Origin: a virus
DNA length: 31,774 nt
Direction: 5' to 3' (one strand)
Virus record (IMG/VR): IMGVR_UViG_3300023223_000302
Span: 1-31,774 of that record
Shown: in pieces, positions 1-31,774 of the stretch
Numbering within the stretch: the first letter of the stretch is position 1
How the letters are laid out: the number at the start of each line of letters is the position of its first letter
Notes under the pieces: generated by a model
Seen by the model: the letters and a program-made list of their open reading frames with translations, nothing else
Told to the model about the DNA's origin: nothing
The model's database searches: none
Program-made: the position numbers and the translations under genes

Positions 1-2
1 GC

Positions 3-287
3 GCAGGTGGTTTAGATGCTAACGTTTTAATACCGAAAGGTGGCGATGGTGGCGATGGTGGCGATGGCAGGCCAGTGGGTATTGGCGGGGATGCTGGCAA
101 TGTTGACGGAGCATTTGGCACTAGCGGTTCTAATGGGTCTGAAACAGGTCCTAACTGGGGCGTTGACGGTGCTAATAATAACGCTTTTGGCGGTGCCAAA
201 GGTAAAGGTGTTATTGATAGCGGCGCAACCGTTGTTCTTTTCGGTGCTACTGCCGCGCGCTATATCAATGGCGCGGGCGATCATTAG
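3..287 (+). CDS. Glycine-rich tail tip/fibre protein, C-terminal part (5' truncated)
   Basis: The frame is open from the window edge, so only the last 94 residues are present. They are very rich in Gly, Asp and Asn and include a (Gly-Gly-Asp)x3 tract from a 9-base repeat at 39-65. The protein ends in Ala-Arg-Tyr-Ile-Asn-Gly-Ala-Gly-Asp-His. Glycine-rich C-termini of this kind are known from phage tail-tip and receptor-binding proteins, and the genes just downstream are tail or adhesin genes. A GTG at 75 is only an internal valine codon. The exact tail protein cannot be named without the missing N-terminus. Confidence 0.6.
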   Translation, partial: AGGLDANVLIPKGGDGGDGGDGRPVGIGGDAGNVDGAFGTSGSNGSETGPNWGVDGANNNAFGGAKGKGVIDSGATVVLFGATAARYINGAGDH

Positions 288-322
288 AATGTATACTGAA
301 CAAAAATTAAGAGGTTCTTAAA

Positions 323-682
323 ATGTCATGCGCTCCAACGGATAACCCTTGTTTTAATGCTGGTGATGATCTTATTTATTCATTACAGTTCACAGAAAAT
401 GATGAAACAATACCCAAAGATTTAACTGGCGCAACTGCAAAAATGGACTTACGCGAAGGTGTCACTAATGCGGTTGTTATCCAATCAATGAGCGGTGGTA
501 TTATCTCACCCTTGCTTGGTCAGATGGAGTTCACATTAACTGATGAGGAAACGGCCGCGTTATTGCCAAGGGCGGAAGTTAGTAAGTTTTTCGATTTTAG
601 TGTAAAAATAACATTTCAAGATCTATCAGAAGAAACTATATTAACTGGCAAATTAGAACTTCAACAGGTTGCAACAGAATGA
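323..682 (+). CDS. Baseplate/tail protein with BppU N-terminal-like domain
   Basis: 119 residues. The N-terminal part reads GDDLIYSLQFTE followed by DLTGATAKMDLREG, and later LLGQMEFTLTDEETAAL and a YDIxI-like strand (FFDFSVKITF). This is the usual order in the small beta-sandwich found at the N-terminus of phage baseplate upper proteins (BppU_N type) and in free-standing tail proteins. GAGG lies 8 bases before the ATG. The stop overlaps the ATG of the next gene by four bases (ATGA), suggesting translational coupling. Its likely role is an adaptor between tail tip and adhesins; this is inferred from fold pattern and position. Confidence 0.55.
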   Translation: MSCAPTDNPCFNAGDDLIYSLQFTENDETIPKDLTGATAKMDLREGVTNAVVIQSMSGGIISPLLGQMEFTLTDEETAALLPRAEVSKFFDFSVKITFQDLSEETILTGKLELQQVATE

Positions 683-2328
683 GCAAGGTTATTATAACTC
701 GTGGTAAATCTGGCGCCAGCTCAGTTGATGGCATCAATGGGCTTGGTGTTGCTGATGTTAAGACTGATAAAATTGATTCGCCTGTTTATGACGCTTTAAA
801 AGTCAATCAATTATCATCAAGCGGTCAAATTACTTTTGATAGAAATTCATTTGCTTCGTTCGAAGATCGGCATCACAAAAATGTTTGGGCGCGAACTGAT
901 AGCACAACAAACTTTAATGAATTTTCTGAGGATTTTAACCAATGGTCTGATTTTGATAATCGATGGACGGTAATTGGATCAACGACAGATCCTTTCGGGG
1001 GATCTGATGCAACAGAAATAAATCTCGATGTTGACACTGATGACCTGTCAGGCCTTGGAAATGTTATTGAACGACCTACAGCTTCAGGCATGGATATCGG
1101 CAATTATGCAACTATCTCATTTTACATCATAGTAATATCTGGAACTGTTTCAGCATTAGATATCAATTGGAACCTAAGAAAATATACTATGCCAACGCCA
1201 ACAGCATCATGGCAACAGGTTTTTATTTCTGTACCAATTGAAAGCACTGCTGGTGCGTTTTCAATAAATCCACGGGGACTAACCGGTGCGAGAATAGGCA
1301 TAACTAGAGTTCAAGTTGAAGATAACCTATTTGTTACTGAATATATAAGAACCACTGGCGTTGCCATAACGGTTGCTTTTGACGGTAATATAGAGCGAGA
1401 AAGCGATAAAGGCTGGTTGATCGAACAAGAAAAGCAAAACGTTGTTCATTTTAGCGCCGACTTATCCAGGTGGACGTTAACAAACCTAACTATCGATGAT
1501 TTTACCGGCGAAGATCCTTTTGGTGTGATTAATGAGCCTATACGCCTCGTTTGGAGCACAGTTCCAGAAGTTCAGCTTGACGTAACAACTGAAGTGTTGA
1601 CGCCGTCAACGGTCTATACAGTTTCATTTTGGGCATTTGTGACCGCTGGCTCTTTGCAAAGTATTTTTGTTTCTCTCGGAGGTGGTACAGAAGTTCAAAT
1701 GCCACAGCCTAGCGTTAATGGTTTTGTTAGAATTTCTGCAGAAGTAACAAGCGGGTCGGGTTCGGGAATAACTATAAAAGCAACATCGACTAACTTAACT
1801 GCAAATTTAAATATATCTGGCGTCCAGGCCGAATTGGGCAAATTAACTAGTTATATTAAAACGGGAAGCACCGGGCAGTCACATTTAGCCGATGTCGTTA
1901 CATGTGATCAGGCATTCAATATACCAAAACCAAGTAAACCGTTTACTTTTATTTTTAGACATCGATTGGTGTTAAATAATTCTGCTAAGAAATTTATTTT
2001 TACCAACGATGAAACTGGATCTGATGAATTTAGTTGTTTTTTCACAAACGATATATTGAGTTTTAAAAATGGATCTGTCAGCCTCGATGTTTCATTGTTA
2101 TCAGCTGAAAAAATAGCGGTGACTTTCGATGGTTCAACATTAAAAATACATAACGAATCAACTTTAATAATTCAATCGTCAATAACACCATCTGACTTCA
2201 TTGCTTTGACTATTTTTATAGGCATGGATAGCTTGAAAGCCAATGCCTTAAATGGCAATCTTAGCCTTTTCAGATGGTATGATGTAGAATTAAGCCAAAA
2301 TGAATTACTATATTTAATGGGGTCTTGA
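679..2328 (+). CDS. Tail adhesin with carbohydrate-binding-like repeats and C-terminal LamG-like domain
   Basis: 549 residues. Two internal units start with a motif of the type N-x-x-x-x-S-x-D-(F/L)-x-x-W (NEFSEDFNQW near residue 79, VVHFSADLSRW near 255). Each leads into a beta-rich segment ending in a phrase like VQVEDNLFVTEYIRTTG or VQAELGKLTSYIKTG. This is the common phage pattern of jelly-roll carbohydrate-binding modules. Residues about 415-549 look like a LamG/concanavalin-type sandwich ending LFRWYDVELSQNELLYLMGS. Its start overlaps the previous stop (ATGA). Likely a virion surface protein binding host glycans. The gene after it has the same architecture, suggesting duplication. The function is inferred from domain pattern. 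Confidence 0.6.
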   Translation: MSKVIITRGKSGASSVDGINGLGVADVKTDKIDSPVYDALKVNQLSSSGQITFDRNSFASFEDRHHKNVWARTDSTTNFNEFSEDFNQWSDFDNRWTVIGSTTDPFGGSDATEINLDVDTDDLSGLGNVIERPTASGMDIGNYATISFYIIVISGTVSALDINWNLRKYTMPTPTASWQQVFISVPIESTAGAFSINPRGLTGARIGITRVQVEDNLFVTEYIRTTGVAITVAFDGNIERESDKGWLIEQEKQNVVHFSADLSRWTLTNLTIDDFTGEDPFGVINEPIRLVWSTVPEVQLDVTTEVLTPSTVYTVSFWAFVTAGSLQSIFVSLGGGTEVQMPQPSVNGFVRISAEVTSGSGSGITIKATSTNLTANLNISGVQAELGKLTSYIKTGSTGQSHLADVVTCDQAFNIPKPSKPFTFIFRHRLVLNNSAKKFIFTNDETGSDEFSCFFTNDILSFKNGSVSLDVSLLSAEKIAVTFDGSTLKIHNESTLIIQSSITPSDFIALTIFIGMDSLKANALNGNLSLFRWYDVELSQNELLYLMGS

Positions 2329-2330
2329 TT

Positions 2331-3674
2331 GTGACAACAGTAGCAAGCGCAAGCACAAATGTAATAACTGTCGTTGTTAAAGAGTCAGGACCCAGAGGCT
2401 TAGACGGTACTGCTGGAACGGACGGTGCAGGGTTTAATAATGTAAGACGATCTCTATTAGATAATCCAATTTTATGGCTATACAAAAAAAATCGCCTCGC
2501 CAATGTTTTGTCAGGGCTAATAACTATCGACAGACCATCGGACGGCACCTTTGTTGATTTTCATGATCTTGTTCAAACTGAAACGGCGGATTTCCCCCGT
2601 GAGGGTGGTGACGGTTGGTTGATTGAAGACGCTAGCATTAACTTACCATTGCATAACAAAGACTTTACTAATGCGGCGTGGATTAAGGAAGCTACATCAA
2701 TTAATTCAGATGTATCTACATCACCGGACAATGCTACGACAGCAGATCGAATAGTGACCAACAATGGTACGGCTTTAAATGTTGGTCAAGTGAGGCAAGT
2801 TTTTACCAAAGCGGCATCAGCCATACAATATACATATTCGTTATTTTGTAAAAAAGATGATTACGACAGAGTCCAACTGTCGCTACAAGGCAGTAGCTCA
2901 GCAAATGGTGCAGAACTAACATATAACTTTGATACAGACTTGTTGTCGTCTAGCGTATTTGGGAATTTTACGGGTGCGAGTGCAAAACGAAGGGTCATAG
3001 GGAATTCTTATTTTAGGTTGGAGTTGACGTTTACATCAAATACGGATACGGCTGTACATATTCGAGTTAAAAATAGCGACACAGTAATTATTAATGGTGA
3101 CGGCGTTAAAGGCACGATTGTTTGGGGTGCTCAACTCGAAATTCTCCCATTTGCATCAAGTCACATAGCGACCACAACCACAAGCGTACCAAGAGCTGCG
3201 GAAACGCATAATTTCCCTGTATTAAATAATGTGCCGTTTTTGCGTGATGGATTTAGCGTTTTACTTCGACTGGATAATTACAATGAGCAAACAACCGGGC
3301 AGGACATATTCACGATCCCGGACGCCACAAGTGGTACGGTATTTAAAATAAACACGACTGCCGGCGGCAAGTGGGAAGCAACCATAAAGGGCAGCGATGC
3401 AATTGATTATCTCGCAACAACAACAATCGATGCCGTTTCTGATTTAGATCAATTCATTGTAGTTACGGTATCAAGCATTGGTGTGATAAATATTTTTGTT
3501 GATGGCAATGTCGTTAACGGAACAGCAACCGTGGCCACGGGTATAAATGGTGCCGTTGATGTTGATGGCGTTGTTAACGTTGCGTTAGGTGGTGATTTTA
3601 TAATAAATATGAAGGGTATGAGGTTTTATGACTTCGTATTAAATACGGACGAAATTTTATATCTAAATGATTAA
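2331..3674 (+). CDS. Second tail adhesin, paralogue of the preceding gene, with collagen-like start and LamG-like end
   Basis: 447 residues from GTG 2331. GTG is preferred over the TTG at 2325 because GGGG at 2319-2322 lies 8 bases before it; the previous stop (2326-2328) sits between. A short collagen-like run (GPRGLDGTAGTDGAG) near residue 19 is followed by GDGWLIEDASINLPLHN and KDFTNAAW, then a jelly-roll-like unit closing at VWGAQLEILPFASSHI. The last ~130 residues form a LamG-like sandwich ending MRFYDFVLNTDEILYLND, which parallels the end of the upstream protein. Likely a host-binding virion protein. Collagen-like Gly-X-Y tracts in phage fibres usually help trimerisation. Confidence 0.58.
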   Translation: MTTVASASTNVITVVVKESGPRGLDGTAGTDGAGFNNVRRSLLDNPILWLYKKNRLANVLSGLITIDRPSDGTFVDFHDLVQTETADFPREGGDGWLIEDASINLPLHNKDFTNAAWIKEATSINSDVSTSPDNATTADRIVTNNGTALNVGQVRQVFTKAASAIQYTYSLFCKKDDYDRVQLSLQGSSSANGAELTYNFDTDLLSSSVFGNFTGASAKRRVIGNSYFRLELTFTSNTDTAVHIRVKNSDTVIINGDGVKGTIVWGAQLEILPFASSHIATTTTSVPRAAETHNFPVLNNVPFLRDGFSVLLRLDNYNEQTTGQDIFTIPDATSGTVFKINTTAGGKWEATIKGSDAIDYLATTTIDAVSDLDQFIVVTVSSIGVINIFVDGNVVNGTATVATGINGAVDVDGVVNVALGGDFIINMKGMRFYDFVLNTDEILYLND

Positions 3675-3683
3675 GGAATTATT

Positions 3684-4124
3684 ATGAGTAGACAGTTCGG
3701 GATATGTGGCGAAATAGTCATTCGGGGAGCCGGGCAGACAAGCCTTGCGCCTGACTTAACCTATTTGTCAGATAAATCATCGGCCATTACTACGCATGAA
3801 ACATTCGGCGCCATCGCTGTAACAGCCGGTGTGAAATCAACAGTCATAAGTTTATCCGGTAAGTTTGTTATCCCATTTATGGAAGCAATAAATTTAACAG
3901 CGGAAGCGATGACATGGAAACTAACCGTTGACGGGGAAGTTAAATGGGACTCTGTAGGTCAGAGCGGTACTAGCGAGTCGCTTATAGGTGGATTCAATAA
4001 TTCCGGATCTAATGTCCAGGCTATATCCGAATCAATAGAGTGCCAAACTTCATTTTTATTGGAAGTAACAACAACAGCAGATACTAGTGTTGGACTATTT
4101 ATTTTAGCGAGGCCAGCGGAATGA
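3684..4124 (+). CDS. Hypothetical tail-module protein
   Basis: 146 residues, no family recognised. The sequence is beta-rich and Ser/Thr-rich, with no signal peptide or membrane segment, and ends VGLFILARPAE. AAGGA lies 6 bases before the ATG, and the stop overlaps the next start (ATGA). It sits between the adhesin pair and a tail assembly chaperone, so a small virion or tail-tip component is the likeliest role. That is inference from position only. Confidence 0.5.
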   Translation: MSRQFGICGEIVIRGAGQTSLAPDLTYLSDKSSAITTHETFGAIAVTAGVKSTVISLSGKFVIPFMEAINLTAEAMTWKLTVDGEVKWDSVGQSGTSESLIGGFNNSGSNVQAISESIECQTSFLLEVTTTADTSVGLFILARPAE

Positions 4125-4357
4125 GTGAATTAGAAACTATTTACGATACAGGCTCGCATAAAATGCAAGTCGGAAAGCAAGACACTGAAAAGGCAAAAAT
4201 ATATACAGAAAGGCAATGGCGAAACAGCGAATTGCTCAGAACTGATGACCTGGTTAGTTTGCCAGATTACCCAGTTGAATTGTTATCTTACCGTTCAGCC
4301 TTAAGGGATTATCCCGCACAGACCGACTTTCCCAATGGAGAAAGGCCGAACGAATAA
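4121..4357 (+). CDS. Tail (fibre) assembly chaperone-like protein
   Basis: 78 residues. The second half reads ERQWRNSELLRTDDLVSLPDY, then ELLSYRSALRDYP and a short acidic tail. This follows the conserved pattern R-(D/N)-x-L-L-x-x-(S/T)-D-x-x-x-x-P-D-x-P, then Y-R-x-A-L-R-D-x-P, of phage tail assembly chaperones (Phage_tail_APC type), which often end an adhesin operon. It is coupled to the previous gene by an ATGA overlap. It is the last rightward late gene here; the next gene converges on it after only 27 bases. Which tail protein it serves is not known; the adjacent adhesins are the obvious candidates. Confidence 0.6.
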   Translation: MSELETIYDTGSHKMQVGKQDTEKAKIYTERQWRNSELLRTDDLVSLPDYPVELLSYRSALRDYPAQTDFPNGERPNE

Positions 4358-4384
4358 GCTTATCAATAGCACAAGGCCTAAAGT

Positions 4385-4870
4385 CTAAAAATCAGCCATT
4401 ATTACGCGCCCGTCTACATAAGTCAGGGCGTTTTCAATTATCCAGTTAAATTGAAGGTAATGCTCATCGTCTATCGGATAGTTTGGGTCTGTGGGTTCGT
4501 TAGTTACTCCGAGATATTGATTAACTTTAGGTAGGAAGTTATTTTTCATAAACGCCTTGACCCCGCCCTCGCTTTCCACTTTTTGGAAGTATGCAGACTC
4601 GGTTAATACGTTATATAAAAAAGCGCCATCGCCCGACGGCGTGAATCTAACTTCAGCGAGTGCCGCCGTGTAAACTTCCGGCCCGCCCTCGTCTAGCCAT
4701 ACCCAAATTCGGTACTCTTTACCTGCGTGAACAAAAGGGAATGCTGGTTGACTGTCAGGTATGGGAACATCAGTAAAATTAACGATCTCACCATTAACCA
4801 TCTGTGATGCGTCCGAGTTAATAGACAATAAACCCATTATAAACATTGAAATAATAATTATTTTTTTCAT
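4385..4870 (-). CDS. Exported protein of unknown function (possible moron)
   Basis: 161 residues. The N-terminus MKKIIIISMFIMGLLSINSD is a clear signal peptide with a likely cleavage in SDASQ near residue 22. There is no lipobox and no other membrane segment, so the mature protein should be periplasmic or secreted. The mature part is acidic and ends DGRVIMADF. GAGGA lies 6 bases before the ATG, and GTTATA at 4894-4899 (TATAAC on this strand) may be a -10 box. It lies between the late operon and the RusA gene and converges on the former. An exported product here suggests host modification or superinfection exclusion, but no family was recognised. Confidence 0.6.
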   Translation of the reverse strand: MKKIIIISMFIMGLLSINSDASQMVNGEIVNFTDVPIPDSQPAFPFVHAGKEYRIWVWLDEGGPEVYTAALAEVRFTPSGDGAFLYNVLTESAYFQKVESEGGVKAFMKNNFLPKVNQYLGVTNEPTDPNYPIDDEHYLQFNWIIENALTYVDGRVIMADF

Positions 4871-4893
4871 AATATCCTCTTTTCAGTTATTGT

Positions 4894-4899
4894 GTTATA
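4894..4899 (-). promoter_or_regulatory. Possible -10 box for the exported-protein gene
   Basis: On the minus strand this reads TATAAC, about 24 bases before the ATG at 4870. No good -35 element is seen 16-18 bases upstream, where the terminator hairpin 4920-4957 lies, so independent transcription is uncertain. Confidence 0.25.
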
Positions 4900-4919
4900 G
4901 TAAAATCGTTTCCTTGTTA

Positions 4920-4957
4920 GCCGCTAAGAGTTTAAGAGTCTCTTGGCGGCATTTTTT
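4920..4957 (+). terminator. Strong rho-independent terminator, rightward
   Basis: GCCGCTAAGAG (4920-4930) pairs with CTCTTGGCGGC (4940-4950), giving 11 base pairs with one G-U. It is followed by A and six T (4952-4957). The T run overlaps the end of the RusA gene. Orientation is plus, so it should stop late transcripts that run past 4357 and would otherwise enter the early operon antisense. Confidence 0.75.
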
Positions 4958-5306
4958 ATTGTTCTCCTATATTTCTTGTGGCTAGTTTATAAGATTTTAA
5001 ATCCCAATCAATAAAATCCTCCCCTTTTTTCACATGCTCAACATTGATAATGCATCGCTTAATCATTTTGTCGTTAAATCCGTACTTCTTTTGCAAGCAA
5101 TCAACAAAACATTTAACCGGATTGTCAAAATCTGAGTTCTTGTTGCTAAAGCCAAACGTTAAAGTGAGCTCAAGATAACCCTCTGGCACGTTAAACGGCT
5201 TTAATGTCATAAGCACGACCTTGATATAGCTATTGTATTTGTCGGTCTTAAACCTGCGTCCCTGCCAGGCCTCATTTACAGAAAGAGGCTTGATATTTAA
5301 TCGCAT
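4956..5306 (-). CDS. rusA: RusA-family Holliday junction resolvase
   Basis: 116 residues, the usual size for RusA. The core NSDFDNPVKCFVDCLQ (57-72) followed by FNDKMI (77-82) matches the family signature. Asp59, Asp61, Lys65 and Asp79 correspond in spacing to the acidic and lysine residues needed in E. coli RusA (Asp70, Asp72, Lys76, Asp91). RusA dimers cut four-way junctions, which in phages resolves recombination or replication intermediates before packaging. The start overlaps the end of the YbcO-like gene by 10 bases, and its stop merges with a rightward terminator. Lambdoid phages carry both nucleases in the nin region, which supports the call. Confidence 0.88.
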   Translation of the reverse strand: MRLNIKPLSVNEAWQGRRFKTDKYNSYIKVVLMTLKPFNVPEGYLELTLTFGFSNKNSDFDNPVKCFVDCLQKKYGFNDKMIKRCIINVEHVKKGEDFIDWDLKSYKLATRNIGEQ

Positions 5307-5578
5307 GTAATTAGGCCTTTTTGCATAAGTTTCATTTGAGTTTCCATCATCGCCCGTAACTGGTCCTGATAATCAACCTGGCTTTTATCTAGCAATTGAT
5401 GACATTCGTAACAACCATACACACCAAATATATCTGGCGACTTAATACCAACACCGCGATAGTTTGAATTTAGATGACATAAAACCACCTTTCCTGGCTC
5501 GTCATGGCTGCAATTTTGGCTTACACGTAATGAGCAGCATTCGTCTTTAGCTGATGTTCTTATGGTTAACTTAGCCAT
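5297..5578 (-). CDS. YbcO-like nuclease (DUF1364 family)
   Basis: 93 residues. The order ECCSLRVSQNCSHDEPGKVVL, CHLNSNYRGVGIKSPD and YGCYECHQLLD matches the DUF1364/YbcO family of small metal-binding nucleases from lambdoid phages. Visible likely metal or active-site residues are Cys15, Cys23, His35, Cys56, Cys59 and His60. A strong GGAGG lies before the ATG. It sits directly upstream of rusA and downstream of a hypothetical gene, each overlapping by 10-13 bases. Known relatives are recombination-associated endonucleases; the substrate here is unknown. Confidence 0.8.
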   Translation of the reverse strand: MAKLTIRTSAKDECCSLRVSQNCSHDEPGKVVLCHLNSNYRGVGIKSPDIFGVYGCYECHQLLDKSQVDYQDQLRAMMETQMKLMQKGLITCD

Positions 5579-5883
5579 TTTTTATGCGCCTCCACTATGC
5601 GCTTTGCCTGATCAAGCGACTTATCATTAATAAAATCAGATAAATCATAATTTCCCGCATAAACCAGGTAATGCTCTTTCATTCGGCATTTGTATTTAAC
5701 GGCCGCTTGTTTCCCGTCATGATGAACCGTTACAGTTGGCGTTTTGTCGTTATCATTGAACTTCTCAAACATAACAACCATTTTATGTCTAATGCCAATG
5801 TCGTATAGATCTCCTTTATCGCACGACCAAACTTCCGCGAAATACTTTCCTTTTGGTAGGCACCTCATGTTTGCATCAAACAT
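5566..5883 (-). CDS. Hypothetical early protein
   Basis: 105 residues, not recognised. AAGGA lies 6 bases before the ATG at 5883; an in-frame ATG at 5868 is less well placed. The protein is mixed charged with a beta-rich first half and a helical C-terminal end (LDQAKRIVEAHKKWLS), without membrane segments. It overlaps the YbcO-like gene by 13 bases, so it is translated as part of the leftward operon. Confidence 0.55.
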   Translation of the reverse strand: MFDANMRCLPKGKYFAEVWSCDKGDLYDIGIRHKMVVMFEKFNDNDKTPTVTVHHDGKQAAVKYKCRMKEHYLVYAGNYDLSDFINDKSLDQAKRIVEAHKKWLS

Positions 5884-5898
5884 ATTTATTCCTTAACC

Positions 5899-6246
5899 TT
5901 AAATTTTATTCGACCAAAGGCCGTCACTTGAATTAAACTTCCGCTCTTTAACCACATCACTAACAAATGACTGCCTTGCATTGTTAACCGGCTTACGCTT
6001 AACCTGTGGCGCGTCCAAGTCTTGCCAATTGCTGACACCATGGTCAGCCATCCACCGCAAGATAACCAAGTTAGCGGCACGCCTGGCGCAATTGTCTCGA
6101 GTTGTTATAGTGCCTGATTGATAACCCTTCACAAACGCCTCTGATGACTCAACGCATGCGGCGCCGTAATCGTTGCCAAGGACACGTTTAGCGACTCGAT
6201 GAAATTTGTGATCCTCTCTGGATGCGATTTTGTTATAACTAATCAT
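5899..6246 (-). CDS. Hypothetical early protein
   Basis: 115 residues from ATG 6246, chosen because this ATG overlaps the stop of the 51-residue HTH gene (ATGATTAG) and a longer reading to 6342 would lie wholly inside that gene. The protein is basic, with MISYNKIASREDHKFHRVAK at the start and a helical middle (RRAANLVILRWMADHGVSNW). No family was recognised. Its place beside an HTH gene and nucleases is typical of late-early regulators such as antiterminators in lambdoid phages, but no Q-type motif was seen. Confidence 0.5.
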   Translation of the reverse strand: MISYNKIASREDHKFHRVAKRVLGNDYGAACVESSEAFVKGYQSGTITTRDNCARRAANLVILRWMADHGVSNWQDLDAPQVKRKPVNNARQSFVSDVVKERKFNSSDGLWSNKI

Positions 6247-6394
6247 CAGTTTTAGGAGCCCAAACCCGCCCGTCATGCCAAATGCAATCAAGTTTAATCC
6301 AGCGCTGCACTTGCTGGTATGTCGTACCGATAGACCTGGCAAACTGCGCTAGGTTGTTATCGTGGTTTTCTTTGATATGTTGTTTGAGTTTCAT
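6239..6394 (-). CDS. Small HTH DNA-binding protein (Cro/YdaS-like)
   Basis: 51 residues. It begins MKLKQHIKENHDNNLAQFAR, then SIGTTYQQVQRWIKLDCIWH, and ends DGRVWAPKTDD. The helix-turn-helix pattern (NLAQFARSIGTTYQQVQRWI, residues 14-33) and the short hydrophobic tail resemble tiny phage Cro-like proteins. The ATG overlaps the stop of the methyltransferase-like gene (ATGA), and the stop overlaps the next start (ATGATTAG), giving a three-gene overlap chain. Likely a transcription regulator; the target is unknown. Confidence 0.65.
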   Translation of the reverse strand: MKLKQHIKENHDNNLAQFARSIGTTYQQVQRWIKLDCIWHDGRVWAPKTDD

Positions 6395-7077
6395 AGTAAA
6401 GACCCCCACTGATCCGCCATAGCGTCAGCCCAGCCTTGATATGTTTTAGCGCGAAGCATTGCTCTGTCTTTTGATGGAGGTAATCTATTTTGACCACTAT
6501 CGGTCTGATTCCCCCATCTTGGTAATGATTTTTTACCTTCCCGCTCAACCCATCGAGGTTCGATAATTTCTGTCGGTATTAGGTCCGGTAAGTTCTTTAG
6601 CACCAAACCAGTGTCTTTGCTCGCATCATGTCCAAACTGGTGAGGTTTAATTACTTGTGTTGGAAAATTAGTTCTAAAGTAAAACTGCTTAAGATTTAAC
6701 ATGGTATTTAAAAAGCCTCTCGCCGGGTTTTCTATCGCTATACGATCTATAGGGGCGTTAGCTAATTCCGCAATAAATCCTAATGCCTCTATTCTAGCCA
6801 TTCTACGCGATTCACCTACCAGAGTGCCGGGCTTTACTTTTTGATGGTATGGGCCATCCTTAAAAGCCCAAGCTGCAGCTCTGGTTAAAAATGTACAGTC
6901 TGGGTGAGCGATCATTAAATCCCAACCTTGATTTAATACATTAAGAACGTTTCCAGTTATGTGCGGACCAGAGGCCTGACTTTCAACTAAGTCACACGAT
7001 ACGGCATCGTGACCTGCTTTAATGAACGCGTCACGAACAACGCCGTATCGCTCGCACGCTATTAAAATTTTAGCCAT
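6391..7077 (-). CDS. DNA cytosine-methyltransferase-like phage protein
   Basis: 228 residues. It starts AKILIACERYGVVRDAFIKA with a SAM-binding-like first strand, has SCDLVES after the second strand, GWDLMIAHPDCTFL (51-64) and AIENPARGF (114-122). This order resembles C5-cytosine methyltransferases: motif I, the acidic residue of motif II, motif IV with the catalytic Cys (here HPDC instead of PPC) and motif VI (ENP instead of ENV). It is shorter than full restriction methyltransferases and has no clear target-recognition domain. Such proteins are common in phage early operons. Enzyme activity is not certain. The start overlaps the previous stop (TAATG). Confidence 0.6.
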   Translation of the reverse strand: MAKILIACERYGVVRDAFIKAGHDAVSCDLVESQASGPHITGNVLNVLNQGWDLMIAHPDCTFLTRAAAWAFKDGPYHQKVKPGTLVGESRRMARIEALGFIAELANAPIDRIAIENPARGFLNTMLNLKQFYFRTNFPTQVIKPHQFGHDASKDTGLVLKNLPDLIPTEIIEPRWVEREGKKSLPRWGNQTDSGQNRLPPSKDRAMLRAKTYQGWADAMADQWGSLL

Positions 7078-7298
7078 TATAAACCCCTTAATTCGTTAAT
7101 GTAGTTACTAACGTTTTCAACCTGAAAGACTTGAGCAACAGTTTTTTCATTTGAATCTATTTCTGTGTACATGAATTCAAACAGGTCATCACCATTTACT
7201 TCAACACCAGAATCAGAAATTACATTACTTGTTTCTATGCGGTCGTAATCACTATCTAGCATGTTAATAAACTCTTTAGTTGTTAAAGTAATCATCAT
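7077..7298 (-). CDS. Small acidic hypothetical protein
   Basis: 73 residues, strongly acidic, with no recognised domain. Two ATG codons stand in tandem at the start, with AAGG just upstream. A sigma-70-like promoter at 7337-7364 lies immediately before it, making it the first gene of a secondary transcript covering the methyltransferase-like, HTH, YbcO and RusA genes. Its stop overlaps the next start (TAATG). Small acidic phage proteins can be DNA mimics or inhibitors, but nothing here proves that. Confidence 0.5.
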   Translation of the reverse strand: MMITLTTKEFINMLDSDYDRIETSNVISDSGVEVNGDDLFEFMYTEIDSNEKTVAQVFQVENVSNYINELRGL

Positions 7299-7336
7299 GT
7301 TTGCCTTATATTTAATTGTTTTCCTTCGATGTAGTA

Positions 7337-7364
7337 ATCATAGCACAACAAATTAGATGTGCAA
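7337..7364 (-). promoter_or_regulatory. Sigma-70-type promoter inside the early operon
   Basis: On the minus strand: TTGCAC (7364-7359), a 16-base spacer, then TATGAT (7342-7337). It fills the only sizeable gap in the stretch from 9124 down to 4956, between the DUF1367 gene and the 73-residue gene. It would allow the nuclease/methyltransferase part to be transcribed separately. Confidence 0.6.
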
Positions 7365-7372
7365 CACTTTTG

Positions 7373-7813
7373 TTAAAAGAAATTATAGAGCTGGTTTATG
7401 GTATTTTCGTCGGTTGTCCGGTCAAATACTCGCTTTAATGCCGCGTTGATTATCCGATTATAAAAGTCCGATCGCTCTTCTGGTGACATTTTTTCATAGC
7501 TTAATGACTGAGCTACAACCTCAAAGCCTCCATCACGATTAAAAACTTGCCTATGATACCCGGCGATAATCGTTAGTTTCTTTCTGACAAAATCATACTG
7601 ATACTGGTCTTTGTGTGCCTCACTATCACCGTAGTAATGTTGAGTACAAAACGAGAAGAAAAGCATAATTTTACGGTGAAGTTTGCCGTTTTGCTTTAGC
7701 TTAATATCAACTTCGTATTCTTCGCCGTTAGCAAGTTTGGTTAACTTTTCAACTTGCAAATCATCGGCGGGAACCATCGTGCCCCCGGCACATTTAATGA
7801 AGTTTACTTTCAT
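7373..7813 (-). CDS. DUF1367 family phage protein
   Basis: 146 residues. It starts with a strand-rich segment, KCAGGTMVPADDLQVEKLTK, then NGEEYEVDIKLKQNGKLHRK and IMLFFSFC. This matches the DUF1367 pattern, in which LxPADDxxxExLxxLxxG is followed by R/KNxKxHRKxFxLLxF. The family is typical of lambdoid nin-type regions, next to ninB, rusA and ybcO genes. Its biochemical role is not established. The ATG overlaps the stop of the upstream gene (ATGA). Confidence 0.72.
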   Translation of the reverse strand: MKVNFIKCAGGTMVPADDLQVEKLTKLANGEEYEVDIKLKQNGKLHRKIMLFFSFCTQHYYGDSEAHKDQYQYDFVRKKLTIIAGYHRQVFNRDGGFEVVAQSLSYEKMSPEERSDFYNRIINAALKRVFDRTTDENTINQLYNFF

Positions 7814-8088
7814 CTTGAGCCACGTCTTTGCAGTGCGGCGATCGCTTTATTCAATCGATGCTCTAAAAATACAACTTGGCTTACCAAGCCTTTATTTTCT
7901 GTAGACAATTGGCTGTTTGCTGTGTCGACAAACTTGGTTAGCCTTATTTTGTCTTCAAGCTTCCTTTTTTGATTAGCAATCTGAGCTTCCAACTCTTTAA
8001 CCTTTCCAACCACAACATGTTTCGGAATAGAAATTGGTAAAAGTTGACCACAACAATGTGTTTCAATTATTTTGCTAGCTTTAGTCAT
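7810..8088 (-). CDS. Coiled-coil hypothetical protein
   Basis: 92 residues from ATG 8088, chosen because GGAG lies 7 bases before it; two upstream in-frame ATGs sit on or before that site. The ATG overlaps the end of the upstream gene. Residues about 28-85 form a heptad-like helix (VKELEAQIANQKRKLEDKIR). Two adjacent Cys lie near the N-terminus. No family was recognised. The stop overlaps the DUF1367 start (ATGA). Confidence 0.5.
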   Translation of the reverse strand: MTKASKIIETHCCGQLLPISIPKHVVVGKVKELEAQIANQKRKLEDKIRLTKFVDTANSQLSTENKGLVSQVVFLEHRLNKAIAALQRRGSR

Positions 8089-8494
8089 CGTCATTCTCCA
8101 ACTCATAATCAGCGCGGAATGGTGTTCTTGATTGTACGTCCCTACAAAATGACTTTACCGTTAACATTCTCACTTCGCCGTTATTGTATTTGTTGCCATC
8201 AGGATCGATAAGCCAGCGTTTAAATATAACCCGGTCCTGGTACCTACCTGGCATTTTTGCCACGGATAAAACCTTATAGATAACTTTGCCTTCTCCGTGG
8301 GCAGTAAAAAACCTTTCGCCGTGACCTTCATCATATTGCTCAAAATGAACTTCACAGCCAGCATACCAAAAGTAACTAGCCTTAGTGACTGGCGATCCAA
8401 AATGTCCGCTAGTCCCTTCTAATTTAGTTTTATAAAAAGGAAAAGCCATTTCATATTCATGACCGATGGGCGGTTTTGTTTCGCTATCTTTCAT
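8081..8494 (-). CDS. Hypothetical early protein
   Basis: 137 residues. The protein has many aromatic residues (YFWYAGCEVHFEQYDEGHGE) and a very acidic end (ELENDDD). Beta strands seem dominant, with no membrane segment. The ATG overlaps the upstream stop (ATGA), so translation is coupled. No family was recognised. Confidence 0.5.
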   Translation of the reverse strand: MKDSETKPPIGHEYEMAFPFYKTKLEGTSGHFGSPVTKASYFWYAGCEVHFEQYDEGHGERFFTAHGEGKVIYKVLSVAKMPGRYQDRVIFKRWLIDPDGNKYNNGEVRMLTVKSFCRDVQSRTPFRADYELENDDD

Positions 8495-8880
8495 TTGGCG
8501 TTATCCCTTAGTTGTTGTGTGTAAACTGTTGCATCACTACTAAGTTGGCATTGATATTCGGTCGTGCAGTGCCCACAATGAATATTTGCAAAATCATTAA
8601 CAGCCTCCGCCCTAATGTCAGCAAGGAATTGTTTCTTGGTCTTTTTTAAAAGGTCCGCTGAATCTTGCGTGTCCCTGCATCTATTGCATGCAGGATGGTA
8701 ACAAACGCATCCATGTTGAGCTATCCAATTGCCAAGTTCCTCTCTAAACTCTTGAGCCTGCGCCTTCAACGCCTTAATTTCTTCTTGCTGCTCATCAATA
8801 GCACTCTTGGCGAACTTTACATGATGTGGGTGGCCGCAATGTTCTGCATACCATTTATTAAACTGTTCCGCTTTATTCAT
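8491..8880 (-). CDS. Cysteine-rich coiled-coil hypothetical protein
   Basis: 129 residues. A helix with heptads (residues 25-48) is followed by a Cys cluster, CVCYHPACNRC (Cys58, 60, 65, 68), and a second one, HCGHCTTEYQC (Cys102, 105, 111), which may bind zinc or iron. GGAG lies 6 bases before the ATG. A rightward terminator hairpin (8920-8946) lies just upstream on the opposite strand. No family is recognised. Confidence 0.5.
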   Translation of the reverse strand: MNKAEQFNKWYAEHCGHPHHVKFAKSAIDEQQEEIKALKAQAQEFREELGNWIAQHGCVCYHPACNRCRDTQDSADLLKKTKKQFLADIRAEAVNDFANIHCGHCTTEYQCQLSSDATVYTQQLRDNAK

Positions 8881-8919
8881 GTTACACTCCGTTAAGTTGG
8901 TTTGGACATCGACTCTTTT

Positions 8920-8946
8920 GCCCTTGGTTAATCTAAGGGCTTTTTT
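8920..8946 (+). terminator. Rho-independent terminator, rightward, antisense to the early operon
   Basis: GCCCTT (8920-8925) pairs perfectly with AAGGGC (8935-8940), with a 9-base loop, and is followed by six T. On the minus strand there is no T run, so it should stop only rightward transcripts. The T run overlaps the stop codon of the 59-residue gene. Confidence 0.6.
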
Positions 8947-9124
8947 ATTTCAAATCCTCCGCTGTCAATTCAATTTCTTTTGCCATTGCGATGATGTCGT
9001 CGCGGTCGAATTGGAGATACTCGAAAGTCGCTACATCGTTTCGAAGATAAACATCTACCATGTCATTTTCCACGCTTGCCGATGTGATGTCGCTATCCTG
9101 AAACTTATGGTTTTCTATGCTCAT
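8945..9124 (-). CDS. Small acidic hypothetical protein
   Basis: 59 residues, beginning MSIENHKFQDSDITSASVEN and ending AMAKEIELTAEDLK. AAGGA lies 6 bases before the ATG, and the frame is tightly bounded by neighbours on the same strand. The protein is acidic, with a beta-like middle (DMVDVYLRNDVATFEYLQF). No family was recognised. Confidence 0.5.
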   Translation of the reverse strand: MSIENHKFQDSDITSASVENDMVDVYLRNDVATFEYLQFDRDDIIAMAKEIELTAEDLK

Positions 9125-9185
9125 TTCAATTCCTTAATTATCAATCCCAATTCGATCAGAATAAGTTATTTTAGTGTCGTGAACC

Positions 9186-9722
9186 TCAAGCCAGTTTGGT
9201 ACCTAACTCGATTAATTCATTTCTATCAACCAGTCGAACAACACAAGGCATTTTTGACGGTCTGAATATTACGAACATAGAGCCCTTAGTGTTGCCGTTA
9301 ACTTTCTTGCCAGTAATCGGATGATAAAAACTTAACCGGCCACCAGTTATAATACGTATTTCAGAAATCTCATTAATCGGTAGCCATTGAGCATCTAAAG
9401 TTGCCGGTACCAACAAAACAGAAGTGACGCCTTTTTCTTTCTGCTCAATACATTTAGCCATAAACTTTTTAATAAAGCCTTTGCCGTATGGTGGGTTGAT
9501 CCAAACGTGGTTATTTATATAACCATCAAGGCACTTTGACCAATCAATATTTAGAGCGTCTCGATCTTTAGTAAAAAAGTTAGGTACCTTATGATTTTTC
9601 TTATTGGCGGCGGCATCGAGTGAGAATTTAAACTCCTTATCCATCGCGTTAAAAATAACTGGGTCGGTACCCCATGAATTTTTCATGTCATCGTCTAAAT
9701 CTGAACTAATTAAATCGGTCAT
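9186..9722 (-). CDS. dam: Phage DNA N6-adenine methyltransferase (Dam family)
   Basis: 178 residues from ATG 9722; GGAG lies 9 bases before it, while the ATG at 9737 has no good site. WGTDPVIFNAMDKEFKFSLDAAA near the N-terminus and WINPPYGKGFIKKFMAKC (residues 74-91) are the signature of the phage Dam-type adenine methyltransferases (PF05869). NPPY (76-79) is the catalytic motif IV. The length is normal. These enzymes add a methyl group to adenine N6 using SAM, often to shield phage DNA from host restriction. It is a member of the leftward early operon. Confidence 0.85.
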   Translation of the reverse strand: MTDLISSDLDDDMKNSWGTDPVIFNAMDKEFKFSLDAAANKKNHKVPNFFTKDRDALNIDWSKCLDGYINNHVWINPPYGKGFIKKFMAKCIEQKEKGVTSVLLVPATLDAQWLPINEISEIRIITGGRLSFYHPITGKKVNGNTKGSMFVIFRPSKMPCVVRLVDRNELIELGTKLA

Positions 9723-9781
9723 TTTTATTATCTCCATACCATCTTGTGTGTCTGATAAGCTCGTTTATTTCGGTGTCAGGT

Positions 9782-10093
9782 TTAAGGTTCATGCTCGCCA
9801 CGCGCTTTAGCTAGCAACTTAATAACAGGGTCTTGAATGTGTGGAGAATTTGGATATCGATTAATTAAAGTTTCAAGCATTCGATACATTTGTGGAGCTG
9901 CTGAGATTAAGTGGGCGTTTGCTAGCTGCTCAGTTTCTATCTCCGTCATTTCCTCGTCGTCTAAGTATGCATATTTAACCTCGACAATTGGAATCATGCC
10001 TTCGCGCAACTCAGACGCTATATTAGATCCATCAACAAACGTATCACCCTCTTGAATTACCCAATCACCTTTCGTAAACTTTTCTTCGCTCAT
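9782..10093 (-). CDS. Conserved small phage protein (NAxLIxAAP type)
   Basis: 103 residues. The central stretch ANAHLISAAPQMYRMLETLI is a very common element of uncharacterised phage early proteins, normally N-A-x-L-I-x-A-A-P-E-(L/M)-x-x-x-L. The N-terminus (FTKGDWVIQEGDTFVDGSNI) also fits that family, which often starts with a short beta domain. AAAGGAG lies 7 bases before the ATG. Function unknown. Confidence 0.6.
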   Translation of the reverse strand: MSEEKFTKGDWVIQEGDTFVDGSNIASELREGMIPIVEVKYAYLDDEEMTEIETEQLANAHLISAAPQMYRMLETLINRYPNSPHIQDPVIKLLAKARGEHEP

Positions 10094-10137
10094 TACTATC
10101 TCCTTTAATCATTAAGCCCTTGGTTTAGGCTGTTAAG

Positions 10138-10305
10138 TTATGCCTTAAAAATATTATCAAGCTTTAAAATGTCTTCTATAACTTTCAGGCACGCATCAAT
10201 TTGACCGCGCTCGTAGGTTACATTTTTCTTGTTGGCGCTTTTGGGTCCAGATAAGCATTCAGATAGCGCTATTAATTTACCAACTCTCTCTTGCTTTTTG
10301 CTCAT
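10138..10305 (-). CDS. Small hypothetical protein
   Basis: 55 residues, beginning MSKKQERVGKLIALSECLSG and ending VIEDILKLDNIFKA. GGAG lies 6 bases before the ATG. The protein appears wholly helical and moderately basic. It lies just after the HNH/AP2 gene in transcription order and may have adjoined the replication P gene before the HNH gene arrived. No family was recognised. Confidence 0.5.
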   Translation of the reverse strand: MSKKQERVGKLIALSECLSGPKSANKKNVTYERGQIDACLKVIEDILKLDNIFKA

Positions 10306-10317
10306 TTTATTCTCCAA

Positions 10318-10941
10318 TTATTTTAATATTTCGGCGTGCAACTTAAGTCCGTTAACCACCCTAACGTCGGTTTGATCGTTGATAGATTGTAAAATTATTT
10401 TTAATTTAGCTTTATTGTATGCTTTGCTAGCTTTTTCTGAAGTTGGATAATACCCAAGGCCTTTTTTTGTTCCTTTAATTTTAATTTGTGCCATATATTT
10501 CCCTGATGCCTTATTAAAATACACGCCTTGAGGGTGTCTTCCTCTAGCTGCCCTGCTATCACATAATAATCTGTTTAACGATAAACAAATGAAAGCGCAG
10601 CTTTCTGGTGAATAAACCTTATTGCTAGGTTTTATTACATCCTTGTCAAGCTCGAGTCCTTCCCAGTTTTGTTTTTTCATCCATATTTTAAATACTGAAA
10701 ACGTCAACCAATCATCACAAACCGAGCAACCTAAATAGGCTTGATACTTTTCTAGGTATTTTTTGCTATAGCAACGCATCAGCATGCCCGACCATCTAGA
10801 ATAAAAAGGACACACGGCTTTCTTTCCATTGATTGTTTTGCTAGTAACATAATTTGAATCATTGATGCCAACACCAAGAACCAATCTTCTTTTTGCTATC
10901 GATTTTTTATTTGCAGTTATTTCAACAAACTTATTTACCAT
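10318..10941 (-). CDS. HNH/AP2-domain protein, probable homing endonuclease
   Basis: 207 residues. The order VCPFYSRWSGMLMRCYS (43-59), CSVCDDWLTFSVFKIWM (72-88), LELDKDVIKPSNKVYSPESC (96-115) and GVYFNKASGKYMAQIKI (139-155) matches phage HNH-like DNA-binding proteins with a C-terminal AP2 domain. The AP2 part covers about residues 138-180 (GLGYYPTSEKASKAYNKAKL). Such proteins are usually mobile homing nucleases or their DNA-binding relatives. The gene overlaps the P-like gene by 11 bases and has only a weak ribosome site (GAAG). Cleavage activity cannot be judged from sequence alone. Confidence 0.72.
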   Translation of the reverse strand: MVNKFVEITANKKSIAKRRLVLGVGINDSNYVTSKTINGKKAVCPFYSRWSGMLMRCYSKKYLEKYQAYLGCSVCDDWLTFSVFKIWMKKQNWEGLELDKDVIKPSNKVYSPESCAFICLSLNRLLCDSRAARGRHPQGVYFNKASGKYMAQIKIKGTKKGLGYYPTSEKASKAYNKAKLKIILQSINDQTDVRVVNGLKLHAEILK

Positions 10942-11632
10942 GAGTTTCTTCGTACCTCGCCTTGTAAGGCCCGATCAATCTCTGACCTTTCGATAACATA
11001 ATTCCAATTTCCGCATCAAGCCTGGAGTTTCGCATTTCCGGTGATTCGGTATCGCGGAACTTTTCAGGGCTTGGCATTTGCACTGGATTAAAATCTCGCT
11101 CTTCAAGTTCCCCGTTTCGAACTCGCATAATGTTTTTAGTTAATACATTTTTAAACAATGCCCGGGCCTTATCTTCCGCTAGCTGTTGCTTGCATCTAAA
11201 ACCGACCTCCTGACGTGTTTCGTACTCAGCAATACCATTACATGGCTTTTTGGCTATCATGCGGGTAAATGCTTCCTCAGTGTCAATTTGAGGTCCAGAG
11301 CACCAGTTAATAAACTGTCCAACGCTGGGCCAGAACGGGTTGTCACCTTTCCTAGCCTCTCTCAGACCAGCACTAACCTGCTCGGTAGTTACAATGTTGT
11401 TTTCGATAAATGCCTTAGTCCAAGTCTTTTTGGCGGCGCTCCAGGTTTCTTTGGTTTCAAATGCTTGTCGCCAAGCTGGATAGCATGATTTAAGTTCTTT
11501 AAAAAGATCATCAATAACAAGCTTGGCATTATCTGAGACTTGTTTTTTAAGTAACTCCTTGTGCTGATTTTCATCATTGATGGATTGCATTTTATTCTGC
11601 ATATTAGCCATTACCTGCTTGATGTCTTTCAT
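10931..11632 (-). CDS. P: Lambda P-like replication protein (helicase loader)
   Basis: 233 residues, the usual size of lambda P. CYPAWRQAFETKETWSAAKK (50-69), then WTKAFIENNI and GLREARKGDNPFWPSVGQFI (89-108) followed by NWC, are the conserved core of the phage replication protein P family. In lambda, P binds host DnaB helicase and brings it to O at the origin. The gene lies directly downstream of the O-like gene in transcription, two bases apart, as in lambda. GGGA lies 8 bases before the ATG. The stop is overlapped by the HNH/AP2 gene. Confidence 0.8.
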   Translation of the reverse strand: MKDIKQVMANMQNKMQSINDENQHKELLKKQVSDNAKLVIDDLFKELKSCYPAWRQAFETKETWSAAKKTWTKAFIENNIVTTEQVSAGLREARKGDNPFWPSVGQFINWCSGPQIDTEEAFTRMIAKKPCNGIAEYETRQEVGFRCKQQLAEDKARALFKNVLTKNIMRVRNGELEERDFNPVQMPSPEKFRDTESPEMRNSRLDAEIGIMLSKGQRLIGPYKARYEETHGK

Positions 11633-11634
11633 GG

Positions 11635-12306
11635 TTACATCCCTAAATCTTTATGCCAGTTATCATCATCCCAGTTATCAGGCTGCTGGCTGCTAGACGC
11701 GCCGTTTGCTTTGTTACCTCTCAACCAGTTTCTAACAGCCGCCTTCCAGTCCTTCATTTTGTTTTTACCGATCATCCAGTTTTTAGACTGATAAAAATCA
11801 ATGAACTTTTCAGCCTCAGAGTGATCGTTAACACGTTCCATCATGTAGTCACGAACATCATTAAGTATCGGCGGTGAAAACCGCTTATTAACTTTGGTTG
11901 ATGGTTTGTGGTTCTCTGGTTCCTTGGTTAGTGGTTCTTGGTTAGGTGGCGATTCGTTAACGGTTTGTGCACGCTTCGTGCGTTTATCTCTACGCTTTGC
12001 CTCCCTTTCTAGTGCGATCCGTTTGTTTGTCTCTGCATTTTTGTGGTATTTATCCAAGTCTTCTTCGATATGGTTTTGCACGAAAACGCCATCATTAAGG
12101 GTAAAAAACTTACTAAGAACGAACTCGACGGCCTCTATCTCTTCTTTTGACGATGCCCATAGCCAATCGATCGCTTCTTCCATCGTGGGGAATTGCTCAC
12201 GGTCATAGCATGAATCAATCAAAAGCGTGTACGCTCCGTGCTGAAGCATGGTAAGTCTGCCAGCCTTTTTATGATAATCACCGATGTTCTTTTTGTAGTA
12301 ATGCAT
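11635..12306 (-). CDS. O-like replication initiation protein (DUF1376 N-terminus)
   Basis: 223 residues. The N-terminus MHYYKKNIGDYHKKAGRLTM, then LQHGAYTLLIDSCYDRE, is the DUF1376 domain (residues 1-75), a winged-helix type found in phage replication initiators. A charged linker follows (REAKRRDKRTKRAQ, then Pro/Glu/Lys-rich). The C-terminal part (VRDYMMERV, FIDFYQSKNWMIGKNKMKDW, KAAVRNWLRG) is the common end of phage O/DnaD-like initiators. The next gene is P-like, so the pair should open the origin and load the host helicase. The linker DNA has short TTGGTT repeats that may be origin iterons. Confidence 0.75.
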   Translation of the reverse strand: MHYYKKNIGDYHKKAGRLTMLQHGAYTLLIDSCYDREQFPTMEEAIDWLWASSKEEIEAVEFVLSKFFTLNDGVFVQNHIEEDLDKYHKNAETNKRIALEREAKRRDKRTKRAQTVNESPPNQEPLTKEPENHKPSTKVNKRFSPPILNDVRDYMMERVNDHSEAEKFIDFYQSKNWMIGKNKMKDWKAAVRNWLRGNKANGASSSQQPDNWDDDNWHKDLGM

Positions 12307-12318
12307 TGTTATCCGCCG

Positions 12319-12717
12319 TTAATCAAAGTTCAATTGATCCCAGTAGTCAGGCCGTCCGGCGTTGAAAGAATCAATCCCAGATTTAACGCCTTCTAAGCAA
12401 TTTAACGCGGCCTTAGCCTTTGCGAGTGCGAATTCATTATGACCAATTTGGGACTCCTTTCGCTTTTTGTACGAATACAGAGCGGAATCAATAGTCGGAT
12501 GGCAATACCCACGCAACGCGCCTTTAGTAACCCTTCTTATTCTTGGGTTGGGGAAAATAAAGTCTTTTTCGCTAACGTAGTCGTATTCGCAGATAACAAA
12601 GTAAAAACACTTGGTTTCACGAATAGGAAAGAATTTTGTTACCTTGATTTTAACGCCATCTTTATGGGCGTAATCGTTGTACCTATAATGGATCGGTAAG
12701 TCTTTTTTAATTTTCAT
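12319..12717 (-). CDS. Hypothetical early protein
   Basis: 132 residues from ATG 12717, chosen because GAGG precedes it; the ATG at 12738 would place the ribosome site inside the gene. The N-terminal half is beta-rich and aromatic (TKCFYFVICEYDYVSEKDFI). The second half is helical, with an Ala-rich stretch (EFALAKAKAALNCLEGV). No family was recognised. It precedes the O-like gene in the leftward operon. Confidence 0.5.
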   Translation of the reverse strand: MKIKKDLPIHYRYNDYAHKDGVKIKVTKFFPIRETKCFYFVICEYDYVSEKDFIFPNPRIRRVTKGALRGYCHPTIDSALYSYKKRKESQIGHNEFALAKAKAALNCLEGVKSGIDSFNAGRPDYWDQLNFD

Positions 12718-12745
12718 GTTACAATTGCCTCGAATCAAATTAATT

Positions 12746-12768
12746 ATCCCGTTGCTGCGGGATTTTTT
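12746..12768 (+). terminator. Rho-independent terminator, rightward
   Basis: ATCCCG (12746-12751) pairs with CGGGAT (12758-12763) and runs into six T. It sits between two leftward genes and is antisense to them. The bases that follow (TTTTTTATGCCTAAAAT, 12763-12779) recur exactly after another terminator at 20386-20402. Confidence 0.6.
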
Positions 12769-12772
12769 ATGC

Positions 12773-12985
12773 CTAAAATTTTCTCTGGCATTTATCTAAA
12801 TACAACACGAACTCATCCTTTGTCATGATTTTCTCTGCGGACCTAACTAAATCGAGCCCCATATTTAGAGCTGCGCGAGCAACTAACGATTCCGCGATCT
12901 CGCTACCGATTGATAAGTCCTTTATCTTTTGTTTTGCGCCGTCAGTAAACCTAACGTTTAGCGGTTTCATTTGTGTAAGTGCCAT
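12773..12985 (-). CDS. Small RHH-like regulator candidate, first gene of the main early operon
   Basis: 70 residues. MKPLNVRFTDGAKQKIKDLS followed by a helix-turn-helix spacing (IGSEIAESLVARAALNMGLD) resembles ribbon-helix-helix proteins, with a short beta strand then two helices. A perfect AAGGAGG stands before the ATG. A good promoter (13014-13042) with two palindromes lies directly upstream, so this gene may regulate its own promoter. The family assignment is tentative. Confidence 0.5.
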   Translation of the reverse strand: MALTQMKPLNVRFTDGAKQKIKDLSIGSEIAESLVARAALNMGLDLVRSAEKIMTKDEFVLYLDKCQRKF

Positions 12986-13000
12986 ATAGCCTCCTTATTG

Positions 13001-13015
13001 ATTAACTAAGTTAAT
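13001..13015. promoter_or_regulatory. Perfect palindrome, candidate operator
   Basis: ATTAACT-A-AGTTAAT, seven-base arms around one base. It overlaps the end of the -10 box and the expected start of the leftward early transcript, a typical repressor position. Confidence 0.5.
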
Positions 13016-13042
13016 TGTACGCACATTGTGTGTATACGTCAA
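13014..13042 (-). promoter_or_regulatory. Main leftward early promoter
   Basis: On the minus strand: TTGACG (13042-13037), a 17-base spacer and TACAAT (13019-13014). It faces the regulator-like gene at 12985 and the replication genes beyond. A leftward terminator sits just upstream, so the main early operon must start here. Confidence 0.72.
13017..13037. promoter_or_regulatory. Imperfect inverted repeat in the promoter spacer, candidate operator
   Basis: GTACGCACA-TTG-TGTGTATAC, 7 of 9 positions paired. It fills the spacer of the early promoter, so a bound protein would block RNA polymerase. Confidence 0.4.
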
Positions 13043-13055
13043 CGTTTATTCAGGC

Positions 13056-13079
13056 AAAATAAAACCGCTTTCGCGGCTT
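13056..13079 (-). terminator. Rho-independent terminator, leftward
   Basis: On the minus strand, AAGCCGC pairs with GCGGTTT around a GAAA tetraloop (four G-C pairs, one G-U, two A-U). It continues as TTTTATTTT. It closes the 14409-13108 transcription unit just before the main early promoter. Confidence 0.7.
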
Positions 13080-13107
13080 ATAACAGATTTTTATATTAAT
13101 TGAGATG

Positions 13108-13236
13108 CTATTTTCTCCGCTTGGTAGCTGACTTAGCATACCTGGCTGGTGTGGTCATTGAACGTGGAGTATTAGCCTCAATACTATACTCCCAGTATAA
13201 GTTATAGTTACCGCCCCTGAATTTACGTTTAGGCAT
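13108..13236 (-). CDS. Small very basic hypothetical protein
   Basis: 42 residues, with MPKRKFRGGNYNLYWEYSIE at the start and ARYAKSATKRRK at the end. The charge suggests nucleic-acid binding. There is no clear ribosome site, but the ATG lies only 5 bases after the previous stop, so coupling is possible. A terminator follows. No family recognised; it may not be real. Confidence 0.4.
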   Translation of the reverse strand: MPKRKFRGGNYNLYWEYSIEANTPRSMTTPARYAKSATKRRK

Positions 13237-13241
13237 GATTG

Positions 13242-13484
13242 TTATTTGGCTGGTGACGGTAACGGCATCCAATGAGTGGCCTCGAATATTTCACCGCCAG
13301 GTAATTCAAACCAGTATCCGCCATCGCTTTCTCTGAAAATGCACTGCTCAACATCATCGCAACAGCATCCGATAACTGAGAAATCCACTTGAGGCTGTAT
13401 TATATCTACATGAAACCACTTGCCATAAAAATCAGGCTCGCTCGCCTCCTGCTCTTCTTTGCTGTAAAACTCTGGATTGTTCAT
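13242..13484 (-). CDS. DUF551-like small phage protein
   Basis: 80 residues from ATG 13484, with AAAGG 8 bases upstream; a GTG at 13493 is less likely. The C-terminal part YWFELPGGEIFEATHWMPLP resembles the end of DUF551 proteins, in which I-T-H-W-M-P-L-P is the hallmark. Three adjacent Cys (GCCCDDVEQC) stand in the middle. DUF551 proteins are frequent in enteric phages; function unknown. A gene of the short leftward unit from 14409. Confidence 0.55.
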   Translation of the reverse strand: MNNPEFYSKEEQEASEPDFYGKWFHVDIIQPQVDFSVIGCCCDDVEQCIFRESDGGYWFELPGGEIFEATHWMPLPSPAK

Positions 13485-13531
13485 CCTTATCACCTTTGCC
13501 CGAGGGCGTTATTTGTTATTTAAATGACCTT

Positions 13532-13690
13532 TTAATCTACAACCTTTACGTGAACATTGTAACCAGACAGATCAATATCACCTTGCGGACTACCGCTATC
13601 AAGTGATTCAATTGTGTAATCTTCCAGTTCAATACGATCAAGGCCCATTTCGTCCAGCTCTTCCTGAGTTACTTCAATTACAATCTTCAT
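13532..13690 (-). CDS. Small acidic hypothetical protein
   Basis: 52 residues, starting MKIVIEVTQEELDEMGLDRI and ending SGYNVHVKVVD. A very strong AAGGAGAGG lies before the ATG. The protein looks like a small beta-alpha-beta fold with an acidic helix. Similar MKI(V/I)IEVTxEEL starts occur in uncharacterised phage proteins. Function unknown. Confidence 0.55.
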   Translation of the reverse strand: MKIVIEVTQEELDEMGLDRIELEDYTIESLDSGSPQGDIDLSGYNVHVKVVD

Positions 13691-13708
13691 TATACCTCTC
13701 CTTATCGT

Positions 13709-13867
13709 TCACTCTTTTAATGAATCGCTTAAAGCTCTTTCATGGTCTTTACAAGCGAAGCAATCAAGACAAAGCCTTTCCGCTTCTTCTGCTTGCCAGG
13801 TCCAGCCTAAATAAGTGTCACCGCATTCTGAGCACGTTATATTTATTGGCTGCTCTTCTTTAGACAT
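13709..13867 (-). CDS. Small zinc-ribbon-like protein
   Basis: 52 residues. Cys12-x2-Cys15 and Cys33-x2-Cys36-x2-Cys39 suggest a zinc ribbon (TCSECGDTYLGWTWQAEEAE, then RLCLDCFACKDHE). AGGA lies 6 bases upstream of the ATG. It resembles short phage zinc-finger proteins, but no specific family was recognised. Located directly after two tiny membrane peptides. Confidence 0.55.
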   Translation of the reverse strand: MSKEEQPINITCSECGDTYLGWTWQAEEAERLCLDCFACKDHERALSDSLKE

Positions 13868-13875
13868 GATTTATC

Positions 13876-13953
13876 CTATACAGCTAATGACGCTGCCATT
13901 AGTAATGCGACTAGCAAAAAGGCTGTCATGTGAAAATATTGGGGCTTTTTCAT
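13876..13953 (-). CDS. Tiny membrane peptide (25 aa)
   Basis: 25 residues: MKKPQYFHMTAFLLVALLMA then ASLAV. One hydrophobic helix follows a short basic, aromatic start. The ATG overlaps the stop of the previous tiny membrane gene (TCATGA). It has no separate ribosome site, so it would depend on coupling. Too short for family recognition; real expression is uncertain. Confidence 0.42.
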   Translation of the reverse strand: MKKPQYFHMTAFLLVALLMAASLAV

Positions 13954-14057
13954 GACGCACCATAGTAGTAAGCGACACCTAACAAAGCCCAAAACCCAAA
14001 GCTTATAAGTAAACTTATGGCCCATTCTTTAAGTAATTTCTTATCTATGAATTTCAC
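13950..14057 (-). CDS. Tiny membrane peptide (35 aa), GTG start
   Basis: 35 residues, with KFIDKKLLKEWAISLLISFG then FWALLGVAYYYGAS. A basic N-terminus leads into one membrane helix. GGAG stands 7 bases before the GTG at 14057. It overlaps the end of the 122-residue gene by 17 bases. Such peptides in the first transcribed region can act on the host envelope; this is inference. Confidence 0.48.
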   Translation of the reverse strand: MKFIDKKLLKEWAISLLISFGFWALLGVAYYYGAS

Positions 14058-14409
14058 TATCTTTCTCCTCAATTAACGCCAAGTGTATCAACGATGCCAC
14101 GATGAGCGCAGGGTCTGATAGTTCGCCTTTCGCTTCTCTGATGGCAACCAGTTCGGATAGCTGGGTGATTGTCGGCTCCATTATTGGTAGCGTTTCGGAT
14201 AGCTTGAACGCATGACGTGGGATTGGCTTGTTCTGGATGAATGCATAGTGTGATTTACCAAGGTCGTGACCTTTACATACATTATCGACAACAGATTGAA
14301 ACCTGCCGTTAACATTGTTAAACCAAATTAAATCACCATAACCATTGGCAAATACAGAATTGGCCCACTTCGGCGCACTATCAATCTCTTCTTGTAATAA
14401 CTCTCTCAT
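14041..14409 (-). CDS. Hypothetical first gene of the leftward small-gene unit
   Basis: 122 residues, with no recognised domain. It has a tryptophan-containing N-terminus (SAPKWANSVFANGYGDLIWF) and a helical C-terminus (LSDPALIVASLIHLALIEEK). GAGGG precedes the ATG, and a TTGACA-type promoter lies upstream at 14442-14470. Being first from a strong promoter suggests an immediate-early product. Confidence 0.55.
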   Translation of the reverse strand: MRELLQEEIDSAPKWANSVFANGYGDLIWFNNVNGRFQSVVDNVCKGHDLGKSHYAFIQNKPIPRHAFKLSETLPIMEPTITQLSELVAIREAKGELSDPALIVASLIHLALIEEKDSEIHR

Positions 14410-14441
14410 GCGTTTCCCTCGTTCATTTGTTGTTTCGATTA

Positions 14442-14470
14442 AATCTACTCTTACTGGTTAATCGTGTCAA
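14442..14470 (-). promoter_or_regulatory. Leftward promoter with consensus -35
   Basis: On the minus strand: TTGACA (14470-14465), a 17-base spacer and TAGATT (14447-14442). It drives the 14409-13108 unit. Confidence 0.68.
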
Positions 14471-14495
14471 GCTTTTATTCATATTAAAATCCACA

Positions 14496-14515
14496 ATAAA
14501 TAATGTATGATTTAT
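14496..14515. promoter_or_regulatory. Inverted repeat between divergent promoters, candidate operator
   Basis: ATAAAT-8 bases-ATTTAT, ending one base before the rightward -35 box. It lies between the two divergent promoters, as regulator sites often do. Confidence 0.35.
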
Positions 14516-14516
14516 G

Positions 14517-14546
14517 TTGACCGTTAATATCGTTTCATATTACTAT
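14517..14546 (+). promoter_or_regulatory. Rightward promoter for the recombination module
   Basis: TTGACC (14517-14522), an 18-base spacer and TACTAT (14541-14546). The first gene starts at 14580. The -10 box matches the consensus in four of six bases. Confidence 0.5.
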
Positions 14547-14579
14547 TGCTGTATCGAATCAGCCAGGACATGAATTAAT

Positions 14580-14780
14580 ATGAAGCAGAGACAAATAAAC
14601 TTATCAGAAGAATCAATTAAAAATGAGCGCGATTTAAAGCGGTTAAGCGATGGGCGTTCTATGCAAATATCGCGTGATGGTATTTACGAAAGGGCGCTAA
14701 GAAATAAGCTAGCATCAATGGCAAAAACATATGGTGATGAAGAGATACTTAAACGCCTAAAAACTGAGGTTAATGAGTAA
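14580..14780 (+). CDS. Small charged hypothetical protein, first rightward gene
   Basis: 66 residues, highly charged and probably all helical after a short N-terminal strand (MKQRQINLSEESIKNERDLK). AGGA lies 11 bases before the ATG. Its position as the first gene from the rightward promoter and its small basic nature suggest a regulator, possibly ribbon-helix-helix, but no motif is certain. Its stop overlaps the next ATG (TAATG). Confidence 0.55.
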   Translation: MKQRQINLSEESIKNERDLKRLSDGRSMQISRDGIYERALRNKLASMAKTYGDEEILKRLKTEVNE

Positions 14781-14905
14781 TGTCCAAATACACTTGCCCA
14801 ATGTGCGGATCGTCAATGACGGTTCGCCCGGTTGCCGATGGCAAAGTAATCGATTGCGACAATGATAACCAAGAGTGCAATTTTCAAGTCGATAAGGAAG
14901 ATTAA
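14780..14905 (+). CDS. Small zinc-ribbon protein
   Basis: 41 residues, with MSKYTCPMCGSSMTVRPVAD then GKVIDCDNDNQECNFQVDKE. Cys6-x2-Cys9 pairs with Cys26-x6-Cys33, as in zinc ribbons. The ATG overlaps the upstream stop (TAATG). Small zinc-ribbon proteins are common before phage recombination genes; the role is not known. Confidence 0.6.
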   Translation: MSKYTCPMCGSSMTVRPVADGKVIDCDNDNQECNFQVDKED

Positions 14906-14907
14906 AA

Positions 14908-15648
14908 ATGAAAATATTAGATTTAAAGCAGGGTGATGATATTTGGCATGAGCATCGCTGGGGCTGCGTGACTGGCACAAGAATAGAATCGGCGGTTGGC
15001 GCTTGCTTTTCTGCTGCCAAAGGTCAGTGGGTTTTAGGTGGTAACACCTGGGAGTTCGATGGCGATAAGTTAGTGTGCGTCAAAGAGGGTAAGCAAACAA
15101 AAGCAAGCCGAAGCAAGCAGGAAACGTTATTGCTTGAACTGGTTTCGGAACGCCAAAGCTCATTAGAGATTGACGATTATTGCTCTGCCGATATGGAACG
15201 CGGAAACGACCTGGAGCCATTTTCTGGCGAAGCAGCTAGCGACCGGCACGGCATAAAACTTTTAACGTGCGGAATGCTTCAAAGCGACACCTTGCCAGCG
15301 TTTAAGTATAGCCCTGACTTTGTATGTTTTAATGGTGAAGGTAACATAGTTGGCGGCTACGAAACTAAATCAAAGGCAGGCAAAAAGCATATTGAATACC
15401 TCATGGCCGACGAAGTTCCAAGCGAACATTTGCTGCAATGCCTGTGCCCAATGATTATGGACGATTGTGTAAAGTGGTGGATATTTGGCCATTTTGATGA
15501 TCGAAATCAAATTAACAATCTTTTCACCAAAGGTATTAAGCGCGAAAATTACGAAGATTTCATTCAGGAAGCAAGAGCGATACTTATTACATTTCTATCT
15601 GAAGTTGATGCAACAGTTGAAAAGTTAGGGGGTCAATATCATGGCTAA
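14908..15648 (+). CDS. YqaJ/lambda-exonuclease-type recombination nuclease
   Basis: 246 residues. ADMERGNDLEPFSGEA (94-109), YSPDFVCFNGEG (134-145) and GGYETKSK (149-156) place Glu103, Asp137, Glu152 and Lys154 as the catalytic residues of the YqaJ viral recombinase family. Lambda exonuclease uses Asp119, Glu129 and Lys131 in the same D-(x)n-E-x-K arrangement. It would digest one strand of double-stranded DNA to expose single strands for annealing. The next gene overlaps by 8 bases and is probably its partner. The N-terminal WHEHRWGCVTGTRIESAV is the conserved WxxxRxGxxTaS-like start of the family. Confidence 0.85.
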   Translation: MKILDLKQGDDIWHEHRWGCVTGTRIESAVGACFSAAKGQWVLGGNTWEFDGDKLVCVKEGKQTKASRSKQETLLLELVSERQSSLEIDDYCSADMERGNDLEPFSGEAASDRHGIKLLTCGMLQSDTLPAFKYSPDFVCFNGEGNIVGGYETKSKAGKKHIEYLMADEVPSEHLLQCLCPMIMDDCVKWWIFGHFDDRNQINNLFTKGIKRENYEDFIQEARAILITFLSEVDATVEKLGGQYHG

Positions 15649-16189
15649 TGTAAAAAAGGCAATGCAATCAAAATCAGATCAATTAAATTATGTTGATGTC
15701 GGCAATGGAAGTTTAATCGCTCTAATTGAGTCTGTTCATGTTACTAACTCAGATCAGCAACCAGTAACAATTAACTTTGCTGGCTGCAATGGTAAGCCAT
15801 ACAAGCCAAATAAAGGCATGATCAGAGTGTTGGCGGGAGCCTGGGGCGAGGAGTCTGACTGCTGGGTTGGTAAGACAATTAAAATAACTGGCGACGAAAC
15901 GGTGAAGTGGGGCGGTGAAGAAGTTGGCGGATTAGTTGTCGGAGCTTTATCTCACATAGACCAGTCAGGATATACGGCATACATACAGAAAAATAAGCGA
16001 GTTAGAGTTAAAAAAACGATTCCGCTTTTAGTTGTCGAGCCGGTGTATTATCCCGATGATCAATTTAATAACGACGCTGGCGCAATGTCCGAGGCTATAA
16101 AGTCAGGAAGCGAAACAGTGGAAAGCATCGCCAAGCAGTGGAATTTATCGCCAAGCCAAATAGAACAACTAAAAGGACAACAGCAATGA
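15641..16189 (+). CDS. Recombination-associated protein of unknown function
   Basis: 182 residues. The section GMIRVLAGAWGEESDCWVGK, TIKITGDETVKWGGEEVGGL and ALSHIDQSG resembles uncharacterised phage proteins that sit next to YqaJ-type exonucleases (R-x-L-x-x-A-W-G, V-G-x-x-x-x-L-x-x-D, G-G-x-x-V-G-G-I, x-x-S-H-I). The C-terminus ends in a helix-turn-helix-like LSPSQIEQLKGQQQ. It starts inside the exonuclease gene and is followed by an ATGA overlap. Single-strand binding or annealing is an inference from place only. Confidence 0.55.
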   Translation: MANVKKAMQSKSDQLNYVDVGNGSLIALIESVHVTNSDQQPVTINFAGCNGKPYKPNKGMIRVLAGAWGEESDCWVGKTIKITGDETVKWGGEEVGGLVVGALSHIDQSGYTAYIQKNKRVRVKKTIPLLVVEPVYYPDDQFNNDAGAMSEAIKSGSETVESIAKQWNLSPSQIEQLKGQQQ

Positions 16190-17349
16190 GCAAGGAATTA
16201 GCGGTATTGGAAGTATCCGAAAAGAATTACCCGAAAATTTATTGCGCCGGCGGCCTTGACGCATTCTATGAAAAATCAAAAGCCGAAGTCGATGGAGAGG
16301 TTCCAGACCTTTCAACAAGAAAAGGTCGAGACAGAATAGCAACCTTAGCCGCGGACGTTTCAAGGTCTAAAGTCGCGGTGGAGACGCCTGGGCGAGCTTA
16401 TAACAAATTCCTAAAAGCTCAACCAAAATTAATAGACAAAGAATTGCGCGAGTTCTGTGACAAGATGGATAAGCTTCGTGATGATACCCGGGCACCATTG
16501 ACGGCCTGGGAAACTATCGATAAGGCCGAAAAGAATCAAATAGCCGATACCGCAGCATATTTGATTAAATTCGCTGCAGACCTGGAAGAAGGTTATCGCG
16601 ATAACGAGCTAATCGATTTAAAAGCGGCACAAGCCAAAGCTGAACGCAAAGCCGAAATTGAACGTGCGGAAATCAAAGCCGCTGCTGAAGCGAAAGCCGA
16701 AGCTGAGCAGCAAGCAGCTAATAAAATTGCCCAGGCCAATCATGACAGGATCGCTGCAGAGCAACGAGAAGCAAAAGCCAAGCAAGATATTATTGACACC
16801 CAGGCTAGGGCGGAAAAATCCGAGAGAGATCGTATCGCTGCGGAAGAGGCCCGTAAAGAAGAAATAAGAATCGATTATCATAAGCGAATGATTCAGCACA
16901 TTGTTGATTGTGGCAATGGGTTTATAGGTGGATCACCTCAGCCCTTTGGTATTCTTTTTCGCGAGTTAGACAGTAAAATTGTGATTAATGAAAGCTTTGA
17001 AGAATTCCAACAGCAAGCGGAATCCGCAAAAAATGAAGCAATTCAAAAATTAAAAGATTGCCAACAAAGTCAAGAGAATGATCGCATAGAAACTGAAGAT
17101 AAAGCTAAGCGCGATTCTGAAATTGCCGCCGAAAACGCTCGGTTAGCCGAGGTTAAACGCCAGCAAGATTTGGCCGATCAACAAAAACATGATCAGGCGA
17201 TGCGCAAGGCTGACAAAAACCATAAAGGAAACATAAACCGGACCGCTATGGAGGCGTTTATTCATGCCGGGCTTACAACTGAACAAGCAAAACTTGCTGT
17301 TACGGCGATTGCTAGAGATTTAATACCAGCAGTAACTATCAGCTATTAA
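16186..17349 (+). CDS. TolA-like coiled-coil phage protein
   Basis: 387 residues from ATG 16186, which overlaps the previous stop (ATGA); a longer frame to 16138 would cover that gene. A compact N-terminal domain (about 1-130) is followed by a long Ala/Glu/Lys-rich coiled coil (about 130-230), a middle section (IDYHKRMIQHIVDCGNGFIG), a second coil and a helical end (RTAMEAFIHAGLTTEQAKLA). Proteins of this kind lie beside recombination genes in many phages and are often annotated as TolA-like because of the coiled coil alone; true TolA function is unlikely, since no membrane segment exists. The role is unknown. Confidence 0.6.
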   Translation: MSKELAVLEVSEKNYPKIYCAGGLDAFYEKSKAEVDGEVPDLSTRKGRDRIATLAADVSRSKVAVETPGRAYNKFLKAQPKLIDKELREFCDKMDKLRDDTRAPLTAWETIDKAEKNQIADTAAYLIKFAADLEEGYRDNELIDLKAAQAKAERKAEIERAEIKAAAEAKAEAEQQAANKIAQANHDRIAAEQREAKAKQDIIDTQARAEKSERDRIAAEEARKEEIRIDYHKRMIQHIVDCGNGFIGGSPQPFGILFRELDSKIVINESFEEFQQQAESAKNEAIQKLKDCQQSQENDRIETEDKAKRDSEIAAENARLAEVKRQQDLADQQKHDQAMRKADKNHKGNINRTAMEAFIHAGLTTEQAKLAVTAIARDLIPAVTISY

Positions 17350-17356
17350 CTTAACC

Positions 17357-17376
17357 TGGCGGTATAACAGCCGCCA
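17357..17376 (+). other. Intercistronic hairpin without T run
   Basis: TGGCGG (17357-17362) pairs with CCGCCA (17371-17376) in the 55-base gap before the next gene. There is no following T tract, so it is more likely an RNA stability or processing element than a terminator. Confidence 0.35.
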
Positions 17377-17404
17377 ATAACTAAAATTACTCAGGAGAGC
17401 AACT

Positions 17405-17836
17405 ATGAGCGCATTATTAAACCTATGCAATAGCGCGCTAAAGCCAGTTGATCGCGCTGCTGAGTTTACTAAAACTGGCAAAAAGAAGAAAATCAGCAAA
17501 ACTGAAGTTAGCGCAAGGCAAAGCGCAAACGCACTTTGCCGAACATACACCTACAAGCCCTTTTACAGTCCTATATGGATAGAAAGAAGCTGGGGTAAGG
17601 GCCGAAAGGTTATGACGATAAGATTTAAAAATGGGTATCGATGGAAGCTTTGCCCTAGATGTAAGCGTTGGAAGCATTCTGATACTGAAAATTTCAGCCC
17701 TGCACCACAAGTTAAGACAGGTCTAGCTTCATCATGCAGACAATGCATTAGGGACAAACAAAACCTGGTCAAAAGAAGGAAAGCCTATGAAAGGCAGTAT
17801 CCTGAACTGTTTATTAAAGAGGGGATTTATGAGTGA
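17405..17836 (+). CDS. Zinc-finger DNA-binding-like protein
   Basis: 143 residues, very basic. Cys83-Pro-Arg-Cys86 and Cys111-Arg-Gln-Cys114 (KLCPRCKRWK and SSCRQCIRDK) form a zinc-finger module of the type often seen beside phage HNH nucleases, but the His-Asn-His residues are absent here. The N-terminal 40 residues are Lys-rich. GGAGAGC precedes the ATG. The last bases overlap the DUF5675-like gene. A nucleic-acid-binding role is likely. Confidence 0.55.
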   Translation: MSALLNLCNSALKPVDRAAEFTKTGKKKKISKTEVSARQSANALCRTYTYKPFYSPIWIERSWGKGRKVMTIRFKNGYRWKLCPRCKRWKHSDTENFSPAPQVKTGLASSCRQCIRDKQNLVKRRKAYERQYPELFIKEGIYE

Positions 17837-18227
17837 TTTAAGATTAAAGATAACAGGCAGGGCGCATCATCCTGATTGCACATTGGGCCGATTATCATAT
17901 GGTGATTACCAATGCTTCACACTTGAATTGCCATGGTTTGGTAATCGAACTAATGTCAGCTGTATTCCACCTGGCACTTATAAATGTAAAAAAATAATCA
18001 GCCCGTCATTAGGTGAGTGCGTCGAAGTTCAAAACATAGCTGGTAGAACCTACATCAGAATTCACAGAGGCAATTTTACCCGACAGATAGAAGGTTGTAT
18101 TCTAGTTGGTACATCAATTCAATTTATCGACGGTGATAGCATTCCTGATGTCGGGGCTAGCGCCAAGGCGTTTACCGGGTTGATGAATATTTTGCCTGAT
18201 AACTTTTTAATGGAGATCGGATTATGA
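17829..18227 (+). CDS. DUF5675-like protein, candidate lysis enzyme
   Basis: 132 residues from ATG 17829, with GAGGGG just upstream; an in-frame ATG at 17787 lies inside the previous gene. The core GDYQCFTLELPW, VSCIPPGTYKCKK and TYIRIHRGN, then IEGCILVG, fits the DUF5675 family. His79 (IHRGN) and Cys90 (GCILVG) stand as the His and Cys do in YkuD-type L,D-transpeptidases (HG...GC), suggesting a cysteine peptidase or transpeptidase fold. It lies two genes before a 3TM holin and no other endolysin is visible, so lysis is a reasonable guess, but activity is unproven. Confidence 0.6.
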   Translation: MSDLRLKITGRAHHPDCTLGRLSYGDYQCFTLELPWFGNRTNVSCIPPGTYKCKKIISPSLGECVEVQNIAGRTYIRIHRGNFTRQIEGCILVGTSIQFIDGDSIPDVGASAKAFTGLMNILPDNFLMEIGL

Positions 18228-18586
18228 GTCAGATAAAAACAAAGGTCTGGGACAAGGAACATAACCAATGGAACCCTGATCCGCACGCAATCTTATCTGA
18301 TGGTTCGTTAATGTTTATTTGCGAGGGTCGAGAATGGTTTACGCCAGCGGACCCTGACAGATTTGTTGCGGTGCAATTCACCGGCCTAACCGACAAGAAC
18401 GGTGTTGAGATTTACGAAGGTGATATCGTAAAGGGTGTGACGGGTTTGGATAAGGGTAGGGTATTTGAGATTGAATATGTTGCTCCAGCTGTTCATTTAA
18501 AAAATGGCTGTTTTATTGGTGCTGATTCGTATAAGCAGTATGAAGTAATCGGCAATATCTATCAAAATAAGGAGCTATTAAAATGA
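18224..18586 (+). CDS. YopX-domain protein
   Basis: 120 residues. FTGLTDKNGVEIYEGDIVKG (residues 52-71) is the diagnostic YopX motif, followed by a beta-rich part and YEVIGNIYQNKELL, the usual end of the family. YopX proteins are widespread in phages of many hosts; the function is unknown. Both ends overlap the neighbours by four bases (ATGA), so it is coupled to the DUF5675-like and holin genes. Confidence 0.85.
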   Translation: MSQIKTKVWDKEHNQWNPDPHAILSDGSLMFICEGREWFTPADPDRFVAVQFTGLTDKNGVEIYEGDIVKGVTGLDKGRVFEIEYVAPAVHLKNGCFIGADSYKQYEVIGNIYQNKELLK

Positions 18587-19017
18587 GTTTTTGGGGTAAA
18601 TTATTCGGAAGTGATAAAGCGCTATCGGGAGTCGTTGACGGTGTAACCAACGGCATTGATAAACTCTGGTATACCGATGAGGAAAAATCAGAGGATGCGG
18701 CCAAAGCAAAACGTGACGCGGCCAATTTTTTAATTAACTGGATGGAATCAACCAAGGGCCAAAATCTAGCTAGGCGATTCCTGGCGATGATGATCACCTT
18801 TGTGTGGTTGATTCAGTACTTAATTGCTAAAGGGCTATTGATTGCTGCAATATGGGTTGAGGAACCGGAACAATTAATGAAAAGTGCCGCGGTGATCAGT
18901 GCTGATGCTCAGTCAATGACCGGGGCAATGATGTTAATATTAGGGTTTTATTTCGCCGCGCCTTACATGGGTGACATTGCCAAAGGTGCGATTGAAAAAT
19001 TTGGCGGGAAAAAGTAA
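18583..19017 (+). CDS. 3TM-type holin
   Basis: 144 residues. An amphipathic N-terminus (MSFWGKLFGSDKALSGVVDG) and a charged region (about 33-48) precede helices at about 67-82, 84-94 and 112-128. The order and the W-T-D-E-E-K-S-x-x-A-x-A/K start match the 3TM holin family (PF11351). Holins build pores in the inner membrane at lysis time. It overlaps the YopX gene (ATGA) and is followed by small membrane proteins. Confidence 0.75.
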   Translation: MSFWGKLFGSDKALSGVVDGVTNGIDKLWYTDEEKSEDAAKAKRDAANFLINWMESTKGQNLARRFLAMMITFVWLIQYLIAKGLLIAAIWVEEPEQLMKSAAVISADAQSMTGAMMLILGFYFAAPYMGDIAKGAIEKFGGKK

Positions 19018-19023
19018 ATTCCG

Positions 19024-19134
19024 ATGCTACCGCGCCACGCACTACCTGAGCCATACGAATATAAAATAGAGATATTTTGTCTGGTTCTCGCGGTGGTTTT
19101 TGTGATATTGATTGTCTCATTTTATTTAAACTGA
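19024..19134 (+). CDS. Small single-span membrane protein (36 aa)
   Basis: 36 residues. The start MLPRHALPEPYEYKIEIFCL leads into one hydrophobic helix ending SFYLN. It lies 6 bases after the holin gene, with only a weak GGG-type ribosome site. In lysis cassettes this size fits a holin partner or small accessory protein. It may not be translated. Confidence 0.42.
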   Translation: MLPRHALPEPYEYKIEIFCLVLAVVFVILIVSFYLN

Positions 19135-19178
19135 TTTTTTGTTACAATCAATTACCGATGAATTAAAAGGATAACACT

Positions 19179-19253
19179 ATGTTATTGAATCCAACGATGG
19201 GCGATGACGACGAAGGCGAGCCGCCACCGCCACCACCTAAGCCAGGGTTTTAA
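19179..19253 (+). CDS. Polyproline micro-protein (24 aa)
   Basis: 24 residues: MLLNPTMGDDDEGEPPPPPP then KPGF. An acidic run precedes six prolines. AAGGA lies 7 bases before the ATG, which is a good site, and the next gene follows after 3 bases. It is too short for family detection. It may be a real peptide or mainly serve to load ribosomes for the next gene; polyproline also stalls ribosomes without EF-P. Confidence 0.45.
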   Translation: MLLNPTMGDDDEGEPPPPPPKPGF

Positions 19254-19256
19254 CAA

Positions 19257-19721
19257 ATGAAAATAGTCCTCATTACACTTATTGTAAGTTTATTATGTCC
19301 ATTAATATCAAAAGCTATTTCTGTTGACAGTGTTAATGGGGATTATTTATTGTATAGAACGCTAAAGGCGCTTGTATTTTTAATACCGGCTTTTGTTTTT
19401 ACTATTTTGAGTTTGCGATTATTAAAAGGTAAGCAAAATTACAGCTGTTTTCTCGTTTGTTTGCTCACTTTCTGTATGTGTGTAACTGCTATTTTTAATT
19501 TATTAATGATTAATTATGAAATGTTTCAATTGCTAAGATACATAAAAAGCGGCGATGGAGCATCATGGAAAGGCATATATCACGCAGTTGAAATGCTAGT
19601 CGCAATTAACCTTGGTGGATATGGACTTGTTTATTTGGCTAATATGGATATCTTGCTTAGTGGCAAGCGTAGCGCTAGTGTTTTCGATAGTGATTATCAT
19701 TGGACGGGCAAACTCAAATGA
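19257..19721 (+). CDS. Multi-span membrane protein of the lysis region
   Basis: 154 residues with four hydrophobic segments (about 1-20, 36-54, 64-86, 110-128). The first (MKIVLITLIVSLLCPLISKA) could be a signal peptide with cleavage near residue 20. The gene starts 3 bases after the polyproline ORF and ends in an ATGA overlap. Not recognised; the location suggests a role in lysis or in altering the inner membrane. Confidence 0.55.
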   Translation: MKIVLITLIVSLLCPLISKAISVDSVNGDYLLYRTLKALVFLIPAFVFTILSLRLLKGKQNYSCFLVCLLTFCMCVTAIFNLLMINYEMFQLLRYIKSGDGASWKGIYHAVEMLVAINLGGYGLVYLANMDILLSGKRSASVFDSDYHWTGKLK

Positions 19722-20152
19722 ACGGCGAAAAGAGCGATCAAGAGACAAACATAAGACATGAAGTATTTATGGCGTCTCAGGTTAAGATCAATGAGAGCCA
19801 AGAAAAATTTAGTGAAAACGTATTAAGCACATTAGATGAAATAAAAAAGGTTCTCTCAAGGTCCGAAGCGATGCAAGTCGAAATGAATCATCAATCAAAG
19901 CGGGTATCCGCACTGTCCCATAAAACCGAAACAATATCGAATGACGTTGGCGAGTTAAAAACCCAAGTGGCAGTAAATAAAACCCTGGTAAAGCAGACTC
20001 AAGATCTAAAAAAGATTTTCGCCGGAGCCGTAATTAGTATGCTACTGATGGCGGGATGGTCGATATACGACAAAAAGCCACCGGCGCCACAGATAAGCCA
20101 GGAAGCAATAACCGCACTATCCGAATTAATAGTTAAATCGAATAAGGATTAA
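19718..20152 (+). CDS. Coiled-coil protein with C-terminal membrane anchor
   Basis: 144 residues from ATG 19718 (ATGA overlap); the TTG at 19700 lies in the upstream gene. A long charged coiled coil (about 22-98) leads into one membrane helix (KKIFAGAVISMLLMAGWSIY, 98-117) and a polar end. This resembles XhlA-type haemolysin/holin-associated proteins in layout. A spanin role is less likely because the membrane segment is near the C-terminus. Functional assignment is tentative. Confidence 0.55.
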   Translation: MNGEKSDQETNIRHEVFMASQVKINESQEKFSENVLSTLDEIKKVLSRSEAMQVEMNHQSKRVSALSHKTETISNDVGELKTQVAVNKTLVKQTQDLKKIFAGAVISMLLMAGWSIYDKKPPAPQISQEAITALSELIVKSNKD

Positions 20153-20154
20153 TC

Positions 20155-20322
20155 ATGAATAAAAAAGAATTGAGCTCGCCAGATTGGGATTTGATTCGTA
20201 TGAAAGAAGCTGTTGAAGCATCTTCGATTACCATTCCTCAAGGGTTAAATGCCAGCGATATCACACAGTTTATTTTAGATAACGGATTTTCAGGCGGACA
20301 AAGAATACCCCCGACAAGGTAG
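20155..20322 (+). CDS. Small hypothetical protein
   Basis: 55 residues: MNKKELSSPDWDLIRMKEAV at the start and LDNGFSGGQRIPPTR at the end. AAGGA stands 6 bases before the ATG, two bases after the preceding stop. The protein is soluble, with a helical first half. No family was recognised. It is the last gene before the terminator at 20366-20391. Confidence 0.52.
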   Translation: MNKKELSSPDWDLIRMKEAVEASSITIPQGLNASDITQFILDNGFSGGQRIPPTR

Positions 20323-20339
20323 GATAACACCCCAAAACC

Positions 20340-20350
20340 AAGGAGGTGAT
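20340..20350 (+). promoter_or_regulatory. Perfect Shine-Dalgarno sequence without a gene
   Basis: AAGGAGGTGAT is complementary to eleven bases of the usual 16S rRNA 3' end. No ATG, GTG or TTG with a meaningful reading frame follows at normal distance; a terminator starts 16 bases later. Purpose unclear. Confidence 0.5.
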
Positions 20351-20365
20351 TTATCTAAGTAACTG

Positions 20366-20391
20366 GCCCGCTTTAACGAGTGGGCTTTTTT
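20366..20391 (+). terminator. Rho-independent terminator, rightward
   Basis: GCCCGCT pairs with AGTGGGC (one G-U) around a 6-base loop, followed by six T. It closes the recombination/lysis transcript before the small genes at 20471. The following bases repeat those after the terminator at 12746. Confidence 0.78.
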
Positions 20392-20470
20392 ATGCCTAAA
20401 ATATAAGTGGTCTAATCTGTATTTTCTTTGGGCCATGCAACAATAAGTTATCAAGGTAACTGGTGACAAC

Positions 20471-20608
20471 ATGAAACTAACAAAGCAGCAAATCAAAGGG
20501 GCGCTAAAATCGTACGAATTGGGAAGTAAGAAGTATTATCCCGACAGCCCTAAAGCCATTTACAAAGAAAATTTTCAAGGAGAACGGCATGACAAGAATG
20601 GACGATAA
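20471..20608 (+). CDS. Small basic hypothetical protein
   Basis: 45 residues: MKLTKQQIKGALKSYELGSK, then KYYPDSPKAI. GGTG lies 6 bases before the ATG, a modest site. The end overlaps the next small gene in a different frame. It begins after the terminator, so it needs its own promoter or read-through. No family was recognised. Confidence 0.42.
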   Translation: MKLTKQQIKGALKSYELGSKKYYPDSPKAIYKENFQGERHDKNGR

Positions 20609-20687
20609 CCACAAAGCAGAGCGTTATATTTACATGGTCGAGTGCGGTGCCATTGTGATTTTCGCATTAACTTATCTCGTATTTTAA
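20589..20687 (+). CDS. Tiny membrane peptide (32 aa)
   Basis: 32 residues: MTRMDDNHKAERYIYMVECG then AIVIFALTYLVF. One C-terminal membrane helix follows a charged start. AAGGAG stands 6 bases upstream of the ATG, a strong site that supports real expression even though the frame overlaps the previous ORF. Function unknown. Confidence 0.5.
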   Translation: MTRMDDNHKAERYIYMVECGAIVIFALTYLVF

Positions 20688-20699
20688 GGAAATCAAATA

Positions 20700-20780
20700 A
20701 TGAAAAAATTACCGGTAAGCTGGCTTAAAGAGAAAGGCATTGAATGGCGGTTGGTGACGTGGTCTATCATCATAAATTAA
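20700..20780 (+). CDS. Tiny ORF overlapping the next gene (26 aa)
   Basis: 26 residues: MKKLPVSWLKEKGIEWRLVT then WSIIIN. AAGGA lies 9 bases upstream. It overlaps the start of the 245-residue gene by 37 bases in another frame and may serve as a coupling leader. Both -1 frame stops lie upstream of the next ATG, so a simple frameshift fusion is not supported. Confidence 0.38.
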   Translation: MKKLPVSWLKEKGIEWRLVTWSIIIN

Positions 20781-21481
20781 GGGGGTTGGGTGAAATCGAG
20801 GAAGTTGAAAAGAAACACCCTCCTTATGCGGGAGAATTAAATACTACGCAATTTATCACCTCAAAGGACGAGCAGAATAGCATCATATCTGTAACCTCAT
20901 TCGCCGACCGCCCAAACACCGGCAAGCAGCCTGTTGCTGACTGGGTACCTATTAATTGTGAGTTTGAATCTGATGAATTTGCTTATGATATGCAAGCGGA
21001 TTATTTTGAATGGTCATTAGAAGATCCTAACGCGATTAAATCGTGGAAACCAAACTTCGACGCCCTCCACGAACTCTACGAAAAGGAAACCGCCACGCCT
21101 GAAAAACAATGCGGCCCAGACGTTCACCCTAGCAATAAAAAGCCAGCATGTTACGCTCAGGCTGATGATAAACCGGTGTTTAAAATTGAAATGAAAATCG
21201 GTGGTGGCAAAAATGTTGATGAAATTTATGAGCCGGGTAAATTCGTATATCAAGGCTCTAAGTATTCAATATTCGCAACAGAAGATGGTCGGGAATACTC
21301 AAGAAGGAATTCAAAAATTAAGACCCGGGCAATCGATACCAGAAGCGACTACGTTAAGGCTGCTGCTGGTATAGCAAAAGCTATTCGTAATGCCAATATT
21401 TCCGGACAGACTTATGACGGTGCAGTTTGCGACGCGATCAAAGCCAATAAAATCCATGGTGTTAAATGGGTAGGTGAATAA
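20744..21481 (+). CDS. Hypothetical phage protein
   Basis: 245 residues. The N-terminal part (MAVGDVVYHHKLRGLGEIEE) looks like a small SH3-like or beta domain; the middle is acidic (DMQADYFEWSLEDPN); the C-terminal part has a helical IAKAIRNANISGQTYDGAVC. AAAGG lies 6 bases before the ATG. The stop overlaps the next start (TAATG). It precedes the packaging genes, but no family was recognised. Confidence 0.5.
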   Translation: MAVGDVVYHHKLRGLGEIEEVEKKHPPYAGELNTTQFITSKDEQNSIISVTSFADRPNTGKQPVADWVPINCEFESDEFAYDMQADYFEWSLEDPNAIKSWKPNFDALHELYEKETATPEKQCGPDVHPSNKKPACYAQADDKPVFKIEMKIGGGKNVDEIYEPGKFVYQGSKYSIFATEDGREYSRRNSKIKTRAIDTRSDYVKAAAGIAKAIRNANISGQTYDGAVCDAIKANKIHGVKWVGE

Positions 21482-21582
21482 TGCCAACTGAATGCTACTA
21501 ATACGCCGCTATATTCGGCGTAATCTGCTTTTTACTGGGAGCTATAGCGGTTCACGTTTTACACTATCTGAGGATTAAATGA
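21481..21582 (+). pseudogene. Membrane-peptide ORF broken by an in-frame TAA
   Basis: ATG 21481 overlaps the previous stop (TAATG). The frame reads MPTECY, then TAA at 21499-21501, then YAAIFGVICFLLGAIAVHVL and HYLRIK up to TGA at 21580-21582. The part after the stop is a clean single membrane helix with a basic end, as in the other tiny peptides here. It is either a recently broken gene, a read-through site, or chance; no start codon follows the stop in frame. Confidence 0.4.
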
Positions 21583-21589
21583 AATGTGA

Positions 21590-21595
21590 TATAAT
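21590..21595 (+). promoter_or_regulatory. Consensus -10 box before the terminase genes
   Basis: TATAAT, about 49 bases before the small terminase start. No good -35 box was seen 16-18 bases upstream, so an activator or phage factor may be needed, if it is a promoter at all. Confidence 0.4.
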
Positions 21596-21596
21596 T

Positions 21597-21629
21597 AATT
21601 ATTATCCGTTTGTGACGGTATTAATAATT
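21597..21629. repeat. Imperfect palindrome before the small terminase gene, candidate packaging site
   Basis: AATTATTA-T-CCGT (21597-21609) pairs with ACGG-TAT-TAATAATT (21615-21629) around TTGTG. The loop region carries CGTTTGTGACG, which recurs at 21639-21649. A candidate TerS-binding or cos/pac element. Confidence 0.45.
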
Positions 21630-21649
21630 GATGAGGTTCGTTTGTGACG
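21607..21649 (+). repeat. Two copies of an 11-base direct repeat
   Basis: CGTTTGTGACG occurs at 21607-21617 and 21639-21649, 32 bases apart. The second copy contains the GTG start of the small terminase gene, so binding there could also control its translation or transcription. Confidence 0.55.
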
Positions 21650-22102
21650 AAACTAACTGCAAAGCAAGAAAAGTTTGCTCAAAAAGTAGTTCTGAATGGT
21701 GGAGACAAAGTTAAAGCTAGGGCGGGTGCCGGGTATAGCATGAGGATGTCAAAGCCATCGCAATCCGTCGATGCTGACAATTTATACAATAACCCCAAAG
21801 TATCCCTAAGAATTGCTGAACTCCAAAAAGAAGCCGACAAGATAGCCAAGAAAGCATTTACAATAAGCGTAGAGCAACGTTTAACGTGGCTAAAAGACAT
21901 TACGGAGGCCGGACTAGGGACTTATCGTGATCAAGGCATGAATGAGCGCAGGGAGAACCTAAGCGCATCTACCGGGGCAATAAAAATAATGAATGAGATG
22001 CTTGGCGACAGCAACGATGAAGAAAAAGCATTACCACTAGAAATTAAATTTGAAGTTGCCCCGGCAATTAGCGACATAAAGATTACAAATGCCAAGACTT
22101 AG
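21644..22102 (+). CDS. terS: Terminase small subunit
   Basis: 152 residues from GTG 21644; GAGG stands 7 bases upstream. TAKQEKFAQKVVLNGGDKVK, then ARAGAGYS and LYNNPKVSLRIAEL, match the terminase_2 family, where the first part is a helix-turn-helix that binds the packaging site. The middle helices oligomerise and the C-terminus contacts the large subunit. The next gene overlaps by 14 bases and is that subunit. The length is normal. Confidence 0.82.
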   Translation: MTKLTAKQEKFAQKVVLNGGDKVKARAGAGYSMRMSKPSQSVDADNLYNNPKVSLRIAELQKEADKIAKKAFTISVEQRLTWLKDITEAGLGTYRDQGMNERRENLSASTGAIKIMNEMLGDSNDEEKALPLEIKFEVAPAISDIKITNAKT

Positions 22103-23333
22103 CGCCTCTCAAAATATATTCCTTAATGGGTTAAATACTAAATACCGGGCTTTTGTCGGGGGATTTGGTAGCGGTAAAACCTTTGTTGGCTGCCTTGACC
22201 TTCTATTATTTGCCAGCAAGCACCCGGGCACCGCGCAGGCATATTACGGGCCATCGTATGCAGCGATTAGAGATATTTTCTATCCAACGTTTGATGAGGC
22301 TGCGGAGATGCTGGGCTTTACTGTAGAAGTTCACCTTAGCAACAAGGAAGTGGACATTTACAGGGGGCGCATTTGGTATGGAAAAATCATTTGCCGATCG
22401 ATGGACAAGCCCGCCTCGATTATTGGGTACAAAGTTGCCCGGGCGTTGGTTGATGAAATTGATGTATTGGCACCTGAAAAAGCCAAGAACGCCTGGAATA
22501 AAATTGTTGCACGACTAAGGCTTAAAATTAATGGCGTTGTTAATGGTGTTGGTGTTACCACGACACCGGAAGGGTTTTCATTCGTGCACAGCCGGTTCGC
22601 TGATAACCCTAAGGCATCGTACAGTATGGTCCAAGCATCGACCTACGAGAACGCGGCGTATCTGCCCGACGATTACATAGACTCATTATTCGAAACGTAC
22701 CCCGAAGAATTGATTAGCGCTTATATTAAAGGACTGTTTGTCAACCTCACCAGCGGAACGGTATTTAAATCATATAACCGGGCATCGCATAGAACCGCCG
22801 AAACAATACAACCGAAAGACGCACTTAAAATCGGTATGGACTTCAATGTTACCAACATGAGCGCCGTAGTGTATGTGGTACGAGATAAGGCATGGCACGC
22901 GGTAGACGAACTGAAAGGAATCTATGATACGCCTGCAATGATACAAGTTATCAAAGAGCGATACCCCGATCATCACATTTCTATCTACCCGGATGCCAGC
23001 GGCAAGAGCCGAAAGACTGTTGACGCCTCGGTCAGCGACATTGCATTACTTGAATCCGAGCGCTTTGCGGTTTATGCTAATGCGAAGAATCCTTTTGTTA
23101 AAGACCGGGTATTGGCAACTAATGCCGCATTCGAGAAGGGCAGGCTATTTATTAATGATAAAATGTGCCCTGAATATGCGCGTTGCATGGAACAACTGGC
23201 GTACGATCGAAACGGCGTACCCGATAAAAATAGTAATTTAGATCATTTACCAGATGCAGGGACATATCCTATTGCGCTGGTGATGCCAGTCATTAAGCCA
23301 GCGGTTAAATTGGCCGTTCGTTTTTCTAGATAG
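22089..23333 (+). CDS. terL: Terminase large subunit
   Basis: 414 residues. The Walker A motif GGFGSGKT (24-31), Walker B ALVDE (119-123) and the coupling motif near GVTTTPEG (155-162) form the ATPase. The nuclease half has GMDFN (Asp251), a middle acidic site near YPDASGK (Asp302) and DHLPDAGTYPI near the end, as in RNase H-like terminases. It pumps DNA into the prohead and cuts concatemers. The protein is complete. Overlaps the small subunit gene; followed 10 bases later by the portal gene. Confidence 0.9.
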   Translation: MPRLSASQNIFLNGLNTKYRAFVGGFGSGKTFVGCLDLLLFASKHPGTAQAYYGPSYAAIRDIFYPTFDEAAEMLGFTVEVHLSNKEVDIYRGRIWYGKIICRSMDKPASIIGYKVARALVDEIDVLAPEKAKNAWNKIVARLRLKINGVVNGVGVTTTPEGFSFVHSRFADNPKASYSMVQASTYENAAYLPDDYIDSLFETYPEELISAYIKGLFVNLTSGTVFKSYNRASHRTAETIQPKDALKIGMDFNVTNMSAVVYVVRDKAWHAVDELKGIYDTPAMIQVIKERYPDHHISIYPDASGKSRKTVDASVSDIALLESERFAVYANAKNPFVKDRVLATNAAFEKGRLFINDKMCPEYARCMEQLAYDRNGVPDKNSNLDHLPDAGTYPIALVMPVIKPAVKLAVRFSR

Positions 23334-23343
23334 AGGTTAAAAA

Positions 23344-24813
23344 ATGCCAGTATCAGACCAACACAAGCTATATCGTAAAAACATCAGACGATGGGAGCTT
23401 GTACGCGATTGCGTTGAAGGCAGCGAGGCTATAAAGTCGCGCGGCGGCGATACCACCGATGACACTCATGATAAGAATCAGGCGCGAAGCCTTCGCGGTA
23501 CACGTTATCTGCCGCAACCAAACCCGGATGATTTTAGCAATGAAAATCGCATACGCTATGAGCAATACAAATTGCGAGCTAACTTCGTTAACTTCGTCGG
23601 CCATACCAAAGACGGGTTCTTGGGTATGGTGTACCGTAAGCCGCCAGAAGTTGAATTAAATTCGGCCATTGATTTTCTAAATGATAATGCTGACGGGCAA
23701 GGGTTATCGCTGTTACAAATGCTTCAAGGCGTTACTAGTGATGTGCTAGAAGTTGGCAGACACGGCCTATTAACAGATTTCCCACCGAGCGCAGGCGGCA
23801 CACAAGCGCAAACGTCAGGCTTGAAGGCTAAAATCGTGCAATACGATGCCGAAGCTATTATCAACTGGCGCACCACTATCTTAAGCTCGCACACAGTGTT
23901 GTCTCTGGTTGTATTAGCTGAAGAAATTGAAAAAATACTGGATGATGGATTCAGCGTTGAAACTGTGATGGGCTATCGCGTCCTGAAGCTCAAGGATGGG
24001 ATTTATATTCAGCAGTTATTCGACGAGGACGAAAGCATAATCTCATTTGAAGACAGCGACGGCGTACTACAGACAGATCTAGTGCCTAAAAAGTCAGACG
24101 GATCGACATGGGACGAAATCCCTTTCACATTCGTCGGAGCAATTGACAACTCCCCAACACCAGACAAAGCGCCGCTTTATGACATGTCCGAAATTAACGT
24201 CGCACATTATCGCAATTCAGCAGACTTTGAAGAGTCCAGTTTCATCGTAGGGCAGCCCACGCCGGTATTGGCCGGGTTAACTCAAGCTTGGGTTGATGAT
24301 GTCATGAAGGGCGGCGTCATGCTTGGCAGCCGGTCGGCTGTATTGCTTCCCGAAAATGGCAGCGCTACACTTTTGCAAGCTGACGATAATCAAATGCCAT
24401 CGAAAGGTATGGAGATCAAAGAGCAGCAGATGATCAAGACTGGCGCAAAAGTCATTACCGATTCCACTGGAGTTGAAACTGCTGAAGCGGCAAAGCTTCG
24501 ATTTGCTGGCCAAAACTCTAAGCTTGCATTGACAATTAATAACGTCGAGCGAGCTATGATGCAAAGTTTTGCATGGGTAGGGGAATTCATGCCAGGTGGC
24601 AAAGTCGGTGAAAACGAGTTATCAATTAATCGCCAGTTCTATGAAGCAACAGTGAGCCCGCAATTGATTGTTGCCAATATGCAATTACTTGATCGCGGCG
24701 TTATAGCTAAAAGTGATTTACGTAATATGCAGCGCAAAAATGGACAAATTGAAGCGGATAGGACCGATGAAGATATCGACGCGGAAGTCGGTAATATAGA
24801 TCCCCTGGCATGA
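23344..24813 (+). CDS. Portal protein (DUF4055 type)
   Basis: 489 residues. The start VSDQHKLYRKNIRRWELVRD, then EGSEAIKSRGG, RYLPQP and YKLRANFVNFVGHTKDGFLG, is the typical beginning of DUF4055 proteins, now taken as portals. Further conserved parts are VLEVGRHGLLTDFP, ISFEDSDGV and AHYRNSADFEES. A clear stem-and-clip-like helix set is expected at about 350-450. AGAGG stands 7 bases upstream of the ATG. The stop overlaps the minor head gene (ATGA). Confidence 0.85.
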   Translation: MPVSDQHKLYRKNIRRWELVRDCVEGSEAIKSRGGDTTDDTHDKNQARSLRGTRYLPQPNPDDFSNENRIRYEQYKLRANFVNFVGHTKDGFLGMVYRKPPEVELNSAIDFLNDNADGQGLSLLQMLQGVTSDVLEVGRHGLLTDFPPSAGGTQAQTSGLKAKIVQYDAEAIINWRTTILSSHTVLSLVVLAEEIEKILDDGFSVETVMGYRVLKLKDGIYIQQLFDEDESIISFEDSDGVLQTDLVPKKSDGSTWDEIPFTFVGAIDNSPTPDKAPLYDMSEINVAHYRNSADFEESSFIVGQPTPVLAGLTQAWVDDVMKGGVMLGSRSAVLLPENGSATLLQADDNQMPSKGMEIKEQQMIKTGAKVITDSTGVETAEAAKLRFAGQNSKLALTINNVERAMMQSFAWVGEFMPGGKVGENELSINRQFYEATVSPQLIVANMQLLDRGVIAKSDLRNMQRKNGQIEADRTDEDIDAEVGNIDPLA

Positions 24814-25847
24814 GCATTGAAGATACGCTAATCAGGCGACAAATATTTTTAATACGTTTTGCTGGTGGCAGAGCCGCCGAAGCTGAAGACATGTTGTTAG
24901 CCATTCTTGAAAGGGCGCAAGCGAGATTCCTGCGCGAACCCACAGAAATACAATCGGCGCGCCTGGCCAGGTTAATTACTGATATTAGCATTCTAACCGA
25001 TCAAGGTTTCAGCGAGCTAAACGAAAAGATTTTAGCTGATGCGATTGCGCTGGCTGAAGACGAGGCGGCATTTTCGGCCAAGGCGCTAGGCCAAAACGTA
25101 ACAGTCGAGGTTGCGGTGCCCGCCCTACAACAGATAGAGCAGGCTGTCATTCGCACCGGTATGGACGCGCCCATCGGGCCTAATACAATAACGATGCGAG
25201 AAGCGCTCAATCAGTTCGGTGCTAAAAAATCTATCGAGATACAACGTGCAATTAGTGATGGAATCCTAGAAGGCAAGACAACGACTCAAATCGCGAAGGA
25301 TATCGGCGCACTATCTAACCGTCAGCGCCACCAAGTAAACGCGCTAACCAGAACAGCGTTAAATCATTCGGGCAGCCAAGCCCGCAAGGCATTCAGCAAA
25401 GAAAATGCCGAAATATTAGAAGGTGAAGAATGGGTTGCCACCTTGGACAACAGAACCACGTTGATTTGCGGCGGCAGAGATGGCAGAATATTCCCCGTTG
25501 GCAATGGCCCGTTTCCTCCTGCCCATTGGAATTGCCGAAGTTTACGGGTGCCAGTGATCAAAGAAGAGTTCGGCATTGATGTTTCGACCACTAAGCGGCC
25601 CGAAAAAGGCGCAAAGGGGCCCGGCCAGGTAACCGGTGCAACAAAATTCGATGGTTGGTTACGCCGGCAGCCGGCGGACTTTCAAGATGAGTATTTCAGT
25701 CAGTTCCCTGACGGCCTAGAAAAAGCGGCATTATTTCGCCGGGGTAAGCTAGGAATACAGCAATTCAGGGATGAAACTGGGCGAAACTTTACATTAGAAC
25801 AATTGCGAGCGCTAGAACCTCTCGCATTTGAAAAGGCTAATATTTAG
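24810..25847 (+). CDS. Minor head protein (Mu F/SPP1 gp7-like)
   Basis: 345 residues. The helical N-terminal half contains the phage head morphogenesis region (RHQVNALTRTALNHSGSQAR). WVATLDNRTTLICGGRDGRI followed by PPAHWNCRSLRVP is the Mu F-like C-terminal signature (D-x-R-T-x-x-x-C-x-x-x-D-G, PPxHxNCRC). The usual second Cys of CRC is Ser here. The protein is attached to the portal and may enter the cell with DNA. Coupled to the portal gene by ATGA. Confidence 0.82.
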   Translation: MSIEDTLIRRQIFLIRFAGGRAAEAEDMLLAILERAQARFLREPTEIQSARLARLITDISILTDQGFSELNEKILADAIALAEDEAAFSAKALGQNVTVEVAVPALQQIEQAVIRTGMDAPIGPNTITMREALNQFGAKKSIEIQRAISDGILEGKTTTQIAKDIGALSNRQRHQVNALTRTALNHSGSQARKAFSKENAEILEGEEWVATLDNRTTLICGGRDGRIFPVGNGPFPPAHWNCRSLRVPVIKEEFGIDVSTTKRPEKGAKGPGQVTGATKFDGWLRRQPADFQDEYFSQFPDGLEKAALFRRGKLGIQQFRDETGRNFTLEQLRALEPLAFEKANI

Positions 25848-25849
25848 AT

Positions 25850-26152
25850 TTAATAATACATATTCTTATTTGTATACTCTTGCCAGTCTGGGTGAATCTC
25901 GACGCCGAACATTGTATCCATATGGATAATTAATTCATGCAAAGGTTTGAATATGCCATCCCTTGCCATTTGAATGCAAAAATCAGGGTCCGGACTTGAG
26001 AATTCGCGACATAGAAAGTGATATTTTCCGGATAGAAATTTCGCAATTTCGATTGCCTCATCTTTATTAACTCGATACACCAAGGTTGCAATACACTTCC
26101 CGGCCAGCTGCTTTTCTTTTCTGAACTGTAATATTTTTTGTTGAATTTCCAT
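25850..26152 (-). CDS. Hypothetical protein of the reversed cassette
   Basis: 100 residues, not recognised. It has a basic helical start (MEIQQKILQFRKEKQLAGKC), a region like VNKDEAIEIAKFLSGKYHFL and an aromatic end. It is the last gene of the minus-strand cassette and ends 2 bases from the minor head gene. The ATG overlaps the previous stop (TAATG). Confidence 0.52.
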   Translation of the reverse strand: MEIQQKILQFRKEKQLAGKCIATLVYRVNKDEAIEIAKFLSGKYHFLCREFSSPDPDFCIQMARDGIFKPLHELIIHMDTMFGVEIHPDWQEYTNKNMYY

Positions 26153-26331
26153 TACTCACCCCAGGTAATTGTCATAAAAAATGAGTTAAACCCCATATCT
26201 TCGGCTTTAAACCCGTAAGTTGGCCTAATACCATCATTCAGATCGCCTACTGAGCATCCCAAATGAACATCTTCATTGTCATCGATCGTTGTCAAAGAAA
26301 TATTTGTTAAAGATTCATATGTTATTTTCAT
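26152..26331 (-). CDS. Small acidic protein of the reversed cassette
   Basis: 59 residues: MKITYESLTNISLTTIDDNE, then DVHLGCSVGDLNDGIRPTYG and MTITWGE. AGG lies 6 bases before the ATG. Beta-rich and acidic, with no membrane segment. Coupled to the next gene by TAATG. No family was recognised. Confidence 0.5.
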   Translation of the reverse strand: MKITYESLTNISLTTIDDNEDVHLGCSVGDLNDGIRPTYGFKAEDMGFNSFFMTITWGE

Positions 26332-26355
26332 TATTTACCTACTATTTTAGATTTC

Positions 26356-26372
26356 ATCTTAAAACTTAAGAT
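26356..26372. repeat. Perfect palindrome inside the reversed cassette
   Basis: ATCTTAA-AAC-TTAAGAT, seven-base arms. It lies in the 44-base gap between two cassette genes. It could be an operator; no T run follows on either strand. Confidence 0.4.
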
Positions 26373-26375
26373 CAG

Positions 26376-26792
26376 TTAGAATTTAACGCTAGTGAAAACC
26401 CATTTTATTCTGGTTAGAAGTGACGCGCCAAATGTATTTTTTTGAAAGCGTTTAAAAGAATTAGCAACTCTTTCGGCCTCGTTATGCCACCGACGAGATT
26501 CTGTTTTTAAGGAGCTTATTTTCTCTTCCTGCGATTTAGCGGTTACAGGGTTTTCAATGCAATAAAGATATTCCCAAACATTTCTTTCGACGGCAATATA
26601 ATGTTCTACGCCGTGATCGACTACTTTTTGAATAGGTAATGTTTGCTCCTCAATAAAACCCACTACAAACTCATCACTATAGGCTATTCTGGTTGCTGGC
26701 CCTGTATCCTGTGTTCGGTATTGAATATGATCGCGTCCGTTGTCGATCATGATGTCTTCATCTTTTAATTTTATTAACTTGACTCTTTTCAT
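26376..26792 (-). CDS. Hypothetical protein of the reversed cassette
   Basis: 138 residues, not recognised. A beta-rich N-terminal half contains GRDHIQYRTQDTGPATRIAY; the C-terminal half is helical with a coiled-coil-like EEKISSLKTESRRWHNEAER and a hydrophobic end (TRIKWVFTSVKF). The ATG overlaps the stop of the HTH gene (ATGA), so both are one unit. Confidence 0.52.
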   Translation of the reverse strand: MKRVKLIKLKDEDIMIDNGRDHIQYRTQDTGPATRIAYSDEFVVGFIEEQTLPIQKVVDHGVEHYIAVERNVWEYLYCIENPVTAKSQEEKISSLKTESRRWHNEAERVANSFKRFQKNTFGASLLTRIKWVFTSVKF

Positions 26793-26947
26793 TGTTTATC
26801 CTTTAACCCATCAATTAGTTTGTTTAATTTCTCAGGATTCTTAACTATCCATCGTCGATAAGTTCTAAGGCTGATATTTAAAGCCTCTAAACCCTGAGTT
26901 AGCGTGTAACCTTTTACTAATAATTTAGCTGTTGTTTTTTGTTGCAT
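26789..26947 (-). CDS. Small helix-turn-helix protein leading the reversed cassette
   Basis: 52 residues from ATG 26947, which has a perfect AGGAGG upstream. LLVKGYTLTQGLEALNISLR followed by TYRRWI is a helix-turn-helix (about residues 10-34), with the recognition helix at SLRTYRRW. It lies first in the cassette, next to an inverted repeat at 26974-26991, so it may control the cassette. No larger domain is fused to it. Confidence 0.6.
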   Translation of the reverse strand: MQQKTTAKLLVKGYTLTQGLEALNISLRTYRRWIVKNPEKLNKLIDGLKDKQ

Positions 26948-26973
26948 GGCGCCTCCTTGGCTAAATATGGCAC

Positions 26974-26991
26974 TGATTGATGTCACAATCA
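26974..26991. promoter_or_regulatory. Inverted repeat, candidate operator for the reversed cassette
   Basis: TGATTG-6 bases-CAATCA, 27 bases before the HTH start. On the minus strand a weak TGTGAC...TATTTA promoter may overlap it. Confidence 0.4.
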
Positions 26992-27031
26992 AGGGTTTTT
27001 ATCATTACTTTTATTAATAAACAAAAAGGTT

Positions 27032-27037
27032 TATAAT
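27032..27037 (+). promoter_or_regulatory. Consensus -10 box restarting head-gene transcription
   Basis: TATAAT, 50 bases before the scaffold gene, just after the reversed cassette. The -35 region is weak (TTTTAT at 17 bases). Confidence 0.45.
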
Positions 27038-27043
27038 ATCTCA

Positions 27044-27058
27044 GCCATCGGTGATGGC
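27044..27058 (+). other. Hairpin in the leader before the scaffold gene
   Basis: GCCATC-GGT-GATGGC, a six-pair stem with a three-base loop and no T run. It probably lies in the 5' leader of the head transcript. Confidence 0.35.
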
Positions 27059-27087
27059 GTGATTAGTGATCAAAAAAAGGTGATAAA

Positions 27088-27798
27088 ATGTTAATAAATA
27101 AAGATTGGTTATTCCGCGTGTACCTTGATGAAGCAAGCGATGATGGCGATAAGGGTGGCGGCTCTGGTGGCGAAGGCGATAAGGGCGGTGACAAGACATT
27201 CAGCCAAAAAGATATGGATGGATTGCAGAGCCAAATCGACGCGATGAAAACCAAAAATGATCAATTGCTCGGCGAGGTAAAGACCAACAAGCAGCAGCGC
27301 CGGGAAGCAGACGATGCGACACGAATTGCAAAAGAAGAAAAGGCCCGTAAAGACGGTGATTTTGAGCAGCTATTTAACTCGAGTGAAGAAAAAAATAAAG
27401 CAACACAAACTGAGCTTGATAGTTTGCGTAGCGGCATCGCCACAGAGAAGCGTAATATGTCAGCTATCAAGATGGCAGGTGAGTTGGCAGAAGGCGCTAA
27501 TGCCGAGCTGCTGAGTGAATTTATAGCACCGCGCTTGAAATATACTGATGAAGGCGTTAAAGTTCTTGATAGTAACGGGCAGTTGACTGTGTCGACTCTC
27601 GAAGATTTAAAAACTGAGTTCCAAGGTAATAGCCGATATGCCTCGCTATTAAAAGGGAATCAAGCAGGCGGGGGCGGTGCCAACGGCGGCAAAGGTAGCG
27701 GTGCTACAGATAAGACATTGACCAGAACAGAATTTGATGCGTTAAACCCGTCTAAAAAGATGGAATTCGCAAAATCTGGCGGCAGTGTAATTGACTAA
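27088..27798 (+). CDS. Head scaffolding protein
   Basis: 236 residues. A Gly/Asp/Lys-rich start (about 15-36) leads to a charged coiled coil (about 38-125; KDMDGLQSQIDAMKTKNDQL) and a compact C-terminal part with the helix-rich ending TEFDALNPSKKMEFAKSGG. Layout and place right before the capsid gene are those of phage scaffolds. AAAGG lies 7 bases before the ATG. Scaffolds guide prohead assembly and leave it afterwards. Confidence 0.75.
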   Translation: MLINKDWLFRVYLDEASDDGDKGGGSGGEGDKGGDKTFSQKDMDGLQSQIDAMKTKNDQLLGEVKTNKQQRREADDATRIAKEEKARKDGDFEQLFNSSEEKNKATQTELDSLRSGIATEKRNMSAIKMAGELAEGANAELLSEFIAPRLKYTDEGVKVLDSNGQLTVSTLEDLKTEFQGNSRYASLLKGNQAGGGGANGGKGSGATDKTLTRTEFDALNPSKKMEFAKSGGSVID

Positions 27799-27820
27799 TA
27801 ATTATTTGGAGCATTAAAAA

Positions 27821-28960
27821 ATGGCTAATACCCTAACTAGTTTATCGCCTGACTTATACCAGGCTCTCGATGTCGTAAGCCGTGAGCTTGTCGGCCTCGT
27901 TCCCTCTGTAACATTGGATAGTGGCGTTGAACGCGCTGCCGTCGGCCAGACAGTACGTAGCTTTGTTACACCTCAATCTACCGCCACTGACACCACACCA
28001 AGTAATGTTGTGCCCGATGATGGCGATCAAAATGTCGATAATGAGCAAATCCAAATCACTAAATCGCGCGGCATCCGTGTTCGCTGGAATGGTGAAGAGC
28101 AGAAAGGCGTTAATAGCGGCCCAGGCTTTCAAAATATTTTACGTGATCAGTTTACGCAAGCAATGCGTACTCTAGCTAATGAAATGGAAACTGATTTAGC
28201 AAGCTTGTTCAATACGACTTCTCGCGCATTCGGTACAGCAGGCGTCACACCTTTTGCATCCGATCTGACAGATACCGCTAATATCCGTAAAATTCTAATG
28301 GATAATGGTGCGCCGGTCAGCGATATGCAATTGGTTATCGATACCACTGCTGGCGCTAAAATGCGTACGCTAACCCAGCTCACCAAGGCTAATGAAGCGG
28401 CAGACGCCTCATTACTGCGCCAGGGTGTATTGTTGGACGTACATGGCATGCAAATCCGCGAGTCAGCGCAAATTAACAGCGTCACTAAAGGCACAGGTAC
28501 TTCATACACCACCGATACGGCAGGGTACGCAGTTGGCGCTACCGTAATCACCTTAATCACTGGTTCTGGCACTGTCTTGGCTGGCGATGTTGTAACTTTT
28601 GCGGGTGATACGAATAAGTATATTGTTGCTGCTGGCATCGCCGCCCCTGGCGCTATTACACTGGCCGCTCCTGGCTTGCAAGTTGCTATCGCGGCATCTG
28701 CCACAGCAATGACCATCGGCGGCGACTTCGTTGCAAACATGGCCTTTAGTCGTTCAGCAATTGTATTGGCCACTCGCATGCCAGCCCGACCTGTCGTGGG
28801 TGACATGGCATCGGATGTCATGACTATCACCGATCCGCGTTCAGGCCTATCGTTTGAGGTGGCGCTCTACAAGCAGTATCGCCAGGTCTCCTACGAAATT
28901 AGTGCGGCGTGGGGCTTCAAGAACTTCAAGCCAGAACACACAGCGTTGCTGTTAGGCTAA
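27821..28960 (+). CDS. Major capsid protein (P22 coat-like)
   Basis: 379 residues. The start MANTLTSLSPDLYQALDVVS, then RELVGLVPSVTLDSGVERAA and GQTVRSFVTP, fits the P22 coat protein family. A beta-rich insertion (about 222-300: GYAVGATVITLITGSGTVLA, GDVVTFAGDTNKYIV) corresponds to the I-domain. The C-terminal part SFEVALYKQYRQVSYEISAA and WGFKNFKPEH is the conserved end. GGAG stands 9 bases before the ATG. Complete; slightly shorter than P22 gp5 (430 aa). Confidence 0.85.
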   Translation: MANTLTSLSPDLYQALDVVSRELVGLVPSVTLDSGVERAAVGQTVRSFVTPQSTATDTTPSNVVPDDGDQNVDNEQIQITKSRGIRVRWNGEEQKGVNSGPGFQNILRDQFTQAMRTLANEMETDLASLFNTTSRAFGTAGVTPFASDLTDTANIRKILMDNGAPVSDMQLVIDTTAGAKMRTLTQLTKANEAADASLLRQGVLLDVHGMQIRESAQINSVTKGTGTSYTTDTAGYAVGATVITLITGSGTVLAGDVVTFAGDTNKYIVAAGIAAPGAITLAAPGLQVAIAASATAMTIGGDFVANMAFSRSAIVLATRMPARPVVGDMASDVMTITDPRSGLSFEVALYKQYRQVSYEISAAWGFKNFKPEHTALLLG

Positions 28961-28966
28961 CCATTA

Positions 28967-28982
28967 GCGACAAGGATGTCGC
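28967..28982 (+). other. Short hairpin after the capsid gene
   Basis: GCGAC-6 bases-GTCGC without a T run. It may stabilise the capsid messenger or reduce downstream expression. Confidence 0.3.
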
Positions 28983-29000
28983 ACCAATTCAGAGGTGTCT

Positions 29001-29228
29001 ATGAGACTACCAACAGTACAAATTAAAGCAGCCGAAGGCGATAGCTTCATCGTTATTAACGAATCTGATTTCATTGAAGGCGAACACGAATTGTTCGACG
29101 AGGTAAAAACTCCGAAAGAAGGGACGGTTGCCTGGTATAAAATGCAACTAGATCTTAAGAATGTGGAGTTTGAAAGCAGTGCGACCAAGGCCGAGTTAAA
29201 AGCGATTTATGATGGCTTAGAGTCGTAG
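29001..29228 (+). CDS. Small head protein with HeH/LEM-like C-terminus
   Basis: 75 residues from ATG 29001, with GAGG 5 bases upstream; the GTG at 28995 is part of that site. The middle GEHELFDEVKTPKEGTVAWY precedes a helix-extension-helix-like end (KNVEFESSATKAELKAIYDG). Such small proteins after the capsid gene are frequent in tailed phages. Function not known. Confidence 0.58.
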   Translation: MRLPTVQIKAAEGDSFIVINESDFIEGEHELFDEVKTPKEGTVAWYKMQLDLKNVEFESSATKAELKAIYDGLES

Positions 29229-29229
29229 C

Positions 29230-30810
29230 ATGAACCTTAAGAAGCCGGTGCCTCAAGATAGAACTATTGTTAATGGTATTTGGCTTGATATATTAGATGA
29301 TTGGGCTAACTCGTTTGTAAATGATGGTGATAATTCTGCTTTAGGAGTTAATCTTAAGAACCTTGCCATGACTGCTTATGGTGAGGCCAAGGCAGAAGAG
29401 AACACTCCAATAACTCAAATAAAAGCCTCTTACGGACTATTAGGCTTAACTCTAACTGTAACTGATGCCTCTGCATCAGGGACTAATACTGTAGTAAATG
29501 ATTTATTTACATCTCAGACCGGCACTACTGCTGATGGATTGGCTAGTATATTAACTCTAAGGCAGATTAGCTCTAGAGCAGGTCAAGGTATATCGGTTTA
29601 CTTTGATGCTATATTTACTAATGGGGTAGCAGCTAGCCAGCAAGCAGCGGGTTTAATTACATCAGAGAATTCTTATGTGTTTGCATTCTTAGGTGTGGAT
29701 TTTGGTATAGCTCATACATTTGGCGGAATAAGTGAACAGCAAGAACTGACTGTAACAACTGCCGCAATTGGAGCCGAGACGGCCACTATTACTATTGACG
29801 GCAATCCTTTTTCTGTACCTCTCACCGCTGGAACAGTGCAGCATAATGCTTTTGAGATAGCTCTTAGCTTAGAAGCTCAGGTAACTAACTACGACTTTAC
29901 TTCTAATGATAATCAAGTAATAGCTCAGTCATTAATATCTGGACCACAAGGGGTTTTCTCTTTTTCTAGTACAGGAACGGCAGTGGCTGCTTGGGTTCAA
30001 GATCATGCAGGATTAGCTGCATCTTTAGACTTTATTAAACAAGAGGATTGGAATGTAGATACGAGGCTCACAGAAACAGATCCATCTACTAATAGGAAAT
30101 TAGATCCTACTAACGGCAATCTCTATCAGATACAGTTATGTGCTAATTTCGGGTCAGTTAGATTCTTTCTGGAAGATCATGATAGCGGAACCTTAAAGTT
30201 AGTTCACATAATTAAAGCAGCTAATATAAAGACCACCGTGAACTCTACTAACCTTGCTTTTAGATTGGGTTGGCTAGCCCAGAATTTAGGAAACACTACT
30301 AATTTGACAGTGCAGGGTAATTCAGCGGGCTCATTTATAGAAGGTAAACTGAAGCGCAGTACACCTCCAAGATCTGAAGCTAACATCCAGTTAGCTGTAG
30401 GTACACCGCGAACTAATATAATTATGTTTAGAAATAGAATTCATTTTGGAGGTAAGGTTAATCGTGCAGATATTGTTCCTTTGTTAGCCACTCTATCTAC
30501 TCAATCTAATAAGTCTGCATTCTTTGAGATAATAGCTAACCCTGTTTTTACGGGTGATGCGGATTTTTCTTATGTAGATAAAACTGAATCTTTAATGGAG
30601 ATAGCAACTGACCCTGTAATTATTACCGGAGGGCGATTATTAGGAGCCGTGACAGTAGTGTCAGGATCTTCTGAGCAACTTGAATTTAATACTAGAGCTG
30701 TACAAGAATTTGTAGCTTTACCTGGTCAGTCATTTGCTATAGCAGCTAGAATATCTGGTGGAGCCGCTGCCGATATGGAAGCTACAGGAACCTGGGCGGA
30801 GGATGTATAA
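29230..30810 (+). CDS. Large structural protein of unknown type, compositionally distinct
   Basis: 526 residues, beta-rich, with a repeated beta unit near residues 175-255 (GAETATITIDGNPFSVPLTA then GTVQHNAFEIALSLEAQV) of the kind found in phage virion proteins. LTVTDASASGTNTV and RLGWLAQNLGNTTNLTVQGN mark other segments. Codon choice (many AGG, TCT, GGA, CTC) differs from the capsid gene. The ribosome site is weak. It stands where short connector genes are usual, so it may be an imported surface or neck protein. Confidence 0.55.
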   Translation: MNLKKPVPQDRTIVNGIWLDILDDWANSFVNDGDNSALGVNLKNLAMTAYGEAKAEENTPITQIKASYGLLGLTLTVTDASASGTNTVVNDLFTSQTGTTADGLASILTLRQISSRAGQGISVYFDAIFTNGVAASQQAAGLITSENSYVFAFLGVDFGIAHTFGGISEQQELTVTTAAIGAETATITIDGNPFSVPLTAGTVQHNAFEIALSLEAQVTNYDFTSNDNQVIAQSLISGPQGVFSFSSTGTAVAAWVQDHAGLAASLDFIKQEDWNVDTRLTETDPSTNRKLDPTNGNLYQIQLCANFGSVRFFLEDHDSGTLKLVHIIKAANIKTTVNSTNLAFRLGWLAQNLGNTTNLTVQGNSAGSFIEGKLKRSTPPRSEANIQLAVGTPRTNIIMFRNRIHFGGKVNRADIVPLLATLSTQSNKSAFFEIIANPVFTGDADFSYVDKTESLMEIATDPVIITGGRLLGAVTVVSGSSEQLEFNTRAVQEFVALPGQSFAIAARISGGAAADMEATGTWAEDV

Positions 30811-31124
30811 TGGCATTACAAACTGCTGAGGCAGCGAAGGCAGGAGCTGATACTAATCGACAGATAGCTGACGTTAGCAGTCCTGTTATTAGTGATATCG
30901 ATACAGAAATCGCTATTCAAATGCTGTCAGGAAAATATGTTGCCTATTTTGATTTTGAAACCACAATGGATGGCGAGACTATTAGAATAAAACAGTCTGA
31001 TAGCAGTTACATCGATTTGGATGTTGTATTATTTGCATTAGAGAATTCAGGTTATAGATGTACATTTAATAAGAAAAATATCACTAATGGCATCAAGATA
31101 AAACTTTCATTAGCTTGGAATTAA
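30810..31124 (+). CDS. Hypothetical protein paired with the large structural gene
   Basis: 104 residues. The C-terminal part is beta-rich (KYVAYFDFETTMDGETIRIK). GGAGG stands before the ATG, which overlaps the previous stop (TAATG). Codon choice is like that of the large gene, so the two probably came together. A partner or assembly protein is plausible; no family recognised. Confidence 0.5.
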   Translation: MALQTAEAAKAGADTNRQIADVSSPVISDIDTEIAIQMLSGKYVAYFDFETTMDGETIRIKQSDSSYIDLDVVLFALENSGYRCTFNKKNITNGIKIKLSLAWN

Positions 31125-31126
31125 AC

Positions 31127-31630
31127 ATGACTTTAATAATTGAAGATGGCTCACAAGTACCAAATGCCAATAGCTATGTCACTGATGCGGAGTATACTGC
31201 CTATGCTGCGTTGCGTGGGCTAACTGTTGGTGTGGATGCGCCGACAAGAGAGATCGAGCTGCTGTTGTCCATGGATTTTATCGAATCCCACCGCAGCATA
31301 TTTAAAGGTCTGAGAGTCTCTAAAGATCAATCGTTGCAATGGCCCCGATCTGCTGTATGGGTCGATTCGTTCCCTGTCAACGCCGATGAAATACCCGACG
31401 AGCTTAAAAACGCTCAAATTGAAGCGGGCATTGCTGTTGCTGGAAAAATTGAGCTTCTGAGGACTGAAAACAATCAAAATCTTAAACGTGAAAAAGTTGA
31501 CGTTATTGAAAGAGAATTCCACAACGGCGGTAGTTGGCAAACTGTTAGGCTTGACCGTGTTAACATCTATCTCAAGCCGATCTTACGCACGTCGACCACT
31601 AGCCTTAACGCCAGGACATTCAGAGCATGA
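31127..31630 (+). CDS. DnaT-like/head-tail connector protein
   Basis: 167 residues from ATG 31127. MTLIIEDGSQVPNANSYVTD followed by AEYTAYAALRG is the diagnostic start of the putative DnaT-like ssDNA-binding family (DnaT_2). Further conserved parts are QSLQWPRSAVWVDSFPV and IPDELKNAQIEAGIAVA. In phages it always sits in the head-tail joining region, so a connector role is more likely than DnaT activity. The stop overlaps the next start (ATGA). Confidence 0.78.
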   Translation: MTLIIEDGSQVPNANSYVTDAEYTAYAALRGLTVGVDAPTREIELLLSMDFIESHRSIFKGLRVSKDQSLQWPRSAVWVDSFPVNADEIPDELKNAQIEAGIAVAGKIELLRTENNQNLKREKVDVIEREFHNGGSWQTVRLDRVNIYLKPILRTSTTSLNARTFRA

Positions 31631-31774
31631 CATTAGACTTATCGAAAACAGCAACGGAACTATTAAAGTCATTAGGTGATGAAACATATGTAAAAATCAC
31701 CCGAGATACCGGCGGTGTTTTTGATCCTGTTCTTGGCGAGACTACAGGAGCCACAACATCAGTATTAAATGTGG
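31627..31774 (+). CDS. Head closure/joining-type protein, 5' part only
   Basis: 49 residues to the window edge: MTLDLSKTATELLKSLGDET, then YVKITRDTGGVFDPVLGETT. The short helix followed by a beta strand and G-x-x-D-P-x-x-G-x-x-T resembles head-closure proteins that follow the DnaT-like gene in other phages. The ATG overlaps the previous stop (ATGA). Truncated by the window, not by mutation. Confidence 0.55.
   Translation, partial: MTLDLSKTATELLKSLGDETYVKITRDTGGVFDPVLGETTGATTSVLNV

Follow-up and report, generated by a model that had tools for sequence, protein, structure and literature searches.

An antisense four-gene cassette with a small HTH protein between the minor head and scaffold genes of a marine phage, and its relatives at other gene junctions

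Background

Morons are transcription units added between conserved phage genes, and in present-day usage they need not have a terminator of their own (PMC6316719). In SPP1, ORFs 8-10 lie between the minor head gene gp7 and the scaffold gene gp11 and are called moron genes (PMC6316719). In acr-aca operons, autorepression by Aca has been proven, with sites that overlap the core promoter (PMC9410906), and in Streptomyces the small HTH protein BldC sits on 9-bp direct repeats (PMC5859096). The stretch of DNA that we analysed, hereafter the window, comprises 31,774 nucleotides of the IMG/VR virus record IMGVR_UViG_3300023223_000302 and contains a cassette of four minus-strand genes between its minor head and scaffold genes. 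The features of the locus are as follows:

24810 to 25847, plus strand: minor head protein, left flank (Pfam Phage_Mu_F, E 3e-12; phrog_241)
25850 to 26152, minus strand: m100, cargo gene of 100 aa
26152 to 26331, minus strand: m59, 59 aa, acidic, member of a recurrent cargo family
26376 to 26792, minus strand: m138, cargo gene of 138 aa
26789 to 26947, minus strand: HTH gene, 52 aa counted from the ATG, proposed autoregulator of the cassette
26950 to 26957, minus strand: ribosome-binding site of the HTH gene (AGGAGG), read from the sequence
26959 to 26989, minus strand: cassette promoter (TTGATT, 17-bp spacer, CATATT), with the same architecture in 20 other cassettes
26981 to 26986 and 26968 to 26973, minus strand: direct-repeat boxes GTGACA and GTGCCA, within the cassette promoter
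27031 to 27087, plus strand: scaffold-gene leader, made up of a TATAAT box, a hairpin with covariation and TGATTAGTGATCA, outside the cassette and marking its outer edge
27088 to 27798, plus strand: head scaffold protein, right flank (phrog_206, E 1e-21)

The cassette is similar to a moron in that it is present in some phages and absent from others at a junction of conserved genes, is off-composition and has, as judged by sequence comparison, its own promoter, but it differs in comprising four genes with a dedicated regulator and in that promoter and regulator recur at many junctions in different phages. The strict original definition of a moron includes a terminator of its own, and no terminator-like site separates m100 from the stop codon of the minor head gene; on the minus strand the closest candidate, a weak stem of 5 bp, falls within the minor head gene and is of a kind found at chance frequency. 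The SPP1 segment occupies the same junction and is bracketed by transcriptional signals, although it also holds oriR, and no HTH protein of the window's family is reported there (PMC6316719).

As in acr-aca operons, a small HTH protein is encoded together with small cargo genes, the predicted sites fall inside the core promoter, and the unit is mobile and accessory (PMC9410906). However, Aca sites are inverted repeats whereas those of the window cassette are direct repeats, the HTH gene comes first or second in window-type operons whereas aca usually follows acr, and the window cassette has no known Acr. The HTH protein gave no Aca match in Pfam, NCBIfam or PDB sequences, which do not cover every Aca family, and a Foldseek search with its model gave no significant match, Aca1 being one of many insignificant ones (E 3.2). 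BldC shares with it the small size without a separate dimerisation domain, and the 9-bp direct repeats of BldC sites (PMC5859096) may have a counterpart in the commonest box spacing of the related cassettes, but BldC is winged, MerR-like and about 68 aa long, whereas the window HTH is modelled as all-helical, with four helices and no strand (AlphaFold2 mean pLDDT 83.7), and had no match to the MerR/BldC family in Pfam or PDB sequences. The best reading is that the cassette is acr-aca-like in its logic and BldC-like in its geometry, and a member of neither group. The literature searched, which gave partial coverage, held no description of this HTH family or its promoter.

Layout of the cassette and selection on its genes

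The placement of the cassette, reading against the minor head and scaffold genes on either side, had been described in the earlier note on this DNA, and the matches of the flanks to Phage_Mu_F and phrog_206 bear it out, as the sequence does for the perfect AGGAGG ahead of the HTH gene. That note had also taken all four genes to overlap; the four minus-strand genes are there, and the HTH gene overlaps m138 by 4 bp and m59 overlaps m100 by 1 bp, whereas a gap of 44 bp lies between m138 and m59; not all four overlap. The minor head stop codon is only 2 bp from the m100 end of the cassette. GC content falls to 35.8% in the cassette, compared with 49-50% in the head genes on either side.

Each of the four genes has at least one relative elsewhere, and comparison with these relatives gave pN 0.13 vs pS 0.71 for m100, 0.32 vs 0.73 for m138, 0.36 vs 0.79 for the HTH gene and, for m59, pN 0.25-0.30 (0.25 vs 0.77 as a pair). 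Thus, while silent sites are almost saturated (pS 0.59-0.79), pN remains at 0.13-0.36 in all four genes, which are under purifying selection at the protein level.

Presence and absence at the minor head-scaffold junction

Most relatives with the same head module carry no insert at this junction, the minor head gene ending about 70-220 bp before the scaffold gene begins to align (L004-L010, L012-L015, L022, L023, L028, L029, L032 and L036). The two relatives with the most similar minor head proteins, L002 (65%) and L021 (64%), each have a different antisense insert here, of five genes including one HTH relative in L002, and of a single unrelated gene in L021. HTH-type minus-strand genes are also found at the junction in the L003/L025 contig, and L026 has two other minus-strand genes, one of which encodes a Lar restriction-alleviation protein above the Pfam cut-off (L026:6611-7063), with no member of the tiny HTH family in that insert. 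The same minus-strand genes are therefore far from universal at this junction among the relatives compared. The earlier note had proposed a self-regulated moron, a proposal that is well supported by this polymorphism together with the conserved promoter of the cassette, its relatives at other sites and its low GC content.

Relatives of the cassette genes in other phages

Relatives of all four genes occur together between TerL and the minor head gene of another phage contig (L017/L031), whose minor head and portal proteins are only 29% and 27% identical to those of the window, indicating that the cargo travels as a set. The order there is m138, divergent from the HTH gene, followed by an extra 83-aa gene, m59 and m100. 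The m100 relative in L031 is 74-76% identical, and the only known relative of m138, 54% identical, adjoins the L031 HTH gene. A scan of the whole collection with the single m138 protein gave no match, and one with a two-row m138 alignment found only L031's contig; a genome scan with m100 gave no match, nor did searches of named phages with m100, m138, HTH and m59. Relatives of m59 are found in L030, L031 and L042 as well as in the L056 and L057 cassettes, where they follow the tiny HTH gene. In L042 (2453-3257) the m59 relative stands after a Cro/C1-type HTH gene and in L030 (3407-4278) after a Rha regulator, m59 thus occurring with different leading regulators.

Searches with the window HTH, in which SLRTYRRW (residues 26-33) forms the recognition helix, retrieved about 21 distinct relatives, and at least 22 cassettes carry the family (L061/L062 counted once). 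Eighteen of the 22 are antisense to neighbouring virion genes, the sense-oriented ones being L009, L031, L042 and L058 (two-sided binomial 0.004 for 18 vs 4, a value that ignores kinship and includes L056 and L057, read with one flank or an unnamed flank). The junctions concerned are:

between minor head and scaffold genes: window, L002, L003/L025, L064a, L065
alongside the minor head gene where the contig ends: L076
between TerL and portal genes: L061, L066
between portal and minor head genes: L063
after the MCP gene: L005, L006
adjoining connector genes: L056a, L057, L064b
adjoining the terminase small subunit gene: L067

The flanking portals include the unrelated DUF4055 and SU10 types, and the cassette therefore crosses phage groups. 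Taken together, the window cassette appears to be one of a widespread set of plug-in packets, each with what seems to be its own switch protein and switch sequence. Two contigs with an HTH cassette, and a third found later, were in a Colwellia bin, which hints at the hosts. Among 197 genomes of that bin's family the HTH was found in that bin only, and it is thus not a common chromosomal gene there. One cargo type of about 85-90 aa, with the motif KRNK..VW.K.YGKPF..R, recurs in L009 (4294-4557), L025 (220-480), L076 (4675-4929) and L077 (8470-8745).

The cassette promoter and its boxes

Upstream of the first gene, nearly all the cassettes share a portable sigma70-like promoter with a -35 element CTTG(A/T/C)A, about 17 bp of spacer and a -10 element TATA.T. 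It carries boxes of the form RTGHCA, repeated in direct orientation. In nearly all cassettes the boxes occupy the stretch from -35 to -10 and the start site, and where the set is complete the outermost ones are about 31 bp apart. The commonest spacing is 9 bp (11 of the 16 RTGHCA-type cassettes), compared with 13 bp as read in the window sequence. A profile built from 12 promoters matched only cassette starts in all fetched loci, including L005 (E 5e-4) and L067 (E 2e-8), which were outside the training set. When all viral contigs were searched for the box pattern alone, blind to the HTH gene, ten were returned; nine were already known to carry it, and the tenth, L076, was new and has an HTH cassette beside its minor head gene.

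The window promoter, TTGATTGTGACATCAATCAGTGCCATATT, has two boxes rather than the four-box layout, is below the profile threshold and was not listed by the consensus promoter scan. A pair of such boxes preceded by TTG and followed by TA should turn up 0.007 times in a window of this size and was found once, correctly placed and oriented, a figure to be taken as a guide and not as a blind test, since the pattern was drawn up after the other cassettes and the window site had been seen. No boxes could be recognised in L025.

Boxes and HTH proteins come in matching types. RTGHCA boxes go with R or K at HTH position 32 (window numbering) in 16 cassettes, and RTGCAA boxes with E or T in five; L064 and L056 each have one cassette of either type, each with its matching HTH. 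This pairing is a single change on the HTH tree; it indicates joint inheritance of promoter and HTH and agrees with recognition of the one by the other, but it is not repeated covariation. For the same reason we rejected as independent evidence a Fisher test of the association between box type and HTH type (5e-5).

Inverted repeats and the scaffold leader

The earlier note had drawn attention to an inverted repeat upstream of the HTH gene and to a second palindrome. Both exist (26974-26991, with 6-bp arms, and 26356-26372, with 7-bp arms), but such repeats are at chance level: 90 with 6-bp arms were observed in the whole window against 88 expected (10 against 5 in the cassette region), and 21 with 7-bp arms against 27 expected (2 against 1). 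The 6-bp repeat is not conserved in the other HTH cassettes, and the elements that are conserved upstream are the direct repeats GTGACA...GTGCCA, so that we rejected the palindromes as operators.

The TATAAT box with which the head genes were said to restart after the cassette is real, although it is not specific to the cassette. Together with a covarying hairpin (two-sided changes in 5 of 11 pairs among the relatives compared) and TGATTNGTGATCA, it precedes the scaffold gene in relatives with or without an insert, and hence belongs to an ancestral leader, immediately upstream of which the cassette landed; we rejected it as a part of the cassette. The leader may act as an internal late promoter, its 5′ hairpin having a stabilising effect.

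Proposed regulation and role of the cargo

The reading that we favour, and regard as fairly probable, is an accessory moron whose HTH protein would repress its own promoter through the direct repeats and whose cargo would act early on the host, most likely against its defences. On this reading the cassette entered precisely at the boundary of two late genes, in antisense and under an early-type sigma70 promoter of its own. Its HTH protein may then bind the direct repeats, RTGMCA boxes overlapping the promoter's spacer and -10 element, so that the cargo would be made in a pulse soon after entry and then shut off, presumably before antisense transcription into the minor head gene, 2 bp past m100, could harm head-gene expression. 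We infer repression because the boxes occupy the -35/-10 spacer and the start site, positions at which a bound protein would block the polymerase, as for Aca.

During that pulse m138, m59 and m100 would act on the host early in infection, with the countering of host defence as their likeliest single role. Searches of Pfam, PHROGs, PADLOC and NCBIfam assigned none of the three to a family, in agreement with the earlier note, which had recognised none of them. PDB sequence profiles with m100 and m138 gave matches at chance level only and none to solved Acr structures, and an AlphaFold2 model of m100 from two sequences was poor (pLDDT 53). An anti-defence role is nevertheless plausible, given that another antisense insert at the same junction, that of L026, encodes a Lar protein; the turnover at the junction and the early-type promoter also favour it. 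The Lar domain is absent from the window and was found only in L026 and, just below the cut-off, in L042.

It is also quite conceivable that the regulation is as described and that the cargo consists of host-takeover, membrane or physiology genes. Other early operons of these phages carry genes of these kinds, and sister cassettes encode YopX-like and small membrane proteins, the latter of the REVFCWYFKIN family (cassettes of L005, L061, L063, L064 and L066), as well as a protein that resembles the window's phrog_1273 member. However, an arms race would agree better, if only indirectly, with the quick turnover at a single junction and with the Lar protein of one antisense insert.

Direct repeats are also read by activators, and the HTH protein could activate its own promoter or serve as a timing switch for other phage genes. 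The divergent arrangement of HTH and m138 in L031, where a box overlaps the region common to both promoters, would agree with this, but we consider it unlikely, given that the position of the boxes in nearly all cassettes is typical of repression and that the profile had no match at any other promoter of the loci compared.

The tight operon of an HTH gene and small genes is reminiscent of type II toxin-antitoxin modules, and m138 has a sub-threshold match to DarG (E 0.026, 13.8 bits vs a cut-off of 250). That the cassette works in the lysogen as a toxin-antitoxin or superinfection-exclusion unit is nonetheless very improbable, since no toxin family was matched, the cargo varies freely around the HTH gene, and neither an integrase nor an S24 repressor was found in 14 records, which may be fragments. 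On the same 14 records we rejected the cassette as a lysogeny module, and superinfection exclusion, which the earlier note had allowed for, gained no positive support. That the minus-strand frames are spurious or remnants, as their small size and lack of a database family might suggest, has a negligible probability in the face of relatives for all four, strong selection against protein changes and a good ribosome-binding site on the HTH gene.

Returning to the autorepressed moron, a broader proposal is that promoter and repressor form an undescribed portable chassis, which would bring varied anti-defence genes, in antisense, into the late operons of marine phages that are unrelated to one another, with two box codes able to coexist in one genome without cross-talk and an HTH protein usable, like aca genes, as bait for new anti-defence proteins; we offer this tentatively, as somewhat doubtful. 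Accessory phage genes are usually found singly, whereas here one marker, an HTH protein of about 53 residues with a box promoter, flags at least 22 cassettes, mostly of small genes without known function, in phages with unrelated heads. Should the cargo prove to counter host defences, this marker would be a search handle comparable to aca genes. The paired HTH and box types could also serve as a small natural experiment on the reading of direct repeats by a minimal HTH protein.

Other insertions in the compared loci

In L014 (2613-3726) and L015 (4587-5685), as well as in L036 and L053, about 1 kb of additional sequence divides the minor head gene after residue 240/241. In L014 and L015 this sequence begins with a sub-threshold intein-like Hint domain (E 4e-4 in L014) and has, on the opposite strand and overlapping the intein frame, a DUF559/Vsr-like nuclease, in the manner of 'fractured genes' with split inteins. 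In L004 (4172-5026), an insert that encodes an HNH-type endonuclease on the other strand interrupts the TerL gene after residue 27. Finally, proteins with sub-threshold AP2 domains, like relatives of homing endonucleases, are encoded in the early region of the window (10318-10941) and beside an HTH cassette of L056 (6737-7339).
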